Below are positions 1 to 64,000 of a stretch of 64,000 bases of DNA, one piece after another. This stretch comes from Desulfosporosinus acidiphilus SJ4 (lineage in GTDB: Bacteria; Bacillota; Desulfitobacteriia; Desulfitobacteriales; Desulfitobacteriaceae): positions 4,063,977 through 4,127,976 of the forward strand of contig NC_018068.1 in NCBI RefSeq assembly GCF_000255115.2, given 5' to 3'. Position numbers and translations under genes: made by a program. Within the stretch, counting starts at the first letter, position 1. Every line of letters begins with the position of its first letter. The notes below the pieces were generated by a model that did not search any database, was not told the DNA's origin, and saw nothing but the letters and a program-made list of their open reading frames with translations.

Positions 1-680
1 AGAGGACGGCTAATATGTCGTGCCAGCATAATTGCCAAACCCGCCCCCACAATCAAGGCCATTAAAACAAATATAATCAGGAACCTCAAAACAGAACTAT
101 CTGTAGTCCGCGCATCTACAACGGCTTGAGCCCCTCCTTGATCCTGAAAATTCATTTGAGCATTCATATCTTTGATCACCTGGTCAAAACTTGCTTTGCT
201 CTTATCCATTATTATGGAACGGGCCTCATCATCCTTACCTTCCGCTATCAGTTTCCATACTTCATCAGCATCTGTCATATACATGCTAAAGGATTTCTGC
301 ATGGTTTGACTTCGTGCTTTTCCATCTCCACTTGTTACATATTTATTATACTGGGCAAAATCACTTTCCCATTTGGTTTTAAAGTTCATGAATTGAGCTT
401 TTTCGTCCTGTAACATTTTTGCATTGGCACGCATCGTAAATCCTATCAAAAGAGTACGCCGAGTGTCTTCTGTATCCTCAACCACTTGCGCCAAGGACGT
501 TGTTGCTTTTAACCAATGCCCGCCTAGATCTTCCGCTCCCGCATTGATCTTATAAACGCCGAAATAGCCCACACCCCCAACAAGCAACGTTAGTAGCAGT
601 ACAACCAAAAAGCCTAAGAGTAATTTAATTCTTATCCCGTAACTTATGACAGACTTTGAGGTATCTATCTTTTTATCCAT
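1..680 (-). CDS. methyl-accepting chemotaxis protein, N-terminal part (cut by window edge)
   Basis: Reading leftward from ATG at 678-680 (GGAGTG upstream) gives 226 codons open to the window edge. The product starts with a short basic tail, then a hydrophobic segment (about residues 18-42), an extracellular helical region of about 150 residues with the pattern of a 4HB_MCP ligand domain, and a second membrane segment. It ends in ARHISRPL, the usual entry into a HAMP domain. The kinase-control region lies outside the window. The protein would sense an external signal and steer CheA. An array of 11-bp direct repeats lies about 230 bp upstream, as for other envelope genes here. The class call is firm; the ligand is unknown. 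Confidence 0.85.
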   Translation of the reverse strand, partial: MDKKIDTSKSVISYGIRIKLLLGFLVVLLLTLLVGGVGYFGVYKINAGAEDLGGHWLKATTSLAQVVEDTEDTRRTLLIGFTMRANAKMLQDEKAQFMNFKTKWESDFAQYNKYVTSGDGKARSQTMQKSFSMYMTDADEVWKLIAEGKDDEARSIIMDKSKASFDQVIKDMNAQMNFQDQGGAQAVVDARTTDSSVLRFLIIFVLMALIVGAGLAIMLARHISRP

Positions 681-909
681 GTCTTAGCAACACTCCATTT
701 CCTTAATAAGTTCAATTCTCCGGTCTACACTACCATACTCCGCCCAGTGCCGAAATAACAGCTACTGCTATGTAATTCTTGCCATTTATGATTTATGGTT
801 TGCTTTTCGACAAGAACACCAAGATAACCTCTATTTTCTTATGTCATTTTAGATTTTAATGATGCAACCTTGTCTATGGTCAAAGTATATTGAATCAATA
901 CGACTATGC

Positions 910-937
910 TGTGAATGAGTTATGAATTTCTCATGAA
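910..937 (-). promoter_or_regulatory. three 11-bp-spaced TATGAA-type repeats upstream of the MCP gene
   Basis: Plus-strand hexamers TGTGAA (910), TATGAA (921) and CATGAA (932) are spaced exactly 11 bp apart. Read on the gene's strand they are TTCATG-like boxes followed by GTCGTATT and an AATATACT -10-like sequence. The same layout occurs at 4346, 7734, 11435, 12646 and 40193. An 11-bp direct-repeat operator is typical of OmpR/PhoB-family regulators; the regulator itself is not identified. Confidence 0.6.
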
Positions 938-1000
938 TTTACCTTTTTCTTTGAAGGTTTGAATTCGTTCAGGCTACTGTTCACCACAATGAAAGACAAA

Positions 1001-1043
1001 AAAATGACTGGGCTGACTCTCATTCGTTAGCCCAGTCATTTTT
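1001..1043 (-). terminator. intrinsic terminator after dsrJ-like copy 1
   Basis: Inverted repeat AAAATGACTGGGCT / AGCCCAGTCATTTT just past the stop of the cytochrome gene, with a T-run on the minus strand. The same hairpin, partly decayed, follows copy 2 at 14633-14662. Confidence 0.75.
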
Positions 1044-1044
1044 A

Positions 1045-1452
1045 TTATGTAGCGCCCTTCGGTAAAATATGGCAAATCCAACAGTTAGGATTCACGGCTG
1101 TATGATCATGGCATGAAACACAGAACTGATCAGATGTTTTTAAAGCCGGATCATAATGACAATTTAAGCACGTTTGAAGATTATTTTCGAATGACTTGCC
1201 TTGACTATTAATATATACCCTTTTGCCTTTGCGTACGGCTTCATCTCTCCATTGGTTCAGCAGAATCATATGATTAGCCTTCATCCACTCTGCAGGCTCA
1301 ACACACTGCTTAACCGCTAATTTCTGGATAGCTGGAGTATTCAGATTTATTACAGGTCCCTTGCCTGATTTCCTTATGTTATAGAGGAACGGTAAGCTGA
1401 CTATAGCAACAAAGACAACAAGTGACGCAATGATTTTTCCCCATTTGTGCAT
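1045..1452 (-). CDS. dsrJ: DsrJ-like triheme cytochrome c, copy 1
   Basis: A 135-residue protein with one N-terminal membrane anchor (about residues 7-24) and three heme c sites: CLNCH (95-99), CVSCH (111-115) and CWICH (124-128). Cys50, in the CVEP motif, matches the conserved cysteine that acts as an unusual distal heme ligand in DsrJ. DsrJ is the extracytoplasmic cytochrome of DsrMKJOP, which links the quinone pool to sulfite reduction. Here it stands alone, with no dsrM, K, O or P beside it. A strong GAGGAGG lies before the ATG. Copy 2 at 14670 differs at about a dozen residues. The family is clear; whether it works with a Dsr complex elsewhere is inference. Confidence 0.85.
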   Translation of the reverse strand: MHKWGKIIASLVVFVAIVSLPFLYNIRKSGKGPVINLNTPAIQKLAVKQCVEPAEWMKANHMILLNQWRDEAVRKGKRVYINSQGKSFENNLQTCLNCHYDPALKTSDQFCVSCHDHTAVNPNCWICHILPKGAT

Positions 1453-1634
1453 TATCCATTAGCCTCCTCGTATTTAGGTTCACACTTAGTCATTAGTCGA
1501 TGCCTCTCTTTCTAAACCCACAATAGAAATTAATGTCTCAGCGCTTATATTTCCTTACTTTACATATTATCTCTGACTATGAGGCCTATTATGTGGAATT
1601 AGCTTTCTAGATGCGATGGCCTACAAATAAGTTC

Positions 1635-1850
1635 TCAGCCTCTGTACGGATACGCACCTGCCTTCTGTGATCTTGATCTCCACAATAACGGACTATAACT
1701 TTTACAATTAATGACTTTGTTTTCATTACACTCTGTCGGTAGTGGTTTACACCATGGAATGTTTGGCATTCGTTTAAGTAAAGCTATTGGTAACCAAGTA
1801 TTAGTCGCTTATGGGTATGCCTGGAATATTGTTAAACAACGCTGTGGGCA
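1635..1850 (+). pseudogene. decayed multicopper oxidase remnant, copy 1
   Basis: The plus strand resembles the 3' half of the intact multicopper oxidase at 13108-13998. It matches the segment from about 13595 (GGATACACACC-like), then TTTACAATTAATG, then GCATTCGTTTAAGTAA, then TTAGTCGCTT, with the HLHGH coding part deleted and no open frame. The same remnant follows the second cytochrome copy at 15258-15500, so the cytochrome and the remnant were duplicated together. Confidence 0.65.
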
Positions 1851-1852
1851 AC

Positions 1853-1900
1853 TATAAATTAAGGGACACTGATAAAGAAATCAATGTCCCTTAATTTATA
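1853..1900. terminator. 20-bp inverted repeat, possible bidirectional terminator
   Basis: Arms TATAAATTAAGGGACACTGA and TCAATGTCCCTTAATTTATA pair with one mismatch around an 8-nt loop. It lies downstream of the methyltransferase on the minus strand. In the second duplicated unit the equivalent place (about 15495-15520) is where the ATPase element begins. Confidence 0.6.
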
Positions 1901-1982
1901 AATACAACCTAATTTTGATCTCTACCGGATAAACTAAATTTACTACCCATTCTTCCAGTAGATCCATCATTGTGTTGACGCT

Positions 1983-2585
1983 TTATGGTGTAGCTAGGAT
2001 CAGTTTAAGGATCTTTGGTTTCTGATCAATAACGTCGCCGATATGCAACCCAGCAGCTTTTACATTTTCTACAGTCCGACGATTAATGTGTGGCCCCATC
2101 ATTCTCACCATCAAAGGATCCATCAAATCCATTAGTTTCCCCAACAATTGATGATCACTTCGGACATGTTCTAAAAGAATAATCTTACCTCCAAGTTTAC
2201 AAACCCGTCTGATTTCTCGCAAACCTTTAATTGGATCCGGCACAGAGCAAAAGACACACGTAGCTATTACTGTGTCGAAACTATTGTCACGAAAGCTTAG
2301 CTGCTGCGCATCCATCTCCTTAAGCTCAACGTACGCCTTTGCCTCTCTAGCACGTGGTTTTGCCTTATCCAACATCCCCGGGCTTATGTCAATACCCGTG
2401 ACTTCACATTCTGAAGGATAGAATTCAAGATTCTTGCCGGTTCCCACTCCAACTTCTAGTACCTTTCCTTTTACACCACTTAACAACTCGCGACGCAAAT
2501 CCGACTTAATCATACTATCCATCCAGTCATAGAAAAGTGCTGTTCTATTATACCGTTTACGTGTCAATATCGTTTCCTTATCCAT
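1983..2585 (-). CDS. class I SAM-dependent methyltransferase (UbiE/Methyltransf_11 type)
   Basis: A 200-residue soluble protein with SAM motif I VLEVGVGTG (42-50), the acidic VTGID strand end near residue 65, the DAQQL region and a TCVFCSVPDP motif IV. The length and the closing LLEHVRS segment match UbiE/Coq5-like small methyltransferases. The substrate cannot be read from sequence; quinone, lipid or arsenite methylation are options. An AAGGGGGA lies 6-10 nt before the ATG. It is transcribed alone on the minus strand between two hairpins. Confidence 0.8.
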   Translation of the reverse strand: MDKETILTRKRYNRTALFYDWMDSMIKSDLRRELLSGVKGKVLEVGVGTGKNLEFYPSECEVTGIDISPGMLDKAKPRAREAKAYVELKEMDAQQLSFRDNSFDTVIATCVFCSVPDPIKGLREIRRVCKLGGKIILLEHVRSDHQLLGKLMDLMDPLMVRMMGPHINRRTVENVKAAGLHIGDVIDQKPKILKLILATP

Positions 2586-2643
2586 AATAATCCCCCTTTC
2601 ATCTATTTACTTCCATTCTTGTCGAGTACAGCCTAGTATAATG

Positions 2644-2676
2644 AAAGGCTCAAACCAATTATGGTTTTGAGCCTTT
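2644..2676 (-). terminator. hairpin between the coiled-coil gene and the methyltransferase gene
   Basis: Arms AAAGGCTCAAA-CC and GGTTTTGAGCCTTT pair with one bulge. No clear T-run follows, so it is a weak terminator. The 2677-2889 stretch has no supported gene. Confidence 0.4.
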
Positions 2677-2889
2677 GAACGGAAATACTTTTTATGGGCG
2701 AACGCTAAATAATGTTTGGATCAGTAACCTTCCGACAAGCATTAAATACCTGAACTTTTGCAGTCTGTTTACCACACATTACCTTTTACTACTCTAGCCT
2801 CCCATCATTTCATTACCACCATCATAGACGTTACTTCCCTGAGCAGAATTAGCTCAGCATCCAGGCCTTAATACTCTTGAAATTTTCTA

Positions 2890-3552
2890 TTAACTAAGTT
2901 CAGACTCAAGATTCTTTATTTTTTCTCGCTGCGCTAGCGCCTTGCGTTCCAATATCTTTGCTTCCACTTTAATTTCAAGAGCTTCGAGCTGTTTCAGATC
3001 GGATGCCAGTTCCTTAATTCGTATCTCTAAATGACTTGATTGTTCCATTAGTTCTTGGCGATGCATCAGGTGATCTCTTGCTTTTTGTTCATCAAGAGCA
3101 ATAGATTCTTCAGCGAATCTCTCCTCAAGCTTCATCTGATTCGCTAGTTGGTCATAGCTTTGTTTAATTTCTGTAATTAATGTGTTAATTTGTTGTTTAG
3201 CTGTTGATAGTTCCGCCTTTTTTGATTCTAGATTTTTAATTTCTGATAAATCCACTGTCGTTGAGTGTTCTATTTTTGGTGTTTCTTTGATGGATTCTCG
3301 TTGCCTAGTTGTTTCCCTCAAATGTGCCAAATCATCTAAAGTAAATAGCCCTCGCTCCATTTGATCCAATACAGTATAATACTGGTCTCTGCCAATCGTT
3401 CCCTGAGCATAAAGTATATTTACTTCACGTCGAATTAGCTCTCTGTCACTATATCCTTCAGTATTATATGAACGTTGGTGTGGTATGCCAAAAGTACCTC
3501 CACCACATCCGCCACCAAACCCGTACATCCAATTACGACCACCGCCACACAT
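2890..3552 (-). CDS. Gly-rich/coiled-coil PspA-partner protein with SHOCT-like motif
   Basis: 220 residues. The N-terminus is rich in Gly, Cys, Trp and Tyr. Residues about 45-80 (LYAQGTIGRDQYYTVLDQM) look like a SHOCT-type helical motif. The rest (about 95-220) is strongly charged and heptad-like, predicting a long coiled coil. No signal peptide is seen. It starts 18 bp after pspA and has its own RBS, so the two form an operon and probably act together on the inner membrane face. I do not recognise a named family; the partnership is inferred from position and the shared coiled-coil build. Confidence 0.7.
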   Translation of the reverse strand: MCGGGRNWMYGFGGGCGGGTFGIPHQRSYNTEGYSDRELIRREVNILYAQGTIGRDQYYTVLDQMERGLFTLDDLAHLRETTRQRESIKETPKIEHSTTVDLSEIKNLESKKAELSTAKQQINTLITEIKQSYDQLANQMKLEERFAEESIALDEQKARDHLMHRQELMEQSSHLEIRIKELASDLKQLEALEIKVEAKILERKALAQREKIKNLESELS

Positions 3553-3570
3553 AATATTCCTCCCTTTTAC

Positions 3571-4278
3571 TTAATTGTTTGAAGCCAATTTCTTTCTCAA
3601 TAGAGTTAATTCTTCTTCAACTTTGGAATCTTTGCTTAACTTTCTGAATCTACGTTCCATATCATCGGTTTTCGAGTCAAAGGCCTCGGAAATTACCCCT
3701 TGCTCAGTTAACTCATCGATAGCCTTCACTCTAGCCTGCATATCATATATTTTACTTTCTGCTCGCTCGATGGTTTTTCCTACTTCATCCGCTTCAGAAC
3801 CGACAGATGTCATCATTTCTTTGACCTTAAGCTGCACTTGAGACGCGTTATAAACTGCTTTTAGTTCTTCCTTTTTACTACGAAAGTTTGATATTTTATG
3901 TTTCAATTCTTCTTGGTTATTAATAGTGGCCGTAAGCTGATGATCCATCTCAGAAAGCTGGTTCTCTAATTCCTGAATCCGCTCTTCTGCTTCAGCCTTG
4001 CGGTTAAGAGCTTCTCTGGCTAAATCCTCTTGTCCCAATGCTAGTGCTTTTTCCGCATGTTTCTGATAATTTGTAGCCATTTGAATTTGTTCATCTCTTT
4101 GCATCTCAACTCTTTTCTTAGAAGTCGTTAACTGAACGGTATTTTGAACTATTCTTTGAAGAGCATCCTCCATTTTTCGCAAACTGAAATCAAGCATCTC
4201 CCCAGGGTCTTCAGCCCGATCAAGGCTCTTATCTACTTTTGCCTCGAATAGCTGTTTTAAGCGAACAAATATTCCCAT
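3571..4278 (-). CDS. pspA: PspA/IM30 (Vipp1-like) membrane-stress protein
   Basis: 235 residues beginning MGIFVRLKQLFEAKVDK, the amphipathic N-terminal helix of PspA/IM30, followed by LDRAEDPGEML and an almost entirely helical, charged body. Length and sequence match the family. These ESCRT-III-like proteins polymerise on stressed cytoplasmic membranes and limit proton leak. It is the first gene of a two-gene minus-strand operon. A four-box array of 11-bp TATGAA repeats lies 68-106 bp upstream and suggests inducible control. Confidence 0.93.
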   Translation of the reverse strand: MGIFVRLKQLFEAKVDKSLDRAEDPGEMLDFSLRKMEDALQRIVQNTVQLTTSKKRVEMQRDEQIQMATNYQKHAEKALALGQEDLAREALNRKAEAEERIQELENQLSEMDHQLTATINNQEELKHKISNFRSKKEELKAVYNASQVQLKVKEMMTSVGSEADEVGKTIERAESKIYDMQARVKAIDELTEQGVISEAFDSKTDDMERRFRKLSKDSKVEEELTLLRKKLASNN

Positions 4279-4345
4279 GATAAATCCTCCTTCTAAGAAA
4301 TTTAAGTTCTTGTATTTCGAATCTATTTATAGTTTAGAACTCTCT

Positions 4346-4384
4346 TATGAAGGACCTATGAAAAATTTATGAATTTCCTATGAA
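4346..4384 (-). promoter_or_regulatory. four 11-bp-spaced TATGAA repeats upstream of pspA
   Basis: TATGAA occurs at 4346, 4357, 4368 and 4379 on the plus strand, an exact 11-bp period. This is the longest array of the six in the window and lies directly upstream of pspA. Confidence 0.65.
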
Positions 4385-4440
4385 GAGACTTTTCACTCTA
4401 ATAATTTGCCTTAACTTATTATCTGCAGGCACCTGATTTC

Positions 4441-4475
4441 AATAAAAGCCCCCACCAAAGCTCCCTGAATTGCCA
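4441..4475 (-). pseudogene. 35-nt fragment identical to the lgt gene
   Basis: The 35 bases match 38615-38649 inside lgt without a mismatch, and similarity ends abruptly on both sides. It is too short to code for anything and is a recent duplication scar. Confidence 0.6.
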
Positions 4476-4513
4476 ATGTTCCCTTCACTTAAAATTTTTA
4501 CAATTCGTGGTGC

Positions 4514-4593
4514 AAAATCTACGATGCCTGTGCTACCGAATATGCTAAAATGAAAGACACCATTGCCAAAAATGTACAGATATGTGCCGTAAG
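4514..4593 (+). pseudogene. remnant of a Cys-rich copper-storage-type gene
   Basis: About 80 bases resemble the 3' part of the intact Cys-rich gene (4913-4990), including TGTGCTACCGAAT, AAAATGAAAGACAC and CAGATATGTGCCGTAAG. Small deletions and Cys-codon changes destroy the frame. With the lgt fragment it fills most of the 4390-4676 gap. Confidence 0.6.
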
Positions 4594-4676
4594 TAACTAC
4601 TGATTCTGTATATTTTCCCTATGATTGAAGAAGATAAATAAGATTAAAATTATAGTTAGAAATGGAGGATCATTAA

Positions 4677-5039
4677 ATGCCTATTGTGACTAATGCCACT
4701 GCATCAATTCAAGCTTGTATTGATGCATGTAACGCCTGTATGCAAGCATGTGAGGAATGTTACACTGCCTGTTTTAACGAACCTGATGTGGAAGCCCGCA
4801 TCCGGTGTATCCGAACACTTAGGGATTGTGCTGATATCTGTTCCATGTCATCCCAATACATGTCCAGAAACAGTGATTTTTCCGCTCAATTGTGTGCAAC
4901 TTGTGCCACAATCTGTGATGCTTGTGCTACCGAATGCGCCAAAATGAAAGACACCCATTGTCAGAAATGTGCAGATATGTGCCGTAAGTGTGCCGATGAA
5001 TGCCGCAAGATGGCATCCCAATCCCAAGCGGCGAGGTAA
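4677..5039 (+). CDS. Cys-rich four-helix-bundle copper-binding protein (DUF326/Csp-like)
   Basis: 120 residues with 19 cysteines, mostly in CxxxC or CxxC spacing along predicted helices (ACIDACNACMQACEEC and similar runs), as in DUF326 proteins. Related Csp proteins form four-helix bundles whose Cys-lined core stores many Cu(I) ions. No signal peptide is visible, so a cytosolic Csp3-type role is likely. TGGAGG precedes the ATG. It is transcribed alone on the plus strand and ends at a good terminator. The copper role fits the many copper genes in the window; binding itself is inferred from the family. Confidence 0.85.
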   Translation: MPIVTNATASIQACIDACNACMQACEECYTACFNEPDVEARIRCIRTLRDCADICSMSSQYMSRNSDFSAQLCATCATICDACATECAKMKDTHCQKCADMCRKCADECRKMASQSQAAR

Positions 5040-5170
5040 ATCTGATTGCTAGAATCCGGTAATTTCCATTCCTCAATGGGCAGCATAGTCTCCCCTTATA
5101 ATGGTTAAGATTCTATCTCCGGTGGACACCCTTGCTCTTGGCTAATGGTTGTAATCGCCCTACGCGGTAA

Positions 5171-5210
5171 AGAAGGACCCTGAATTGAGAATCAGGGTCC
5201 TTCTTCTTAA
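5171..5210 (+). terminator. intrinsic terminator after the Cys-rich gene
   Basis: AGAAGGACCCTGA / TCAGGGTCCTTCT pair around an 8-nt loop and are followed by a short T-rich tail. The remaining 5211-5476 bases hold nothing I can support. Confidence 0.75.
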
Positions 5211-5476
5211 TTGAGGTTCTTGTAAGCATTTGTCCCTTACTGAATACTCTCAGAATCAATATACATAATACTAATTGCACGCCCACTTCTTGAAAAGTTG
5301 GTTTCTTGTAATGTCATGTTGGTGAGAGTCCTTACCTGAAGTCCCTGTATTCAGCTTAAACCGCACTTGTAGTGCTAAACACCGAAAATATCACGCAGAA
5401 CTACAACTGCCCCTATAAAAATAACCTGGCAGTTTTTTAACATTCTTGTTTCTCACTAAAACACACTTTACGTAAT

Positions 5477-5779
5477 CTATTTAATTTCAGCCAAAAGCCG
5501 TCTATATGTATCCACTCGGATCTCGCCCTCTAGCAGCATCTGACGAAGTCGTCGTTTTTCCTGATTTATGGCCTGCACATGAGAAAGATTTTTACATGTT
5601 TTTCCTCTTTTCCTGGATTCAGATCTATTGTGAACCGCTCTTGCGAACTGCTTATTCCTTTTTAGGCCAACAATTAGGATACCGACTAAGATGGCAATGG
5701 CAAAAAACAACAAGATAGAAATTAAGACCTCCGTTTTGGCAATCACTTGTTTATCTCCCTCATACTGTGAAGTTTGCAT
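5477..5779 (-). CDS. small SHOCT-like membrane protein
   Basis: 100 residues: one membrane helix (about 17-40), a basic stretch, and a C-terminal helical motif LRQMLLEGEIRVDTYRRLL that has the SHOCT pattern (hydrophobic, then GEI-x-x-x-x-Y/F). SHOCT motifs are short oligomerisation modules often found at the end of small membrane proteins. The RBS is weak. Function unknown. Other SHOCT-like proteins lie at 29571, 38995 and 39381. Confidence 0.6.
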   Translation of the reverse strand: MQTSQYEGDKQVIAKTEVLISILLFFAIAILVGILIVGLKRNKQFARAVHNRSESRKRGKTCKNLSHVQAINQEKRRLRQMLLEGEIRVDTYRRLLAEIK

Positions 5780-5906
5780 TTCTTTAATGCTCTATACTGG
5801 AGCCCCGATGTGAAGATAAAGCAAAAGCCTGAGCAAGGTATGATAGTCCCCTACCCTATACATTATCCATAAGAAAAAATCTCTTTTTTATAACATACTT
5901 TTAAGC

Positions 5907-6101
5907 CTATTTGCTTTTATGGCCGCCGCAACAACCCGTATGCCCAATGTTTTTATTCTGTGGATCTTTCTCAAGACTATCGTGCCGGTGCCCGTGTTTC
6001 TTTCCACCGCCACAACAACCAGCTCCTCCTGGCCGATGCATAAAGAACATTATCGCAACTAACAAGACTATCCACCAATATTGACTAATAAATTGTAACA
6101 T
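5907..6101 (-). CDS. small Cys/His-rich single-span membrane protein
   Basis: 64 residues: FISQYWWIVLLVAIMFFMHR is a membrane helix, followed by GCCGGGKKHGHRH and a second GCCGGH near the C-terminus. The CC and His clusters suggest metal binding on one membrane face. It is the last gene of the operon that includes ccdA (60-bp gap). A 56-residue relative with the same SQY...MHR...GCCGG layout lies at 37937-38107 beside lgt. I know no name for it. Confidence 0.65.
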   Translation of the reverse strand: MLQFISQYWWIVLLVAIMFFMHRPGGAGCCGGGKKHGHRHDSLEKDPQNKNIGHTGCCGGHKSK

Positions 6102-6160
6102 TTAAGGTTCCTCCCAACGCAATTTATTTTTTTTACCAAACCCGCTAAACGATAAAAACT

Positions 6161-6913
6161 TCACATGCCTAGAGGCAGTCGAGGCAAGACTTTGGCTAAA
6201 TAACCCGTCAATTGAGTCAACTTGTCCGCATAAATTACGTAAGAAATATAGAGCATTAGGAGGCCTGCTAGACGTTCGACTGCAAATTGCCAATGACGAA
6301 TCTTCTGCAGACTCTTCATAATCCAGTTAAATGATAACCCTGCGATCATATATGGAATAGCCAGCCCTAAGGAAAAAACAAACATAACAAGCATTCCGCT
6401 GAAAGGATTTTGGGTGGTTCCTGCTAACGCCAGAATAGAGTAAAGTGTCGGCCCAATGCAATGGGAACAAGCAACGGCAAACAATAAACCGACGATAAAG
6501 GATGACCAAGCGTTGTGTTTGGCCTTATTCCTCAGCTTTTCGTAAAAAGCTGGTTCCCAATGTAATTTGGCGAGGAACGACAACTTAAAAACACCTAAAA
6601 GCTTAAGCGCTAATATAAGGACAACCGTACCACCTAAAATATTAAGCACAAACTGCCACTTGCTGAGAATTGCACCTAGCTCTCCCGCTGCGGCTCCGGC
6701 GGCGGTAAACACCAGAGCAAAACCGCCGATAAAAGCTAGAGTATTCTTTACTACTCGACGGTGCATGAGAGCGTCCATAGCCGTCTCTTTAAGTTGATCG
6801 GAACTCAGTCCTGTAATTAAAGAAAAATAGACTCCTAACATAGGAATGATGCAAGGTGAGAGAAAAGAAAGAATTCCCGCAGCAAAAGCAATTGCCAATA
6901 GCGATATGGTCAA
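6161..6913 (-). CDS. ccdA: CcdA/DsbD-type thiol-disulfide transmembrane protein
   Basis: 250 residues with about six membrane helices. The paired cysteines of the family are visible: LSPCIIP near residue 20 and ACSHCIGP near residue 150. CcdA moves electrons from cytoplasmic thioredoxin across the membrane to keep exported thiols reduced, for example apocytochrome c CxxCH motifs or metallochaperones. It lies between an anchored exported protein (21-bp gap) and the Cys/His-rich mini-protein, so this looks like an operon for making or protecting exported thiol or metal proteins. Confidence 0.9.
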   Translation of the reverse strand: MTISLLAIAFAAGILSFLSPCIIPMLGVYFSLITGLSSDQLKETAMDALMHRRVVKNTLAFIGGFALVFTAAGAAAGELGAILSKWQFVLNILGGTVVLILALKLLGVFKLSFLAKLHWEPAFYEKLRNKAKHNAWSSFIVGLLFAVACSHCIGPTLYSILALAGTTQNPFSGMLVMFVFSLGLAIPYMIAGLSFNWIMKSLQKIRHWQFAVERLAGLLMLYISYVIYADKLTQLTGYLAKVLPRLPLGM

Positions 6914-6934
6914 TATTTCACCCCTCTCTCGGTT

Positions 6935-7441
6935 TTAGTAAGCCCAGGTGAAGTTACGCATTGGAACATTGGCTAAATTCTTAATGCCAAGTTCAAACTG
7001 ACTGCCAGATTTCAATTTGCTTAAATCTGTACTTTGTACTCCCAATTCAGCCGTAACATGGTGCCCTCCCCCACCGTTGTTTAAGACTTTAACAACAGCT
7101 GGAACAGTGGTACCACTAATTTTTAGTTCGGTGTTCCTTGAATAATCAAAATCGCTTAAATCAATCATATGATTGTTCATCGTTACTGCAAATTTAAGCA
7201 TTGAGGAATCGGAACCTTCTTTTTCCCAAGTTACAGCGACCTCAACCCCACCTTGATTATCAAGCCGAGGCGCACTCCACGAGCTTCCAGTCGAAGAATT
7301 GGGGGAATCTGGTGTATTGGTACCGGTCGCATTGGCACCTTGCTTTCCTTGATTTTGTGTGGCCACAGCCGATTTGAGGCCCCACCAAACACCAGCCCCT
7401 AAAATAATAATTAGAGCAATAACAAGTACTTTTACCTTCAA
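6935..7441 (-). CDS. membrane-anchored exported protein of the ccdA operon
   Basis: 168 residues from TTG at 7439-7441, chosen because AAGGGG lies at proper distance and the product then starts directly with a signal anchor (KVKVLVIALIIILGAGVWW). An upstream start at 7558 is possible but adds an unlikely basic leader. After a Ser/Thr/Asn-rich linker (about 30-60) the domain of about 105 residues is beta-rich, with GGVEVAVTWEK and NNHMIDLSDFDY. It resembles small periplasmic metal or redox accessory domains, but I do not recognise it. First gene of the ccdA operon. Confidence 0.65.
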   Translation of the reverse strand: MKVKVLVIALIIILGAGVWWGLKSAVATQNQGKQGANATGTNTPDSPNSSTGSSWSAPRLDNQGGVEVAVTWEKEGSDSSMLKFAVTMNNHMIDLSDFDYSRNTELKISGTTVPAVVKVLNNGGGGHHVTAELGVQSTDLSKLKSGSQFELGIKNLANVPMRNFTWAY

Positions 7442-7733
7442 TCGTCTATCCCCTTTACATCTTAAATTAACTATCATTTTTTTCCTTAGCTTTTCTTCTT
7501 TTACCGAACTCACTATTACACATCCTGAACCCTGCAAGACAATTATGTCTCTGTACAAACTAAATCCAAGTTATCTTTTTTGCATTGCTTACTCTTTTTC
7601 ATCTACCGCGCCCCTGTAATTAATTTTGATTTGGAAGGGCGGTTTAAGGTCTTCCCTTAAGACCATAAGAAACTATCATTATCAATGTGGGGTAAATCTC
7701 TATGTTTAGTTTATAAATCAGATACGATTAACT

Positions 7734-7761
7734 CATGAAAAAGTTATGAATTTCTCATGAA
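7734..7761 (-). promoter_or_regulatory. three 11-bp-spaced repeats upstream of the ccdA operon
   Basis: CATGAA (7734), TATGAA (7745) and CATGAA (7756) with exact 11-bp spacing. On the minus strand they are followed by AATCGTATC and a TATAAACT -10-like sequence, as at the other five sites. Confidence 0.65.
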
Positions 7762-7831
7762 GAAGGCCTTTAGAACTGCCCGTTACACAAAAGGGCCAGC
7801 CTTTGAAAGCTGACCCAATTCAATATCTTCC

Positions 7832-9440
7832 TTATGACTCTACAGTTATAATCAGCGCGTTACTATCGGTCTTACCGGGTGCTGTAGCTGTTATCGAAAG
7901 TTCGTCGTTTGCAGACAAGGTTACTCCATTGTTTAAGGATAATGTGTAAGCACCTGTGGTTCCATCAGCTGTCGCTGTGCCAATTTCGATCCCACCTCTC
8001 TTGACGCTCACCGTTGACCCAGCTTCAGCAGTTCCTGCAATGGTGGTATCTGTTACTCTGACCGTTCCGGTGATTGCTGGTGGCGTTGTTTGTGTTTGGA
8101 TCAGGGATTCGGCTACTGTGACACTCACAACCTCACTCATAGCCTTGTCTGGTGCTTTGGCAATTATCGAAAGCACGTCATCTTCCGCTAGGTTTACTCC
8201 GCCGTCTAAGGTCACTGTATAGACGCCTGTTCCAGCGGCTGTAGCCGTACCGATTACCGTTTCACCTCGCATGATGCATACCTTTGCTTCTGGATCAGTC
8301 GTTCCGGAAATCATAATGTCTCCAGCCCTGACCATTCCCGTTACTGTCGGTGTTGTTGTTGGGTAAAGAGCAGCGGCTACAGTGACACTCGTTGCACTGC
8401 TCTCGACTTTACCTGGTGCTGTGGCAGTGATAGAAAGTACGTCGTTTTCGACCAGAGTTACCCCATTGTTTAACTTCAACATGTAGTCGCCCGTAGTTCC
8501 ATCAGCTATCGCTGCGCCAATTTCGATACCGCTTCTCTTGACGCTCACGGTTGCCCCGGTTTCAGCAGTTCCCGAGATCATAGTTTCTCCTGCGCCCACC
8601 GTTCCCGTCACTGCCGGTGCTGTTGTCTGGACTAACGCTGCTGCTACCGTGACACTCGTTGTGTTACTCTCGGTCTTGCTGGGCGCTGTGGCTGTTATCG
8701 AAAGCGTGTCGTTTGTGGACAAGGTTACTCCATCGTTTAAGGTCACTGTGTAAGCGCCTGTGGTTCCATCGGCTGTCGCTGCGCCAATTTCGATTCCACT
8801 TCTCTTGACGTTCACAACTGCCCAAACTTCAGCCGTTCCGGTAATGGTAGTATCTCCGGCTCTAACGGTTCCAGTGATTGCCGGTGGCGTTGTTTGGGTT
8901 AGGGCTGGTACTGCAGATACTGTGACACTCGTTACGTTACTCTCGGTCTTGCCGGGCGCTGTGGCTGTTATCGAAAGCGTGTCGTTTGTGGACAAGGTTA
9001 CTCCATCGTTTAAGGTCACTGTGTAAGCGCCTGTGGTTCCATCGACTGTCGCTGTGCCAATTTCGACTCCACTTCTCTTGACACTCACAACTGCCCCAAC
9101 TTCAGCCGTTCCTGTAATGGTAGTATCTCCGGCTCTAACGGTTCCAGTGATTGCCGGTGGCGTTGTTTGGGTTAGGGCTGGTACTGCAGATACTGTGACA
9201 CTCGTTACGTTACTCTCGGTCTTGCCAGGCGCTGTAGCTGTTATTGAAAGCGTGTCGTTTGTGGACAAAGTTACTCCATCGTTTAAGGTTACGGTGTAAG
9301 CACCTGTGGTTCCATCAGCTGTCGCTGTGCCAATTTCAGTTCCGTTTCTCTCGATGCTTACCGTTGCCCCAGCTTCAGCAGTTCCCGAAATCGTGGTGTC
9401 CCCTGCTCTGAGAGGTCCGGTGATAACGGGTTGGACTGTT
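7832..9440 (-). repeat. tandem Ig-domain coding repeats, period about 273 bp
   Basis: Six direct repeats of about 265-273 bp encode the C-terminal Ig-like domains. The units near 8760-9030 and 9033-9300 are nearly identical, which points to recent unequal crossing-over or gene conversion, so repeat number may vary between strains. Confidence 0.85.
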
Positions 9441-11326
9441 TGAGGAGTATCTCTATCCCGGCCAACAGACGTTCCACTTCCCCCTGAAGTTGCAAATGGT
9501 GTAGATGGGATAGAACCTAATTCAGTAGGAGTATTCGTAGTAGTTTTACCGTTAACAGTACCACCGCCACTTACATTAATAGTCCCTCCGTTAGAAACTA
9601 AATTTGTGATTTCTGCACCACTTTTCACGACAATGCTCGATGTTCCCTTTGTCTCTAATTTTCCAACTTTGCCTGAGAGCACGGTGATAGACGAGTTATC
9701 ACTAATTGATACACTTGGGAACTGACCTGCTAACTGAATTGAATCGGGAGTCATTGCTCCAGCCACTCTAACAGTAGGAATAACTGCGTCGGTTGCTGCA
9801 ATAAGTTTTACACTCCCGCTAAGATCAACATCGTTTGAAAATGTTCCTTGAAGTTGTACGTTAATTTGTTCGGCTAAGCGTGACTGTGCAGATAATAAAC
9901 CTACGTTCGACCCACTCTCTGATTCAACGATGGCATCGGATTGAACTAAGGTCGATCCGATAGTCGTTCCAGTTTCAGCCACGACATGGGCGTCGGAGGA
10001 ACTTGATACAACTAGGTTATCTGATTGAGTTCCCTTTAAGTAAATACTGTGGTCTGCGCCCGATAAGATGACAATTCTATCTGCTTGCACACCCTCTAGA
10101 GTCGCCGTGCCGCCCTTGCCCGGATCGACAAAAACCGTCCCCTTGACATGGACATTTTGCAATGTTTCGTTATCTGCATCGACAAGAATGTTTCCGTTTA
10201 CTGCTTCATCTTTATAGGTTGCATCGGGAGTAGTCAATTCAACGGCCCCGTTGAGAATGACCGACTGATCGGGCTGAGCATATCCTAAACTTTGAACAGG
10301 CGAGTCCGACATTACAGATGTTCCTCCAAGAATTCCAGGATTCTTTAGAACTATGTCTGTCTGGATAAACCCTTTAGTACCGTCTGGAACGGCTTCTTTA
10401 TTTGCCAGCACAATCGCACCGCCCAATTTAGCCGCCATAGGAGCACCTGTCAGCGAGTCTATGAGGCTTGTATCACTCCCATTAGCGAAGAACATGGTAC
10501 CGCCGACTATAAGGTTTTCGAATTGTTTCAACACTTCTGTGTTTGTCTCAAATCGATCATTCCCACCGAGCCTCATGGCATTAGGAAGGGCATCCTTTAC
10601 TGAGTCAGATACAACTGCCGTACCACCTATGACATAAGTCTTGGTTATTCCTGATGACTTAATGAAATCAGACACAACTGTCGGAACAGAATCTTTGTCA
10701 ACCAATAGAATCGGGATACCTTTGGCTGCCGCGATTGGAGCAATTGAAATGGCATCGGCATTGGAATAAGAGTTTGTAACGACCATTTCTTGATAGGGTT
10801 TGATTTTTTGGATTTCCTTGGCGATATTTACGGCCGTTTCATAGCGATCGTTTCCACCCAGTCGAATGGATTGAATACCCGCTGCGGATAGGGAACTTTC
10901 CACTTTCGTCGAGATGACTGCTGTACCGCTAACCATATAAACCTTTGTTACTCCCAGTTTTTTCAATTCTGTCATTGTGGCAGAAGGGACAGAGTTTTGA
11001 TCGGTAAGTAGGATTGGTCCATCAACAGCTTTAGCTAGACTTGACGAGGCGAGAGCGTCCACCATGTTCCTGTCTCCAGATGGCGCTAACACGGCTGTGC
11101 TTGCTGACTGCCAACCATAATCTGCAATCTCAACTGCTGTGTCATACCTGTCAAACCCTCCAAGACGTGTAAGAGTATTTACTAAGCTTTGGGTTGTCAG
11201 TACATTGTATGTAGGTTTTGCATTCCCCTCGCTTGCCATAACTACTGAAGGTGTTAATCCCGAAGCTACTGTGAGTGCAGTAATTGCTAGCGAAGCAACA
11301 AACCTATTAGAATAAAATCTTGACAC
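7832..11326 (-). CDS. cell-wall-binding (CWB2) surface protein with six tandem Ig-like repeats
   Basis: 1164 residues. A Sec signal peptide (about 1-31, ending VVMASEG) is followed by three CWB2 repeats (about 50-350, with R-x-GG-x-DRYxTA), which bind secondary wall polymers. Next comes a beta-helix-like part (about 370-610, DNETLQNVHVKGTVFVD). After a Ser/Gly linker there are six Ig-like repeats of about 88-91 residues (ITGTVRAGDTTITGTAE...SITATAPGK), resembling Big-type bacterial Ig domains. Repeats two and three are almost identical in DNA. The role is a secreted S-layer or adhesin-like surface protein. An 11-bp repeat array lies about 110 bp upstream. Confidence 0.9.
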   Translation of the reverse strand: MSRFYSNRFVASLAITALTVASGLTPSVVMASEGNAKPTYNVLTTQSLVNTLTRLGGFDRYDTAVEIADYGWQSASTAVLAPSGDRNMVDALASSSLAKAVDGPILLTDQNSVPSATMTELKKLGVTKVYMVSGTAVISTKVESSLSAAGIQSIRLGGNDRYETAVNIAKEIQKIKPYQEMVVTNSYSNADAISIAPIAAAKGIPILLVDKDSVPTVVSDFIKSSGITKTYVIGGTAVVSDSVKDALPNAMRLGGNDRFETNTEVLKQFENLIVGGTMFFANGSDTSLIDSLTGAPMAAKLGGAIVLANKEAVPDGTKGFIQTDIVLKNPGILGGTSVMSDSPVQSLGYAQPDQSVILNGAVELTTPDATYKDEAVNGNILVDADNETLQNVHVKGTVFVDPGKGGTATLEGVQADRIVILSGADHSIYLKGTQSDNLVVSSSSDAHVVAETGTTIGSTLVQSDAIVESESGSNVGLLSAQSRLAEQINVQLQGTFSNDVDLSGSVKLIAATDAVIPTVRVAGAMTPDSIQLAGQFPSVSISDNSSITVLSGKVGKLETKGTSSIVVKSGAEITNLVSNGGTINVSGGGTVNGKTTTNTPTELGSIPSTPFATSGGSGTSVGRDRDTPQTVQPVITGPLRAGDTTISGTAEAGATVSIERNGTEIGTATADGTTGAYTVTLNDGVTLSTNDTLSITATAPGKTESNVTSVTVSAVPALTQTTPPAITGTVRAGDTTITGTAEVGAVVSVKRSGVEIGTATVDGTTGAYTVTLNDGVTLSTNDTLSITATAPGKTESNVTSVTVSAVPALTQTTPPAITGTVRAGDTTITGTAEVWAVVNVKRSGIEIGAATADGTTGAYTVTLNDGVTLSTNDTLSITATAPSKTESNTTSVTVAAALVQTTAPAVTGTVGAGETMISGTAETGATVSVKRSGIEIGAAIADGTTGDYMLKLNNGVTLVENDVLSITATAPGKVESSATSVTVAAALYPTTTPTVTGMVRAGDIMISGTTDPEAKVCIMRGETVIGTATAAGTGVYTVTLDGGVNLAEDDVLSIIAKAPDKAMSEVVSVTVAESLIQTQTTPPAITGTVRVTDTTIAGTAEAGSTVSVKRGGIEIGTATADGTTGAYTLSLNNGVTLSANDELSITATAPGKTDSNALIITVES

Positions 11327-11434
11327 CTAATTCCCTCCTCTTTTCTATATCTAGAGTTTTTCTCTAAATACCCCTCTTCACAAGCTAATATCTTACATTA
11401 CATCTCAGATGATATTAGATTAATGCGACTTAGC

Positions 11435-11462
11435 TATGAATTTCTTATGAATTTCTTATGAA
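11435..11462 (-). promoter_or_regulatory. three TATGAA repeats upstream of the CWB2/Ig gene
   Basis: TATGAA at 11435, 11446 and 11457; the 11-bp unit TATGAATTTCT is repeated perfectly once. On the minus strand GTCGCATT and an AATATCAT -10-like sequence follow. Confidence 0.65.
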
Positions 11463-11578
11463 TAAAGAAAATAATCTTTATCGTAATTGTTTGATCAAGG
11501 AAATAATTCAAAGATATTTCTTAATCCAAGAAGATGTCCATGTCTAATTTAAGAGAATGCTAAAGAATCGTTCTGCAA

Positions 11579-11607
11579 AAAGTGCTGAGGACTATCCTCA
11601 GCACTTT
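11579..11607 (-). terminator. intrinsic terminator after the CopZ-like gene
   Basis: AAAGTGCTGAGGA / TCCTCAGCACTTT around a 3-nt loop, followed by five T on the minus strand. Confidence 0.8.
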
Positions 11608-11739
11608 AGTTGATCATTTAAATTTATTCCCCCTTAATTTATCAACCAAAACTACAATTAACCTGCAATTAACCCTAGTTAGTTGCACAATGTCTGGATC
11701 CCCTCAATTCAGCAACGCTCTCTGAAAAATACTTTCTTG

Positions 11740-12003
11740 CTAATTATTGATGACCTTGTAACCAGCCTCATGAACGGACTTTGCCAGCAATGAGCTGTCT
11801 GCGTTTCCAATCACCACCGCTTGTTTGTGAGCTAAATCCACTTCTGCTTGAGTAACTCCAGGAACTTTCAATAACGCCTTCTCAACAGAACTCTTGCAGT
11901 GGCCACAAGTCATTCCCTCAATCTTTAATACAATCCCATCTTGAGGATTTAAGGTCTTTCCCTCAGAGTGGCTTTTATTCGAATGTCCACAACAACCAAA
12001 CAT
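11740..12003 (-). CDS. CopZ-like copper chaperone with Cys/His N-terminal tail
   Basis: 87 residues. A heavy-metal-associated (HMA) domain fills about residues 24-87 with the Cu(I)-binding GMTCGHC motif. In front is a tail MFGCCGHSNKSHSEGK with an extra CC pair and His residues that could bind metal. HMA proteins pass Cu(I) to P-type ATPases and sensors. Good GGGAGG RBS. It stands alone between a Met-rich exported protein gene and its own terminator. A second, tail-less CopZ is encoded after copA at 28218. Confidence 0.85.
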   Translation of the reverse strand: MFGCCGHSNKSHSEGKTLNPQDGIVLKIEGMTCGHCKSSVEKALLKVPGVTQAEVDLAHKQAVVIGNADSSLLAKSVHEAGYKVINN

Positions 12004-12098
12004 ATAATCCCTCCCTTTTATACTTGAATATGATCTTTAGGACTTTGACTTAACTAAGGCAATGACAAATCCCATCTAAGATTCACCTATTTCCAATG

Positions 12099-12545
12099 TT
12101 AGAAATTCATCATGTTGCTACCTATATTTACTGACCCACTTCCGTTCATCGTCGAGCTTCCAAAATTAGAATTCCCACTTCCGTTGGTCATCATGTTCCC
12201 TCCGGAATTGCTCATGAATTGATTCATCTTATCAATATTTTCTTGCCCAATTTGAGCCTTAACATTCGGATCTGAATTCATAAGATCTTGCATCGCCTTA
12301 ACATCTCCCGTTTGCATTGCCTTTTGCATCCCCGCTGAATTATGGAGATTTTGCATGGCCGTTGAATTCATTAAAGCTTGATGTTGTCCTGGCGTAAAGG
12401 TTTGCTGCATGAATCCTTGCATTTGACCAACCCATCCACTGCCTTGTTGCTGAGTCGTTCCAGCTAGAGCTGGTAAAGCCATAAGCCCTACGGCTAACGT
12501 TGCGGTTCCGACGATTGCTGTAATTTTTTTACTAATTTTTTTCAT
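12099..12545 (-). CDS. exported Met-rich protein, copy 1
   Basis: 148 residues. A Sec signal peptide (MKKISKKITAIVGTATLAVG...ALAG) is followed by a short helical part rich in Met and Gln (VGQMQGFMQQTF, MNSTAMQ, AMQTGDVKAMQDLMNSDP) and a Gly/Ser/Asn/Met-rich tail with MMTNGSG-like units. The high methionine content of an exported protein in a copper region suggests Cu(I) or Ag(I) binding, but I do not recognise a characterised family. A close paralogue is at 39646. Both have the same 11-bp repeat promoter. Confidence 0.75.
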   Translation of the reverse strand: MKKISKKITAIVGTATLAVGLMALPALAGTTQQQGSGWVGQMQGFMQQTFTPGQHQALMNSTAMQNLHNSAGMQKAMQTGDVKAMQDLMNSDPNVKAQIGQENIDKMNQFMSNSGGNMMTNGSGNSNFGSSTMNGSGSVNIGSNMMNF

Positions 12546-12645
12546 TGTTTAATCCCCCTAATTTAATTTTTTATTTTTTTGCTTTGCTTCTTTTGATTTT
12601 GCTGATTTTCTATGTCCTTAGTCTATCTCTGCGATACGATCTTCT

Positions 12646-12673
12646 CATGAAAAAGTTGTGAATTTCTCATGAA
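12646..12673 (-). promoter_or_regulatory. three 11-bp-spaced repeats upstream of Met-rich gene copy 1
   Basis: CATGAA (12646), TGTGAA (12657), CATGAA (12668). The minus strand continues into GATCGTATC and a GATAGACT -10-like sequence. Nearly identical to the site before copy 2 at 40193. Confidence 0.65.
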
Positions 12674-13107
12674 TAAAGGACCCAATTAAAAAATTAGTCG
12701 GCTCGCTTCAAAGGTGCAAACTACTAAGGGGACATTGTAGTATTCACTTTGGAAAACAACGGATTCGGGCAAAAGGTGTAAGCCCTACATGTTCTAAACA
12801 TGATTCACCCCATATGAAGTCCCCGTTCTGAGCATCCAGAGCTCAGATTCAGCACTTCAATTACAATGTCTTATAATTTCAGGAGAGGATAATTTAAGAA
12901 TACAAAACCCTGCAATTGACATCTGAATAAAATCCTCCTTTCTTTCTGTCACTTGCAAGGAACAATCTCAAATCTCTAGCATTCACCTTAGATATACTCC
13001 ACAAGTATAAAATTCCATGAATGAGGACCAAATTGGTGATCACTTCACGTTAACCTATTCTCATCTGCAAGCATATACTTTCCAAAATGCAAAGGATGTG
13101 AAGCGAA
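12674..13107. other. non-coding gap before the multicopper oxidase
   Basis: No open frame, hairpin or repeat that I can support. It must hold the oxidase promoter, but no clear -35/-10 pair stands out. Confidence 0.4.
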
Positions 13108-13998
13108 ATGGTGATCTCGCCAGATCTACCAAGCATACCCTTTATCATGAAAAACGGAGTAAAATACTTTGAACTAATCGCCCAACCCGTACAACGGGAG
13201 ATTCTTCCAGGGCTCTACATCAACGCTTGGGGATATAATGGTAGTACTCCTGGACCAACCATCCATGTTCATACAGGAGACTATGTCAATATTCGTGTCT
13301 ACAACAGGCTTCCCGAATCCACTAGCGTGCATTGGCATGGTTTAGATGTTCCAAACGTCATGGATGGCGCCCCTGGTATGACAAGTAGCCCTGAGATTGG
13401 ACCCGGAAACTATTTCGATTATCAATTCCAGGTTACTAACCCTCCCGGTACTCACATGTATCACGCTCATATGGATGCGATGCGTCAAGAAATGATGGGT
13501 CTTCAAGGCGGGCTGATTATTTTAGAACCAAACGAACTAGGCAGGATTCATCGTGATTACTTCCTAATGTTTCAAGAGTTCCATGTCGACAAACAGCCCA
13601 TGCGTGGATACACACCCGGCGTCTATGATCTCGATCCCCACAATATGGACTACAATTTTTTCACAATTAATGGGCGATGTTTTCCAAACACCAAGCCACT
13701 AGAAGTCTGTACAGGTGAGAATGTTCGCATTCGTTTGAGTAATGCCATGGAAACCGCCCACCCCATCCATCTCCACGGCCATCAATTCTATGTCACCGCT
13801 TCTGATGGAAACACAATTTCTCCCGGTCAACGACTATTGAAAAACAATATACTAGTCGCTTCAGGGGATACTTGGGATATTGAGTTCTTAGCCAACAACC
13901 CCGGTCAATGGCCTTTACACTGCCACATACCGCACCATATGACCAACAACATGTCCAAATCGGGAGGAGGGATGATGACAACCGTTCTTTATAGGTAA
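13108..13998 (+). CDS. short two-domain-type multicopper oxidase without signal peptide
   Basis: 296 residues with all four copper motifs: HWHG (75-78), HMYHAH (116-121), HPIHLHGH (218-225) and HCHIPHHM (271-278). Cys272 is the type 1 copper cysteine, and the type 2/3 histidines are complete. Such enzymes oxidise Cu(I), Mn(II) or phenols and reduce O2. It is much shorter than the usual three-domain forms (450 or more residues). A stop codon lies three codons upstream, so there is no leader peptide. The RBS (AAGGATGTG) is weak. Whether the lack of a leader is natural or a truncation is open. Decayed relatives lie at 1635 and 15258. Confidence 0.85.
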   Translation: MVISPDLPSIPFIMKNGVKYFELIAQPVQREILPGLYINAWGYNGSTPGPTIHVHTGDYVNIRVYNRLPESTSVHWHGLDVPNVMDGAPGMTSSPEIGPGNYFDYQFQVTNPPGTHMYHAHMDAMRQEMMGLQGGLIILEPNELGRIHRDYFLMFQEFHVDKQPMRGYTPGVYDLDPHNMDYNFFTINGRCFPNTKPLEVCTGENVRIRLSNAMETAHPIHLHGHQFYVTASDGNTISPGQRLLKNNILVASGDTWDIEFLANNPGQWPLHCHIPHHMTNNMSKSGGGMMTTVLYR

Positions 13999-14042
13999 TA
14001 ATAACAAATGAAATGTTCGATACTTAAGAACAGCAAAAAATA

Positions 14043-14079
14043 AAAGGGGCAGTGACTCTCTAAGGAGCCTCTGCCCTTG
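14043..14079. terminator. hairpin between convergent oxidase and PepSY genes
   Basis: AAGGGGCAG / CTGCCCTT stem with T-rich flanks, placed between two convergent reading frames. Confidence 0.6.
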
Positions 14080-14105
14080 TCTTGTTTCTGCTGGCAGTCT
14101 TTCTT

Positions 14106-14593
14106 TTACTTCACTTCAACTGTATTTAGTATCGGACCGTGCCAGTTTTCAAACCACACTTGGCCTGTATATCCATTAACGTCAAGTTCTGCATAATCTT
14201 TGCCATCTTTTTGAACCATATATTCATAGTACCCAAGGGCTAGTTCCGGTTGTCCAATCCAATATCCTTGACCCATTTCTGTAACGAACTCTTGAGCGCT
14301 CTTTGTGGCCTGATCCTCACTGACCGTGGCAGCTCCAGTGTTGCCCCAATTCATAGCTCCGCATTTGGTATTTCACATAATATTCGGACCCATTTCAGCG
14401 ATAATTTGTCCTCCATTCTTAAATCATGACCTCATAGGCTTTGGCCCCTGTCTTAGCATCCTTGAACTCTGCTTCATACCCATTGGAAAACAACATCCTG
14501 GTTAAGTTTTTGCGTATAAGCTTTGGCAATAGCTACGGCCTGATCCGATGTCGCGACTTCACCGTTTGTAAGGTTAACACCCAGATTTGGGCG
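14106..14593 (-). pseudogene. PepSY-domain protein gene broken by a nonsense codon and frameshifts
   Basis: The open part (14106-14354, 82 residues, with ELDVNGYTGQVWFENWHG) is the C-terminal half of a PepSY-type protein. Upstream, homologous coding continues in shifted frames: NLTNGEVATSDQAVAIAKAY, then AEFKDAKTGAKAYEVMI, then NGGQIIAEMGPNIM. An in-frame TGA stands where TGG (Trp) is expected just before NTKCGAMNWG, and at least two frameshifts separate the pieces. PepSY proteins are extracytoplasmic inhibitors or chaperone-like modules. The piece could still be translated from 14354, but no good RBS is seen. Confidence 0.7.
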
Positions 14594-14632
14594 TTATAAA
14601 TTCTGATCACTACAATGAAAGACAAAAAAATG

Positions 14633-14662
14633 ACTGGGCTGCCTCTAATTCGTCAGCCCAGT
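14633..14662 (-). terminator. terminator remnant after dsrJ-like copy 2
   Basis: ACTGGGCT / AGCCCAGT stem; same hairpin as at 1001-1043 but with a shortened outer stem. Confidence 0.5.
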
Positions 14663-14669
14663 CTAATTA

Positions 14670-15077
14670 TTATGTAGCGCCCTTCGGCAAAATATGGCAA
14701 ATCCAACAGTTAGGATTTACGGCTGTATGATCATGGCACGAAACACAGAATTGATCAGACGTTTTTAAGGCCGGATTATAATGACAGTTCAAGCACGTTT
14801 GAAGACTATTTTCGAATGACTTCCCTTGACTATTAATATAAACCGTTTTACCCTTGCGCACGGCTTCATCTCTCCATTGGTTCAACAGAATCATATGATT
14901 TGCCAACATCCAATTCGCAGGCTCGACACACTGCTTAACCGCTAATTTCTGGATAGCTGGAGTATTCAGATTTATGACAGGTCCTGTGCCTGATTTCCTT
15001 ATATTATAGAGGAACGGTAAGCTAATTAAGACAACAAAGCCAACAAGCGACGCAATTATTTTCCACCATTTGTGAAT
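14670..15077 (-). CDS. dsrJ: DsrJ-like triheme cytochrome c, copy 2 (possible ATT start)
   Basis: Nearly the same protein as copy 1: an N-terminal anchor, CVEP cysteine, and CLNCH, CVSCH and CWICH heme sites. The codon matching the start ATG of copy 1 is ATT here (15075-15077). It is preceded by a good AAGGAGG, so I place the start there (135 residues). The only longer alternative is GTG at 15138-15140, which adds 21 basic residues and has no RBS. ATT is a rare start codon, so expression may be low. The gene sits in a duplicated unit with a multicopper oxidase remnant upstream. Confidence 0.75.
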   Translation of the reverse strand: MHKWWKIIASLVGFVVLISLPFLYNIRKSGTGPVINLNTPAIQKLAVKQCVEPANWMLANHMILLNQWRDEAVRKGKTVYINSQGKSFENSLQTCLNCHYNPALKTSDQFCVSCHDHTAVNPNCWICHILPKGAT

Positions 15078-15257
15078 TTCCTTTGCCCTCCTTTTTCGGT
15101 GTTTAGGATCACACTTTAAGCGATGCCTCTCTTTCGACACCCAAATTGGAAATTTGTGGTCACGTTTCTAAGATACTACCCTACGTATTATCTCTAACTA
15201 TGAGTCTTATTATGTTGAATAAGTTCTCTAGGTACGATGGCTGAAAAAAAAGTTCTC

Positions 15258-15500
15258 ACCCCTGTGCAGATACACACCCGGCGTCAATGGTCTTGATCTC
15301 TACAATATGGGCTAAAACTCTTACAATTAATCGTGCTGTTTTCTTTACACTACGCCAGTAGTGGTTTACTCTGGTTAAATGTTCACGTTCGTATGAGTAA
15401 GGCCATGGAAGCCAAATATCAGTCGTTTCTGGGGGAAAAACCTAGGATATTGAGTTAAAGAATAACGTAATCGCAACACAACACTGTGGGCAACAATAAA
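15258..15500 (+). pseudogene. decayed multicopper oxidase remnant, copy 2
   Basis: Plus-strand similarity to 13600-13900: GATACACACCCGGCGTC, GATCTCTACAATATGG, TTCGTATGAGTAAGGCCATGGAA and CCTAGGATATTGAGTT, with the part for the third copper motif deleted. No open frame. It parallels the remnant at 1635-1850. Confidence 0.7.
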
Positions 15501-15520
15501 TTAAAGGACTCTGACATTGA

Positions 15521-15549
15521 TCTAAGGGGTTCAGTTCTGGAGTGGAAAT
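15521..15549 (+). repeat. left terminal inverted repeat of the ATPase element
   Basis: Begins TCTAAGGGGTTCAGTT and ends GGAGTGGAAA. It is the reverse complement of 17297-17325 except at about three positions. Confidence 0.8.
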
Positions 15550-15557
15550 TTAGTTTT

Positions 15558-15595
15558 AGCACTAGTTTTAGCAGAAAATCAGCATTAAATTAGCA
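15558..15595 (+). repeat. left subterminal iterons (AGCA x4)
   Basis: AGCA, preceded by T/A-rich sequence, at 15558, 15570, 15581 and 15592 (steps 12, 11, 11). They lie on one face of the DNA helix and match the mirrored set at the right end. Confidence 0.7.
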
Positions 15596-15868
15596 CAAAC
15601 TAAAAGGCTAAATCCCTTGCAATTAGCGAGTTGCAGTTTAAAATAGCAGATTTTTAACATCGATTCAGCAGAGAATTAGCAGTGGAATTATTTATTTCTA
15701 GAAAGTATTTTTGCTAAAATTTTGCGATTCACAGTGCTAAAAATCTACTCTTTCTATGCTGAAATATTGCTAAAATCTACCTATTCATGTTTTCGCTTTC
15801 AAAGGACTCGGAGATGCTGGAAGTTTGTAAAAATAGGACATTATTTGTCTAAAGAGAAAAAACTATAT

Positions 15869-15914
15869 CAATAGTCAAACTTTTTTCTGTATGTAGAAAA
15901 AAGTTTGACTATTG
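15869..15914 (+). promoter_or_regulatory. 20-bp perfect palindrome upstream of the ATPase gene
   Basis: CAATAGTCAAACTTTTTTCT / AGAAAAAAGTTTGACTATTG pair perfectly around GTATGT, 36 bp before the start codon. It could be an operator for autoregulation or an RNA hairpin that limits read-through into the gene after insertion. Confidence 0.65.
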
Positions 15915-15949
15915 TAAGTATTTGGTATATACTCAGGTTATGAAACGAG

Positions 15950-17167
15950 GTGTTTAACGTGATTCAACGCCAAGAGTATCTAAATCAGCTTATCTCCGGA
16001 CGCGAGAAGCAAATAATCAAGGTGGTAACCGGCGTTCGGCGCTGCGGAAAATCCACTCTATTTACCTTGTATATTGACTATCTAAAATCTACAGGCGTTT
16101 CCGAAGAGCAGATTGTTTCGATTAATCTTGAAGACGTCGAACATGAAGAACTATTGAATTACAAAGCGTTATACGACTACGTGAAGGAGCGTCTGTGCAA
16201 GGATAAAAATACTTATGTTTTTATTGATGAGGTGCAAAACTGTAAATCCTTTGAGAAGGCTGTAAACAGCCTTTTCATTAAACCAAATGTGGATGTCTAT
16301 ATTACCGGATCAAACGCTTACATGCTTTCAGGTGAGCTAGCGACGCTGCTTTCTGGACGCTACGTTACTATTGATATGCTTCCCTTGTCTTTTAAAGAGT
16401 ATTGTGAATCCACTAGTAGTGCTGGAAAAACTATACGGGAAAACTTTAACGATTATCTACGATTCGGCTCTTTCCCTTATGTTGCCATAATAGAACGCAG
16501 TGATAAGGTCGTTATACCGTATTTAGACGGTATCTACAGCACGATTTTGTTAAAGGATGTCGCTAAACGAGAAGGTATAACCGATGTTTCTCTTTTGGAA
16601 AACATAATAAAATTTGTCGCTGCAAGCGTCGGAAGCCCTATCTCTACTAAAAAAATCAGTGATACTATTAACTCAAGTGGACGGAAGATTTCGGTCAACA
16701 CTGTAGAACATTACCTGCGTGCCCTGACGGACAGCTATATTTTCTATAAAGTTGAGCGTTACGACATCAAGGGCAAGCAGCATCTGAAAACACTGGGCAA
16801 ATACTATCTTGTAGACTCCGGTATCCGTAACTTGTTACTTTCGACTTCATCATCCGACCTTGGTCACATGATTGAAAACGTGGTATACCTAGAGCTACTC
16901 AGGCGCGGGTCCAAGGTCAATATCGGCAAACTTTACGAAAAAGAGGTTGACTTTGTTGCCAGCGACATGAATGGAAGAACCTACTACCAGGTAGCTGCCA
17001 CGGTACTCGATGAAAGCACTTTGAATCGCGAACTGGAACCTTTGGAGAAAATTGCGGACAATTATCCAAAGATTCTCTTGACGCTTGACGATATTGGTCC
17101 CGGAAGAAATTTTGCAGGTATCCGCCATCTCAATCTACTTGACTGGCTCCAGAAAGGGGAGCCATAA
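15950..17167 (+). CDS. AAA_14 ATPase with C-terminal DUF4143 (nuclease-like) domain
   Basis: 405 residues from GTG at 15950; GTG at 15959 is an alternative with better RBS spacing. Walker A is GVRRCGKST (28-36), Walker B FIDEVQN (91-97), and a sensor-like YITGSNA follows near 117. The second half is DUF4143. Its end (EVDFVASD...YYQVAATV near residues 325-345) has the spacing of a PD-(D/E)XK nuclease core, with Q-V-A in place of E-V-K, as is common in this family. Function of the family is unknown. It is the only gene between inverted ends, so it may be the mobility protein or a passenger. Own terminator at 17191. Confidence 0.85.
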   Translation: MFNVIQRQEYLNQLISGREKQIIKVVTGVRRCGKSTLFTLYIDYLKSTGVSEEQIVSINLEDVEHEELLNYKALYDYVKERLCKDKNTYVFIDEVQNCKSFEKAVNSLFIKPNVDVYITGSNAYMLSGELATLLSGRYVTIDMLPLSFKEYCESTSSAGKTIRENFNDYLRFGSFPYVAIIERSDKVVIPYLDGIYSTILLKDVAKREGITDVSLLENIIKFVAASVGSPISTKKISDTINSSGRKISVNTVEHYLRALTDSYIFYKVERYDIKGKQHLKTLGKYYLVDSGIRNLLLSTSSSDLGHMIENVVYLELLRRGSKVNIGKLYEKEVDFVASDMNGRTYYQVAATVLDESTLNRELEPLEKIADNYPKILLTLDDIGPGRNFAGIRHLNLLDWLQKGEP

Positions 17168-17190
17168 AAAACAAACAGGTTAAAAGATAA

Positions 17191-17226
17191 AAAAATAGCC
17201 AGGAAACATGAAATCTGGCTATTTTT
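17191..17226 (+). terminator. intrinsic terminator of the ATPase gene
   Basis: AAAAATAGCCAG / CTGGCTATTTTT stem followed by T residues, 23 bp after the stop codon. Confidence 0.8.
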
Positions 17227-17250
17227 GTGTTAAAATCGTGCGAATTACTA

Positions 17251-17288
17251 TGCTAGAAATCTGCTAAATTTCTGCGATTCTTAATGCG
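17251..17288 (-). repeat. right subterminal iterons (mirrored)
   Basis: TGCT at 17251 and 17262 and TGCG at 17273 and 17285 (steps 11, 11, 12). Read from the right terminus they lie at 37, 49, 60 and 71 bp, the same distances as on the left. Confidence 0.7.
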
Positions 17289-17296
17289 ATTTTTGA

Positions 17297-17325
17297 TTTT
17301 CCACTCCAAAACTGAGCCCCTTAGA
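17297..17325 (-). repeat. right terminal inverted repeat of the ATPase element
   Basis: Starts TTTTCCACTCC and ends GAGCCCCTTAGA; inverse of 15521-15549. Confidence 0.8.
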
Positions 17326-17331
17326 CATTGA

Positions 17332-17411
17332 TCTAAGGGGTTCAGTTCTGGAGTGGAAAACTCAAAATAGCATAGGTTTAGCGCAGAATGAGCAGTTATG
17401 CTGGGCTAGCA
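17332..17411 (+). mobile_element. left end of a second, truncated copy of the same element
   Basis: Right after CATTGA, the left terminal repeat starts again (TCTAAGGGGTTCAG to GGAGTGGAAAA, 17332-17360), followed by AGCA, AGCG and AGCA at 37, 48 and 59 bp from its start. Similarity then fades and no gene or right end follows before 17607. This implies a tandem insertion followed by deletion. Confidence 0.65.
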
Positions 17412-17606
17412 CGGTGAATAGTAAACGCTTAACGCCTGCCCAACGTCTTTGAGTTACAGAGAAACATTTTAATATTATTTAAAGATATTAATCTATATTT
17501 GCTGAATGAAAAACGTTATGTTTTCAAGGGGTAATTCCCATTTCAGGGTAATTGTTAAACAAAATGGTTATAATTACCTAAATGCAAAACCGTGGAAGGT
17601 GGATAA

Positions 17607-19058
17607 ATGCGAAAGAAATGGTTGGTCCTAATATTGCTTGTAATAGGGTTAGGGGTTACAAGTGCCTTTATCTTACATAGCTACAAGAATTTCAAGGTAC
17701 AGCAGGGTTTCGTACCCTTACCGTTGTCCTTCGATCCCTATACGTCTGTTTCCACTTATGACTGGAATGGTAATATGGTTAGCATCGAGGGAGGGTTTGT
17801 AAAAGGGAAAATCGCAGATAACTCTAACCAAGAAAGTTTACTGCTTCGATCTCTTTCGCCAACCCCAGTCGTTTCATTTAAGAGTGGAATAAAAAAGTCA
17901 TATGGCATCAGATTAGAAAACGTGAACCCTGCTATGATAAAGACCCGTGACCAAATCGGAAACCTTAAGGCTATTGACCCGCACACGATTTCATTTACGG
18001 TAGACCTTCAGGCGAACCAGCTCAAAACCATTAAATTTGAACTTAGTGCTCAAGAGAATCCTGAAGTGATCATGCTAGGGGATAATAGAAACGGCTATGG
18101 TACGTTTTCTAACATTATCGACCAAGTAAACGCTATTAAACCTGCCTTTGTTGTAGACAACGGCGATCTCGTCTACGGAGGAGAACCGAATAGGTATAGG
18201 CTTTTTTACGAAACTGTTTCCAAGCTTCAAGTTCCACTCTATACAACGTTAGGAAATCACGACATCCGTGAGAACGGTCTGCCAATATATACAGAGCTTT
18301 TTGGCCCTGCTTACTATTCCTTTGACTATTTGAAGAATCACTTTATCTTTTTGGACAGTTCAAGAGGGTGGACAGAAAAAACGGCTATCTCTCCTGAACA
18401 ATATCGTTGGCTTGAAGCAGACCTTCAAAATGCGCAGGATAAACGCATTTTCGTTGTTTCCCACATTCCTCCCACTGATCCCCGAGCCAATGTTACGCCG
18501 AATACCTATCCAGAGTCACAAAAAACTGGCGTATTGCAAAAATTGATGAACAAATTAAGTGGTACAAGTGATATAGACCATGCATTCAACGACAAAGCCG
18601 AAGCCAAAAAGTTTGAAGACTTGATGACTAAGTATAAGGTTGATACTGTTTTCTTGTCGCACATTCATAGCTTTTTCAGCTTTGTAAGAGGAAACGTTAG
18701 GTACATTATTACTGGAGGAGCCGGAGCTGAACTTCTAAGTGAAGGCAGCGAATACCATTATATTCGTGTTCATATAACAGATGATGAGAATTATTTAGAG
18801 ATCGTTGAATTGCCGTCTCCGCCTAATCAAATAATCGATCGATATTGGGCTGCGGCACAGTTATTCCTTAGTTCAACCTATAAAGAATATTCTTCGCTTG
18901 TCTTAGCTATTGGCCTATTTCTAGTATTGATCTTAGGCTGGATACTTTGGGTATTGCGCCTTAAATGGTGGCCGTTCCTTAAAAAATTAGGTCGCTGGAT
19001 TTATGAAGTAGCAAAACTTTCTATTCTAAAGTACAAAGAAATTGTCCGCAATAAATAA
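17607..19058 (+). CDS. membrane-anchored calcineurin-like metallophosphoesterase
   Basis: 483 residues: an N-terminal signal anchor (about 5-24), an extracytoplasmic domain of about 120 residues, then the metallophosphoesterase core with VDNGDLVYGG, LGNHD, VVSHIPP and LSHIHSF metal-binding motifs. The first family motif (D-x-H) reads MLGDNRNG, as in purple-acid-phosphatase-like members. A C-terminal membrane helix (about 432-455) and a basic tail follow. It acts outside the membrane on a phosphate ester; the substrate is unknown. GGAAGGTGG precedes the ATG. A terminator closes it. Confidence 0.85.
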   Translation: MRKKWLVLILLVIGLGVTSAFILHSYKNFKVQQGFVPLPLSFDPYTSVSTYDWNGNMVSIEGGFVKGKIADNSNQESLLLRSLSPTPVVSFKSGIKKSYGIRLENVNPAMIKTRDQIGNLKAIDPHTISFTVDLQANQLKTIKFELSAQENPEVIMLGDNRNGYGTFSNIIDQVNAIKPAFVVDNGDLVYGGEPNRYRLFYETVSKLQVPLYTTLGNHDIRENGLPIYTELFGPAYYSFDYLKNHFIFLDSSRGWTEKTAISPEQYRWLEADLQNAQDKRIFVVSHIPPTDPRANVTPNTYPESQKTGVLQKLMNKLSGTSDIDHAFNDKAEAKKFEDLMTKYKVDTVFLSHIHSFFSFVRGNVRYIITGGAGAELLSEGSEYHYIRVHITDDENYLEIVELPSPPNQIIDRYWAAAQLFLSSTYKEYSSLVLAIGLFLVLILGWILWVLRLKWWPFLKKLGRWIYEVAKLSILKYKEIVRNK

Positions 19059-19079
19059 GTAATAGTTCAACTTAATGAG

Positions 19080-19124
19080 AGAAAGACCCCTGATAATTCG
19101 GTGAATTAGTCAGGGGTCTTTCTG
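19080..19124. terminator. bidirectional terminator between convergent genes
   Basis: AGAAAGACCCCTGA / TCAGGGGTCTTTCT pair around a loop of about 17 nt; serves the phosphoesterase and the PAP2 gene. Confidence 0.8.
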
Positions 19125-19143
19125 GATGCCGTGTTAGCATGTG

Positions 19144-19737
19144 TTATTCTGACGCTTTAACATAGTTTCCATAATGGAAAATCCTTAGTCCAAGGTTTGT
19201 TATTGGTTTTAAATAGTAATTCATAAGCCACATGATCTTAGCGCTCACAATACCAATCACAACACTCGCAAGGACATCGGTGGGCCAATGCACTCCTGTA
19301 TAAACTCGTGCAATAGGAACAATAATTGCTAAGATCGTAAAAGTCCATCTTACCCATGTGGATGCTTCTCTCCATGATCCAGCAGCAAAGCCGAAACTCC
19401 CTGAAGTATGATCACTAGGAAATGAAGTATCTAGGGAGTGGGGAATTAGTTGGGTAAAGGTTCCTTTTTGTAGTATTACAAAGGGGCGAGGTCGAAAGAA
19501 AAACTGACCGATAATCACATTAATGACCAAAGCTAATACACCGGAAAAACCTGCAACAACTAGGGCGTGACGCTTATTTGAATCTGACTTGGGCAAAGTA
19601 AACCATGCAAGTAAAAATAACACTGCATAAAGCTCTAAAGCATATTGGGCAAAGAAAGCCATCAGTTTATCCAACACTGGATGATGGCCTGCCCACTGAT
19701 TGATTAAATGGTAGCCAAAAAGATCAAATGAATTCAT
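19144..19737 (-). CDS. PAP2-family membrane phosphatase (undecaprenyl-diphosphatase type)
   Basis: 197 residues, five to six membrane helices, with the PAP2 signature complete: QFFFRPRPF, PSDHTSGSFG and RVYTGVHWPTDV. Size and motif spacing fit BcrC/YbjG-type enzymes, which release phosphate from undecaprenyl pyrophosphate outside the membrane for cell-wall lipid recycling and give bacitracin tolerance. The specific substrate is inferred from the family. Confidence 0.87.
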   Translation of the reverse strand: MNSFDLFGYHLINQWAGHHPVLDKLMAFFAQYALELYAVLFLLAWFTLPKSDSNKRHALVVAGFSGVLALVINVIIGQFFFRPRPFVILQKGTFTQLIPHSLDTSFPSDHTSGSFGFAAGSWREASTWVRWTFTILAIIVPIARVYTGVHWPTDVLASVVIGIVSAKIMWLMNYYLKPITNLGLRIFHYGNYVKASE

Positions 19738-19913
19738 TGGGTTATTTTCCTCCTGTCATTATCGTGATAAAAACTGTCTACATTGATAGGACGAGGGAAT
19801 GCCAAAAAAGTTCACGCCCATAAAAAATCGTTATTTATTCCATGAACTTTTTCCTTAGAAAGTCGTCTTTATAATTAGAGAGTTTAATCATAAGGGTTTT
19901 AAGGAGGAATATC

Positions 19914-20564
19914 ATGGATTTCATCAAAGTGTTGGTCGATCTCTTTTTACACTTAGACAAGAATTTAGGTGCGGTCATTCAAAGTTATGGCCTGTGGACA
20001 TATTTGATACTCTTCGCCCTAGTTTTTCTTGAAACTGGGTTGGTTGTTACACCATTTCTCCCTGGAGATTCGTTACTATTTGTTGCGGGTGCCTTTGCTG
20101 CCAGTGGTTCCTTTAATCTTGTCTTACTTTTTATAATTCTTGGCTCCGCAGCAATCTTGGGAGATACCGTAAATTATCAAATTGGTCATTGGGTTGGTCC
20201 TAAGGCGTTTAGCCAAAGCAATACTCGCCTCTTTAAGAAGGAAAATTTAGAACGAACTCAACAGTTCTATCATAAACATGGGGGTAAAACCATAATCATC
20301 GCGAGGTTTATCCCGGTAATCCGTACATTTGCGCCTTTTGTTGCCGGTATAGGAAAGATGAAGTATTTGCGTTTTCTCTCATATAACTTGATTGGCGGAA
20401 TAGGATGGGTTGCTATTATTCTCATGTGTGGCTATCTGTTCGGTAACCTACCCGTGGTTAGAAACAATTTTAGTTTTGTTATTCTAGCCATTATTTTAAT
20501 CTCGATTCTACCGGCTATCATCAGTTTTCTTCAAGAAAAGAGAGCTCTGCTATTAAAGCAGTAG
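19914..20564 (+). CDS. DedA-family membrane protein
   Basis: 216 residues with the DedA/VTT layout: ETGLVVTPFLPGDSLLF, a glycine-rich re-entrant part, then ARFIPVIRTFAPFVAGIGKM. DedA proteins support lipid-carrier flipping (undecaprenyl phosphate) and membrane homeostasis. AAGGAGG lies before the ATG. Divergent from the PAP2 phosphatase gene, which acts on the same lipid carrier. A gene with a DedA domain fused to a PAP2-like part follows at 22609. Confidence 0.9.
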   Translation: MDFIKVLVDLFLHLDKNLGAVIQSYGLWTYLILFALVFLETGLVVTPFLPGDSLLFVAGAFAASGSFNLVLLFIILGSAAILGDTVNYQIGHWVGPKAFSQSNTRLFKKENLERTQQFYHKHGGKTIIIARFIPVIRTFAPFVAGIGKMKYLRFLSYNLIGGIGWVAIILMCGYLFGNLPVVRNNFSFVILAIILISILPAIISFLQEKRALLLKQ

Positions 20565-20697
20565 AGAGTGGAAAATTTATACAACATGGATTCTTTGCAA
20601 GGTCTCGTACTGTATATGAATCTCTAAATACAGCTTAGCAAAAAAAATGGTAAACTTCTAATAAGTTATTTTTGAAGATAGGAGAGAAAAAAATGCT

Positions 20698-21216
20698 GTG
20701 GCGGGACTCGACATTTTACTGATTGAGCAGGTTCTGGCTAGTAATCCAGAAGCTTTTAACCGACTTGTCATGAACTACAGTGCTTACGTGTACCGTACCG
20801 CATTTGCTTTTCTCCATGATAAGTCGGAGGCGGAGGATGCATCTCAAGAAATCTTTTTAAAGGTATACCGATCAATCCATCATTTAAAGGATGCCCATAC
20901 GTTTCCGGTTTGGTTTAAGAAAGTTATAACGTCTGTTTGCCTGGATCGAATCAAAACCAAAAAATTAGATACTGTACCTGATTCTCAGATTGAATCGATT
21001 ATGCCGCCCTCATGTAACCACTGGGATCGTGACATTGATCTTCGGGAAGCTCTCCGTAAGTTAAGTCCGGTAGAACGCGAACTCATCCTTCTGGTCGATT
21101 GGCAAGGCTATAACTACCAAGAAATTGCCACTATCCTAAAAATTCCGCTTGGAACCGTTAAATCACGAATCCATACTGCAAGAATACATCTGAAAAGAAT
21201 CGTGTCTGAGGAGTAA
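20698..21216 (+). CDS. ECF-type RNA polymerase sigma factor
   Basis: 172 residues from GTG at 20698 (the nearby ATG at 20693 is out of frame). Region 2 includes DKSEAEDASQEIFLKVYRSI. Region 4 is LSPVERELILLVDWQGYNYQEIATILKIPLGTVKSRIHTAR (read here as two parts), a helix-turn-helix for -35 recognition. Both are typical of group 4 (ECF) sigma factors. It is the first of four plus-strand genes: sigma, zinc-finger anti-sigma, a membrane protein, and a DedA/PAP2 fusion. Envelope stress control is inferred from these neighbours. Confidence 0.9.
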   Translation: MAGLDILLIEQVLASNPEAFNRLVMNYSAYVYRTAFAFLHDKSEAEDASQEIFLKVYRSIHHLKDAHTFPVWFKKVITSVCLDRIKTKKLDTVPDSQIESIMPPSCNHWDRDIDLREALRKLSPVERELILLVDWQGYNYQEIATILKIPLGTVKSRIHTARIHLKRIVSEE

Positions 21217-21232
21217 AGAAGGAGGGGCTACC

Positions 21233-21733
21233 ATGGAATGCCTGCAATGTATGGAAAGGATATCAGAATACTTGGACAGGGAGCTTTCAACGAGCGAATA
21301 CCAAGATATGCAAGCACATTTAGATGAGTGCACGGATTGCCGAAACACAATGAATGAGCTGACTCTTTTACGTGAAGCGACAAAACTGAGTATTGAAAGT
21401 ATTCCCGTTCCGCTGGATTTAACAGATAAGATAATCATGAGTATTCTAGCAGAAAAGCATAGAACTGCTAAAAATCAATGGTTTACAAGTATCCTTTTAA
21501 TTCTTCTTGCAAGTCCGCTTCTAATAGTTCTTACACATACTTTTTTCAGTGTTTTTTATCTAATTTACGCCACTGGTACCGTATTCTGGCGATCTTTAAT
21601 GACCTTGCTTACCGTTGTATCCCCTTGGCTCATGCTTTCTTTAGGAATTCTCTCAGTGATCGGAATAACTATGGGTACGCTCGTCATAAAAAATTTAATC
21701 AGCGACTTTGAATTCAACGAGGTGTTCCAATGA
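21233..21733 (+). CDS. zf-HC2 anti-sigma factor
   Basis: 166 residues. The N-terminal zinc-finger-like anti-sigma domain shows Cys3/Cys6 and HLDECTDC (the H-x3-C-x2-C site). It is followed by a linker and two or three membrane helices (about 84-110, 118-140, 140-160). It holds the upstream sigma factor at the membrane until stress. It starts 16 bp after the sigma gene (AAGGAGG RBS) and overlaps the next gene by 4 nt (ATGA). Confidence 0.88.
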   Translation: MECLQCMERISEYLDRELSTSEYQDMQAHLDECTDCRNTMNELTLLREATKLSIESIPVPLDLTDKIIMSILAEKHRTAKNQWFTSILLILLASPLLIVLTHTFFSVFYLIYATGTVFWRSLMTLLTVVSPWLMLSLGILSVIGITMGTLVIKNLISDFEFNEVFQ

Positions 21734-22593
21734 AGACTAAATATAGATTCAGTATCGTTTTAATCATCGCTTTGCTTCTTCTCTTTCCCGGTAATGTGCT
21801 GGCTGATGAAATATCGTCACAATTTGGTGGTAGTACCCCGTTAATGGTTCCGGCTGGACATACTGTTGAATCAGTTTTCGCTCTAAGTACAGACGCCCAT
21901 ATAGCTGGGTCCGTCAAAGATATCGTTTTAGTCATCAATGGGGATGTCTATCTCGAACCTACGGCTCAGACTGATCTGGTGATCGACTTAGGAGGACAGG
22001 TTATTAACCCTTCCAATGTTATTGTGAAAACTGGTATCGTTCGACTCAACTTTAACACAAAGTTTATGAATGAGTTATTTATAGGCTTAGCTATGATTTT
22101 AGGACTTTGGTTCGCCCGATTGATAATCAGCATTTTAGGTATCGTTCTTCTTACCGGACTAGGATTTTTATTCCGAAACCGTTTAAAACAAGGGGAAAAC
22201 CTATTAACAGTCTCACCTTTAAGACTGTTGAGTATCGGAATAGCTGCATCCCTTATTATTCTCGGGCTAATCATTACTCTTTCTTTGACGGTCATTGGCA
22301 TTCCGTTTGCTATTTTAGTTTTAATAATTGCAACAGGAGCCACCCTATTGGGAATACTACCCGTACTAGACTATATCGGAAAAGATATCTTTTCAGCACA
22401 ATTACTAGAATATCCCGCTTTAAGTCAGTGGTTTATATTCGCTCTACTCCTTGTTTCGGTTTTGAATCTTCCTCTAGTGGGTATTATTATTCTTCTTGGA
22501 ATCGTTTTTATGGGTTTAGGAGTTGCGACGGTAACCTGTTGGGTCTATCTCAAAGAACGTAGTCACCGAAAACAAACCCGAAATAAAACCTAA
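21730..22593 (+). CDS. polytopic membrane protein with signal peptide and beta-rich ectodomain
   Basis: 287 residues: a signal peptide (ending VLADE), an ectodomain of about 85 residues with bactofilin-like repeating strands (AHIAGSVKDIVLVINGDVYL), then five or more membrane helices and a basic C-terminus. The layout resembles uncharacterised membrane proteins found with anti-sigma factors. Its start overlaps the anti-sigma stop, so it is translationally coupled and likely part of the same envelope-stress output. Exact role unknown. Confidence 0.7.
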   Translation: MKTKYRFSIVLIIALLLLFPGNVLADEISSQFGGSTPLMVPAGHTVESVFALSTDAHIAGSVKDIVLVINGDVYLEPTAQTDLVIDLGGQVINPSNVIVKTGIVRLNFNTKFMNELFIGLAMILGLWFARLIISILGIVLLTGLGFLFRNRLKQGENLLTVSPLRLLSIGIAASLIILGLIITLSLTVIGIPFAILVLIIATGATLLGILPVLDYIGKDIFSAQLLEYPALSQWFIFALLLVSVLNLPLVGIIILLGIVFMGLGVATVTCWVYLKERSHRKQTRNKT

Positions 22594-22608
22594 AATAAAG
22601 GAGCGATT

Positions 22609-23886
22609 ATGAGTTCTGCAATTCTCATGTCTTATGTTGCGCACTACGGATATCTAGGTCTTTATTTCATTTTGGGAATTTCGATTTTAGGAATACCGAT
22701 TCCCGATGAAACGTTAATGGTATTTATTGGTTTTTTGACCTATGAAGGAAAACTAAATCCTATTTTAGCCGTGTTATCTGCGGCAAGTGGAAGTATTACT
22801 GGGATTACAATTGCCTATTTTCTGGGAAGATTGTTCCAGCAAAAAGTTATGCATCACCTCAAAAAACACGCCGGGAGCCAGCGCTTAGAAAAAGCATTCG
22901 ATTGGTATCATCGACACGGTGGCAAGCTCTTAACCATTGGTTATTTTATCCCGGGAGTTCGCCATTTGTCGGGTTATATCGCTGGATTAACCCGTTTAAG
23001 TTACAAGAGTTTTGCATTCTTTGCTTATCTTGGAGCTGTTATATGGGTGTCAGTATGGGTTACGGTTGGAAGATTACTAGGGAGTCGTTGGGAAACTCTT
23101 CTCCCCATCATTCACCGCTATGCTCTTCTTTTAGGAGTTATAGCTGCTGTATTAGTCCTTGCTTTCTATCTTTTATACAATAATCATGAGAGGATGGGAA
23201 ATTGGTTATATACCCAGATGCAACGATTACCTGAACGTTATTTGTCGCTTGGCAAACGGCGCCTCATCGTCACGATCGGTGGTCTTATCTTCTTAATCCT
23301 ATTTATAGTCTTTATGGGGTTAATACAAGATTTTGTGGCTTATGAGGTGGGTCCGTCTGATAACCTTGTGGTGAATTGGTTAGCCGGTTCTTCACCTTAT
23401 TTTCTAGTCTCTGTGATGCAAATGATCAATGCTCTTGGGACGCACCTCTTTATCGTAGGAGTTTTTATCATTGCAGGAGGGCTACTTCGGTTCACGACCA
23501 AACAATGGACCCATGTATTTCCTTTAGCACTGGCTTGGTTGGGGGGGACAATTATAGACTCTTTGTTTCGACTTATTTTTAGAGGTTATAGTATCAGTAT
23601 TTTTGAAAATCTCACTCCCTTTCAAGCACCAAGCCAAGGATTTCTCATTGCAGCACTATCTTTTTATGCGGTGCTTGGTTACATCATAGGGAAAAATAAG
23701 AGTAAAAAGAGTCAGCTTTTAATAGGCATCGCTGAGTTTTTCCTTTTAATTCTCTTGGCCCTTAGCCCAATTTATCTGCGCCTTCATCCCCCGAGCACCA
23801 TGGTCATGAGTCTAACTGTAAGCGGACTTTTGACGTTAGTATGTCTTTTCCTATACGAATTTCGTTTTTCTTATAAGATGAAGTAG
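22609..23886 (+). CDS. DedA domain fused to a catalytically degenerate PAP2-like domain
   Basis: 425 residues. The first half is DedA/VTT (IPIPDETLMVFIG, YFIPGVRHLSGYIAGL). The second half has the six-helix PAP2 layout, but the catalytic motifs are altered: PSGH is PSQGF, the KxxxxxxRP arginine motif is not recognisable, and the last motif reads SPIYLRLHPPSTM, keeping only the histidine. The PAP2 part is therefore probably non-catalytic and may bind a lipid phosphate. Last gene of the sigma operon (15-bp gap). A relic of the same C-terminus lies at 37693-37865. Confidence 0.8.
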   Translation: MSSAILMSYVAHYGYLGLYFILGISILGIPIPDETLMVFIGFLTYEGKLNPILAVLSAASGSITGITIAYFLGRLFQQKVMHHLKKHAGSQRLEKAFDWYHRHGGKLLTIGYFIPGVRHLSGYIAGLTRLSYKSFAFFAYLGAVIWVSVWVTVGRLLGSRWETLLPIIHRYALLLGVIAAVLVLAFYLLYNNHERMGNWLYTQMQRLPERYLSLGKRRLIVTIGGLIFLILFIVFMGLIQDFVAYEVGPSDNLVVNWLAGSSPYFLVSVMQMINALGTHLFIVGVFIIAGGLLRFTTKQWTHVFPLALAWLGGTIIDSLFRLIFRGYSISIFENLTPFQAPSQGFLIAALSFYAVLGYIIGKNKSKKSQLLIGIAEFFLLILLALSPIYLRLHPPSTMVMSLTVSGLLTLVCLFLYEFRFSYKMK

Positions 23887-24077
23887 CTATATTTAGCAAA
23901 AACAATACTTCAGACCTTCTTGCAGGATAATAGAAGAAGGGATCGACGAATCTGTAGAGACTATTTTAGATCGAACTGTGAAACGTCAAAGATTTTTATG
24001 CTTATCTCATACCTATCAAGGCTTAGCGCTCAAGTGAACTCACTTAATTATTTATTTTCAGATGGGAGAATTAGAGC

Positions 24078-24530
24078 TTGTTGCACAGCAATGTTTTACT
24101 ATTTTCCGCTTTGTTTTCAGCGATATTCGCTCAAATCATAAAAGTACCAATAAATTATTGGCGTAATAGAATTTGGGATTGGAAGGCAGTTTTTCAACCC
24201 AGAGGAATGCCTAGTTCACACACCGCCCTTATGGTAGGTTTAACTACTGGTTGTTTATTCGAATATGGTTGGGGTGATCCATATTTTGCAATTAGTTTTT
24301 CAATAACGCTAATTGTAATGTATGATACCGCAGGTGTTCGTAGACAATCTGGTCAACATGCGATTGTTTTAAATAAACTTACCTCGACGTTACAAAATAG
24401 TCGTGGGAACATAGGGAATAAGCTAAAAACAAGTGATATTCCGCTAAAAGAGGTTCTTGATCATAACCCATCAGAAGTAGTAGGTGGAATTTTCATAGGA
24501 ATAATTACTGCTATTATGTTGGCTATGTGA
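24078..24530 (+). CDS. YuiD-type divergent PAP2 family protein (DUF212)
   Basis: 150 residues from TTG at 24078 (GGGAG about 11 nt upstream). FQPRGMPSSHTALM and MYDTAGVRRQSGQHA are the diagnostic motifs of the YuiD/DUF212 family, related to acid phosphatases, with several membrane helices. Biochemical role is poorly known. It follows the DedA/PAP2 fusion by about 190 bp. That gap contains a short open stretch (EEGIDESVETILDRTVKR-like) that may be the tail of a lost gene. Confidence 0.82.
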   Translation: MLHSNVLLFSALFSAIFAQIIKVPINYWRNRIWDWKAVFQPRGMPSSHTALMVGLTTGCLFEYGWGDPYFAISFSITLIVMYDTAGVRRQSGQHAIVLNKLTSTLQNSRGNIGNKLKTSDIPLKEVLDHNPSEVVGGIFIGIITAIMLAM

Positions 24531-24552
24531 AGAAAATTCAGTGTTTTCGCCG

Positions 24553-24596
24553 AAGGAGGCTTATTTGTGGAAAACACAAATAAGCCTCCTTTTTAT
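24553..24596 (+). terminator. strong intrinsic terminator after the yuiD-like gene
   Basis: 17-bp arms AAGGAGGCTTATTTGTG / CACAAATAAGCCTCCTT with a T-run. Confidence 0.85.
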
Positions 24597-24982
24597 GTCA
24601 ACTTAACTTTTGTATCTGGTATTCAACTCGCCAGAATTAACTTGTGTTTATATTTCGCTGAAAGTGAGATCATTTTGACTTGAAAGCTAGGATAAACGCA
24701 AAGAACAATTGAGAAAAATTGTAATGATTCAGTGATCTCTAGGTGACTTTTCACTTTGAATGAAAACTCTAACGGATTCTTCTAAACTTAGGTATTTAGG
24801 TATCCTCATAGGAAGTCTTGACGTTTGCACCTTATCCTAACTTCCGCTTTTCTTATACTAATGACCAACTAGAAGTTAATTTCCAAGTTAATTGTTAATG
24901 CTTCATGGATAATCGAAAATATTTTCATTTGAGAATAATTAGATGATTTATACAAAAAATAAAGTTTAAAGTATGTTTTATT
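24597..24982. other. non-coding gap upstream of the copper operon
   Basis: AT-rich, no open frame. It should contain the csoR-copA-copZ promoter and operator, but I see no clear CsoR-type palindrome (GTATAC...GTATAC). Confidence 0.4.
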
Positions 24983-25459
24983 ATGAGGCAAAGTAATAAA
25001 ACAATCATCATAATTGTATGTATTCTTACAGTGTTTGTTTTAATTGGTTGTAATACCCAACAACCAAATGCGTCAGCCCCTTCACAAACACCTGCTCCAG
25101 CAACAACAGGTACTACTGCTGGAACCACAGCGGGAACTCCATCGTGCGCTGTCTGCCAACATCAAGGAGGAAACCCGGAAAACCGAACGAGCCCACATGA
25201 TGATAAAACGATTAAAGCACTAGTGACCCGAATGAACAAAATTGAAGGACAAATTCGGGGGATCAAGGGAATGATCGAGCGTCACGCTTATTGTGACGAT
25301 GTTCTTAACCAGATCTCTTCCGCACAATCGGCTCTAGACGGCGTATCACGTCTACTTTTGGAAAAACATATGAAATCCTGCATCAAAGAACAACTTGAGA
25401 CAGGGGACGAGCAGGTGATCGACGAGGTACTTCAAACTATTTTTCGAATGATTCGATAA
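24983..25459 (+). CDS. csoR: CsoR-family copper sensor domain fused to a lipoprotein signal peptide
   Basis: 158 residues. Residues 1-23 are a lipoprotein signal with lipobox VLIGC. Then a Pro/Thr/Ala linker (about 24-52) leads into SCAVCQHQ and a complete CsoR/DUF156 helical domain (about 75-158). The C-H-C Cu(I) ligands are present: AYCDD, then KHMKSC. CsoR proteins are cytoplasmic repressors of copA, so a signal peptide on one is very odd. No in-frame ATG, GTG or TTG start exists between the leader and the domain core. There is no strong RBS at the ATG. It is followed after 26 bp by copA. Confidence 0.8.
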
Positions 25460-25485
25460 AACCTCTCGATTTAGGAGGAGGATTA

Positions 25486-28194
25486 ATGATGGCTGAAAAA
25501 GTAAGTCGGGAGGATAAGATCATTAACGTCCAAGGCATGACGTGTGAACACTGCGTCAAGCATGTGACGAAAGCCTTGGAAAAACTCCCGAGTGTCGAAC
25601 GAGTCCAAGTGTCCCTAGAAAATTCCCAAGCCACGTTTAATTATAACCCGTCCCAAGTTACGCTAGCAGATATTCGGGCAGTGATCGAGGACGCGGGATA
25701 TTCTATGGATAATGCGGAAAATGTGCCAGCAAACAAGGATTCAAGCAGTACTGCTCCTGTGGATAAAGAAATTGAAAGTGCTGTAACAACTGTATCTTCT
25801 AAACAACAACAACTGTTTAAGATTTCAGGTATGACGTGTGCTAACTGTGCCTTAACGATCGAAAAGGGACTTAAGAAAATGCCTGGGGTTAAAACAGCAG
25901 CTGTAAACTTTGCCTCAGAAAAACTTTCTATAGATATTGATCCTAGTGTTGTGAAAGAAGAAGAAATCCTCGCCAAAATTAAGGACCTAGGTTACGGTGC
26001 TTCTACTGATGGCAATGAAGGAAAGCAACAGTTTAAAGTCAGCGGTATGACCTGCGCCAACTGTGCCTTAACGATTGAGAAAAAGCTCAAAGGCACACCT
26101 GGTGTACAACATGCAGCGGTGAATTTCGCCACCGAAACGGTCACTGTAGAATTTGACCCTGCAGCAACAAATATGGGCGAAATTTACGATCAAGTCCGCG
26201 ATGCGGGGTATATTCCTTTAGATAATAAGGCAGACAATCAGGAGGATCAGACCGCCATCAAACAACGAAATTGGCTGATTTTTAGTGCGGCGCTTGCTTT
26301 ACCCATCATACCGCTGATGTATCTTCCGATGTCCAAAACGCAAATATATTCCATGCTCATTTTAGCCACAATTGTACAGTTCACTGCAGGTTGGACCTTT
26401 TATCGTGGGGCTTACCACTCCTTGAAAAATCACTCGTCGAACATGGATGTTTTGGTCGCATTGGGGATCACCGCCTCGTATGGTTATAGCCTCATGACAA
26501 CCTTTCCTAACATTTTCTTCACTGGACCTACCTTTTTTGATACATCCGCTTTGCTAATTGTGTTTGTACGATTTGGAAAATATCTTGAAGCGAAGGCGAA
26601 AGGTCGAGCAGGCCAAGTTTTAAAACGCTTACTCGAACTTCAGGCGGATAAGGCGCGTCTACTTATTAATGGCGAAGAAAAGGAAGTTGCTGCCTCGGAT
26701 GTTAAAATCGGCGATATTGTGATCGTAAAGCCCGGTGAAAAGATCCCTGTCGATGGGGATATAATAGAAGGACAAGCCAGTATTGATGAGGCGATGGTGA
26801 CAGGAGAATCCATTCCGATTGATAAAGGCGTGGGCGACCCGGTCATTGGAGCAACCATTAACCGTTCAGGTAGTATCAAAGTGAAAACGTCGAAAACCGG
26901 CAAGGATACAATGTTATCTGGGATCATTAAAATGGTCGAAGACGCTCAAGGAGTTAAACCGCCTATTCAACGACTTGCAGATACGATTTCCAACTATTTT
27001 GTGCCTACGGTCGTTGCGATATCCGTAATTACCTTCTTAATTTGGTATTTTGCTTTGCATAGTACATTTGTCTTCGCCTTTACCGCGGCGATTGCGGTTT
27101 TAGTCATTGCTTGTCCTTGTGCCTTAGGACTCGCAACCCCGACCGCCATTATGGTGGGCAGTGGCGTGGGATTAAATCGCGGGATCTTGTTTAAATCTGC
27201 AGCGGTACTTGAGAGCATTGCGCATCTTCAAGCCATTGGCTTTGATAAAACAGGGACGCTTACCAAAGGCGCACCGGAAGTGACAGATATTATTCCATAT
27301 GCCTCACTAAATCGAAAAGAGGTCTTAACTATTACCGCTGCCGGAGAAAATCCATCGATTCATCCCTTAGCGCAGGCTGTCGTTTCCCAAGCGAAGAAAG
27401 AAAATCTTCAAATTCAAGGGGTCTCAAATTATCGAGAAGAAAGTGGCTATGGTGTTGTTTGTACCTATGAAGGGAAATCGTTACTGATCGGAAATATTAA
27501 ACTGATGCAAAAGTATGACGTGGACGTTCAGGAAACGGAACAAGACTTCCAGAGCCTGGCCGAAGCTGGTAAAACAACGAGCTTTATTGCTTTAGATGGC
27601 CGAGTTATTGGCCTGCTTGCACTGGCTGATGTACTTAAAGAAAGCACAAAAGAAGCGATTGCGCGCCTTCAAAAACTCGGTCTCAAAACTTTCATGATCA
27701 CTGGGGATAATAAAAAAGTTGCCAACGTTGTTGGCCAAGAAGTCGGTATTGACGAAATAATTGCTGAAATCTTACCGCAGGATAAGATCAATATCATTAA
27801 AAAGTATCAAGCTCAAGGGCTTAAGGTCGCTATGGTGGGCGATGGGATTAATGACGCCCCAGCTTTGGCCCAAGCTGATATTGGGATTGCAATAGGTTCA
27901 GGAACGGATGTTGCCAAAGAGACAGGAGACATCGTCCTCGTCCGCAATGATCTCCTAGATGTAGAACGTGCAATACGCTTAGGGCGTAAAACACTAAGGA
28001 AAATCAAACAAAATCTTTTCTGGGCGTTAATTTACAATGCCATTGGGATTCCAATAGCGGCCGGTGCGCTCTACCCATTAACCGGTAAACTTTTACCACC
28101 CGAGTGGGCTGGCTTGGCCATGGCTTTCTCATCAGTATCAGTTGTCACGAGTTCCCTCTTATTAAGAAGCTATGATAGAAAACTGGTGAATTAG
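25486..28194 (+). CDS. copA: CopA-type Cu(I)-exporting P1B-ATPase with three HMA domains
   Basis: 902 residues. Three N-terminal metal-binding domains carry GMTCEHC (Cys20/23), GMTCANC (Cys118/121) and GMTCANC (Cys190/193). The P1B core follows: TGES actuator motif, [12 protein letters not shown] (CPC in the sixth core helix), DKTGTLTKG phosphorylation site, a HP motif (SIHPLAQ) and [18 protein letters not shown] hinge. It pumps Cu(I) out of the cytoplasm with ATP. Three HMA domains exceed the one or two common in Firmicutes. AGGAGGAGGA precedes the ATG. Middle gene of csoR-copA-copZ. Confidence 0.95.
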
Positions 28195-28217
28195 ATTTGA
28201 TTAAGGAGGTGAAAAAG

Positions 28218-28415
28218 ATGAGCCAAACTACACTTAAAGTTGAAGGTATGACCTGCAACCACTGTAAAATGAGAGTTGAAAAAGCACTCCAAGGGGTTAG
28301 CGGTGTCGAAAGCGTTCAAGTGGATCTCGCTGCTAAATCAGCTACAGTATCAGGAACCGCAGATCGTGCAGAACTGATTAACGCGATTTTAGAAGCTGGT
28401 TATACTGGAGAATAA
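28218..28415 (+). CDS. copZ: CopZ copper chaperone
   Basis: 65 residues starting MSQTTLK at 28218, preceded by AAGGAGG at the right distance; the longer TTG start at 28197 is less likely. A single HMA domain with GMTCNHC binds Cu(I) and hands it to CopA. It lies 23 bp after copA in the same operon and ends before a terminator. Confidence 0.9.
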   Translation: MSQTTLKVEGMTCNHCKMRVEKALQGVSGVESVQVDLAAKSATVSGTADRAELINAILEAGYTGE

Positions 28416-28463
28416 CACTTACTCATCGGAGTATAAGAATACAGAGATCTCCTTGAAGGATTG

Positions 28464-28504
28464 GGGCCGTCTTTTCCAAAGTTTTAGGAAAAGTCGGCCT
28501 TTTA
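28464..28504 (+). terminator. terminator of the csoR-copA-copZ operon
   Basis: GGGGCCGTCTTTTCC / GGAAAAGTCGGCCT stem followed by TTT. Confidence 0.75.
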
Positions 28505-28584
28505 TCAATTATTCGGCCCTATAAACACCAAATTCATAAACAAAAAGGTATAGTGCAACGACCATAATATACCATTTTTGTATC

Positions 28585-28626
28585 AAAGGACTCTCACAAA
28601 TCTCCTACCTTTTGTGAGAGTCCTTT
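28585..28626. terminator. second hairpin downstream of copZ
   Basis: AAAGGACTCTCACAAA / TTTTGTGAGAGTCCTTT perfect stem next to the Tn3-type transposase fragment. Confidence 0.65.
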
Positions 28627-28869
28627 ATGTGTTACAAAAGTATAAAGTATAATCATTTGGTTGCCAACTGCTTAATTTTCTACAATGTTTTTTACATTAC
28701 TCAAATTCTTCAGGAGCTTAGTGTGCAAGGGCACAAAATTGATGAAGATGCAGTGGCTTCTTTAAGCCCCTATATCACTCAGCATGTTAACCGTTTTGGA
28801 CTGTACAGCCTGGATTTAAACCGTAGACCACCAAGCATTATATATGATTTGGCATTAATCAATGAATAA
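28627..28869 (+). pseudogene. C-terminal fragment of a Tn3-family transposase
   Basis: The 80-residue frame (LVANCLIFYN...LQELSVQGHKID...ASLSPYITQHVNRFGLYSLDL) matches the end of Tn3-family TnpA proteins (usually about 1000 residues). In that family a WN/FHN-type helix is followed by the LSP...EHI-x-x-G-x-Y closing motif. Only the tail remains, and no Tn3 inverted ends were found nearby. It marks a lost transposon beside the copper operon. Confidence 0.7.
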
Positions 28870-28973
28870 GAAGGCAACTGCCCATCGACTAGAAATTACG
28901 AAAAAAAAGTGTGCTGATGCACACTCATACTTATCCACAGGCCCTAAATATATACTTTCCTATACGATAAAAA

Positions 28974-29007
28974 ATAGGATAGGCGCTTATTGTAAGCACC
29001 TATCCTA
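28974..29007 (-). terminator. intrinsic terminator for the Gly/Tyr-tail exported protein gene
   Basis: ATAGGATAGGCGCTTA / TAAGCACCTATCCTAA stem, T-rich on the minus side. Confidence 0.75.
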
Positions 29008-29023
29008 ACTCAAATTTCATTTT

Positions 29024-29473
29024 TTACCAACTCCTGTTGCCGTAATATCCACAACCGTAGCCGTTACCGTAATAACCGCAACCATAGCCATATCCGTATC
29101 CATTTCCATAACTCTTTGGAGTTGATTGATTTGGTACTGGCGGTTGAGGAGTTGGTTGAGTTGGTACCGACTGTTGAGGGACAGTTTGTTGTATACTTTT
29201 TTGCGGTGTTTGGATTTGGTTACCACTATTTTGGGCCACGTCCGGGACAGATGACGTTGCAACTAGTGTACCGATTTTAGGTGCAACTGATGTGCTGACA
29301 GTCGTTAGAACAGGTGCACTGACAGTAGTTTCAACCGGTGTACTAAATGTCGTTGCAGAAGTTGCAGTAGCGTTAGTATTAGAGGAAGTGTGAGCACTGA
29401 CCAACCCGACTGCACCAACCACTAAACCAAGTGATAAGGCACTTACCAAGAATGTATTTTTAATGTTTTTCAT
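29024..29473 (-). CDS. exported Thr/Pro/Gln-rich protein with Gly-Tyr-Cys tail
   Basis: 149 residues: a signal peptide (about 1-27, ending VSAHT), a low-complexity Thr/Ser/Val and Gln/Pro linker, and a tail of GYGYGYGCGYYGNGYGCGYY type. No known domain. It looks like a wall- or coat-associated structural peptide. AAGGATG RBS before the ATG. Its neighbours at 29571, 29977 and 32667 are also small exported or membrane proteins with aromatic Gly/Asn-rich tails. Confidence 0.65.
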   Translation of the reverse strand: MKNIKNTFLVSALSLGLVVGAVGLVSAHTSSNTNATATSATTFSTPVETTVSAPVLTTVSTSVAPKIGTLVATSSVPDVAQNSGNQIQTPQKSIQQTVPQQSVPTQPTPQPPVPNQSTPKSYGNGYGYGYGCGYYGNGYGCGYYGNRSW

Positions 29474-29570
29474 AAAGAATCATCCTTTCTTGTTATACTT
29501 GGAAATAGATGTTTAATTCGTATCTTGTTTGAATCGCAAAAGTATTTATTTTTGAGGGGAAGGTAAAAAG

Positions 29571-29831
29571 TTACCGCAGCAATTCTTTTTTCTTCTTTTG
29601 ATATTCTTCCGAATCAATCTCACTACGGGCATAACGTTCATTCAAAACATCCAAGGCCTGATCTTGCCCAATAAACCCACGTATAAGAACCCCAGAACCT
29701 TTCCGCCGAAATAAACAAACACATAATGCAATCAATACTAGCCAAAAAAGCAACTGGATTCCCATCCCAAGTATCCCCATTCCCCAAAATCCGCTGCCAT
29801 AATATGAGCCACAGCCCCAACCGCTAAACAC
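29571..29831 (-). CDS. SHOCT-domain membrane protein with Gly-rich N-terminus
   Basis: 86 residues from GTG at 29829-29831 (AAGGAGG in front; longer starts lack an RBS). A Gly/Trp/Tyr-rich start (GWGCGSYYGSGFWGMG) leads to a membrane helix (about 25-45), then a SHOCT motif ALDVLNERYARSEIDSEEY. Same build as 38995 and 39381. Function unknown; SHOCT motifs probably mediate oligomerisation. Confidence 0.7.
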   Translation of the reverse strand: MFSGWGCGSYYGSGFWGMGILGMGIQLLFWLVLIALCVCLFRRKGSGVLIRGFIGQDQALDVLNERYARSEIDSEEYQKKKKELLR

Positions 29832-29976
29832 AATTTTCTCCTCCTTTTCGTGAACTCTCGATTTAATCAAGCATACGCGAGATATTGACATTTTTATCAA
29901 GGTCTAGATAAGTGGTAAAAAGGGATAACTTTAAAAATATGGCTCCAATTTTAGAAGTTGCTAAACAATGCGAAGT

Positions 29977-30291
29977 TTACCAACATCCCCGACTCCAATC
30001 GCCGGACTGCCACATGTTCCCACCGTTATTTCCTGGATAATAGTCCCAATTGTAATCTTGCCAGTAATTTGAGTTCATTGGGCCAGACCAGTTTCCATAA
30101 CTCGGAGCATAATAAGTACCTCGCAACCCAAATTGTTGTGTGTCTGACACAGGTTGATTTTGGCCTGCAGGCTGAGTCGTCCGATATATTTTCGGATAGG
30201 CTGGAGATGCTGAGGCAATAGGTGCCCCTACTGTAAGTAGGGTAACACTTCCGAAAAGTACAAGGGCTATTTTAGATAAATTTAGATTCAT
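29977..30291 (-). CDS. exported Trp/Tyr/Asn-rich small protein
   Basis: 104 residues from ATG at 30289-30291 (AAAGGAGAG upstream). Signal peptide with cleavage near IASASPAYP, then a Gln/Pro linker and an aromatic tail (SNYWQDYNWDYYPGNNGG). The tail style is shared with the protein at 32667. An inverted/direct ATGTTA-type site lies 65 bp upstream. No family recognised; probably an output of the neighbouring two-component system. Confidence 0.6.
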   Translation of the reverse strand: MNLNLSKIALVLFGSVTLLTVGAPIASASPAYPKIYRTTQPAGQNQPVSDTQQFGLRGTYYAPSYGNWSGPMNSNYWQDYNWDYYPGNNGGNMWQSGDWSRGCW

Positions 30292-30355
30292 TCTGTTCTC
30301 TCCTTTCAACAATGTTATTAATAGTATAGAGCTGTAATTTTACGCCCACGTCACA

Positions 30356-30378
30356 GATTTTTAACATTTATGTTAAAG
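30356..30378 (-). promoter_or_regulatory. ATGTTA-type operator upstream of the aromatic-tail protein
   Basis: On the minus strand CTTTAACATAA is followed by ATGTTAAAAATC, two half-sites 11 bp apart. The core ATGTTA-x-AATC also occurs at 33250-33274 before the operon that contains the response regulator. Confidence 0.4.
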
Positions 30379-30499
30379 AAGTCAGGCCATGTTGATAAAA
30401 GCGGTCGATTTGTACCGACCGTTTAACTTGCTTAATACTGATTAGTATTTTTCTTAACAGCACTCGTTGTAACATCCTAATGCTACAAACCTTGTTTCA

Positions 30500-31894
30500 T
30501 CAGAATCCTGCCAATTCTCCAGAGGGTAAATAAACGGTAAAAATTGACCCCAATCCTAATCGGCTATCAGCTGTAACCTTCCCACCATGCTTCTCCACAA
30601 TCTGTTTAACAATTGATAATCCCAATCCCGTGCCCGTACCGCGTCTGGACCTTGACTTGTCAACTTTATAAAAACGATCCCAAATGTTATCTAACTCTGA
30701 TGGGGGAATTCCAGGGCCGTCATCTTTAATGGTTATATAGGCTTGTGCAGATTCAAGTCCTAGTTCAACAATAACTTTACCATTTGAGTGATTTACTGCA
30801 TTATCAAGCAAGTTCGTTAGGACTTGTTTCAACCGGTCAATATTTCCTGAAATTGTGATTGTATCTTCAGGTACACAAGTATCGATTCTTACTCCTTTGT
30901 TCTCTGCTAAATGTTTAAAACGTTCGACTGAGACGAGAACTAATTTGTTCAATACAACGTATTCCATGTTGTCAAAGGCTTTGTCCGTGTCCATGGTTTG
31001 CAGGTCAAGCCAATCATCTACCAAACGTTTCAGGCGAGCAGATTCATCGGAAATATTTTGTAAGTATAATTCTTGTTGCTCCTTAGAACGGACTAATCCA
31101 TCAAGAACAGCTTCAGAATATCCCTTGATGACTGTCAAAGGGGTGCGGAGTTCGTGAGAAACGTCAGACAGCAACGCCTGCCTTTGTTTACTTAATTGCT
31201 CAATTGCTTGGATTTTCTGGTCCAATTGTTTGGACATACTGTTAAAACTGCTAGCTAATCGTCCAACTTCATCCTCTGATTCAACAGGAATTTCCCGTCT
31301 GAATTCACCGGAAGCGATGAGCTTCGCGTTTTCCTCCATCTTGACCAGAGGCCGCACTAATTTCCTCGATATAAACACACTGATTATCGTAGCTAGGGCA
31401 ATTCCGAGCAATGCACCACTGAGAGTGATTAACAACATGCTGTTGATATGCTGACTAATCGCTGTCAGCGGACTGCAGATCGCCACCGCCCCTGCAACCT
31501 TTCCATCCTTGATCATAGGAACGGCAGCCAGAAAAACGTCTTGGTTATAACCGTTGACGCGGCCTGCAAAGACGACGTTATTGCCACTCAATACCTTATT
31601 TTTAAAAGCAGATTGTCCAAATAATGAGGATTGAATTTCACAGGAATTTCCCTCATACACTTTGTTGCCGCCTGCATCAATAATCAATATATCAGCATTA
31701 AGAAAATTACTGAGAATGCCCAACCGTTCCTTTAAAGATGAGTCATTGGTTGATTGACGATCGTTATAAATAGTTACAACTTCTTCAGCCTCGTAGATAA
31801 AAAAACGGGCTTGTTGATCGTAGCTAACCGTGCGAATCTCCCGAGCCTGAATAACTACAGAAACTAAAAAAACCCCTAACACTAAGAAAACCAT
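30500..31894 (-). CDS. two-component sensor histidine kinase
   Basis: 464 residues from ATG at 31892-31894. The frame is open a little further upstream without a usual start codon, so the N-terminus may be longer. First membrane helix at the N-terminus, an extracellular sensor part (about 20-150), second helix (about 153-178), HAMP, then the HisKA domain with H247 in LSDVSHELRTPLT. The HATPase part has NLLDNAVNHS, DDGPGIPPSEL and GTGLGLSIV. It phosphorylates the regulator encoded just upstream. The signal is unknown. Confidence 0.92.
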   Translation of the reverse strand: MVFLVLGVFLVSVVIQAREIRTVSYDQQARFFIYEAEEVVTIYNDRQSTNDSSLKERLGILSNFLNADILIIDAGGNKVYEGNSCEIQSSLFGQSAFKNKVLSGNNVVFAGRVNGYNQDVFLAAVPMIKDGKVAGAVAICSPLTAISQHINSMLLITLSGALLGIALATIISVFISRKLVRPLVKMEENAKLIASGEFRREIPVESEDEVGRLASSFNSMSKQLDQKIQAIEQLSKQRQALLSDVSHELRTPLTVIKGYSEAVLDGLVRSKEQQELYLQNISDESARLKRLVDDWLDLQTMDTDKAFDNMEYVVLNKLVLVSVERFKHLAENKGVRIDTCVPEDTITISGNIDRLKQVLTNLLDNAVNHSNGKVIVELGLESAQAYITIKDDGPGIPPSELDNIWDRFYKVDKSRSRRGTGTGLGLSIVKQIVEKHGGKVTADSRLGLGSIFTVYLPSGELAGF

Positions 31895-31914
31895 CGCTAA
31901 CCATAACTTTGTGA

Positions 31915-32616
31915 TTAGACTTTTGCGGAGTGACCATTTAATTCGAATTTGTAACCCACCCCTCTAACCGTTTGAATAAAATCGCTGTACCCTGCTTGTT
32001 CGTCCAGTTTCGATCTCAGTCGGTTAACGTGTGTATCCACTGTACGGGAGTCACCACAGTAATCGTAATCCCATACAAGATTTAGCAATTGATCACGGCT
32101 ATAAATGTGACCAGGGTCTTGCACTAGGCAGAGCAACAGATCAAATTCCTTAGTGGTAAGTTTAACAAGTGTACCGTTTACTTCTACTTCTCTTCTGATT
32201 CGGTTAATTTTAAGACCCGGATAAACAATCATATGTTCGTTGATTTGTTCAACATCAAGCCGCCGAAGAACGGCTTTGACCCGTGCTGCCAATTCACGGG
32301 CACTAAACGGTTTGACAACGTAATCATCCGCCCCTAAATCAAAACCTAATACACGATCATTTTCTTCACCTTTAGCAGTTAACATAATAATTGGAATCTG
32401 GGTTTCCTTCCTGAGAATCTTACACACGGTCCATCCGTCCAGTTCTGGCATCATCAAGTCTAAAAGAATCAAATCAATGGAATGATTGCGCACCAGATCA
32501 AGCACCTGTTTTCCGTTAGAAGCTTCGAATATCACCAAACCGTCTGCTTCCAGATAGAGCTTCACGATTTCTCGAATCCGTTCATCATCGTCCGCAATCA
32601 AGACGTTATTTCTCAT
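31915..32616 (-). CDS. OmpR/PhoB-family response regulator
   Basis: 233 residues from ATG at 32614-32616 (GTGGAGG upstream), preferred over a longer start at 32709. Receiver domain with acidic pocket DDD (10-12), phosphoacceptor D53 (LLDLMMPELDG) and K in MLTAKG. A C-terminal winged helix with LTTKEFDLLLCL and DTHVNRLRSKLD follows. The kinase gene follows 20 bp downstream. Regulators of this family bind direct repeats 11 bp apart, so it is a candidate for either of the two 11-bp-spaced motif types in this window. Confidence 0.93.
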   Translation of the reverse strand: MRNNVLIADDDERIREIVKLYLEADGLVIFEASNGKQVLDLVRNHSIDLILLDLMMPELDGWTVCKILRKETQIPIIMLTAKGEENDRVLGFDLGADDYVVKPFSARELAARVKAVLRRLDVEQINEHMIVYPGLKINRIRREVEVNGTLVKLTTKEFDLLLCLVQDPGHIYSRDQLLNLVWDYDYCGDSRTVDTHVNRLRSKLDEQAGYSDFIQTVRGVGYKFELNGHSAKV

Positions 32617-32666
32617 CAGAGTTCCTCCACTTGCTCGGTCGGATTTATAACATTCTCCTGAGCTTA

Positions 32667-33176
32667 TTAACGATGCCCGTAAGTTCCCGACTCGGACCCG
32701 TTGTTCCAATTGCTAGAATACCAACTATAAGACGGGCGAAAGTCTGACCCCATTGGTCTGCACCAATAACCACCCTTTTGGTTACCTGGTGTGGTTGTAC
32801 CAGGGGTTGGTGCCACTGTTTGGGAAGAAACGGGCTGTATTGAGGAGGTTTTATTTGTTACTGTCGGCGGAGCAGACGAAGGGGTTGAAGAATTACCCGG
32901 CTTAACTAAAGCGAATGTCTGTTGTGAATTAGATGGGGAAGAGTTAGATGCAACCGATGAAGTAGAATCTGGTTCTGACAGTGGAGCATTCGCTTGGACT
33001 TGTGGTGGATGTTTAACTAAGGTTTTTTGCGTAGTCTGAGCCTGATTTTGAGCAGTATTGGATGGCCAAGACTGTTCCCACGGAGCTGGAGCAGCAATAC
33101 TTCGAACCGTAGTTATTCCAATAACGGCAAATACGATAAGGCCGCCGATTACGAGCAGATTTTTAAGACTTCTCAT
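32667..33176 (-). CDS. signal-anchored Pro/Ser/Thr-rich exported protein
   Basis: 169 residues: N-terminal signal/anchor (about 6-26), a long low-complexity Ser/Thr/Pro/Gln linker, and a C-terminal aromatic patch (GGYWCRPMGSDF, SYSWYSSNWNNG). No recognised domain. AAAGGAG RBS. It is the first gene of the operon with the response regulator (50-bp gap) and kinase, so it may be an accessory sensor or a target. Confidence 0.65.
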   Translation of the reverse strand: MRSLKNLLVIGGLIVFAVIGITTVRSIAAPAPWEQSWPSNTAQNQAQTTQKTLVKHPPQVQANAPLSEPDSTSSVASNSSPSNSQQTFALVKPGNSSTPSSAPPTVTNKTSSIQPVSSQTVAPTPGTTTPGNQKGGYWCRPMGSDFRPSYSWYSSNWNNGSESGTYGHR

Positions 33177-33249
33177 TAATCTACAACTCCTTTAACTAAA
33201 AGCTATTTATATCAATTGTACCCTAATACCATAGTTGTGACAGCATTGA

Positions 33250-33274
33250 GATTCTAACATTTTTGTAACATAAG
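33250..33274 (-). promoter_or_regulatory. ATGTTA direct repeat upstream of the two-component operon
   Basis: Minus strand: ATGTTACAAAA ATGTTAGAATC, half-sites 11 bp apart, followed by TGTCAC and TACAAT 16 bp apart, a possible -35/-10 pair. Suggests autoregulation. Confidence 0.4.
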
Positions 33275-33276
33275 AA

Positions 33277-33311
33277 AATATAACATAAGCCGACTGGGCT
33301 TATGTTATATT
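33277..33311 (-). terminator. terminator after the broken cadA-type gene
   Basis: AATATAACATAAGCC / GGGCTTATGTTATATT stem around GACT (one G shared with the arm). Confidence 0.75.
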
Positions 33312-33326
33312 CTAGATTTACGCAAG

Positions 33327-35430
33327 TTATTTTCTGTCTGGTTTAATCCTTATTAATCGAATGCCATTTAAGGTCACCAGGATGGACGCTCCCATGTCTG
33401 CCAAAATTGCAAGCCATAGAGTTAACCAACCGGGGAAAACAGCAATGATAGCCACTACTTTTATGAATAGAGCAAATCCAATATTCTGTTTAATTATTTT
33501 TAGAGCAGCTTGACTTAAACTAATGGTAAAAGGCAATTTGGAAAGATCATCTGCCATTAAAGCGATGTCTGCAGTCTCCAATGCAGTATCCGTGCCTGCT
33601 CCTCCCATCGCTACTCCAACAGTGGCGGTAGCTAATGCCGGGGCATCGTTAATACCATCGCCGACCATTGCAACAGTTCCGTATTTATCTAATAGATTTT
33701 GGATGGCACTGACTTTTTCCTGGGGTAACAAGTCTGCCTCAAATTCCTCCACACCCACTTCTTTTGCAATAGCCTGAGCTGTAGCGTTGTTATCTCCCGT
33801 CAACATTACCGGATGTATTCCCATCCGCTTGAGAGAGACTATTGCTGCTTTACTAATGTCACGAACCGTGTCTGCCACTGCAATAATCCCAATGAAACTC
33901 TCTGGGGTACCCATAATCATGGCTGTCTTGCCTTCGCTTTGTAGTCGTTCAACGATGGCTAAAATGGAGTCTATCTTAATTCCTTTTTCCGTGAAAAGCC
34001 GAACATTACCAATATAAACAGTTTTACCTTGACAGATTCCTTGGGCACCACGGCCAGTTATCGTACTAAAGCCTTCAATGGGTTCGGGTACAATCCCCTC
34101 TGATTTTGCCTTGTTCACAATGGCTACAGCTAATGGATGTTCTGAACGAATTTCCAAATTCGCGGCCATTTGAAGGACTTCATCATTAGTATGTTCATTT
34201 ATAGTAATTACGTCTGTTACAGTAGGTTCGCCCATAGTGAGAGTTCCAGTCTTATCAAAGGCAATAGCCTTAAGTGATCCAGCTTGTTCAAGGTAGGTAC
34301 CGCCCTTGATTAGAACACCGTTGCGTGCAGCGTTGCTAATCGCACTAACAATTGCAACGGGTGTCGATACGACAAGCGCACAAGGACAGGAAACCACGAG
34401 CAAGGCAAGGCCACGATAAATCCATGGCTGCCAAGCATAGCCCATTAGTAAAGGAGGGAAAAGGACTATAGCTACCGCTAAAGCTAATACTATCCGGTGT
34501 ATATATGGTAGCAAAGCGCTCAACAAAGGCTTGAGCCGGTGCTCGCTTCGTTTGTGCTTCTTCTACGAGATGAATAATCTTAGCAATTGTCGTATCTTTG
34601 ACGAGTTTGGTAACTCTTATCTCTAACGCACCATGTGTATTTAGAGTTCCGGCAAATACTTCATCTCCAGGCCACTTTTCCACCGAAACAGATTCGCCTG
34701 TAATCGCTGACTGATTGATTGCAGTTTCACCTTTGGCGATAGTCCCATCCATAGGGATTTTTTCTCCGGGCAACACCACAACCACATCATCGACTTGAAT
34801 GTCCTCAACCGGAATTTTGACTTCACCAGTGGCACGGATGACTCTCGCTTCTTTGGGTGCGATGTCCATTAACTCGCGAATCGACCTACGAGCACGATCC
34901 ATCGTCCATGATTCTAATAACTCCGAAACCGCATAGAGTAAAGCGACAACTGCACCTTCCTCCCATTGAGAAATGGCAATAGCTCCAATAATGGCCGCAC
35001 TCATGAGAACGCTCATATTAAAATCAAACTGTTGAAGTGAATAGAATGCTTTTTTGAAATTACCCCAACCGCCAAAAAGCATCGCGATCAGGTAAAGTGG
35101 GATGACTATAGCAAAAGCGGCTCCACTTTTATCCATAATAAACCCAATTGCTAAGAAGGCCGCCGCTACGATTGCACGTATAAACTCCCAATTGACCTTA
35201 GATTTCTTTTGCTCTTGCTGTTCAGTCTCTGAGTAAATAGAGTAATTTTCCTTTTTTCCTTCCAGTCGGATTAACTCTAAGTTTGCCGCGCCATCCACGG
35301 TTAATTTACGGGTAGCAATATTCAACTGAGCCCCGGACACGCCAGGGAGAGCCGCCACATTTTTTTCAAATTTAGCGGCACAGTCCATTCAGGTAATTCC
35401 TTCGACGCGAAAAACGAAAGTGTCAGTCAT
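33327..35430 (-). pseudogene. cadA: CadA/ZntA-type metal P1B-ATPase broken by an in-frame UGA and a frameshift
   Basis: From ATG at 35428-35430 the frame reads MTDTFVFRVEGIT, then TGA, then MDCAAKFEKN. The family motif is G-x-T-C-x-x-C, so the UGA stands at the first metal-binding Cys. The frame then runs through the TGES actuator to FATIYTP. One extra G near 34496-34499 shifts the frame, and IVLALAVAIVLF, SCPCALVVSTP, DKTGTLTMG and [11 protein letters not shown] continue in the next frame to 33327. Without both lesions it would be a Cd/Zn/Pb exporter of about 700 residues. The start overlaps the ArsR-type gene by 8 nt. Confidence 0.8.
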
Positions 35431-35812
35431 TTTCTTTTACACTCCTTGCCTTTATCATCTCACTTACTAGGTTCCCAATATGTTGATCCGCAAGTCTATA
35501 GTAAACGAGTTTGCCATCCTTTCTGAATTTGGCTAAGCCCATGTGGTTGAGCAACCGAAGATGATATGATGCAGTCGACTTTGTACTGTTAATCAAGGCG
35601 GCAACATCGCATACACAGAGCTCAGCCTGGCTAAGTGCATAGACAATCTTTAAACGGGTATCATCTGCAAGAGCCTTAAAAATAACCGCAATTCCTTCGA
35701 TACGATTTACGTCGGACCTGAGGCTATTAACCACTTCTTCATGGATACAATTGATTTGACAAACTGGAACATCCGTCATTAGCGTATCCCGTGACTCAAC
35801 CACTCTATACAT
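35423..35812 (-). CDS. ArsR/SmtB-family metal-responsive repressor (CadC-like)
   Basis: 129 residues. A winged-helix ArsR fold with the metal-binding ELCVCDVAAL motif in the recognition-helix region, as in CadC, plus N-terminal cysteines (VCQINC) that complete a CadC-type Cd/Pb/Zn site. AAGGAG directly abuts the ATG at 35812, so GTG at 35803 with 9-nt spacing may be the real start. It is co-transcribed with the overlapping, now broken, cadA-type gene. An imperfect palindrome at 35821-35843 is a likely operator. Confidence 0.88.
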   Translation of the reverse strand: MYRVVESRDTLMTDVPVCQINCIHEEVVNSLRSDVNRIEGIAVIFKALADDTRLKIVYALSQAELCVCDVAALINSTKSTASYHLRLLNHMGLAKFRKDGKLVYYRLADQHIGNLVSEMIKARSVKEND

Positions 35813-35820
35813 CTCCTTAT

Positions 35821-35843
35821 ATAGTCAAATAGTCACTTGATTA
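35821..35843 (-). promoter_or_regulatory. probable CadC/ArsR operator
   Basis: ATAGTCAAATAGTCACTTGATTA contains TCAA-x8-TTGA, resembling the TCAAATA-x2-TATTTGA dyad of CadC-type operators, directly upstream of the repressor gene. Confidence 0.5.
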
Positions 35844-35965
35844 TTATACTATATGTTTATGAGAAAGTTAAATTTCTTACGTTTGTAATGTTTGTGGTTT
35901 CCGATTTAAGTAATTCAAGTAAACCGGAGGAAAAATAGAATTCATAGGCCATTATTAAATAATTG

Positions 35966-36000
35966 AAAGGTAATTTCCTTAGCGTAAGGAAATTACCTTT
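35966..36000. terminator. intrinsic terminator after the Nramp-related gene
   Basis: AAAGGTAATTTCCTTA / TAAGGAAATTACCTTT, a perfect 16-bp stem with a 3-nt loop. Confidence 0.75.
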
Positions 36001-36103
36001 CTGCTTCTCAAACATGTTTTGGCGTATATTTTCGAATGTTGGCGGGACCCCTAATCAATCCGATTTACTAATAGACAAACTTATCGGATCATACTGGTAA
36101 CTG

Positions 36104-37375
36104 TTACTTGAATAATTCAAATATAGTTAATAATCCAAGAGAACATACAAGGATATAGATAAAAACAAGAACGATTTTTTCCCATTTTCTTAATTTATAA
36201 CGCTCTGAAAGAGCTCTCCATCCGAGTGCCAACAAAAATCCAAGAACTATGGGCAAAAGTAAAGAATTCATAACTTCAACCGCTACAGTTAGAGGTATCA
36301 ACGGAATTCCTATCAGCACTAATATTGCAGCGATAATAATCCCACCAATATAGACACCATAAAACACTGGTGCTTGTTTCCATGTATTATTAAGGCTACA
36401 TGGTACACTTAAGACTTCGCTTAACGCCCAAGACATTGACAAGGAAATAACAATTGAAGCAATTAACGCAGCACCTGTTAACCCAACCGCGAATAATACT
36501 TTTCCAATAAAATTGCCAAGAAAGGGAGTAAGTGCGTTTGCTATCTGTTGAATACTATCAAGAGCCGTATCCGGGTTAACTTTACCGATAGTAGCAGCAG
36601 TTAATATTAAAACTGCCGCCATAATAATTTGAGTAATTATTGAACCAAAGAATGTATCAATTCTACTATACTTTATAGATTCATGGCTCAATCCTTTATC
36701 TATTACGGCTCCTTGTTGATAAAAAATCATCCAAGGCATGATGACAGCGCCAACATTAGCAGCAACAAGTAGCAAATAAGAACTATTATTGAAAGGTTGC
36801 TTCCCTATAAAGGCAGTCGCAATTGCTCCAAAATCAGGTTTTGCATATAAAGCTGCTGGAATAAATACTATTTCAAAAAGACCAACCAGAATTGCAATAA
36901 ACTCTACGCGTTTATATTTACCTGTGCAGGATATTAATATCAATATTGTGGCAACTAGTGGAACTGTTACCCACTTAGAGACTCCAAAAACCATACCTAC
37001 CCCAATAATTCCAGAAAACTCAGTTACGAGAGCTCCTATAGCGGCTATTAAAAGTGTTGCCACTGAAACCCACGCCCACTTTGTTCCAAACTCCTCTCGT
37101 ATTAGTTGTCCATGACCTTTGCCAGTAGTTATCCCTAGACGAGTTGTTAATTCTTGAACAAAGTACAAAACTGGAATAAGTATCAATTGTAAAACCAGTA
37201 ATCTGTATCCCCACTGAGCTCCTGATTGTGCGGCAGTTATTATGGAACCCGCGTCTGTATCCGCCAACATAACTGTTAGACCTGGTCCAATTGTTGCAAG
37301 TAAAAATAACCATCTGTTCTTTGTAAATGACTTTTGCGGTACACATTCATAAGCTATTGATTCATCTTGTAACAT
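36104..37375 (-). CDS. Nramp-related divalent metal transporter
   Basis: 423 residues, about eleven membrane helices. The first-helix signature of Mn/Fe Nramps (DPGN) is replaced by ADTDAGS, and the helix-6 MPH motif is VIMPWMIFYQQ. These changes are seen in Nramp-related groups that include magnesium transporters, so the metal is uncertain. AGGAGGGG precedes the ATG. A Fur-like box lies 20 bp upstream and argues for iron or manganese control. Single-gene unit on the minus strand. Confidence 0.85.
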   Translation of the reverse strand: MLQDESIAYECVPQKSFTKNRWLFLLATIGPGLTVMLADTDAGSIITAAQSGAQWGYRLLVLQLILIPVLYFVQELTTRLGITTGKGHGQLIREEFGTKWAWVSVATLLIAAIGALVTEFSGIIGVGMVFGVSKWVTVPLVATILILISCTGKYKRVEFIAILVGLFEIVFIPAALYAKPDFGAIATAFIGKQPFNNSSYLLLVAANVGAVIMPWMIFYQQGAVIDKGLSHESIKYSRIDTFFGSIITQIIMAAVLILTAATIGKVNPDTALDSIQQIANALTPFLGNFIGKVLFAVGLTGAALIASIVISLSMSWALSEVLSVPCSLNNTWKQAPVFYGVYIGGIIIAAILVLIGIPLIPLTVAVEVMNSLLLPIVLGFLLALGWRALSERYKLRKWEKIVLVFIYILVCSLGLLTIFELFK

Positions 37376-37394
37376 CTTGCCCCTCCATTGTAAT

Positions 37395-37409
37395 TGATAT
37401 TCATTATCA
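37395..37409 (-). promoter_or_regulatory. Fur-type box upstream of the Nramp-related gene
   Basis: TGATATTCATTATCA, a 7-1-7 inverted repeat with one mismatch to the Fur/Zur/PerR-family pattern TGATAAT-x-ATTATCA. Confidence 0.6.
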
Positions 37410-37692
37410 GTTACAATGGTAGCATATTTCTAATATATTAGCAACGGATATTCCTTCCAATGTAACTGGGCAAAAGAAACCATGAAAAGCTGATTCAACG
37501 ATTCAAGATAGGGGTTATCATTTAACTTAAAAGTACTAGTTCAAAATCAAATTTTCATAACATAATATTTCAACGTCGCATTATAAATACTTCAAGGAAA
37601 TTGGCTTGCTGCATCCAGAATATATCATAGTATATACTATTTCAAAATGTTGGCAGGATTCCGAAAGTGGTATTTATGGTTGTTGCGCCATT

Positions 37693-37865
37693 TTACACGA
37701 ATCGTTGCCGTATACCAAAAACGCATACTAAAGCCCATAGCCCGCCTACGGTCAAACTAGTGACCATTGCACTAGGCGTATGGATGCGGAGGTAAATTGG
37801 GCTAAGAGCTAAAAGAACCATTAAGGCAATTCCGCCAAAAAGATGACCTTTAAAGCCAAACCAAA
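37693..37865 (-). pseudogene. remnant of a DedA/PAP2-type gene C-terminus
   Basis: Minus-strand translation gives GGIALMVLLALSPIYLRIHT, then PSAMVTSLTVGGLWALVCVF and a stop. It matches the end of the fusion protein at 22609-23886 (LALSPIYLRLHPPSTMVMSL). Nothing of the upstream gene remains. The rest of the 37410-37936 gap has no supported feature except a short palindrome ATAGTATATACTAT near 37630. Confidence 0.7.
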
Positions 37866-37936
37866 ACAATGCCGTTTGATTCTATTCCCTTCAAAACAAG
37901 CATAAATATTCGTCCTTTCGTAAGCTATCTTTTGAA

Positions 37937-38107
37937 TCACTTCTTTTGTTCAAAGGGTATTGGTTGTTTAATATCATGTTGATGGTGTTGCCCATTTTGA
38001 TCCTGCTGATGCCCTCCACAGCACCCTCCCATACCCCGACGATGCATCAAGATCATCATCCCAAATATAAACAAATACCATCCATATTGACTTAAGAACT
38101 GCCACAT
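37937..38107 (-). CDS. 56-residue Cys/His-rich single-span membrane protein
   Basis: ATG at 38105-38107 with AAGGAGG in front, stop at 37937-37939. MWQFLSQYGWYLFIFGMMIL is a membrane helix, followed by MHRRGMGGCCGGH and a Gln/His-rich tail (GQHHQHD). It is a sibling of the 64-residue protein at 5907, sharing SQY, MHR and GCCGG. Start lies 27 bp after the lgt stop, so it is in the lgt operon. Probable metal-binding membrane peptide; no known name. Confidence 0.65.
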   Translation of the reverse strand: MWQFLSQYGWYLFIFGMMILMHRRGMGGCCGGHQQDQNGQHHQHDIKQPIPFEQKK

Positions 38108-38134
38108 AAACAGCGACCTCCTTTAATCTCGGAT

Positions 38135-38911
38135 TTATTTTTCCATGATACTCCTTGACGTCAAAACAGCGGCAGAAACAAGAGCAATAACTATCATACC
38201 TATACTACTCCATTGTGCTGATGTCCAATTGAATAGATAACGTGCGCCATCCCCTCGCATAAATTCTAAGCCAAACCGTCCCAATGAATATAGAACGATA
38301 TAGGTTAGAAAGAGGATGCCCTTTGGCCATTTGCGCCAACGTGAAAGGATGATGATCAGAGCAAAAACGATCATGTCCCATTGCCCTTCCCACACCTCTG
38401 CAGGCCATAGGGGTTGACTGCCATAGGCTGCATAAGCCGGAGTACCTTGAGGATAAACCAAGCCAAAACCTAGGTTGGTTGGGCGACCGAAAGCATCTCC
38501 ATTAAGAAAACAAGCAATTCTTCCAATTGCCTGACCCAAGATAATCCCAGGAGCAGCAATATCCGCCATTTTCCAAAAATCGAATTGATACTTACGAGTG
38601 TAAATCCATCCTACAATAAAAGCCCCCACCAAAGCTCCCTGAATTGCCATGCCTCCAAGCCATATCATAAAGATTTCGGCAAGATGGAGGGAATAATAAC
38701 CCCATTCGTAGAAAAAGACTTGCCAAAGGCGTGCTCCGATAATTGACCCAATCACCGCGTAGACCACCAAATCCAAGAGATGTTGGCGATATTCTTTTTC
38801 CGAAGAAGCAAGATGATAAGCAACCCCAAAACCGATAATGATTGCCAAAACAACCACTACGCCATAGGATCTTAAAGGGAATCCACCGATGCTGAATAAA
38901 ACTTGCCGCAA
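38135..38911 (-). CDS. lgt: prolipoprotein diacylglyceryl transferase
   Basis: 258 residues from TTG at 38909-38911 (GGAGGGAAGGA upstream). Seven membrane helices and the Lgt signature GRIACFLNGDAFGRPT with conserved Arg. PQGTPAYAAYG and the closing RF-x-LEFMRGD also match. Lgt adds diacylglycerol to the lipobox Cys of prolipoproteins, the first step of lipoprotein maturation. It is followed by a mini-protein gene. A 35-nt piece of this gene is copied at 4441. A second, housekeeping lgt elsewhere is possible. Confidence 0.92.
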   Translation of the reverse strand: MRQVLFSIGGFPLRSYGVVVVLAIIIGFGVAYHLASSEKEYRQHLLDLVVYAVIGSIIGARLWQVFFYEWGYYSLHLAEIFMIWLGGMAIQGALVGAFIVGWIYTRKYQFDFWKMADIAAPGIILGQAIGRIACFLNGDAFGRPTNLGFGLVYPQGTPAYAAYGSQPLWPAEVWEGQWDMIVFALIIILSRWRKWPKGILFLTYIVLYSLGRFGLEFMRGDGARYLFNWTSAQWSSIGMIVIALVSAAVLTSRSIMEK

Positions 38912-38940
38912 CTTTATCCTTCCCTCCTAAGAAAAATGTT

Positions 38941-38977
38941 AAAGGGCAGTTCACCCTTTATTGAGCTACTGCCCTTT
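38941..38977 (-). terminator. terminator after the SHOCT gene at 38995
   Basis: AAAGGGCAGT / ACTGCCCTTT stem between the SHOCT gene and lgt. Confidence 0.65.
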
Positions 38978-38994
38978 TGAAATATAATTTATAC

Positions 38995-39285
38995 TTATTT
39001 CCCTTCTAAATCTTGTTTGCGAATTTGATATTCCGCTGAATCGATCTCTCCACGTGCATAGCGTTCACGCAGGATGTCTAAGCCACTATTATGCCTACCC
39101 AATCCACCTGTATGAACTTGAGATGTGTTACGACGAAACAAATAGATGCCCAATAGAATGATCCCTATTCCGAAGATAAGCGGCATGATCATTCCCATCC
39201 ATCCATATCCGCCGCCTCCATAGCCGCCATATCCGTATCCACCGTTTCCCCAACCACCCATCATATTTCCCCATCCACCCATCAT
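38995..39285 (-). CDS. SHOCT-domain membrane protein with Gly/Trp repeats
   Basis: 96 residues: an N-terminal MMGGWGN repeat and GGYGYGGYGGGGYG stretch, a membrane helix (about 32-50), a linker, and a SHOCT motif LDILRERYARGEIDSAEYQIRK. AAGGAGG RBS. Sibling of 29571 and 39381. Role unknown; family members often sit in envelope-stress or metal gene clusters. Confidence 0.75.
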   Translation of the reverse strand: MMGGWGNMMGGWGNGGYGYGGYGGGGYGWMGMIMPLIFGIGIILLGIYLFRRNTSQVHTGGLGRHNSGLDILRERYARGEIDSAEYQIRKQDLEGK

Positions 39286-39380
39286 GTAAATTCCTCCTTC
39301 AAATTATTTTTAACAAATTACAGCTAGAAAATAATCTTTACCAAAAGTTAATTTCTATTCAAATCAATCCAAGAACTAAA

Positions 39381-39602
39381 TTATAGCTTTTTAATAGATA
39401 TAGTCTGCTTTTGTCCCGACAATTCTTGTTTTCTCTCATGATAGTCCTCACTATTAATCTCGCCCCGGGCATATCGATCATTTAAGATATCCATTGGAGT
39501 ATGCAACTGAGATTCATGGTTCGTGCGACACGCCCCTCCGGCATTGGATGAGTTAAAGAAATAATACGCTACAAAGACTAGAATAATTAAACCAAACATC
39601 AT
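39381..39602 (-). CDS. small SHOCT-domain membrane protein
   Basis: 73 residues: a membrane helix at the very start (MFGLIILVFVAYYFF), a Cys, and a SHOCT motif MDILNDRYARGEINSEDYHERK, then a basic tail. GAGGGGG RBS. Transcribed in the same direction as the Met-rich gene upstream (43-bp gap) and possibly with it, under the 11-bp repeat promoter. Confidence 0.72.
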   Translation of the reverse strand: MMFGLIILVFVAYYFFNSSNAGGACRTNHESQLHTPMDILNDRYARGEINSEDYHERKQELSGQKQTISIKKL

Positions 39603-39645
39603 TTGTGATTCCCCCTCTCATTAGTTATTAAGCTAAATTAGGTAA

Positions 39646-40086
39646 TTACATCATATTGCCACTCTTGTTCAGACTCCTATTTCCGTTCATCATCGTAATT
39701 CCAGAACTGGTAGCACTACTTCCATTGGTCATCATGTTTCCTTCTGATTGACTCATAAATTGGTTCATCTTATTAAGATTGTCTTGTCCAATTTGGGCCT
39801 TAACATTAGGGTCAGAATTCATAAGACCTTGCATCGCCTTAACATCTCCTGTTTGCATGGCGTTCTGCATCCCCGCTGAATTATAGAGATCTTGCATGGC
39901 CGTCGAATTCATTAATGATTGATGTTGACCTTGTGAAAAGGTTTGCTGCATAAATCCTTGCATTTGACCCACCCATCCGCTGCCTTGTTGAGAAGTCGTT
40001 CCTGCTAGAGCTGGTAAAGCCATAACCCCTACTGCTAACGTTGCGGTTCCTAAGATGGCAGTGATCCTTTTACCAAATTTTTTCAT
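39646..40086 (-). CDS. exported Met-rich protein, copy 2
   Basis: 146 residues, closely related to the protein at 12099: the same signal peptide type (KRITAILGTATLAVGVM), the same WVGQMQGFMQQTF, MNSTAMQ and NSDPNVKAQIGQ blocks, and a Met/Asn/Ser-rich tail. Likely extracytoplasmic, perhaps binding Cu(I) through methionines (inference). The upstream region, including the 11-bp repeat array, is also conserved with copy 1, so the promoter was duplicated with the gene. Confidence 0.75.
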   Translation of the reverse strand: MKKFGKRITAILGTATLAVGVMALPALAGTTSQQGSGWVGQMQGFMQQTFSQGQHQSLMNSTAMQDLYNSAGMQNAMQTGDVKAMQGLMNSDPNVKAQIGQDNLNKMNQFMSQSEGNMMTNGSSATSSGITMMNGNRSLNKSGNMM

Positions 40087-40192
40087 TATATATTCCCCCT
40101 AATTTAATCTTCATTTTGAAGTTTTGTAGCTTTGCTTCATTCAATTTACTGATCTTCTATGTCCTTAGTGTAACTCAGGGATACGATCTTCT

Positions 40193-40220
40193 CATGAAAA
40201 AGTTGTGAATTTCTCATGAA
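40193..40220 (-). promoter_or_regulatory. three 11-bp-spaced repeats upstream of Met-rich gene copy 2
   Basis: CATGAA (40193), TGTGAA (40204), CATGAA (40215). On the minus strand GATCGTATC and a GTTACACT -10-like sequence follow. Confidence 0.65.
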
Positions 40221-40335
40221 TTTAGAGGTGTATCACTCATCTTAGCCAAACTTTGTTTACAATTTTTAATGTATCCTCGTATTGGTCACTATACAACTTA
40301 CTTACCTCATGGTATTATTGAAAAAACTAAATAGT

Positions 40336-40506
40336 TTAGAATAAGTGATTCCTTCTTGAGGGAAGGAATTGAAAAGGAAAGTCAGTTGAAAGCTGACACG
40401 GTACCCGCCACTGTAAAAGGGAATCAACTCACACCATGTCACTGGAATTCATCTGGGAAGACGTGAGTTGATGATGATCTTAAGCCAGGAGACCTGCTTA
40501 TTCTAA
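40336..40506 (+). promoter_or_regulatory. cobalamin (B12) riboswitch
   Basis: Hallmarks are visible: ACCCGCCACTGTAA (the GCCACTG core) at about 40403-40416 and the B12 box AAGCCAGGAGACCTGC at 40482-40497. The P1 stem TTAGAATAAG (40336-40345) pairs with CTTATTCTAA (40497-40506). It binds adenosyl- or methylcobalamin and shuts off the genes behind it. A terminator at 40592 is the likely expression platform. Confidence 0.92.
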
Positions 40507-40591
40507 GGTGAAAGCTACCTACGGGAATGTTAGGGGGTGTATACTTGTGTCGATAGGTCAACTCTTGTTGTGTGATACATGTTAAACTTTT

Positions 40592-40618
40592 TCCCTTCTA
40601 TGATGAAGGGTTTTTATT
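40592..40618 (+). terminator. riboswitch-controlled terminator
   Basis: CCCTTC / GAAGGG stem with a T5ATTTTT tail between the B12 aptamer and the transporter remnant. Confidence 0.75.
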
Positions 40619-40685
40619 TTTGTATTCCTAAACCGAATCTGGTTAACGTTCTTTTCATAAACAGTGGATCAGGAGGAAGAAAAAG

Positions 40686-40975
40686 TTGAAAGATATCACT
40701 CAGGCAGAGAAAAGTAGCCCTCAGTGGCTGCGTTATGGTATGGCAGTAACTGGGCTACATCTTTTAGGCCTAACAATGATGTTGCTAAATATATAACAAT
40801 ATCCGCAATTACTGGGATTTGGATTTTTATCGTACACACTGGGCTTACGTCAGCTTTTGATGCAGATCACATTGCAGCTATTGATAACACAGTTCGCAAA
40901 ATGATTCAACATAACCAAGACCCCATGGGAGTTGGTAGGCAAAATTCCGGTTACCGACACCGTACCCGGCTGTAA
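40686..40975 (+). pseudogene. truncated, frameshifted Ni/Co transporter (NiCoT, HoxN type)
   Basis: TTG at 40686 after GGAGGAAG begins KDITQAEKSSPQWLRYG and a first membrane helix, which stops at a TAA near 40795. The next frame continues with ITGIWIFIVHTGLTSAFDAD and HIAAIDNTVRK, the NiCoT signature (usually H-x4-DH-I). It ends at GVGRQNSGYRHRTRL. About two thirds of the usual roughly 330 residues are missing. Cobalt uptake under B12 control is a standard arrangement; here the gene is dead. Confidence 0.8.
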
Positions 40976-41087
40976 TAGAATCTCCTAACGCAAGATAATA
41001 GTTTGGCATTTTCTGTTTATCACCACCAGTTTAGATAGATACCAATATACGGTACGTAACCCAATATAAACTTGTGCAAGCTTTACT

Positions 41088-41143
41088 TTATAAATACAAG
41101 GAAACGGATCGACTCTAAACGATTTGTTTCCTTGTATTTATAA
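41088..41143. terminator. long inverted repeat (24-bp arms) before the selenoprotein-like frame
   Basis: TTATAAATACAAGGAAAC.. and ..GTTTCCTTGTATTTATAA pair with two mismatches. Works as a terminator in either direction. Confidence 0.65.
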
Positions 41144-41178
41144 CTATTTGGAACTATTTTATCCAGATATTACATAAA

Positions 41179-41475
41179 ATGGATGCCGTCGTTCTAACTC
41201 CTGGCTGACCCCTATGTCATCAATCCGTGGGATTGATCCAGCGTGAATTTGAAGAGATTGGCTTAAGTACGATTAGTATTTCCCTGATGCAAGGGATTAC
41301 GGCAAAAGTATCCCCTCCTCGTACTGTTTATGTTCATTTCCCACTAGGTCGTGTTACTGGTAAGGCGTCCGATGCCGAGACCCAGAACCAAGTATTTAAA
41401 GCTACCCTGAATCCTTTAGTTGATATCCAAAACCCCGGCGAAATTAGGAAACTGCCTTTTACATGGAAAGAGTAG
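41179..41475 (+). CDS. C-terminal part of a GrdB-like selenoprotein with in-frame UGA (Sec-x-x-Cys)
   Basis: From ATG 41179 the frame reads MDAVVLTPG, UGA (41206-41208), PLCHQSVGLIQREFEEIGL and on to 41475 (98 residues with Sec10). It matches the second half of the small glycine/betaine-reductase selenoprotein B-like family, whose redox motif is U/C-P-x-C. An 8-bp hairpin with loop GTG starts 10 nt after the UGA, as expected for a bacterial SECIS. The N-terminal half is missing and no RBS is seen, so it may be a truncated copy. A start at 41227 would lose the redox motif. Confidence 0.6.
41219..41237 (+). promoter_or_regulatory. SECIS-like hairpin behind UGA 41206
   Basis: ATCAATCC / GGATTGAT perfect stem with loop GTG; the loop G is 19 nt after the UGA, within the spacing known for bacterial SECIS elements. 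Confidence 0.6.
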
Positions 41476-41572
41476 GCTCAAGCCTACTCTTTTTCAACAA
41501 CAATTATTCAAATATACTTCTCGTTATCAGCCATACAAATCAACTCGTTGTACGCTGCCATTTTTTTGTAAC

Positions 41573-41974
41573 TCACGATTTTTTATCCCAAGCTTGCATC
41601 CCGCCATCTAAATTTAGAACTTGTTCATACCCCTTCGATTTGAGGAACTGACCAGAGGCGTCCCCCATTGGCCCTGTATGACAGACTAAGATGATCCTTT
41701 TATTTTTATCAAGTTGAGTATATTGCTTCTCAAAATCAGCAAATGGTATCAGAATGGCACCGGGTATGTGTTCATTGTTATATAAAACAGGCTCTCTTAA
41801 ATCAACAATTAACGTATTATTAGCGATTCCATCATTTAATTGTTTTTTTAATTCCGCAACCGAGATGGACTTTACTTGATTACTACTATTATTACTGGTA
41901 TTTTGGTTGGCACACCCTGCTATTATCAGTGATAATAGGCTAATCAATATGACCGAAAAAAATACTTTCTTCAT
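41573..41974 (-). CDS. rhodanese-domain lipoprotein
   Basis: 133 residues: a lipoprotein signal with lipobox IIAGC, an Asn/Ser linker, and a rhodanese domain with VDLREPVLYNNEHIPGAI and active-site Cys in LVCHTGPMGD. Rhodaneses carry persulfide or selenide sulfur on that Cys. It would act outside the membrane. AGGGAG RBS. It follows the MerT-like gene by 57 bp on the same strand, so the two may be one operon with the flavoprotein gene upstream. Confidence 0.87.
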   Translation of the reverse strand: MKKVFFSVILISLLSLIIAGCANQNTSNNSSNQVKSISVAELKKQLNDGIANNTLIVDLREPVLYNNEHIPGAILIPFADFEKQYTQLDKNKRIILVCHTGPMGDASGQFLKSKGYEQVLNLDGGMQAWDKKS

Positions 41975-42031
41975 ATCTGCAGCTCCCTAAAAGTATTGTT
42001 GTCTTTGGCTATTTAGTGATGTTAGTGCCAT

Positions 42032-42346
42032 TTATAACAAGCCAAGAGAAAAGAGGGAATACGTGAAACTCGCTAAAGTTAATCCTGTTGCTATCCACAA
42101 TATAATTCTTTGTTTACCATGGACTAAGGATCGCCTTTTCCAGGTAACCCAATGGGCTATTCCTAAAAATATAAAACTTATGCTGATAAACGTCCACTGA
42201 TATCTGGCAAAGAATGATAAGGTTGAAAACATTGAACCGCCCAGACCGAGCGGTATTACTAACGCCGGAAGCGTTCAGGCAAGACATCCAAAAGCGGCGG
42301 AAATCATTGTGAAAATCTGAAGAAATTTTTCTTTCCAATTGGCCAT
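42032..42346 (-). CDS. MerT-like three-helix membrane protein with in-frame UGA (probable selenocysteine)
   Basis: From ATG at 42344-42346 (AAGGAGAG upstream) the frame reads MANWKEKFLQIFTMISAAFG, CLA, UGA (42275-42277, residue 24), TLPALVIPLGLGG and on to TAA at 42032, 104 residues with no other defect. Three membrane helices and the C-x-x-U-x-x-P pattern in helix one resemble MerT-type mercury transporters, where vicinal cysteines in helix one bind the metal. The UGA takes the place of a Cys. A hairpin with loop GGTCT 27 nt after it fits a bacterial SECIS. Standard annotation would miss the first 38 residues. Confidence 0.7.
42236..42254 (-). promoter_or_regulatory. SECIS-like hairpin behind UGA 42275
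   Basis: Minus strand ACCGCTCGGTCTGGGCGGT: 7-bp stem (one T-G pair) with loop GGTCT. The loop begins 27 nt after the UGA. GGUCU is also the apical sequence of the E. coli fdhF SECIS. Confidence 0.6.
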
Positions 42347-42385
42347 TTTTTCTCTCCTTAAACAAGAATTAATAGGGTATAAACA

Positions 42386-43036
42386 TCAACCCACTACTCT
42401 ATTCCTAAGTGTGAAGCCTAATAGTTTGCCTGCCCTATAAGCTTGATCGATTGCGTCCTTTTGTTCATCAAAACGGGGAGGACAATGTTCACTCTTAATC
42501 TCGTCGAGAAATCCGTGGTCCTTAACAACATTACCAACACTACAGTTTTCCCCATACCCACAAGTGTAACACTGGGAATAGCCATGAGCCACAACTGAAC
42601 CAACTATCTCCAGCTTATTTGATTGCATCATCTTAGCAATAAATGTCTGAACGGAATTTCCAGTCTCTCTGCTATATTCCGCGCTCACAACTAGGCCTAA
42701 CTTATCCTTCAAACTAAATACATCTCTGTGCCGGAAACAAAATGTCCTTTCCAGACAGGCGTGGCCAAGGGCATTAATCGTCCCATAATAGTTAGGTGCT
42801 CCAAATACTATTGCCTCAGCTTTGAGCATCTTTTCTCCGATTTCGTTCCAGTCATCCTTAACTTTGCAAAAATTATCAGTTGCACACCTTGTACATCCAA
42901 TACATCCGTTGATTCTTTTACCAGTTAATGAAACATAGTCGTATTCCATCTCACTCGCCAGAAGAACTGCTTTAACTGCTGCACTGGTAATTCCATCTTT
43001 TCTTGCACTGGCACTAATCCCGAGAATCAAAAGCAA
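42386..43036 (-). CDS. NADPH-dependent FMN reductase/iron-sulfur flavoprotein family protein
   Basis: 216 residues with a flavodoxin-like fold: the FMN phosphate loop GISASARKDGITSAA, a CIGCTRCATDNFC cluster motif (C-x2-C-x2-C-x5-C, as in Fe-S flavoproteins), and FGAPNYYGTINAL. A second Cys group (CYTCGYGENC) lies near residue 160. TTG start at 43036, or at 43030 with better RBS spacing. It is the first gene before the MerT-like and rhodanese genes, divergent from a MerR regulator, so a thiol/metal redox role is plausible. Confidence 0.85.
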   Translation of the reverse strand: MLLILGISASARKDGITSAAVKAVLLASEMEYDYVSLTGKRINGCIGCTRCATDNFCKVKDDWNEIGEKMLKAEAIVFGAPNYYGTINALGHACLERTFCFRHRDVFSLKDKLGLVVSAEYSRETGNSVQTFIAKMMQSNKLEIVGSVVAHGYSQCYTCGYGENCSVGNVVKDHGFLDEIKSEHCPPRFDEQKDAIDQAYRAGKLLGFTLRNRVVG

Positions 43037-43389
43037 TCCTTCCTTTCATTTGTAATGAAAGCACAAATTCAACCTTAAGGCAAAAGAACTGTAAATAACA
43101 TTTACACTCACATGTACAAACGTTCTGATTGCACGTTAAATTCATTATATCTTTATCCTTACGTTAACGTCAATATGTACAAAGCCTTTAATATTTCCCA
43201 TTCACTCGTTACTCTAATCAATTCGAGAAGGGTGTGCTATACTAAGCTATATTTTAAAACAAATTCACGGCTAATACGAATGGAAATGATTGGTTCGAGC
43301 CGAGAAAAAGGTACTTATACCAAGTCAATTACCGTTCTTGGAAACCATTAGTTCCATATGCTATACTACATATACCTCTTGGTTACAAT
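43037..43389. other. divergent promoter region between the flavoprotein and MerR genes
   Basis: No gene supported. Contains TACGTTAACGT and AT-rich promoter-like sequence (GTGTGCTATACTAAG at about 43232). It probably holds MerR-controlled promoters for both directions. Confidence 0.4.
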
Positions 43390-43863
43390 ATGATCTCGAA
43401 GAGCAGTATGAATGGAATGATTAACATGAACCAGGAAAAGAAGCATTTATTAAAAATTGGGGAATTGGCAAAAAGAGCCGGGGTAACAGTGCGTACAATT
43501 CGCTATTATGAAGAATTAGGGCTACTATCCCCGACAGAAGTCAGCCCCGGAGGGTTTAGGTTATATACGGAACAAGATCTGAATCGATTCCAGTTCATTC
43601 AACGTTTTAAAGAACTTGGCTTACCTTTGGAAGAAATACAAGTATTAATTGACAATTCTGAACCCGGGGAAAGCAAGATACAAAGAATAAGGGCAAGTTA
43701 TTCTTTGTTGGAAAAACAATTAAAGAAAATTGAAGATAAGATTTCCGAGCTTAAAGTCTCTAAAGCCAGTATTGAGAAAGGCATGGAAGCCTTAAATGTG
43801 TGCAAAGAATGTGCACTGGAGGTATGCCTTCCTGCATGCAGTAACAAAAAGGCTCTATTGTAA
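43390..43863 (+). CDS. MerR-family metal-type transcriptional regulator
   Basis: 157 residues. The N-terminal MerR helix-turn-helix is clear (KIGELAKRAGVTVRTIRYYEELGLLSP, given here as family pattern), followed by a dimerisation coiled coil. The C-terminus VCKECALEVCLPACSNKK resembles the Cys-rich metal site of ZntR/CueR-type sensors. The real start may be the later MNQEKK at 43426. Divergent from the flavoprotein/MerT-like/rhodanese genes, which are its likely targets. Confidence 0.88.
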   Translation: MISKSSMNGMINMNQEKKHLLKIGELAKRAGVTVRTIRYYEELGLLSPTEVSPGGFRLYTEQDLNRFQFIQRFKELGLPLEEIQVLIDNSEPGESKIQRIRASYSLLEKQLKKIEDKISELKVSKASIEKGMEALNVCKECALEVCLPACSNKKALL

Positions 43864-43930
43864 AAGCCCGGCATTCCGCCTGGTTATTTGCTTGATCTTA
43901 CATTGATGGAAATAAAAGAGTTTGGTTAAG

Positions 43931-43955
43931 GGTTGCCGTCAGGCAACCTTCATTT
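43931..43955 (+). terminator. terminator after the MerR gene
   Basis: GGTTGCC / GGCAACC stem with a 4-nt loop and a TTCATTTTT tail. Confidence 0.75.
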
Positions 43956-44099
43956 TTATACTTTTATGGTAAGGGAATCAAAACATATTGCCTTTTGCTA
44001 TGTTATGTGAATTCTGTAAATTAACTTTTTATGAACCAATTTTCATAGGGCCGGAAGATGGAGATCGGCTTTCCTGCCTTAGTTACAATAACCTTCAAA

Positions 44100-44205
44100 A
44101 ACAACAAAAAGCCCGATAAAAGCCACCACCTTCATCCCGCTGGTGTGAGGATTTCTATCTTCTCAAACAACGCATTAAATATTTCTTCATCGAACTCTTC
44201 ATAGA
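44100..44205 (-). pseudogene. possible C-terminal scrap of a serine recombinase, copy 1
   Basis: Minus strand reads YEEFDEEIFNALFEKIEILT then PAG and a stop. This is like the F-D-E-x-x-F-x-x-L-V/F-E-K-I motif near the end of large serine recombinases. The same scrap, more decayed, is at 46371-46440. No catalytic part remains. The rest of the 43956-44261 gap is featureless. Confidence 0.4.
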
Positions 44206-44261
44206 AATAAGATACTTACTTCTATACCTAGATTTATTTGAATAAACGATAAATCTATAGG

Positions 44262-44459
44262 CTATCCAAGTATATATTTTTGACCTGGCTGCTGAGCCTT
44301 CTTTTGAGAGCCAATAGCTACTAAGATAATCCCTATTAACAATACCCAGTTTCCAACAGTAACAAGTAATTGTGGCCCGATTTCTTCTTCGCTGGACATG
44401 TCCCTAAGACGACCAGCGTTATTAAAGGCTAAGATTCCTATGCCAACTACCCTGATCAC
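44262..44459 (-). CDS. small single-span membrane protein
   Basis: 65 residues from GTG at 44457-44459, overlapping the stop of the small gene before it by 4 nt (GTGA). One membrane helix (LLVTVGNWVLLIGIILVAIG) and a basic tail. Not recognised. The overlap suggests translational coupling with 44456-44635. Confidence 0.5.
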   Translation of the reverse strand: MIRVVGIGILAFNNAGRLRDMSSEEEIGPQLLVTVGNWVLLIGIILVAIGSQKKAQQPGQKYILG

Positions 44460-44635
44460 GCTGAAACCGCAGTTATTTTGGCTGGGTCTATTCTATTATC
44501 TTTAATACCGAATCTTTTAAGGATTTCGATTCTCTCTGATAGTAAACAAGAGATCACCAGAAGAATATACCCTACTGTAGCTATTATGCTACCAGTCTCT
44601 CCCGTTTTTATATAAACCAATTCATCTCTCGACAT
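44456..44635 (-). CDS. 59-residue single-span membrane protein
   Basis: ATG at 44633-44635 with GGGAGG upstream; stop at 44456. TGSIIATVGYILLVISCLLS is a membrane helix, followed by a charged cytoplasmic-type tail (ERIEILKRFGIKDNRIDP). Coupled to the next small gene by a 4-nt overlap. No known family; the two-gene arrangement and RBS support real coding. Confidence 0.5.
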   Translation of the reverse strand: MSRDELVYIKTGETGSIIATVGYILLVISCLLSERIEILKRFGIKDNRIDPAKITAVSA

Positions 44636-45194
44636 GATAATCCTCCCTAGCTTTAGATTTTAACGATTATTATTATATTGTATGTCTGAATATCATACTG
44701 TGAAATAGTCTTTCTAATTTAGGTTTGCTATCGGCATATCTGTGTATGTAGTGCCTCAGAAGGTTTTACTCCCCCCTCTCCTCTACACTTTATCTGGCTA
44801 ATGGTTCCCATGTGCATTATCACAGAGGCACAACAGCGATGGTGCATCACCATAGTCACTATTATAGTGGTACTAATTATCCGTCTTATTAATCCAGTTA
44901 TTAGGAAGGAAAAAGTCCTAGAGGGCATGTGCCACTCTGTTTCCAGGCAAAAAATCAGAAAAGCCGAGCATACCATTATAGGACGGCTTTCCCCTTTCTA
45001 TACTTATACAAAACCCATTTTCATTCACTTATCAAACTTAATCTCGTATTGAGATATTATCCGATCTAGCAAATGAGAATATTATTATATGAAATGAGAA
45101 AAAAAATACCCTATAGAATAGACTTATTGAAATTGTCTACCCATTAGGTATTTGTATTATTCCTAGGCCTTTTTATCTAATTGTTATTGTATTC
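44636..45194. other. non-coding gap
   Basis: Two overlapping open stretches on opposite strands (about 44728-45052) show no RBS, no family and odd composition, so they are not called. A weak AAAGCCG/CGGCTTT hairpin lies near 44960-44995. Confidence 0.35.
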
Positions 45195-46007
45195 TTAATT
45201 ATTATGGAGTTTCTCAGGCTTAAAATAAGCATAGAGAGCACCCGTCAAATACGTTATATATGCAAGCACTTGGATCAAATTGGGGCTGTCCGAGTATCCA
45301 AAAATCGCTTTTAGTAGGCTTCCTATCGTCGATTCTTGATCCAAAAGTCCCTTGGAACTCCAAACTTGTTCAATCCCTAGCGGAATCATATGCAGTTCTT
45401 GAAATTCATGAATTCCCCCGGATAAAAGCCCTGCTGCCATGACAATAAGAAGTACACTCATTGCCGTAAAGAATGATTTTAGCGGAAGACGATGTGTTCC
45501 TCGATATAGGATATATCCTAGGATAGCTGCTACACCAAATCCTAATACGCTACCACTTACAGTGGCAAATGCTGATGTTTCTTGTGCTGAACCTACTACA
45601 AATAACACAGTCTCGATGCCTTCTCTAATTACAGAGACAAAGGCTAATGAAGCTAATGTCCAGACTGAGCCATGACTTAACGCCGCTTGTATTTGCCGTT
45701 TTAACTCTCCGCCGATATCTCCACCCTGTCGTTTCATCCAAATTGTCATCCAAGTGAGCATAATGACGGCAACGATTTTAAGTGTTCCTTCCAAGACAGC
45801 TTGAAACCCTTCGACTTCCGTCGTTCCCAGTACAAAAAAAATCCCTACCGCTACAATTATACTGATCAATACTGCCGTTCCTGCCCCAAGCCACACCTTT
45901 CCTGTTTCCTTCATTTGTCCTAATTGTTTGAGATATGCAAGGATAATTGCGAGGACAATTGCGATTTCGGCTCCCTCGCGTAAGCAAATAATGAACACAT
46001 TAAACAT
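45195..46007 (-). CDS. FTR1-family iron permease
   Basis: 270 residues, seven membrane helices, with two REGxE motifs: LREGAEIAIVLA near the N-terminus and IREGIETVLFV in the middle. These glutamates bind iron during transport in FTR1/EfeU/YwbL proteins. It imports ferric or ferrous iron, usually with a partner; no EfeO or EfeB is beside it. A perfect Fur dyad lies 22 bp upstream of the start, so iron repression is very likely. Confidence 0.9.
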   Translation of the reverse strand: MFNVFIICLREGAEIAIVLAIILAYLKQLGQMKETGKVWLGAGTAVLISIIVAVGIFFVLGTTEVEGFQAVLEGTLKIVAVIMLTWMTIWMKRQGGDIGGELKRQIQAALSHGSVWTLASLAFVSVIREGIETVLFVVGSAQETSAFATVSGSVLGFGVAAILGYILYRGTHRLPLKSFFTAMSVLLIVMAAGLLSGGIHEFQELHMIPLGIEQVWSSKGLLDQESTIGSLLKAIFGYSDSPNLIQVLAYITYLTGALYAYFKPEKLHNN

Positions 46008-46028
46008 ATTTTCGCTCCATTCTCTATG

Positions 46029-46061
46029 TATTGGTAATGATAACGATTATCATTACCAATA
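46029..46061 (-). promoter_or_regulatory. Fur box upstream of the FTR1 gene
   Basis: Perfect 15-bp arms TATTGGTAATGATAA / TTATCATTACCAATA around CGA; includes the classic GATAA-x-x-x-TTATC Fur core. Confidence 0.85.
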
Positions 46062-46703
46062 TCCTACCTTGACTAGTTCCGTTTGTCAATAAACTAATTT
46101 TTGGTATTTTTCCAGACTGTCCGTTTAACCGATTTTTTCATGCGGAATTTCCATTTGCACAAAATAATTTATATCCCAGTGATGAATCCTTCGATTAGGT
46201 TATAAAAGTTGCTGGTTTCTGGGTGGCTTTCATACTGTAACACTGGCTTAAACGGACTTGTGCTTCAGTACCCTTTCCTTAGACACCGCTTATACTGATT
46301 TCCCATTCTGACTCACAGTTAACTATTTCCTCCACTCTCAATCCACCCTTCACTCAGTAATAAAATGAGTTGGTGTGAGAATTTCTATCTTCTCACCAAC
46401 TCATTGAATATTCATTATCAAATTCTTCAAGCAGTGAATCTCTATTGCCCAGGTCCATGCCCAAGGATTAGCCTGAGCCGAATAGGAAAAACCTGAGGCA
46501 AACAGTATAGTAAATCGACGTGAGTGTTATTATTGAATCTAACTAGGGTGGGGTATTTTGAGAAGAAAAGTTTTTAGAGTACCAATGTCTTCGCTAACCC
46601 TCTTGTAACCGTAGCGCATTTTTGTTACTATATATCTTGAGTATCAAACATTATTAATATAGAACTTTATTAGTTTCTTACAATATTTAGAGGAGGAGTA
46701 TCA
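46062..46703. other. non-coding gap with decayed sequence
   Basis: No open frame. A 46371-46440 stretch resembles the serine-recombinase scrap at 44100-44205 (shared TGAG-x-ATTTCTATCTTCTCA). The rest is unidentified, with the marR promoter at the right end. Confidence 0.4.
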
Positions 46704-47123
46704 GTGTCTATCAATGAGGAGTTAACCCATGAACTCTTAGCGTTTTACAATGGATTTTCTTCTTGGGAAAATTCAATCGTGCGATCCAGTGAGGTAACGG
46801 TTTCTGAAGCACATGCCTTAGAAGTCCTTGGTGAAAATGAAAAAATGAATATGAAAGGTTTGGCTCAGAAACTGGGAGTAACGACAGGAACTACTACAGT
46901 AACAGTGGATCGTTTAGAAAAGAAGAATTTTGCACGGCGTGAATTGACAAAAGAAGATAGGCGCGTTAATCTCATCAGTTTAACAGATATAGGAAAGCAG
47001 GCCTTTGAGGAACATCATGACTACCATTTACGCCTGACAGAGCAAATGACCTCTACTTTGAGTGACGATGAAATCAAGCAATTTTTGCACATCTTGAAAA
47101 AGATTAATGTTGAAACTTTTTAG
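46704..47123 (+). CDS. MarR-family transcriptional regulator
   Basis: 139 residues from GTG at 46704 (AGAGGAGGAG upstream). Winged helix with VSEAHALEVLGENEKMNMKG, LAQKLGVTTGTTTVTVDRLE and the wing KEDRRVNLISLTD, typical of MarR. It lies 120 bp before a P1B-4 metal ATPase in the same direction and probably controls it. The ligand is unknown; metal-responsive MarR proteins such as AdcR exist. Confidence 0.88.
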   Translation: MSINEELTHELLAFYNGFSSWENSIVRSSEVTVSEAHALEVLGENEKMNMKGLAQKLGVTTGTTTVTVDRLEKKNFARRELTKEDRRVNLISLTDIGKQAFEEHHDYHLRLTEQMTSTLSDDEIKQFLHILKKINVETF

Positions 47124-47246
47124 AACGCAGGAAATTTCGTATTAACGATCCATCAATTTGAAAGGATTTACAATAAGAGGGCTAGAGGTTACATACAGCG
47201 TTACTAGGTGGTTATGTGAAAAGAAGAAATTAGAGGAGCAACTGAC

Positions 47247-49121
47247 ATGAGAACATCTTGGGATATCCTTTGGTCGCGACATAAAGGGTTGATTGTTACA
47301 GCCCTCAGCTTTGGATTAATTATCCTGGCTTGGTATTCTGGCAGATATGGTCATACTCAGCTAGAAATTCCATTCTACGTATTGACCTATGCAATAGGTG
47401 GATATCAAAAAGCCTGGGAAGGTCTGCAAACCCTGATTAAAGAAAATGATTTCGATGTCGATTTGCTCATGGTCGTAGCGGCTATTGGTGCAGCCAGTAT
47501 CGGATTTTGGAGAGACGGGGCTATTTTAATTCTAATCTTTTCACTGAGTGGTGCTTTAGAAGGATATACTTTGGAGCGAACGAATGATGAAATTAAGGCC
47601 ATAATGAAACTACGCCCGGAAGAGGCGATTGTGTTACAAGGAAACGTGGAAAAGCGAGTTCGAGTCGAGGAATTGCAGCAAGGCGACCGTTTGCTGGTGA
47701 GACCGGGAGAAAGGATTGCGGCGGATGGGCTTGTGCATGAGGGATATTCTTCTGTGAATCAGGCATCTATTACTGGAGAATCGATGCCCATGGACAAAAT
47801 TCCAGGTGATGAGGTTTTTGCCGGAACCATGAACGGACAGGGAGCTTTAGTCATCGAAATGACCAAACCCGCAGAGGCAACGTTGCTTGCTAAAATAATT
47901 CATCTTGTTCAGGAGGCTCAAAGTGAAAGACCCCCCAGTCAATTATACATGGAGCGTTTTGAACGTATTTATGCAAAAATTGTGGTCACTGGTGCAGTTT
48001 TGATTTCAATCGTGCCACCCTTTGTCTTAGGGTGGTCATGGAGTGAGACAATTTACAAAGCGATGATCTTTCTCGTCGTAGCCTCTCCTTGTGCTTTGGT
48101 TTCCTCCATCATGCCTGCTATTTTATCTGGGATATCCAATGGAGCACGAAATGGCATATTATTTAAAGGAGGCGCCTATCTAGAAGCTATCGGTGACGTA
48201 AGCGTAGTAGCTTTTGACAAAACCGGAACTCTCACGGAGGGAATACCGAGAATCACTCAAGTGGTACCTTATGGAAGCTATACTGAAAATGAGGTATTAT
48301 GCATCGCGGCCTCCCTGGAAACTTGGTCAGAACACCCCATTGCTAAGGCAATAATCCGTAAGGCAAAGGAGGAAAATATCCAACTTTGCTCGACTTCAAA
48401 ACTAGAAGCTGTGCCAGGGCTTGGGGTTCGTGGCATAGTGGACGGTCAGGAACATAGAATTGGAAAACTAGATTTGACCGAAGGACAAAAATTGTCGAAA
48501 GAGGAAATGAAGGCTGTCCAGAAACTGGAGAAGCAAGGGAATACAGTGATCTTTGTTCAGGTGGAAAAAGAACGAATCGGTGTTTTAGCGGTACAAGATA
48601 CCCTACGACCACAAGCAAAAGAATCGATCAAAAGACTAAAGAAAATGGGTATTAAGGTTGTGATGCTGACCGGCGACAGTGCTTCAACCGCGCAAATCAT
48701 AGGTGAGCAGGTAGGCGTCGATCAAGTATATTCAGAACTGCTGCCGGAAGATAAAGTAGACATTATTAGAAAATTAGGGGAATATGGAAAAGTAGCCATG
48801 GTCGGCGATGGTGTTAACGATGCACCGGCCTTGGCGGTTTCTGCTGTGGGTATCGCTATGGGTGCTGCCGGAACCGATGTCGCGTTGGAAACTGCTAATG
48901 TTGTTTTGATGGCTGATGATATTTCTAAGGTTGCTTACGCCATTACCTTAGGACGTCGCACGACTAGGGTGGTTAAACAAAATGTGGCTTTTGCCATTGC
49001 CGTCATTCTCGTGCTGGTCCTGTCTAATTTTTTCGGGAATATTATTCTACCTGTAGGAGTCATCGGACACGAAGGGAGTACTATCCTTGTCATCATCAGT
49101 GGTCTACGTTTACTACGGTAA
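47247..49121 (+). CDS. P1B-4 type metal-exporting ATPase (Co/Fe/Zn class)
   Basis: 624 residues without an N-terminal HMA domain. The metal-site motifs are ASPCALVSS (SPC, not CPC) and GHEGSTILVIISGLRLL (HEGxT), which define the P1B-4 group (CoaT, CtpD, PfeT/FrvA). The actuator TGES, phosphorylation site DKTGTLTEG, HP motif (SEHPIAK) and GDGVNDAPAL are all intact. Members export Co(II), Fe(II) or Zn(II). Next to an iron permease, Fe(II) efflux is a fair guess. MarR gene upstream. Confidence 0.9.
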   Translation: MRTSWDILWSRHKGLIVTALSFGLIILAWYSGRYGHTQLEIPFYVLTYAIGGYQKAWEGLQTLIKENDFDVDLLMVVAAIGAASIGFWRDGAILILIFSLSGALEGYTLERTNDEIKAIMKLRPEEAIVLQGNVEKRVRVEELQQGDRLLVRPGERIAADGLVHEGYSSVNQASITGESMPMDKIPGDEVFAGTMNGQGALVIEMTKPAEATLLAKIIHLVQEAQSERPPSQLYMERFERIYAKIVVTGAVLISIVPPFVLGWSWSETIYKAMIFLVVASPCALVSSIMPAILSGISNGARNGILFKGGAYLEAIGDVSVVAFDKTGTLTEGIPRITQVVPYGSYTENEVLCIAASLETWSEHPIAKAIIRKAKEENIQLCSTSKLEAVPGLGVRGIVDGQEHRIGKLDLTEGQKLSKEEMKAVQKLEKQGNTVIFVQVEKERIGVLAVQDTLRPQAKESIKRLKKMGIKVVMLTGDSASTAQIIGEQVGVDQVYSELLPEDKVDIIRKLGEYGKVAMVGDGVNDAPALAVSAVGIAMGAAGTDVALETANVVLMADDISKVAYAITLGRRTTRVVKQNVAFAIAVILVLVLSNFFGNIILPVGVIGHEGSTILVIISGLRLLR

Positions 49122-49342
49122 TAATAGTTACGCCTACAATACGAGTTGGCTGATTAGTCTTGGAAATAACTGCCCGCAAACATTCTTCGCATAGGATTGT
49201 TTACACCCCTCCTTCTTTCACCCTCAACCCGCTCTTAACTCAAAGACAAAATGCGTTGGGGGTAGCATACCAAAGGGGACATTGTAATAAACCTTGGACA
49301 AGAATTTATGGCGGATGTGGCAAATAAGCCTTTTACTGTGAT

Positions 49343-49720
49343 CTACATCATGAATATCGTTCCCGTTTCAGAGATTGCAAAAATATAGATAGACTGAATA
49401 TAACGGCCAAACTCGTTCTGTTGTTCTTGAGACATGTTTTCAGGATTGATATTTAAAAGGATCTTATACTTCTGGAAAGTTTCCTCGATATTTCTACTGT
49501 AAGAATAATATAGATAAAGAGGTTCCATATCTTTCTCATCGCCATAACAATATGAAGAATCCGGTACCAAATGAAAACCTTCTTTGATTAACCATTGTTC
49601 TGCAGCTATACAAGTATTTATATTTTTAGGTGTCTCTAATGTTAATGTTACTCTGTTAGAAAATGTTTTATGCGTGAAAACTCTTGATTCAATTTTACTC
49701 CGTAATATATTTGAATTCAT
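49343..49720 (-). CDS. orphan protein, paralogue of 53223 (copy 1)
   Basis: 125 residues, soluble, mixed alpha/beta, with AEQWLIKEGF, YYSYSRNIEETFQKY, NMSQEQQNEFGRYIQSIYIF and AISETGTIF. The protein at 53223 shares AEQWL-x-E-x-G, YYSY, DMSQEEESQLRECIEHIWII and AITE. I know no family. Both genes have the same kind of leader: a TATAAT promoter, AGGGAAA, then a conserved terminator-like hairpin before the start codon. Probably an accessory-island gene. Confidence 0.6.
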   Translation of the reverse strand: MNSNILRSKIESRVFTHKTFSNRVTLTLETPKNINTCIAAEQWLIKEGFHLVPDSSYCYGDEKDMEPLYLYYSYSRNIEETFQKYKILLNINPENMSQEQQNEFGRYIQSIYIFAISETGTIFMM

Positions 49721-49750
49721 TTATATCTTCCTCTTTCTAATTTATTAGGA

Positions 49751-49801
49751 AAAACAAAAGCCAGTAACCTCCCTTCATTTGTGTAAGGGAGCGTCACTGG
49801 C
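49751..49801 (-). terminator. conserved leader attenuator-type hairpin, copy 1
   Basis: Minus strand: GCCAGTGACGCTCCCTT / AAGGGAGGTTACTGGC followed by TTTTGTTTTT, located 31-81 nt before the start of the orphan gene. The same structure and sequence style recur at 53653-53704 before its paralogue. Confidence 0.7.
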
Positions 49802-49829
49802 TTGGGTTGTTTCCCTTTGCCCTACTTAT

Positions 49830-50631
49830 TTCACTCATTTGTATTATAACGTGGCGTCTGATCGCAAATCAAATACTTTTTGATTATTAAAAATGGGCTA
49901 CATTTACAGTACAAAAGATTACAATAGTGTCCACAATACATCGTCGATACTATGCCAGCAGCACACAAAAAGGCCTGGTCATCAACTCTGGATTTGATCT
50001 TAACCAGTTATTCAATATGTCTAAGGACGCTAATTCTCTATTAGATACAAAGTCGCGACTGAGAATAACCGAATTGTTTTTAGTTCTATAAGCACAGGCG
50101 ATCATTCAAAATTAGTAGCTCCCAATGCTTATAGGATTACCACGTTATCGAATGCTTAATCGCTTGCGCCCATAACCCACGTACCAATAGAATAGCCCGT
50201 CGTTTATAAGCTTTTCTCAATAGGCATTTCGCAATAAAATCCCATCATTCCCTTCGTGGCATATCAAGACCGTTTGCGTTCGTGGATTGTCGGATATGTT
50301 TGTACCATTCAATCTTGTTTTTGCTTAATATACCCTCGATGAGATATTTATCCTTGTTCTTAATCCAAAGTTTGTAGATAAAAAAACTACGACGATTCAC
50401 TAATAAAATCGTGCATTTATTTCGTGTGTCCTTATTGTAACTACTCTCTATAATCGAAAGACTGAATAATCCCTAATTATCCATCAATCACAATAACCTA
50501 GATTCTATACAGATCATGTTTAGTAAAATAATATATGGTTATACTTGTTTTAATGTGACTTATAGTCAACATTTAACCAAGCCCATCTTTCAAAACTTTG
50601 GGTGAATCTAATATCTTATGGAGGGAAAACT
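49830..50631. other. non-coding accessory gap
   Basis: No supported gene. On the minus strand about 50275-50410 reads as an open scrap (LVNRRSFFIYKLWIKNKDKY, then NKIEWYKHIRQ) that looks coding but is not identified. Otherwise AT-rich decayed DNA. Confidence 0.35.
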
Positions 50632-51258
50632 ATGTCAAATATCATCCGTGCTACAGTGACTATCCGAGGAACGCGCCCCATGCTAATTCATCATTTTGGT
50701 CCCGATGCGATTCCACTGGAACGTAGGGAGAGAACGGGTGTAGCTGGACATGACCCTGAGGAATGGAAACGTACAGTACTAATGACAGCTGATCGCCAAG
50801 TGTACGTTCCTTCTGAATATATTTTGGCTAATTTCCGTGGCGGTGCTAAAATCGCTTTCGGTTCACGCGGTGGTCATGCTACAAGGCTGGCTGCGTGTCT
50901 ACTGGTTTACGATGAACACATTTTATTTAACCGCTTTGTTCCCGAAAATATAAATGAGCTTATTAATCGTATAGATGACGACGTTTATCTTGATGTACGA
51001 GGAGTTAAACAACCAATCACTAAGGCACGAAATATCCGTTATCGCGTAGCATTATCTGCGGGATGGCAGTCGACATTTACAATAATATGGGATAAAACTC
51101 TAATAAGTCGAGACGAAATGCACTCAATAGTAATTCATTCAGGGCAATTCGTTGGTTTAGGGGATGGCAGAAACATTGGCTTTGGTCGGTATTCTGTAGA
51201 AGTATTTGATTTCCTAGGTAAGGAGGAAGTTAGTGATGCCACATCATCGACCATGTAG
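50632..51258 (+). CDS. protein with a RAMP-like Gly-rich loop, in an HNH gene module
   Basis: 208 residues from ATG 50632 (GGAGGG RBS, better than 50602). It starts IIRATVTIRGTRPMLIHHFG and ends with SGQFVGLGDGRNIGFGRYSV. The Gly-rich GxGxGRNxGFG loop is like that of RAMP-superfamily RNA-binding folds, but no Cas genes or CRISPR array are near, so this is only resemblance. It overlaps the HNH nuclease gene by 23 nt. Such pairs occur in prophage-like DNA. Function unknown. Confidence 0.6.
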   Translation: MSNIIRATVTIRGTRPMLIHHFGPDAIPLERRERTGVAGHDPEEWKRTVLMTADRQVYVPSEYILANFRGGAKIAFGSRGGHATRLAACLLVYDEHILFNRFVPENINELINRIDDDVYLDVRGVKQPITKARNIRYRVALSAGWQSTFTIIWDKTLISRDEMHSIVIHSGQFVGLGDGRNIGFGRYSVEVFDFLGKEEVSDATSSTM

Positions 51259-51526
51259 GGAAGTTTGGAAGGATATCCGCCAAAAAGTCTGGCTACGCGA
51301 CAATGAAAAATGCATTCATTGTGGCAAGAAAGTAAAGTTATATGATTGTCATATAGATCATATTCGATCCGGTAAGTTGGCTGGCAACCGACTATGCGAA
51401 CTAAGAACTCTATGCCGGAGGTGTCACGTTACTAGAATGGACTCCAGGCACCGAGGAATGATCGCAAATGCACTTAGAGATGGTATCATACCACCCCATT
51501 GGCGTGAGCTTTTGTGGGAGGGTTGA
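51236..51526 (+). CDS. HNH endonuclease
   Basis: 96 residues from ATG 51236 (AAGGAGG about 9 nt upstream). HNH core with CIHCGKKVKLYDCHIDHIRS and LCRRCHVTRMD: two zinc-binding CxxC pairs, catalytic His in CHIDH, and a final H. Small HNH nucleases serve phage packaging, homing or defence. A decayed copy of this gene lies at 54491-54739, with the same G-rich sequence and terminator behind it. Confidence 0.85.
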   Translation: MPHHRPCREVWKDIRQKVWLRDNEKCIHCGKKVKLYDCHIDHIRSGKLAGNRLCELRTLCRRCHVTRMDSRHRGMIANALRDGIIPPHWRELLWEG

Positions 51527-51530
51527 TAAA

Positions 51531-51612
51531 TATGGAGTATGGTTGGGCAAAGGTTGGTGAGGTAAGACAGGGTAGGTATGGTATGGTGAGGTGTGGTACA
51601 GTAAGGTAAGGT
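51531..51612 (+). repeat. G/T-rich 5-bp-periodic tract behind the HNH gene
   Basis: About 80 bases made of GGTAA, GGTAT, GGTGA and GGTGT-like pentamers (for example GGTATGGTATGGTGAGGTG). The strand is almost free of C. A weaker version (TATGGTGGTC to AGGTATGGTGAGGTCC) follows the HNH relic at 54745-54835. Confidence 0.75.
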
Positions 51613-51648
51613 GAAAAGAGGGGAGTGTAGTTCTACACTCCCCTCTTT
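51613..51648 (+). terminator. terminator of the HNH module
   Basis: GAAAAGAGGGGAGTGTAG / CTACACTCCCCTCTTTC stem with T-rich tail. Confidence 0.75.
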
Positions 51649-51795
51649 CTAGTATCTGGGCCCCAATAATTTCAAGGCTCGGTCACAATGGGTGGTTGAA
51701 AATCTTGATTTTTTAGCAGACCATATAAAATGCCCTGCTAAGTTGATTTCTTTTTGATTCGCAATATAAGAATATATTTTGGGAGAGTGCCTGGT

Positions 51796-52374
51796 ATGAA
51801 AGATGAACTGTTTCTAAGAAATCAGATGGATGCAATAAATAACAAAATCATTAATCGCGTCAAATATATTTCAGAAACAAAACAAAAAATTGAAGAAGCG
51901 TACAGGGAATTGTTTGAATTGGAATCTGATTATTCATTTTTTATGAATCTTCTCGATGAATTGCAGATGGTATTAAATAGTGAATGCACTGAAGAAACCG
52001 CAAATAATATCCTAGCGAGGCGCTCGAACGGAATTCCCAAAAGGGATAAACAAGTACGGATTGCAATGAGCAACCCAGTCATTCGCAAAGCACTGACAAT
52101 TGAAGAAATCTTTAGGGCCGACGCTCAGGAGCGAAGGCTTTATGAGATGAGAGAAAAAGCGTTTCTAGATGAAATATCAAATGTCGAAGGAGCTAAAGCT
52201 GAGGCAACTCAAGATGCTATTTGTAAATTTCTTGATGCTCGTTTTGGTGTAGAATCTCAACCCCTTCAGAATACTGTTCGCACAATAAACAACTCAGATG
52301 CGCTCAGCCGAATTATGAATCAATTTTTTGCAGTTAATCAATTGGATGAGGCTAAAGCACTCATTGAGGTTTAG
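51796..52374 (+). CDS. hypothetical protein with Rpn/DUF4351-like C-terminal tail
   Basis: 192 residues from ATG 51796 (GGGAGAG upstream; an earlier TTG at 51754 is possible). Mostly helical and charged, with a coiled-coil-like N-terminal half. The end AICKFLDARFGVESQPLQNT and LSRIMNQFFAVNQLDEAKAL resembles the C-terminal tail of Rpn/PD-(D/E)XK transposase-like proteins (L-x-x-RFG...L-x-x-A-x-L). The nuclease core itself is not visible. Function unknown. Confidence 0.5.
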   Translation: MKDELFLRNQMDAINNKIINRVKYISETKQKIEEAYRELFELESDYSFFMNLLDELQMVLNSECTEETANNILARRSNGIPKRDKQVRIAMSNPVIRKALTIEEIFRADAQERRLYEMREKAFLDEISNVEGAKAEATQDAICKFLDARFGVESQPLQNTVRTINNSDALSRIMNQFFAVNQLDEAKALIEV

Positions 52375-52479
52375 CCAGAAGTCTGCGAATTTCAACCAAT
52401 AGTTGTGACAGAGCCAATTTCAAAAGGAAATAAGTCTGTATCCAAAAACTATTATCTAGGTTTAATCAAACCAAAATAG

Positions 52480-52913
52480 CAGTTGAAATGACCTGAAGAT
52501 GAACAGCTTTTCTTATTGCTCCCGAAGAATTTTGGTCCATCGATCGCGGCCACCATATCCATCAATAGTACCATTTTCAAAAACCTTATTTTCGACTGCT
52601 CTTTTTACAATGTCCTGATTGATTTGTTTTAGACCGTCAATATTCATGACTTTAAGCGTATCTCTGATCCATCCACCTGCGGCAGCTTTGTCCCTCGGGG
52701 AAATAGCTGCCGAAACTCATGATTCTTTATCATTAAATTTAGTTCGTTAAAGCTTTTTATCCTCAGCAGAAAACCAACAAGTACCGGTAGAATAACTTGA
52801 CCAGTGCTATAAGTTGGGTTAACTCTTCCGTCAGACAGTTTATTCAAACCTCGTTCGAGGTGGTAAACATCCTTCATATATTTCACCAATTTTTCAAAGT
52901 AGTTTTTTCTCAT
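52480..52913 (-). pseudogene. DDE transposase N-terminal remnant with frameshifts
   Basis: MRKNYFEKLVKYMKDVYHLE to FPRGTKLPQVDG (52644-52913) continues in a second frame as IRDTLKVMNIDGLKQINQDI and in a third as MVAAIDGPKFFGSNKKSC, where AIDG carries the first catalytic Asp of IS4-like DDE transposases. The catalytic C-terminal part is gone. Confidence 0.7.
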
Positions 52914-53222
52914 TCCACCCTCTCTTTCCCTCTGATTTTAGCAGAAGGTGAGGGCCGGTTAAAGTTGGAAAAGCTCCGAATTTGATACACTTTTGAAATC
53001 GGCAATAATACTAGGGTAATCAATAGTTTAACTGTGGTAGAGGCTAAAGTGCTGCAACGGTATCAGTTTTAGTGGCCTTCTTTTGACTATACGAAGCCTA
53101 CCCTTGATAACCTAATAGAAAGGCTTGCAAGCCAAATTGTTTAAATATACAAAACAGTTGAATTTTCCATAGGCCGACCAATTCCGATTGATAAAATTAT
53201 TTTCTATAAAAACTCTAGTTTG

Positions 53223-53606
53223 TCAGATTAAAATTATTTTGAGTTTTTCCGTTATTGCTATTATCCAAATATGCTCGATACATTCACGGAGTTGGCTTTC
53301 CTCTTCCTGTGACATATCCTTTAAATTAGACATTAAATTAAGGTACTTTTCAAAATATTTTTTTTCGTCATACGAATAATAAATCCTGCAACCAGCTAGA
53401 TAATCAAAACGATTTTTACCGAAAACTGTATAATATTGTGAATTATATCCATTTTCTACCAGCCACTGCTCAGCGTCGTTTATTGATTTAAATCGTGGTG
53501 TAACCAAGGGTGGTCTGGGCTTATGTGATAAACATCTATATATAATCAGTCTTAATTCAACTTCGGAATACATATCGAGCATGATGCGCAGTTTACTAAC
53601 TTGCAT
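53223..53606 (-). CDS. orphan protein, paralogue of 49343 (copy 2)
   Basis: 127 residues; shared blocks with the 49343 protein are AEQWLVENGY, IYYSYDEKKYFEKY, KDMSQEEESQLRECIEHIWI and IAITE. CAGGAGG RBS. The leader hairpin at 53653-53704 is conserved with copy 1. The two protein sequences have diverged more than their leaders, which points to selection on the RNA. No family recognised. Confidence 0.6.
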   Translation of the reverse strand: MQVSKLRIMLDMYSEVELRLIIYRCLSHKPRPPLVTPRFKSINDAEQWLVENGYNSQYYTVFGKNRFDYLAGCRIYYSYDEKKYFEKYLNLMSNLKDMSQEEESQLRECIEHIWIIAITEKLKIILI

Positions 53607-53652
53607 GTTATTTAATCCTCCTGAAATTTATTTTTTGAATTTAATTTCTAGA

Positions 53653-53704
53653 AAACCAAAAGCCAGTAACCACCTTAAACATAAAATTAAGGAGTGTTAC
53701 TGGC
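53653..53704 (-). terminator. conserved leader attenuator-type hairpin, copy 2
   Basis: Minus strand: GCCAGTAACACTCCTTAA / TTAAGGTGGTTACTGGC, followed by TTTTGGTTTTC, with CAGGGAAAATAAACCA just 5' of it and TATAAT further upstream. Confidence 0.7.
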
Positions 53705-54132
53705 TGGTTTATTTTCCCTGACCAGAGTTTTCTTGTTAAACTAATTATAATATTTTCTTTTTAAACATTCAAATGTTTTTTTATAATTTACTAAATTAGT
53801 TATTATTTATTTCTTTCAGGTTATCTCAAAATTTTAGTCCCCAACCTTCACTAATACCTCTGCCCTCGTCGAAAGACGACCCAAGTTCGATTATTTTTTG
53901 AATTCCTCACTCATCCAACTTACCCTAATGAAGATGAAAATATGGGATAGTATATAGCTGACACACCTACATAAGCCCTGAGAGAACCATCAATGTTTCT
54001 CTCAGGGCTAGACATTCGAATAAGTTTAAACCGACCGCTTCAAAGATCAGCCACTATCTTTTTAGCACTAACTCTTTCCTAACTAAACAACAACATCCAA
54101 TTTTCCTTCACTGCATATTCTGTCACCTTTGA
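53705..54132. other. non-coding accessory gap
   Basis: Holds one strong hairpin (AGCCCTGAGAGAA / TTCTCTCAGGGCT at 53974-54009) and no gene. Confidence 0.4.
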
Positions 54133-54134
54133 AG

Positions 54135-54189
54135 GAATAAAATGGAAGCAAAAACCTTGGTACAATAGGTTTTTACTTCCATTTTATTC
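54135..54189 (-). terminator. long hairpin overlapping the end of a small open frame
   Basis: GAATAAAATGGAAG..AAAAACCT / AGGTTTTT..CTTCCATTTTATTC, arms of about 23 nt with small bulges. Confidence 0.6.
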
Positions 54190-54309
54190 AATTTTATTGT
54201 AGCAGAGATTGCGTCTATACCGTTCTTTTATATGTGTACGAAGATTTTCAAATAAATTTTCGTCTTCTTCAACTTCCCCAAACTCATATTGATAATCCCA
54301 TGGATTCAC
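54184..54309 (-). CDS. possible 41-residue acidic protein
   Basis: GTG at 54307-54309 with AAGAGGATATGA upstream. Product VNPWDYQYEFGEVEEDENLF then ENLRTHIKERYRRNLCYNKIE. The composition (acidic middle, basic end, aromatic start) looks like real protein, and a hairpin terminator follows at once. No family known. Confidence 0.4.
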   Translation of the reverse strand: MNPWDYQYEFGEVEEDENLFENLRTHIKERYRRNLCYNKIE

Positions 54310-54490
54310 TCATATCCTCTTAGCTCCAGCATTTGTATAAAATTGCGCAATCATTTTATTCTCTATGTTTAGGCAAACTAAAATTATGGTTATAAATGTC
54401 AATGCACACGTGACTTACAATCTACTTTCCTGAATCGCATTACTTCTAAAATATAGGTGGATATGGTCTATGTGATTCTAAAAAACTAAA

Positions 54491-54739
54491 AAGGATATCC
54501 GGTAGAAAGTATGGCTTCGAGACAGTAAGAGATGCGTCCACTGTGGCCGGAATGTGGATTTATATACGTGTCACATTGATCATATCCGATCTGGAAAGTC
54601 GTCTGCAACAGGCTATGCGAACCTCGAACTCTATGTCGGAGGTGTCACGTTACTCGAATGGATTTCAGACACTGAGGGATGATTGCGGGTGCACTTAGAG
54701 ATGGTGTCATTCCGCCCAATTGGCGTGAGCTATAATGGG
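54491..54739 (+). pseudogene. decayed HNH endonuclease gene
   Basis: Plus strand parallels 51270-51520: GGATATCCGG, CGTCCACTGTGG, TGTCACATTGATCATATCCG, GGAGGTGTCACGTTACTCG and CATTCCGCCCAATTGGCGTGAGC. Deletions and a frameshift remove the open frame; the HIDH codons remain. Confidence 0.75.
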
Positions 54740-54841
54740 AGGATCGATAACAGTATGGTGGTCTATGGTTCGGCGTAGGATTGGCTCTGCAGGATAGGGT
54801 GTTGTAAGGTATGGTGAGGTCCGGCGTTGTAGGTAACTCAG

Positions 54842-54880
54842 AAAAGATGGGAGTGCAGTTCAACTACACTCCCATCTTTT
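54842..54880 (+). terminator. terminator behind the HNH relic
   Basis: AAAAGATGGGAGTG / CACTCCCATCTTTT stem, the homologue of 51613-51648. Confidence 0.7.
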
Positions 54881-55377
54881 CAATTTTCTTGCTGTTAATA
54901 TTTTATTAGACTTAAATGCCAGTAGAATCTCTTAGTTGCTATCATTATCAAGTAAAAGATACCTCATTTATTTATCCTGCAGTGGTTTCTGGACGTATTC
55001 TCTATCTCATTAAATGGGTGTTTTCTATGTCTATGAGCGTATTATTGAAAATACTAATTCATCTGACGCCAAAGTTCTAAAACAAATTTGGTTCTGCGAA
55101 AGTTAAGTGTGAATAACAAAAAGTTATTCTTTCATTTCATCGATAAAAAAATACAAAGACGTTTATTTAATTATTTGTTGTATACATTATCGTTTATATG
55201 TCACAATGTATACAACAAATTAACAGTATACCCATTTTTATACCTTTTATACAATAAAAACATCTATTTATGTATAAAACTTTACTATTTTGTCTATAAT
55301 TCATGTGTCAGATACAAAATCCTATTATCAGTGCTTATTCATCGGGGGGAAATTCACTTTTATAAAGGAAGATCAAA
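54881..55377. other. very AT-rich region upstream of the recombinase, with a 16-bp palindrome
   Basis: No gene supported. ATTTGTTGTATACATT (55173-55188) and AATGTATACAACAAAT (55205-55220) form perfect 16-bp arms, and GTATAC/TATACA recurs around them. A likely operator or recombinase-binding region. Confidence 0.5.
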
Positions 55378-57471
55378 ATGTTGATTTCTGATAAGCATCA
55401 TACAAGGCATATTTCAAAAGACAGGATTTCACAATATATTGAATTTGCCCTCTCAAATAAATATTCTACAGATTCACGAGAGATTGACCCAATGCATGTG
55501 CTTGAGTGGGTTGCAGAAGTGGTTAAAAACGAAGACAGTTCACTATATGAATCTTGTCATTTTAAAGCCACATATTATTTTTTGATTAAAGAGAGTAAGT
55601 ATCCGATGGCTTTATTTCTGAAACTTTTACATATAAGAATTCTACTAGATAGATGCAAAGTTGTAGATACAAAGGTATTTAGTTACTTATTTGAAATCTT
55701 CTTAAAAGCCAGTAAACAATATGCTACGGACCCAAAGAGCAGGGAGATTCTTAACGAATTGCCAGATGAAATACCCGAAGACAGGGATAAATTTAAAGGG
55801 TGGTTCTTAACAATAACTAACCGCAGTTTTCGAATAAGTTCCATTATCGATCTATACATTTGGATAGTTGAACAAGGGCTCACAATTAACTTTAATAACC
55901 AAAAAAATTTAGTAGATGTTCTCAACGATTATCTGAAGTTTCTTAAAGCAAACTACACTCATAGTAAATACAAAAAAATGAGAATTTACATTGTGTATTT
56001 AGTTACGTTTTTGCAAGGAGTAAAGGAGAAGGTTGAATTGTTAAACAATGATACCCAGGTTATAATCACTAAATTCGCCAACTATAAAACCGCAGGTATT
56101 CCGATTTTCTTCGAATCGCAAAAAATAAGTGATTCAAAATGGAAGCCAACTAACTCGATACATGGACAAAAGATTCTTAAAACCTTTATAACAAAAGTCA
56201 TTAAATCTAGGGGTTGCACCGAAATCGGCATAAGTGAGTTTTCAGTCTTTTCGTTAACTCTAACTGATTACCTTGGGGTTAAGGTAAGTAGAAACGAATC
56301 ACACACCTTGAGGCAATTCATACCATGGTTGTTGGAAAATCACACTATAGAAGAGTGTGATAGAGCTCAATTAATGCACTTATATAAGAGGATGCCTAAA
56401 GCTGCAACTTCGACATTCATTGCGGGTGATGGGAATTTTATTTCTAGAAGAGACTTTATTGTAATAATTACTACTGCTTTCCGAACTTGCCAAAAAAAAA
56501 CCAAGCTAAAGTTTGTCATTTACTTATGCCTCGTTGGTTTTCTGGCATTAAGGTTAAGTGAAGCAGTTCAAATACAAATTGGTGACTTCGAATTAGACGA
56601 AAGAGGTCTTCTAAGAGACGTTGGAAATGGGTTCGGAACGCTAGTGCTTCCAGCCTTCAAATCCAAAGGAGGCTACTCTCCCTCATTTAAGCCATACAAT
56701 ATTGCAGTCGTCCCGAAGCTAAGAGATATAATTAATATGTATCTCGAAACGGATTTCATGAAATTCCACACGCCTGAGACCTATCTTTTGCGACCTAATG
56801 CTGTTCGTGAATATGATCCGCTTTTCGACAAAGTTCCAAACCACATTAAAAATGCACTAGAATATGCTTTATGGCTCGACAAAGCAAGGGATTGTGGGGA
56901 GGCTATTGCACTTGATATGTTCCGAAGAACAAAGAATCAGATGGAAACAAAAATTATTGGAAACTTAAGTAGTCACGATTTGAGACGCTCTATCAATGAT
57001 TGGATTAAGAAAACGCCAATAAATTTACCTGCAGATATAGTGAACCGTATTGCAGAAATTCACTTAAGACACAAATCGAGAGGTAGCGTTAACCAAATAC
57101 ACTATACAAGTAAACCTACGCTGATTCAGTATATTGAATGTATTAATAACGCCCTAAACTTTCCTTGGGATCTCAACAGCCTACAAATCTGGGAAGCAAA
57201 ACGAATGATAACAGAACCAATCAGCCCCTATGAAAGCGAAAATCTGTATCCCTCCATACCCCTGGAAACGGAAGAGACCATATTTGAATCAATCCCTGAA
57301 TTCATACCTCAAACAATAATTTCCCCTCGGGAAAAGAGGTCGAGAGATCTAGAAATAGGAATTGAAGAAATAGAAAGGCTTCTTAAACGTGACTCTACAA
57401 AAAATAAGATAATGTTGCAATCAAAACTTCGCGAAATGACAAAAGAGCTTATTAATATTAGGAGAGTGTAG
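55378..57471 (+). CDS. large tyrosine recombinase (Tn554-like integrase family)
   Basis: 697 residues. The C-terminal half has the tyrosine-recombinase catalytic set: Arg in FLALRLSEAVQIQIGDF (about 390-405), HDLRRSINDW (His-x-x-Arg), and HLRHKSRGSVNQIHYTS with the closing Tyr. The long N-terminal part (about 1-260) is not recognised. Size and layout recall Tn554 TnpA/TnpB-type recombinases, larger than phage integrases (about 380). AAGGAAG RBS. A small HTH gene follows after 3 bp. It probably mobilised the accessory DNA to its left. Confidence 0.85.
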   Translation: MLISDKHHTRHISKDRISQYIEFALSNKYSTDSREIDPMHVLEWVAEVVKNEDSSLYESCHFKATYYFLIKESKYPMALFLKLLHIRILLDRCKVVDTKVFSYLFEIFLKASKQYATDPKSREILNELPDEIPEDRDKFKGWFLTITNRSFRISSIIDLYIWIVEQGLTINFNNQKNLVDVLNDYLKFLKANYTHSKYKKMRIYIVYLVTFLQGVKEKVELLNNDTQVIITKFANYKTAGIPIFFESQKISDSKWKPTNSIHGQKILKTFITKVIKSRGCTEIGISEFSVFSLTLTDYLGVKVSRNESHTLRQFIPWLLENHTIEECDRAQLMHLYKRMPKAATSTFIAGDGNFISRRDFIVIITTAFRTCQKKTKLKFVIYLCLVGFLALRLSEAVQIQIGDFELDERGLLRDVGNGFGTLVLPAFKSKGGYSPSFKPYNIAVVPKLRDIINMYLETDFMKFHTPETYLLRPNAVREYDPLFDKVPNHIKNALEYALWLDKARDCGEAIALDMFRRTKNQMETKIIGNLSSHDLRRSINDWIKKTPINLPADIVNRIAEIHLRHKSRGSVNQIHYTSKPTLIQYIECINNALNFPWDLNSLQIWEAKRMITEPISPYESENLYPSIPLETEETIFESIPEFIPQTIISPREKRSRDLEIGIEEIERLLKRDSTKNKIMLQSKLREMTKELINIRRV

Positions 57472-57474
57472 CGT

Positions 57475-57813
57475 ATGTCAAATGAAGAAATCGATGCCCG
57501 TATTCTTAAATCATTATCTGCAGAAAAAAAGAAGATACTACTAACAAAGTTGGGGTTAATTCCTCTACTACCATCAATAATTAGCAATATAAATGACGAT
57601 GATATTTATTCTACAAAGGATTTAGCGGAATTTCTCAAAATCTCCCCTCAGCATGTGACTAGGTTATGTAGGCAAGGTACACTAGACGCATTTCAGAGTG
57701 TGCCAAGAGGAAAATATATGCTATTTGGTAAGAATATAAAAGATTTCTTAAACAGGAGTTATTACCCTCCAAAAAAGATTGAAAAATTGGCTGAGAAGTT
57801 CTTGAACGAATAA
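57475..57813 (+). CDS. excisionase-like helix-turn-helix protein
   Basis: 112 residues. Residues about 43-95 form a MerR/excisionase-type HTH_17 domain: STKDLAEFLKISPQHVTRLC, then RQGTLDAFQSVPRGKYMLFG. Located 3 bp after the recombinase stop with GGAGAG overlapping it, so the pair is coupled. Role as recombination directionality factor or regulator is inferred from position. Confidence 0.75.
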   Translation: MSNEEIDARILKSLSAEKKKILLTKLGLIPLLPSIISNINDDDIYSTKDLAEFLKISPQHVTRLCRQGTLDAFQSVPRGKYMLFGKNIKDFLNRSYYPPKKIEKLAEKFLNE

Positions 57814-58385
57814 ATACTTCCTGTTTTGATATTTAACGTTAAGTTCACATATTGCAAGTTTGTTCAAGGTGCAATGCCCTGCCTTCAATTATGCTAATTG
57901 ATAGTGATCATTGCTACAGAAAGCTCTACAAAAGCGATTGCCGTTACTATACTGACTAGTCATACAAAAAAGAGCCAGGCACCTTATAATAGCCTTCACA
58001 AGGCCTCTAGGCGCCTACCTGCATTTCTCTTATATACAATCGAAATGTTTCGTTAATTAGGGCATACCAGATTGTTATATTAAATTGACAGTTTAGTTTA
58101 GTTCAATTCGGCTCACGACATAAAAAATTGAATAGAATAGGCATCTTTAGTCTACCCCTTTGAATCAAAAATAGTTTGCAATGTCCCCAACTACAATCCC
58201 AGAAAATCGCCAAGAGTTCCACATGTACCATGTTTATCATGAATCTTCAAATTACATAGTCGAACCGACTATCGAAGATTATCTATACGCTTGACACGCT
58301 CTTTATTTCACATGAACCTTAATGTTTTTTAAGTGGCGAATGAGAACTCTTGTATGCCCCCTAGAATTAATTCTCATAAACCTAA
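57814..58385. other. non-coding gap between recombinase module and tRNA genes
   Basis: No gene supported. It marks the border between accessory and core DNA. I found no duplicated tRNA 3' end that would define an attachment site. Confidence 0.4.
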
Positions 58386-58430
58386 TAAGGAAAAATCCTT
58401 CCGAATAGAACTCGGAAGGATTTTTCCTTA
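58386..58430 (-). terminator. terminator of the tRNA unit
   Basis: TAAGGAAAAATCCTTCCGA / TCGGAAGGATTTTTCCTTA perfect 19-bp arms, downstream of the two minus-strand tRNAs. Confidence 0.8.
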
Positions 58431-58485
58431 TTTTTCCATGTAATTGAACATCTTGAACATTTAATTACACTTTAGTACGGTAGGT

Positions 58486-58560
58486 TGGTGGGCCCACTAG
58501 GATTCGAACCTAGGACCAACCCGTTATGAGCGGGGGGCTCTACCGCTGAGCTATAGGCCC
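58486..58560 (-). tRNA. tRNA with CAT anticodon (Met elongator or Ile2)
   Basis: Folds as a full cloverleaf: acceptor GGGCCTA / TGGGCCC, D arm AGCTCAGCGGTAGAGC, anticodon loop CTCATAA, T loop TTCGAAT, and encoded CCA end. CAT can be Met or, if the C is lysidinylated, Ile2. Confidence 0.93.
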
Positions 58561-58578
58561 TAAAAAGGGAAAATAAAT

Positions 58579-58653
58579 TGGCTCCCCGAGTAGGACTCGA
58601 ACCTACAACCTACCGGTTAACAGCCGGTTGCTCCACCATTGAGCTATCGAGGA
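58579..58653 (-). tRNA. tRNA-Asn (GTT)
   Basis: Acceptor TCCTCGA / TCGGGGA, anticodon loop CTGTTAA (GTT), T loop TTCGAGT, encoded CCA. Eighteen bases upstream of the CAT tRNA in the same transcript. Confidence 0.95.
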
Positions 58654-58762
58654 ATGCCCTTTGCACGAATTATTATAGTTAATTTGACCTTAATAGTCAA
58701 GCCTTTATCTCAATAAATCTTGCTCAATACCAAATGATTATACAATTAAAATTATTTTGACA

Positions 58763-59950
58763 TTACTCCAAGTAATCTTTTAATTTCTTGCTTCTGCTTG
58801 GATGACGCAATTTCCTTAAAGCTTTGGCCTCAATTTGCCGAATGCGTTCTCTTGTTACGCCAAATTCCTGTCCAACTTCCTCTAAGGTTCGAGTTCTGCC
58901 ATCATCAAGACCAAAGCGAAGCCTCAGCACTTTTTCTTCTCTTGGTGTCAATGTTTCCAGAACTTCCTCCAGTTGTTCTTTTAAAAGAATAAACGATGCT
59001 GCCTCTGCTGGAGCAGGAGCATCATCATCAGGGATAAAATCTCCCAGGTGAGAGTCTTCCTCTTCTCCAATTGGAGTCTCCAATGAAACCGGTTCTTGGG
59101 CAATTTTCATGATTTCCCGCACACGTTCAACAGGAATGTCCATTACTTTGGCAATTTCCTCAGGAGCGGGTTCCCGTCCTAGTTCTTGTAAGAGCTGCCT
59201 TGAAACTCGAATCAGTTTATTAATCGTTTCCACCATGTGCACAGGAATTCGAATCGTCCGAGCTTGATCGGCTATTGCACGAGTAATGGCTTGACGAATC
59301 CACCATGTTGCATAGGTACTGAACTTGTAGCCTTTTGTGTAGTCGAATTTTTCCACAGCTTTAATTAATCCTAAATTGCCTTCTTGAATTAAATCTAAGA
59401 AAAGCATGCCTCTGCCGACATAACGTTTAGCAATACTAACCACGAGCCGTAGGTTAGCTTCAGCCAAACGGCGTTTTGACTCTTCATCTCCTGCCTCCAT
59501 ACCTTTGGCTAAAAGGATTTCATCCTCAGCCGATAGCAACGGAACCCGCCCTATCTCTTTCAAATACATTCGGACAGGATCGTCAATGCCTACCCCTTCC
59601 GGTACGGTAAGATCTACTTCAGTCTCCTCTTCAATCTCATCTGGATCATCCACCAGATCCTCGTCATCATCAACTTTGCCCTTTTTCAAGACTTCCTGTT
59701 CGACATCCTCAGGCCCAGGCACAACGTCTATTCCCATTTGAGCAAGTTGTTGGTAAATATCATCAATTTGATCCGCAGAAAGCTCAATCCCCTGAAGAGC
59801 ATCCATGATCTCAACATAGGTAAGGGAACCTTTCTTTTTGCCATTTTGTATAAGAGCCTGAACGTTGTCCATTTGCTGCTCTTCTTTCACCTGTCCCCCA
59901 CCTTCCCTTGGATCTATTATTTGAGTGCCTTTAACCTTACTATTTGCCAC
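58763..59950 (-). CDS. rpoD: primary RNA polymerase sigma factor SigA/RpoD
   Basis: 395 residues from GTG at 59948-59950. Region 1.1 (about 27-75), an acidic spacer, region 1.2 ([18 protein letters not shown]), region 2 ([35 protein letters not shown]) and region 4.2 ([20 protein letters not shown]) are complete. It directs housekeeping promoter recognition. It overlaps the end of dnaG by 11 nt, the usual Firmicute dnaG-rpoD operon. Confidence 0.97.
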
Positions 59951-61820
59951 GTTTCAACCGCTCTCCTATCTCTTTCAACAGAGCCATGGCCCCAGCCATG
60001 TCACCGGATTTTTCTAAGGTTACCATGCGTTCCTGAAGATCTTCTACAGTTTCTTCTGCTTGTGCTGAGAGAATACCCTTAATACAATCTTCAAAGAGGC
60101 GCTCGGTTTGGGAGGTATCTAACTCTTCCAGGAGTAAGCTTGCCAAACGACTTTGTATCGTTTCGTTGCCATGGGCAGGTAAACTACCTTCCTGATCGAG
60201 ATAATCAAAAATTTGTTGGTGTGGAGAAACTCTCCAAAAGGATGAACCCAATTTTCCTTTGATTCGTTTTACAAAGGAGATGTCTTCTAAGAGCAAACGC
60301 AAAAGTGTTCGTTCTGCTCTGTAAATTCCCAATTCAACGGTAGGTTGAGGGCCCTCCGCTTCCTCCTTACATATAATGGCATTAGTAATAGTATCCCTAT
60401 TTTTCACAGAACTAATCGGATTTTGCGGAGAATATTCCCCAGATCGTTCTTTTTGGTGATTTTTCTGTCCCAGGCTTTTAATCTCGCGTTGTATAGCTTC
60501 TAAGGTAAGTCCTAGTTCTAAACTCAAGAACCTTTCATATCCTTCTCTTTCAACTGGACTGACTACCTTAATGACATCAGGAGCGAGTTTATGCACTAGT
60601 TCTACCTTCTCTAAAATGTTCCGAGGAGGTTGGTTGTGTGTCAATATTCGATATTTAAATTCGATAAACGTTGCCGCTTGCTTAAGGAATTCATCCAATT
60701 CTTCTCGGCGATGCTTCTTTAAAAATTCATCGGGATCTTTGGCTCCTTTTAAGGTTATAATTTCGGCCTGGATTCCTGCATCACGTAGGATTTCCCCTCC
60801 CCGTAACGCAGCATTAATTCCAGCATCATCCGAGTCATACAAAAGAACAACACGCCTGGTATACTTTTTCAGAAGGTTAGCCTGCTCCCGTGTTAAAGCA
60901 GTCCCTAAAGAAGCCACGGCATTTGGATACCCGGCATTCTGAAGTGCAATAACATCCATATAACCCTCCACCAGAAGAGCATAACCTTCTTCGCGAATTC
61001 CTTGATGAGCACGATGCATTCCATATAGATGGTGCCCCTTATTAAAAAAGGTTGTCTCCGGAGAGTTTAAATACTTTGGAGCAGAATCATCCAAAACCCT
61101 TCCACCAAAGGCGATGGGTTGATTGCGGCGATCTAGAATACTAAACAGAACTCGATTACGAAAGCGATCGTAAAATTGCCGTCCTTCCTTCTCGGGCTTT
61201 CCCCTTTCCAAGGCTAAGCCAGCTTCAGCAACTTCATGGGGTTGTACTCCACGCGTTTTCATATATTCGAGTAACCCATCCCAGCGATTAGGAGCATATC
61301 CTAAACGGAACTTATTCATGGTCTCGAAATCTATGCCACGTTGTTTAAAATAGTGTCGCCCAGGCTCCCCTTCCGGTGATTTAAGAAGAAGATTATTGTA
61401 GTAGTTGGCAGCCCATTCATTGATTTCTTCAAAGCGTCGCCGGAGCCGAGTTTTTTCTCGCTCTTGAGTCGACATTTCTTTTTCCGGGAGCACAACTCCG
61501 CACCTTTGCGCCAATTTTTGAACACTCTCTAGAAACGTCCAATTCTCCTTCTTCATAACAAAGGAGAAAACATTACCCCCGGTATGGCAGCCAAAACAAT
61601 AAAACATTTGTTTTTCTGGGGTAACTGTAAAACTTGGTGTTTTCTCAGGATGAAAAGGGCAAAGGCCTAAATAATTCTTACCCTTACGCTGCAGACTGAC
61701 ATATTCAGATATAACCTCAACGATTTCAGTACGCAAACGTACTTCCTCGATAATTTCTTCTGGAATCAATTCCTCGCGAATTCTATTTTCCACGTTCTTC
61801 GCCCTTCGATTTGCTCTCAC
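59940..61820 (-). CDS. dnaG: DNA primase
   Basis: 626 residues. CHC2 zinc finger near the N-terminus ([13 protein letters not shown] and [10 protein letters not shown]), catalytic TOPRIM core with [24 protein letters not shown] and LLYDSDDAG, and a C-terminal DnaB-binding region. It makes RNA primers at the fork. Start shown is GTG at 61818-61820; GTG at 61793 with GAAGGGCGAAG is an alternative. First gene of the operon with rpoD. Confidence 0.97.
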
Positions 61821-62216
61821 AATTCATAGGGTTTGTCAACCCTATCTCTATACAATTCTTCGCCGAAAATTCACGGAATCCTCTTTTTTAAACCACTTAT
61901 CATGAATTAGTTTTAGAATGGATACAATTATCAATTCCAGAACTATATAATTCTCCTTTTCAAGCGATAATCCCTCTTTTCTTCGACAAATATTTACCGC
62001 GTTTTTGTACTTTTTGCTTTACAATAACCCTTATCTATTGCTGCTTCTCAATGGAAGAATAAATCATACTCTTTTACATAATCAAAAAGCATGTTAGAAT
62101 AAATAATAAAGTCTTATTTTAAATTAATATTTTATAAAGTTTGAACCTTTCACTGAGTCTCTTATACGCTATCTCAGTTTAAAGTAAACGTTTGATTATG
62201 TAAGGAAGGTGAAATT
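61821..62216. other. divergent promoter region of dnaG-rpoD and the GerMN gene
   Basis: AT-rich, no gene or strong hairpin. Promoters for both directions must lie here. Confidence 0.4.
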
Positions 62217-62816
62217 ATGACGAGAGGTTTTCATAAACTACATATCTTCGCATTGATTTCTCTGTTGCTCAGCGTGACCTTGTTGGCGGGATGTAACTCA
62301 GTTAAAACTCAACAAACCCAGCCTTCGAATACTTCCGGAAATAATACTTCATCAGTATCTTCGACTCCTTCCAATAATGATACAGGAACTTCCACTCAAC
62401 CATCGCAAAGCGTAAAACTAACCCTCTATTTCCCTAATAACGACGGAAGTGCTCTTGTTCCCGTTGAGCGAACAGTCCAAATTTCAAATCAAGAAGTTAT
62501 TAACACGATGTTGAAAGAATTATCATCTCCGCCTTCCGGTTTAGAGAGCCCTCTACCCAAAGGGACGATCTTAAGAAGTGCTGATGTCAAAAACGGTATT
62601 GCTACTCTAAACTTTTCCAAGGAGTTTAAGCAAAACTTCAGCGGCGGGTCTGATGCTGAAATGATGACAATATACGGCATTGTAGATACCTTAACGAGCT
62701 TGTCGAACGTCCAAAGTGTACAATTCCTATTAGAAGGGCAGAAACAAGATGTTATTCTCGGAGGCTTGGATACCAGCGGTCCATTGACGAGAAACAATAG
62801 TTTAATTAAAAAATAA
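62217..62816 (+). CDS. GerMN-domain lipoprotein
   Basis: 199 residues: a lipoprotein signal with lipobox LLAGC, a Ser/Thr/Asn linker (about 28-65), then a GerMN domain with LYFPNNDGSALVPVERTV, LPKGTILRSADVKNGIATLN and FLLEGQ. GerMN proteins act in spore formation, germination or cell-wall assembly. AAGGAAGG RBS. Own terminator behind it. Supports a spore-forming host. Confidence 0.9.
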   Translation: MTRGFHKLHIFALISLLLSVTLLAGCNSVKTQQTQPSNTSGNNTSSVSSTPSNNDTGTSTQPSQSVKLTLYFPNNDGSALVPVERTVQISNQEVINTMLKELSSPPSGLESPLPKGTILRSADVKNGIATLNFSKEFKQNFSGGSDAEMMTIYGIVDTLTSLSNVQSVQFLLEGQKQDVILGGLDTSGPLTRNNSLIKK

Positions 62817-62850
62817 AATAAGAAAACGCGACGTAATTATGATGGTTGAA

Positions 62851-62883
62851 CTAAGGTTTAGACTTTTGCCCAAACCTTAGTTT
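62851..62883 (+). terminator. terminator after the GerMN gene
   Basis: CTAAGGTTT / AAACCTTAG stem with TTTA tail. Confidence 0.7.
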
Positions 62884-63004
62884 ACTTCTCTTTCCTAAAT
62901 CTTATACTTTTCCAACGAAATAATTCTAACTTTCGCGCATCAAATATATCGATTTGTTTATTTAATATAAACTGCATCTGAATCATTTATCTTCCCCTGA
63001 ACTT

Positions 63005-63044
63005 AAAAGGTTAGAGTAACCCGACTTGTGTTACTCTAACCTTT
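63005..63044. terminator. terminator downstream of dgt
   Basis: AAAGGTTAGAGTAAC / GTTACTCTAACCTTT perfect arms. The T-run is on the plus side; it can serve convergent genes. Confidence 0.75.
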
Positions 63045-63132
63045 CGTTTTTGTTTTTTGATTTAATTCTTTTGTTCTATATTTCTCCCTCATGACTGAGC
63101 TGGGCTCTCCCATATCTTCTAATTTCAACGTG

Positions 63133-64000
63133 CTAGCGCGGAATAAATAAGCTCGTAAAAAGGTCAATAGCATAGTTGTCTGTTAGCCCGGAAATATAGT
63201 CGACTACAGCCTGAGTTTGATCTCCCTTTGCCCAGTCCAAAAAACTGCGGGGAAGCTTTTCAATATTGTTGCTGTAATAATTGTACAAAGCCTGGACAAT
63301 GTATTGTCCTTTTCGACGTTCCTCACGCAAGGCGGCACTATTATACACACTCGTAAACATAAATTGCCTGAATTCATTCATCGCTTCCCCAACTTCCAGG
63401 GACTGCTGAATTTGCTTTTTCCCTTGTGAAGCTGTAATCATATCAACCACCATTGTCGTGATCATCTCACTGGGTTTTTGACCTAATTTTCGCTTTACGA
63501 GTTCCGGCAATTCTCCAGGAACTAACAATCCTGCCCGCACAGCATCATCGTAATCGTGACAAAGATAGGCAATGCGATCCCCTGTTTTAACAACCTGGCC
63601 TTCCAGGGTAAAAGGAATGCCTACCCCAGTATGATGTAAGATTCCATCAAGCACCGGTTTCGTTAAATTTAATCCTTGCCCGTCGCGTGCTAGAACCTTC
63701 ATGATTCGAATGGATTGTTCATTGTGTTCAAAGTGCCCGATAATCTTCCGTAAGGCCTCTTCCCCAACATGACCAAAAGGGGTATGTCCAACGTCGTGTC
63801 CTAAAGCAATGGCTTCAATGAGATCCTCATTTAATTGTAAGCCCCGTGCAATGGTACGACAGATTTGTGAAACCTCAAGGCTATGGGTCATTCGAGTACG
63901 ATAATGATCCCCTGTGGGAGCGATATATACCTGAGTCTTATGCTTAAGACGCCGAAATGGTTTGCTGTGCAAAATCCGATCCCTATCCCGCTGAAATTTT
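63133..64000 (-). CDS. dgt: dGTP triphosphohydrolase-like HD protein, N-terminus outside the window
   Basis: The frame is open to the right edge (KFQRDRDRIL before HSKPFRRLKHKTQV). HD-domain metal residues are visible: THSLEVSQICRTIARGL, ALGHDVGHTPFGHVGEEAL (HD) and the later HDYDDAVRAGLL. It hydrolyses dGTP to deoxyguanosine and triphosphate, or a related dNTP. Position upstream of dnaG-rpoD is the standard order in clostridia. About 285 residues are in the window; typical length is 330-340. Confidence 0.9.
   Translation of the reverse strand, partial: KFQRDRDRILHSKPFRRLKHKTQVYIAPTGDHYRTRMTHSLEVSQICRTIARGLQLNEDLIEAIALGHDVGHTPFGHVGEEALRKIIGHFEHNEQSIRIMKVLARDGQGLNLTKPVLDGILHHTGVGIPFTLEGQVVKTGDRIAYLCHDYDDAVRAGLLVPGELPELVKRKLGQKPSEMITTMVVDMITASQGKKQIQQSLEVGEAMNEFRQFMFTSVYNSAALREERRKGQYIVQALYNYYSNNIEKLPRSFLDWAKGDQTQAVVDYISGLTDNYAIDLFTSLFIPR

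Follow-up and report, generated by a model that had tools for sequence, protein, structure and literature searches.

A probable non-autonomous relative of Tn7491 in Desulfosporosinus acidiphilus, with an AAA_14/DUF4143 ATPase gene as cargo and an apparent terminator-loop target site

The window, that is, the whole 64,000-nucleotide stretch of Desulfosporosinus acidiphilus SJ4 DNA that was analyzed, contains an element of ~1.8 kb (15523-17323), which starts with TAAGGGG, finishes with CCCCTTA, and is flanked on both sides by a 10-bp direct repeat. The features of the locus are as follows.

15497..15512, + strand: left arm of the target terminator hairpin (ATAAATTAAAGGACTC...), from homology to an intact hairpin at about 1853-1900
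15513..15522, no strand: target duplication GACATTGATC, left copy, 10 bp, from direct reading and repeat search
15523..15792, + strand: left end module (left-end model, E 1.4e-41), with the left inverted repeat at 15523-15548 and AGCA boxes at 15558, 15570, 15581, and 15592
15905..15933, + strand: probable ATPase promoter TTGACT-17-TATACT, read from the sequence and conserved upstream of aligned homologues
15950..17167, + strand: AAA_14/DUF4143 ATPase (passenger), an ORF of 405 codons with a Pfam match
17188..17323, - strand: right end module (right-end model, E 4.6e-31), with the right inverted repeat at 17298-17323, CGCA/CGCA/AGCA/AGCA/CGCA boxes (outer bases 17288, 17276, 17265, 17254, and 17242), and a hairpin (17191-17226) that is probably the terminator of the ATPase transcript
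17324..17333, no strand: target duplication GACATTGATC, right copy, between the right end and a third end
17334..17395, + strand: tip of a second, decayed element sharing the GACATTGATC duplication, from the end search and end models
17396..17494, + strand: transposase C-terminus remnant (NSKRLTPAQRL...) of the second element, from homology; a longer remnant lies in genome G029

The original prediction had placed the element at 15521-17325 with a 6-bp flanking repeat; the element is real, but 2 bp of the duplication had been wrongly included on each side, and the repeat is in fact the 10-bp GACATTGATC (9 bp in most of the family). The inverted ends described there were recovered as 28 nt with 2 mismatches (0 expected, from 100 shuffles), and the [AC]GCA boxes do start 37, 49, 60, and 71 bases inward of the originally proposed termini (1-based 38/50/61/72), at identical distances at both ends. 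The terminal inverted repeat fits the pattern TAAG..GTTCAGTTTTGGAGT..AAAA of Tn7491-like elements, and the 10-bp duplication compares with 9 bp at three Tn7491 sites. The 28-bp end occurs three times in the window (15521-15548 [+], 17298-17325 [-], and 17332-17359 [+]) and never in shuffled sequence; the third copy, which the original prediction had missed, lies at 17334-17359 (+), directly 3' of the right duplication copy. Across the genome of the strain (5.0 Mb, 3 contigs), the end sequence is confined to these three copies at the window locus. As predicted, the ATPase is the single gene, and no transposase is recognizable in the element or in its genome, so the window copy may now be immobile; because its own ~650-aa transposase is absent, the element is classed as a non-autonomous derivative.

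The same end, with boxes at identical positions, is found in related Desulfosporosinus and across Bacillota, which supports the prediction that this is a DNA transposon whose subterminal sites mirror each other. When up to 3 mismatches were allowed, 26 of 74 genomes of the order matched the end, some of the 3-mismatch matches arising by chance (the reversed control also gives a few); the end is thus not the single occurrence that the original prediction had named as evidence against itself. Scanning 84,980 GTDB species genomes for a degenerate version of the end returned 96 stretches, and the 80 listed are all from Bacillota, judging by their titles; a paired end with duplication was present in 22 of the 96 and a transposase match in 19. 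Two IMG/VR viral contigs (L275, L276) also carry the end pattern, and in one of them, two ends face each other across about 3.3 kb. Family elements measure 0.6 to 4.4 kb, and their cargo is varied (AbiE, TetR/PPDK-like, MarR/nitroreductase) or missing. Complete elements of the same genus have perfect or near-perfect 10-bp duplications and differ in content, as follows.

L075: 0.83 kb, no obvious gene, duplication CCTTAAAGAC
L078: 1.8 kb, MarR-like and nitroreductase-like genes, duplication ACTTATAGAA
L084: 4.4 kb, degenerate transposase and AbiEi/AbiEii, duplication TGTTGATCAC
L071: 3.5 kb, TetR-like and PPDK-like genes, duplication ACTTTAGTTY

Nucleotide alignment (blastn) splits the window element into three blocks: a left end module (15523-~15792) similar to the left modules of L084 and L072, a cargo block (15754-17202) with 88% identity to an ATPase locus without recognizable ends in genome G013, and a right end module (17188-17323) similar to the right modules of L071, L072, L078, and L084. 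Judged from these alignments, the end modules are exchangeable, and the cargo separates cleanly from them. In one genome (G170), two near-identical autonomous copies (L284, L285) share the left end and differ in their left flanks, and they likely moved recently; a long right part is common to both, and the full element may be larger.

Related ends enclose intact transposases in L076, L103, L129, L142, and L286, and TAAG-type ends enclose a degenerate one in L084. The intact autonomous element of L076 (genome G010; 391-3687), which has related ends (TAACGGGTTCCGTTAAGAGGTTCAAAA), contains a 111-aa frame, a protein of ~650 aa, and a 113-aa frame. No Pfam family was found for the ~650-aa protein, the transposase has no match among PDB sequences, and peptide patterns recovered none in IMG/VR. 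The zinc/HTH region of its relatives weakly matches the IS1 and IS1/IS1595 models: five of eight members match, the best E value for an IS1 model is 1.4e-06, under the curated cut-off, and the L084 piece scores 22.9 bits against the IS1 family model, for which the cut-off is 100. The protein may tentatively be called IS1-like, not IS1. The motifs N.D, D.D, and LERPL contain candidate catalytic residues that are invariant in the transposases and would correspond to a DDE triad; an AlphaFold2 model computed from five input sequences had a pLDDT of 42, too low to be usable. In the autonomous elements, the transposase gene also has a small gene (about 100 codons) ahead of it (L076 751-1083, L084 6421-6756, L220 5698-5994). 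The L076 version gives a weak RelB/DUF6290-like match, and the product may act as a regulator or belong to the transposition machinery.

Homologues of this transposase link the family to trimethoprim resistance. They occur in 114 plasmid records, mostly from Enterococcus, with 97 covering at least 80% of the protein, and the copies examined (Staphylococcus aureus and Enterococcus faecium plasmids, a staphylococcal phage) adjoin dfrG in an element bounded by TAAGTAGTTCAGTTTTGGAGTACAAAA with 9-bp duplications. This element is the dfrG transposon Tn7491, which was originally seen within Tn6198 of Listeria; published work on it (PMC10763498) gives the same end, the 9-bp duplication, and signs of within-genome movement. 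An "insertion element protein" constantly linked to dfrG (PMC8638950) and dfrG with IS1 flanks (PMC11217367) have also been described. Tn7491, found in staphylococci, enterococci, and Listeria, is the nearest named member of the family, which so far appears to be known mainly through this one resistance transposon.

The more likely start codon of the ATPase gene is the GTG at 15959. The -35 box of the promoter is overlapped by a perfect 20-bp inverted repeat with a 6-nt spacer (15869-15914), and similar repeats lie upstream of ATPase homologues (L080, L081, L083); this repeat may be an operator or attenuator. The protein matches PDC-S01, which in PADLOC is a candidate defense family only, over its full length (E 3e-160, residues 3-402 of 405), and the gene is a candidate for anti-phage defense. 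Walker A and Walker B are conserved. PD-(D/E)xK nucleases are expected to have a lysine in their motif; in the nuclease-like C-terminal domain of this subfamily, that position is Ala or Ser, so nuclease activity is doubtful. A dN/dS value of about 0.08 against a 94% homologue indicates purifying selection.

End models built without the window and without any ATPase element detected left-end remnants adjoining a 91% ATPase homologue (E 1.2e-10) and one 57% homologue (E 1.2e-4), and right-end remnants 50 to 60 bp behind two further 57% homologues (E 1.1e-14 and 4.7e-8), all in the same orientation. Several homologues therefore have ends beside them, contrary to the possibility, raised in the original prediction, that none would. 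A wider claim, that AAA_14/DUF4143 proteins generally are parts of transposons, finds no support in these data, as the end models gave no match beside more distant homologues of the same genus (about 40% identity). Reversed sequence gave no match either. A single, recent acquisition of the ATPase gene, without any durable link to the element, is conceivable if unlikely: at the DNA level, the cargo shares 88% identity with the G013 locus, where almost no trace of ends remains, and the cargo of the family is highly varied; this reading has difficulty with the end remnants that adjoin the 91% and the three 57% homologues in the same orientation, though two independent captures could also produce them. 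As decayed ends lie beside a second, 57%-identical lineage, the association looks old, and the simplest reading appears to be that the ATPase lineage has long been associated with the element.

Target sites were rebuilt by joining the flanks of complete elements. The joined flanks form terminator-like hairpins in which the loop is the duplicated sequence, as in L195 (AAACCATCCCTGA[TGAATTGAC]CAGGGATGGTTTATTT). A fixed stem score was applied to 26 resolved sites, with scores of at least 14 counted; the duplicated 9-10 bp form the apical loop of a Rho-independent-terminator-like hairpin at 19 of the 26, compared with 0-2 of 26 at displaced positions and 2.9% of random positions in the same loci, and the other seven sites have low stem scores. 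The mean score is 19.4 when centered on the duplication and at most 7.9 at displacements of more than 12 bp; the center of the hairpin falls on the duplication to within about 1 bp, and most of the signal is lost at 3 bp. Five of the 26 sites (L219-L222, L286) joined the set after the pattern had been seen, and the hairpin is clear in three of them. Among 99 flanks outside the discovery set, which include a few redundant and stacked ends, G+C is enriched at 10 to 18 bp and T at 19 to 24 bp (57% versus 32% far away), and T5 runs occur in 38% of the flanks versus 2-9% of control stretches. A terminator preference could also arise from survival, gene-breaking insertions having been lost, and it is true that terminators are intergenic and that the sites examined are all natural, selected insertions; we regard this as improbable, because gene avoidance alone would not center the cut on the loop within about 1 bp.

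At the window locus, the left flank (AAATTAAAGGACTCTGA) and the left arm of an intact hairpin elsewhere in the window (about 1853-1900) are homologous up to the duplication and no further; by this homology, the left flank is half of a terminator. The right arm is absent, its place being occupied by the decayed second element. Relatives offered multiple copies and 9-10-bp duplications but not the exact empty site of the window locus, and the paralogue of the left flank within the window was used instead: 15121-15514 is a diverged (71%) duplicate of 1498-1872, where the hairpin is intact. Part of this flank (15269-15414) has 77% identity to 13607-13755, within a multicopper-oxidase-like gene (13108-13998), and looks like what is left of a second, decayed copy. 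Targeting of terminator loops by a DNA transposon appears to be undescribed so far in the literature searched, which took in few subscription papers and yielded no description of it.

The second element is reduced to a tip fused at about 17395 to the final codons of a transposase gene; at the orthologous place, genome G029 retains more of this gene, and genome G014 is without it. Stacks of two or three elements at one duplicated site are frequent (the window, L071, L072, L073, L076), and the autonomous element of L076 occupies one site together with two TAAG-type elements, between which it is inserted. Arrays with one common 9-10-bp site span L076 1-3700, L071 2511-6060, L072 1612-1650, and L073 5586-5650; in L076, the autonomous element is of TAAC type and the ends on either side are of TAAG type. 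Our guess is that base pairing between the CCCCTTA/TAAGGGG tips and a terminator arm rich in G or C could restore a hairpin at every junction (L112), which would possibly account for the stacking.

Taken from the sequence, the ends, boxes, duplications, exchangeable end modules, varying cargo, linkage of ends to transposase, and terminator-loop sites point to the reading that we favor with a probability of roughly 85%: the window element would be a non-autonomous passenger transposon of the mobile insertion cassette type, belonging to the family typified by Tn7491, using terminator-hairpin-loop sites, and carrying the ATPase gene as cargo. In our view it is a real transposon, and its kind, the passenger cassette, is already known. 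The transposase of an autonomous relative would bind the ends and catalyze transposition, the window copy having been mobilized in trans by a matching transposase; the terminator hairpin would be actively recognized, with its loop duplicated on insertion, and the ATPase gene would ride along with its own promoter and terminator. Of the two roles originally offered for the ATPase, that of a passenger, which would be moved in trans, is supported; a role in mobility, either as the enzyme itself or as an indispensable helper comparable to IstB, TnsC, or MuB, is scarcely credible and was rejected, since, even though it is the sole gene between the window ends and the 57%-identical lineage likewise has decayed ends beside it, the same ends enclose other genes or none elsewhere, the autonomous relatives and Tn7491 have the ~650-aa transposase and no such ATPase, Pfam gives AAA_14 plus DUF4143 and not a transposition ATPase, and more distant homologues are without such ends.

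For the family as a whole, we think it likely that an unclassified, Bacillota-wide group with an IS1-related transposase of ~650 aa, including the clinically important dfrG transposon, recognizes Rho-independent terminator hairpins, duplicates the loop, and seeds many non-autonomous cassettes and stacked arrays, with some of the cargo (the PDC-S01 ATPase, AbiE) serving in phage defense. Such a family would give a concrete route by which some AAA_14/DUF4143 genes spread as transposon cargo, and it links an environmental cassette to a resistance transposon circulating in staphylococci, enterococci, and Listeria. The predicted preference for terminator loops would account for insertion close to genes that leaves them intact, and it indicates where further insertions of the family are to be expected.

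Among known systems, an IS21 or Tn7-like element with an AAA+ helper (IstB/TnsC/MuB type) was considered and rejected; the ATPase is AAA_14 plus DUF4143, and the element has no transposase. IS1 typically generates 9-bp target duplications. The zinc/HTH region of the relatives' transposase weakly resembles IS1 and IS1/IS1595 models; unlike IS1, the family has a transposase of about 650 aa in one frame that stays under the curated family score, as well as other ends, cargo, and terminator-loop sites. Mobile insertion cassettes such as MIC231 of Bacillus cereus (PMC3913671) are similar in having a passenger gene between IS-like inverted repeats, no transposase, and a target duplication, and movement in trans is presumed for both; the window element likewise has its passenger between repeats that match transposase-bearing elements, whereas MIC231 uses the ends and transposase of IS231 (IS4-type), and the window element has Tn7491-like ends. 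Group IIC introns also target Rho-independent terminator stem-loops (PMC7923331), but they are retroelements that insert beside the stem-loop, whereas the Tn7491-like family consists of DNA transposons that duplicate the loop. The closest likeness is to Tn7491 itself: its end, TAAGTAGTTCAGTTTTGGAGTACAAAA, has 23 of 27 bases in common with the window end (4 of 27 differ), and its ~650-aa transposase, common to related elements, is 43-45% identical to that of L076. Tn7491 has its own transposase and dfrG, whereas the window element has the ATPase and no transposase, AGCA/CGCA boxes of its own subtype, and a 10-bp rather than a 9-bp duplication.

Follow-up and report, generated by a model that had tools for sequence, protein, structure and literature searches.

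Classical MerT proteins (Tn501/Tn21 type) are small three-helix membrane proteins in which a reactive pair in helix 1 is followed by a proline. The MerT-like family is already recorded as containing selenoproteins (PMC9312934, PMC13188914, PMC2398784), Sec forms of the family are listed in the GOS survey, and NCBI holds a MerT/CopZ selenoprotein model (NF045683). In the relevant passages of PMC9312934 and PMC13188914, a "putative mercuric transport protein" (PF02411, C/SxxU, ABB16073.1) stands among the listed selenoproteins, and the passages searched there make no mention of a rhodanese pairing. TsoB (NF045694), a rhodanese/DsbD fusion-like selenoprotein, likewise couples a rhodanese with a membrane thiol/selenol protein; it is, however, one fused protein with a different membrane fold, whereas the genes of the system described here are separate, and the rhodanese found here matches only the rhodanese part of NF045694 (18 vs 805 bits).

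Here we describe a minus-strand gene of Desulfosporosinus acidiphilus SJ4 that lies in a 64,000-nt stretch of DNA (the whole stretch analyzed, hereafter the window) from a genome of 4.99 Mb in three contigs. Its predicted selenoprotein product belongs to the family already known, and the pairing with a rhodanese is the aspect that merits attention. A search of the open literature, a scope outside which most subscription journals fall, returned no link between MerT and rhodanese, and we did not find an earlier description of the strict division between CxxU and CU/CC genes by rhodanese pairing that is documented below. The features of the locus are:

42032..42346, minus strand: predicted MerT-like selenoprotein ORF, 104 residues with TGA read as Sec, C21-x-x-U24 in helix 1
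42275..42277, minus strand: putative Sec-24 codon UGA, opposite the second Cys of the MerT CC motif in the alignment
42236..42254, minus strand: candidate SECIS hairpin ACCGCUC-GGUCU-GGGCGGU, 7 bp, loop 27 nt after the UGA, -10.2 kcal/mol
42352..42359, minus strand: ribosome-binding site AAGGAGAG, by direct reading
41573..41974, minus strand: exported rhodanese lipoprotein gene, the conserved partner, downstream; lipobox IIAGC, catalytic-loop Cys in VCHTGPMG
42386..43036, minus strand: NADPH-dependent FMN reductase family gene, upstream in the same direction, not kept beside relatives
43144..43173, minus strand: promoter-like TTGACG-18-TATAAT with dyad ACGTTAACGT, 11/12 consensus positions, a consensus match only
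43390..43863, plus strand: MerR-family regulator with Cys-rich C-terminus (CKEC...CLPAC), divergent, candidate regulator

A MerT-like frame interrupted by UGA

The ORF runs from an ATG at 42346-42344 to a stop at 42034-42032 and its sole break in 104 codons is the UGA at codon 24, within the motif G-C-L-A-U-T-L-P (N-terminal translation MANWKEKFLQIFTMISAAFGCLAUTLPALVIPLGLGG...); the Shine-Dalgarno sequence stands 5 nt upstream of the ATG. The plus-strand frame over the same interval is closed and was rejected. Conventional ORF calling begins at 42232, the codon for Met-39, and loses the reactive motif. The initial annotation, which named no strand, had claimed a frame broken once at residue 24, a C-x-x-U-x-x-P motif, a good ribosome-binding site and an automated start that discards the motif, and each of these is borne out on the minus strand.

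The same annotation called the product MerT-like, which holds at the level of the superfamily: all 13 members tested match the Pfam MerT family at some level (PF02411; best E 4.1e-11), as they do several MerT models of NCBIfam. The window protein taken alone falls under the curated cut-offs of PF02411 (18.7 vs 32.9 bits) and NF033560 (44.2 vs 130 bits) and scores 15.8 vs 375 bits with NF045683, a MerT/CopZ fusion-like model whose second domain it lacks. As a PF02411-like protein with a C/SxxU motif, the window protein is nonetheless of the ABB16073.1 type; superfamily and CxxU motif are shared, and the two differ by sequence divergence only. We take ABB16073.1 to be a Carboxydothermus hydrogenoformans protein. 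The Carboxydothermus CxxU protein in our own set (L023), which we tentatively link to ABB16073.1 by genus and motif, shares 33% identity with the window protein, and its gene, too, lies ahead of one for a rhodanese lipoprotein; a near-identical protein (L079) occurs in Carboxydothermus islandicus.

Like classical MerT, the window protein is small and carries a helix-1 pair followed by Pro; three membrane helices are predicted for it. Unlike classical MerT, it has no second Cys pair and no merP/merA context, and the vicinal CC of helix 1 is replaced by C-x-x-U, with U opposite the second Cys. Two motif spacings occur in the family, C-x-x-U (the window type) and C-U, and nearly all members are devoid of any other Cys, so that the second (cytoplasmic-loop) Cys pair of MerT is missing from them. 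In a structure model of moderate confidence (pLDDT 69), helices span residues 4-33, 50-70 and 77-100 alongside a short one, and C21 and U24 fall inside one long helix; a fold search with this model gave no significant match. Positive charges place the N-terminus and the second loop inside, which would set the Cys/Sec pair in an outward-running helix.

Relatives of the C-U type are found in plasmid mer operons. The CU-type Sec MerT of the Alkalihalophilus pseudofirmus plasmid pBpOF4-01 (WP_250634608.1) is 38% identical to the window protein, has its UGA at the aligned column and contains the same kind of SECIS hairpin; it differs in its vicinal Cys-Sec pair, its flanking merR, merF and merA genes and the lack of an adjacent rhodanese. 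A plasmid search with the window protein finds such mer-operon relatives, and one with a single CU-type protein as query gave no matches. RefSeq-derived plasmid records annotate UGA-containing CU-type MerT genes in operons with merR and merF, and merA is also present where the stretch read extended far enough. Three plasmid MerT genes with an in-frame UGA and a SECIS-like hairpin, from Alkalihalophilus (L105, 3010-3312), Enterococcus faecalis ATCC 29212 (L106, 2495-2794) and Cytobacillus (L107, 310-609), adjoin merR and merF, and in the first two merA as well. Enterococcus faecalis is not known to produce selenocysteine, and the plasmid MerT protein may therefore be truncated there.

Conservation, hairpin and decoding machinery

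Homologues were sought in two sets of genomes (150 and 398) from the same phylum as the window. Single-TGA matches were found in the window's genome, one further genome of the genus and some 25 others; about 30 homologues of the phylum each contain exactly one in-frame UGA, in the same column. A wider search for relatives added no further loci, every Sec-type homologue having one TGA in that column, and degenerate-peptide scans of named genomes gave a match only in C. islandicus. Only two of the genomes searched within the genus carry the MerT-like gene, which is therefore dispensable. In the alignment the UGA column holds Sec or Cys; Trp, Arg or a gap, any of which the initial annotation would have counted against a selenoprotein, was never seen. 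Cys forms are few: the main set contains L027, L061 and L062, and L111 was added later. The last of these, a MerT-like gene with the motif HICCWGP (G285:C49:35095-35364), shares its genome with the CxxU Sec genes L046 and L108, so that Sec and Cys paralogues coexist there.

Compared with the nearest relative, at 75% identity, the part before the UGA has a Ka/Ks of 0.11 and the part after it 0.18, whereas the two alternative frames give 1.7 and 2.3. The low values on both sides argue for one protein under selection across the UGA, and the possibility of a pseudogene was rejected on Ka/Ks and conservation.

The hairpin described in the initial annotation, with its 7-bp stem and GGUCU loop 27 nt past the UGA, is present and satisfies the published bacterial SECIS model (PMC13188914). 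On its own it is a weak signal (z -1.4) because the loop also codes for a conserved L-G-L motif; we rejected it as proof by itself and relied on synonymous sites, three of the seven hairpin pairs linking third codon position to third codon position. Standard pairing at the doubly synonymous pair beside the loop is seen in 24 of 28 homologues, as against an expectation of 11.5, and at pair 24-36 it is seen in 18, as against 12.6, cells changed on both sides number 24 vs 10.4 in shuffles, with 0 of 500 shuffles as high, and the full model is satisfied by 21 of 29 Sec homologues, 0 of 3 Cys homologues and 16% of synonymous recodings (binomial 4e-11 for the Sec homologues against the recodings), all figures that overstate independence, the sequences being related. 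Sliding the hairpin register removes most of the covariation signal; the remaining 8 of 29 Sec homologues do not fit the strict model. A pattern scanner described the hairpin as terminator-like, a reading set aside since it lies inside the ORF and is conserved as a SECIS.

The genes selA and selB and a tRNA-Sec with a UCA anticodon, whose absence would have weighed against decoding, are present in the window's genome, which also encodes an FdhA with an in-frame TGA. Across the phylum, selA occurs in 256 of 396 genomes, as against all 25 genomes with the TGA-type gene (chance 1e-5 if genomes were independent), and the Cys-type genome G440 is absent among the listed selA carriers. Matches to tRNA-Sec exceed the family cut-off in 30 of 30 genomes checked; this model also catches other tRNAs, for which reason selA was preferred as the marker of the machinery.

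The intact frame across a conserved UGA, Ka/Ks, SECIS covariation and the selA/selB/tRNA-Sec set together support the initial reading, and on this sequence evidence the gene is very nearly certain to encode a selenoprotein of MerT-like type. SelB would bind the hairpin downstream of UGA-24, and Sec-tRNA(UCA) would decode that codon; the product would be a membrane protein of 104 residues, probably with three helices, the first of which contains the Cys-x-x-Sec pair. That the UGA is a real stop, in a decaying gene or one from which only the 3' part from 42232 is made, is scarcely credible: automated ORF finding does yield a short ORF and two neighbouring opposite-strand genes are fragments, but purifying selection acts before and after the UGA, the same UGA recurs in about 30 relatives, the SECIS is conserved and the Sec machinery is intact.

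Rhodanese genes beside the CxxU branch

A rhodanese gene starts 14-63 nt past the end of the MerT-like match in all 14 CxxU genes and in none of the 18 CU/CC genes, one of which (L035) had just 581 nt of downstream sequence. Four loci fetched later agree (three CxxU genes, each with a rhodanese, and one CC gene without), although, as products of the same earlier search, they do not amount to a fully blind test. Pooled, a rhodanese follows 17 of 17 CxxU genes, from nine GTDB families, and 0 of 19 CU/CC genes. These rhodaneses have an N-terminal signal and a catalytic-loop Cys and nearly all have a lipobox, in place of which that of L110 has a plain membrane anchor; the loop of the window rhodanese reads CHTGPMG, as against the usual C-x-x-G-x-R. 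Both motif types occur together in some genomes (G084, G130 and G159), where each type has its own partner. When mapped on the tree, the CxxU label requires 3 changes vs 10.8 in shuffles; the CxxU type is clustered, and a single origin is not established. A genuine MerT-like selenoprotein and its operon pairing with an exported rhodanese, taken jointly, are highly probable from the comparisons above.

Neighbourhood and candidate roles

The gene order in the window is FMN reductase, MerT-like gene and rhodanese, with the MerR-family regulator divergent and the promoter-like site with its dyad between that regulator and the operon. Elsewhere, the rhodanese is not the only neighbour of CxxU genes: thioredoxin reductase, CcmH-like proteins, prolipoprotein transferase (Lgt) and two-component systems also occur beside them, and two loci combine a CsoR-family repressor and a CopA-type ATPase; because these neighbours vary, they indicate no single substrate. 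Among the CU-type genes examined, ArsR or MerR regulators and CopZ-like proteins are frequent neighbours.

The window from about 6000 to 49000 is a metal-resistance island with a multicopper oxidase, CopA-like and further P-type ATPases (identified by eye), Nramp and FTR1 permeases. Two of its genes, both named by eye, bear on the discussion of copper:

25486-28194: CopA-like ATPase
13108-13998: multicopper-oxidase-like gene

Three further observations concern this region. Two overlapping minus-strand ORFs in different frames (33327-35388) jointly resemble one heavy-metal P-type ATPase, possibly through a frameshift. A second ORF with an in-frame UGA (41179-41475, plus strand; MDAVVLTPGUPLCHQSVG...), some 560 nt away from where the MerT-like ORF ends, aligns with the D-proline reductase selenoprotein PrdB over residues 140-235 out of 238 (E 8e-18). 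Its UGA occupies 41206-41208 and a SECIS-like hairpin lies at 41219-41237; the ORF looks like the remnant of a selenoprotein gene, since the N-terminal half is missing. A cobalamin riboswitch (40326-40515, plus strand; Rfam, 117.5 bits) lies ahead of an ORF (40724-40975, plus strand) that holds only the beginning of an apparently truncated NicO-type nickel/cobalt transporter gene.

Transport of Hg or Cu, suggested in the initial annotation, is only a possible function: the second MerT Cys pair is absent, no merA, merP or merF adjoins the gene, and the gene that constantly accompanies it encodes an exported rhodanese. We hypothesize instead that the helix-1 Cys/Sec pair would serve as a thiol/selenol exchange site working with the surface rhodanese, and that under soft-metal or thiol stress it would take or pass sulfane sulfur, electrons or a soft metal (Cu(I), Hg(II)) across or at the membrane. 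The rhodanese pairing argues for a surface thiol/sulfur role and the metal-resistance island of the window argues for a soft metal; copper, Hg and surface thiol/sulfur roles are compatible and not mutually exclusive. Tentatively, and with a confidence that stops somewhat short of probable, we regard the CxxU protein as a thiol/selenol (sulfane-sulfur or soft-metal) partner of the surface rhodanese and not as a classical Hg(II) importer.

A role in membrane Cu(I) handling, in which CxxU would bind Cu(I) beside CopA-type export while the rhodanese protects or repairs surface thiols, would accord with the two genes listed above and with the CsoR/CopA rows, found at two independent CxxU loci, but most other CxxU loci adjoin thioredoxin reductase, CcmH or two-component genes and have no copper genes, and we consider this role unlikely. 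Slightly less likely still is a Sec-containing classical MerT that uses the helix-1 Cys/Sec pair to bring in Hg(II), or some other thiophilic cation, for cytoplasmic detoxification, the rhodanese being incidental. The match of all tested members to the MerT superfamily, the close CU-type Sec relatives in true plasmid merR-merF-merT-merA operons, and the divergent MerR-family regulator and metal-resistance island around the window gene speak for such an importer; yet nearly all members are without the cytoplasmic Cys pair, the whole genome has no MerA above the cut-off, the regulator scores 79, well under the Hg-MerR cut-off of 150.85, and it is the rhodanese, not mer genes, that CxxU genes retain.

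Returning to the thiol/selenol partnership, a further proposal, possible but doubtful, is that the CxxU branch is misnamed and that with the rhodanese it would form a two-gene membrane system moving sulfane sulfur or reducing equivalents between surface and cytoplasm via an intramembrane Cys/Sec pair. If true, such transfer would be a use of selenocysteine of which we found no description. More broadly, several independent tests confirm the predicted selenoprotein, which ordinary ORF calling would start at Met-39 without its reactive motif, and the "putative mercuric transport" selenoproteins split by spacing into CU forms, several of them in metal-resistance operons, and rhodanese-paired CxxU forms. 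In this way an old annotation may yield a hypothesis about two genes that can be put to the test in genera amenable to culture, Carboxydothermus among them.
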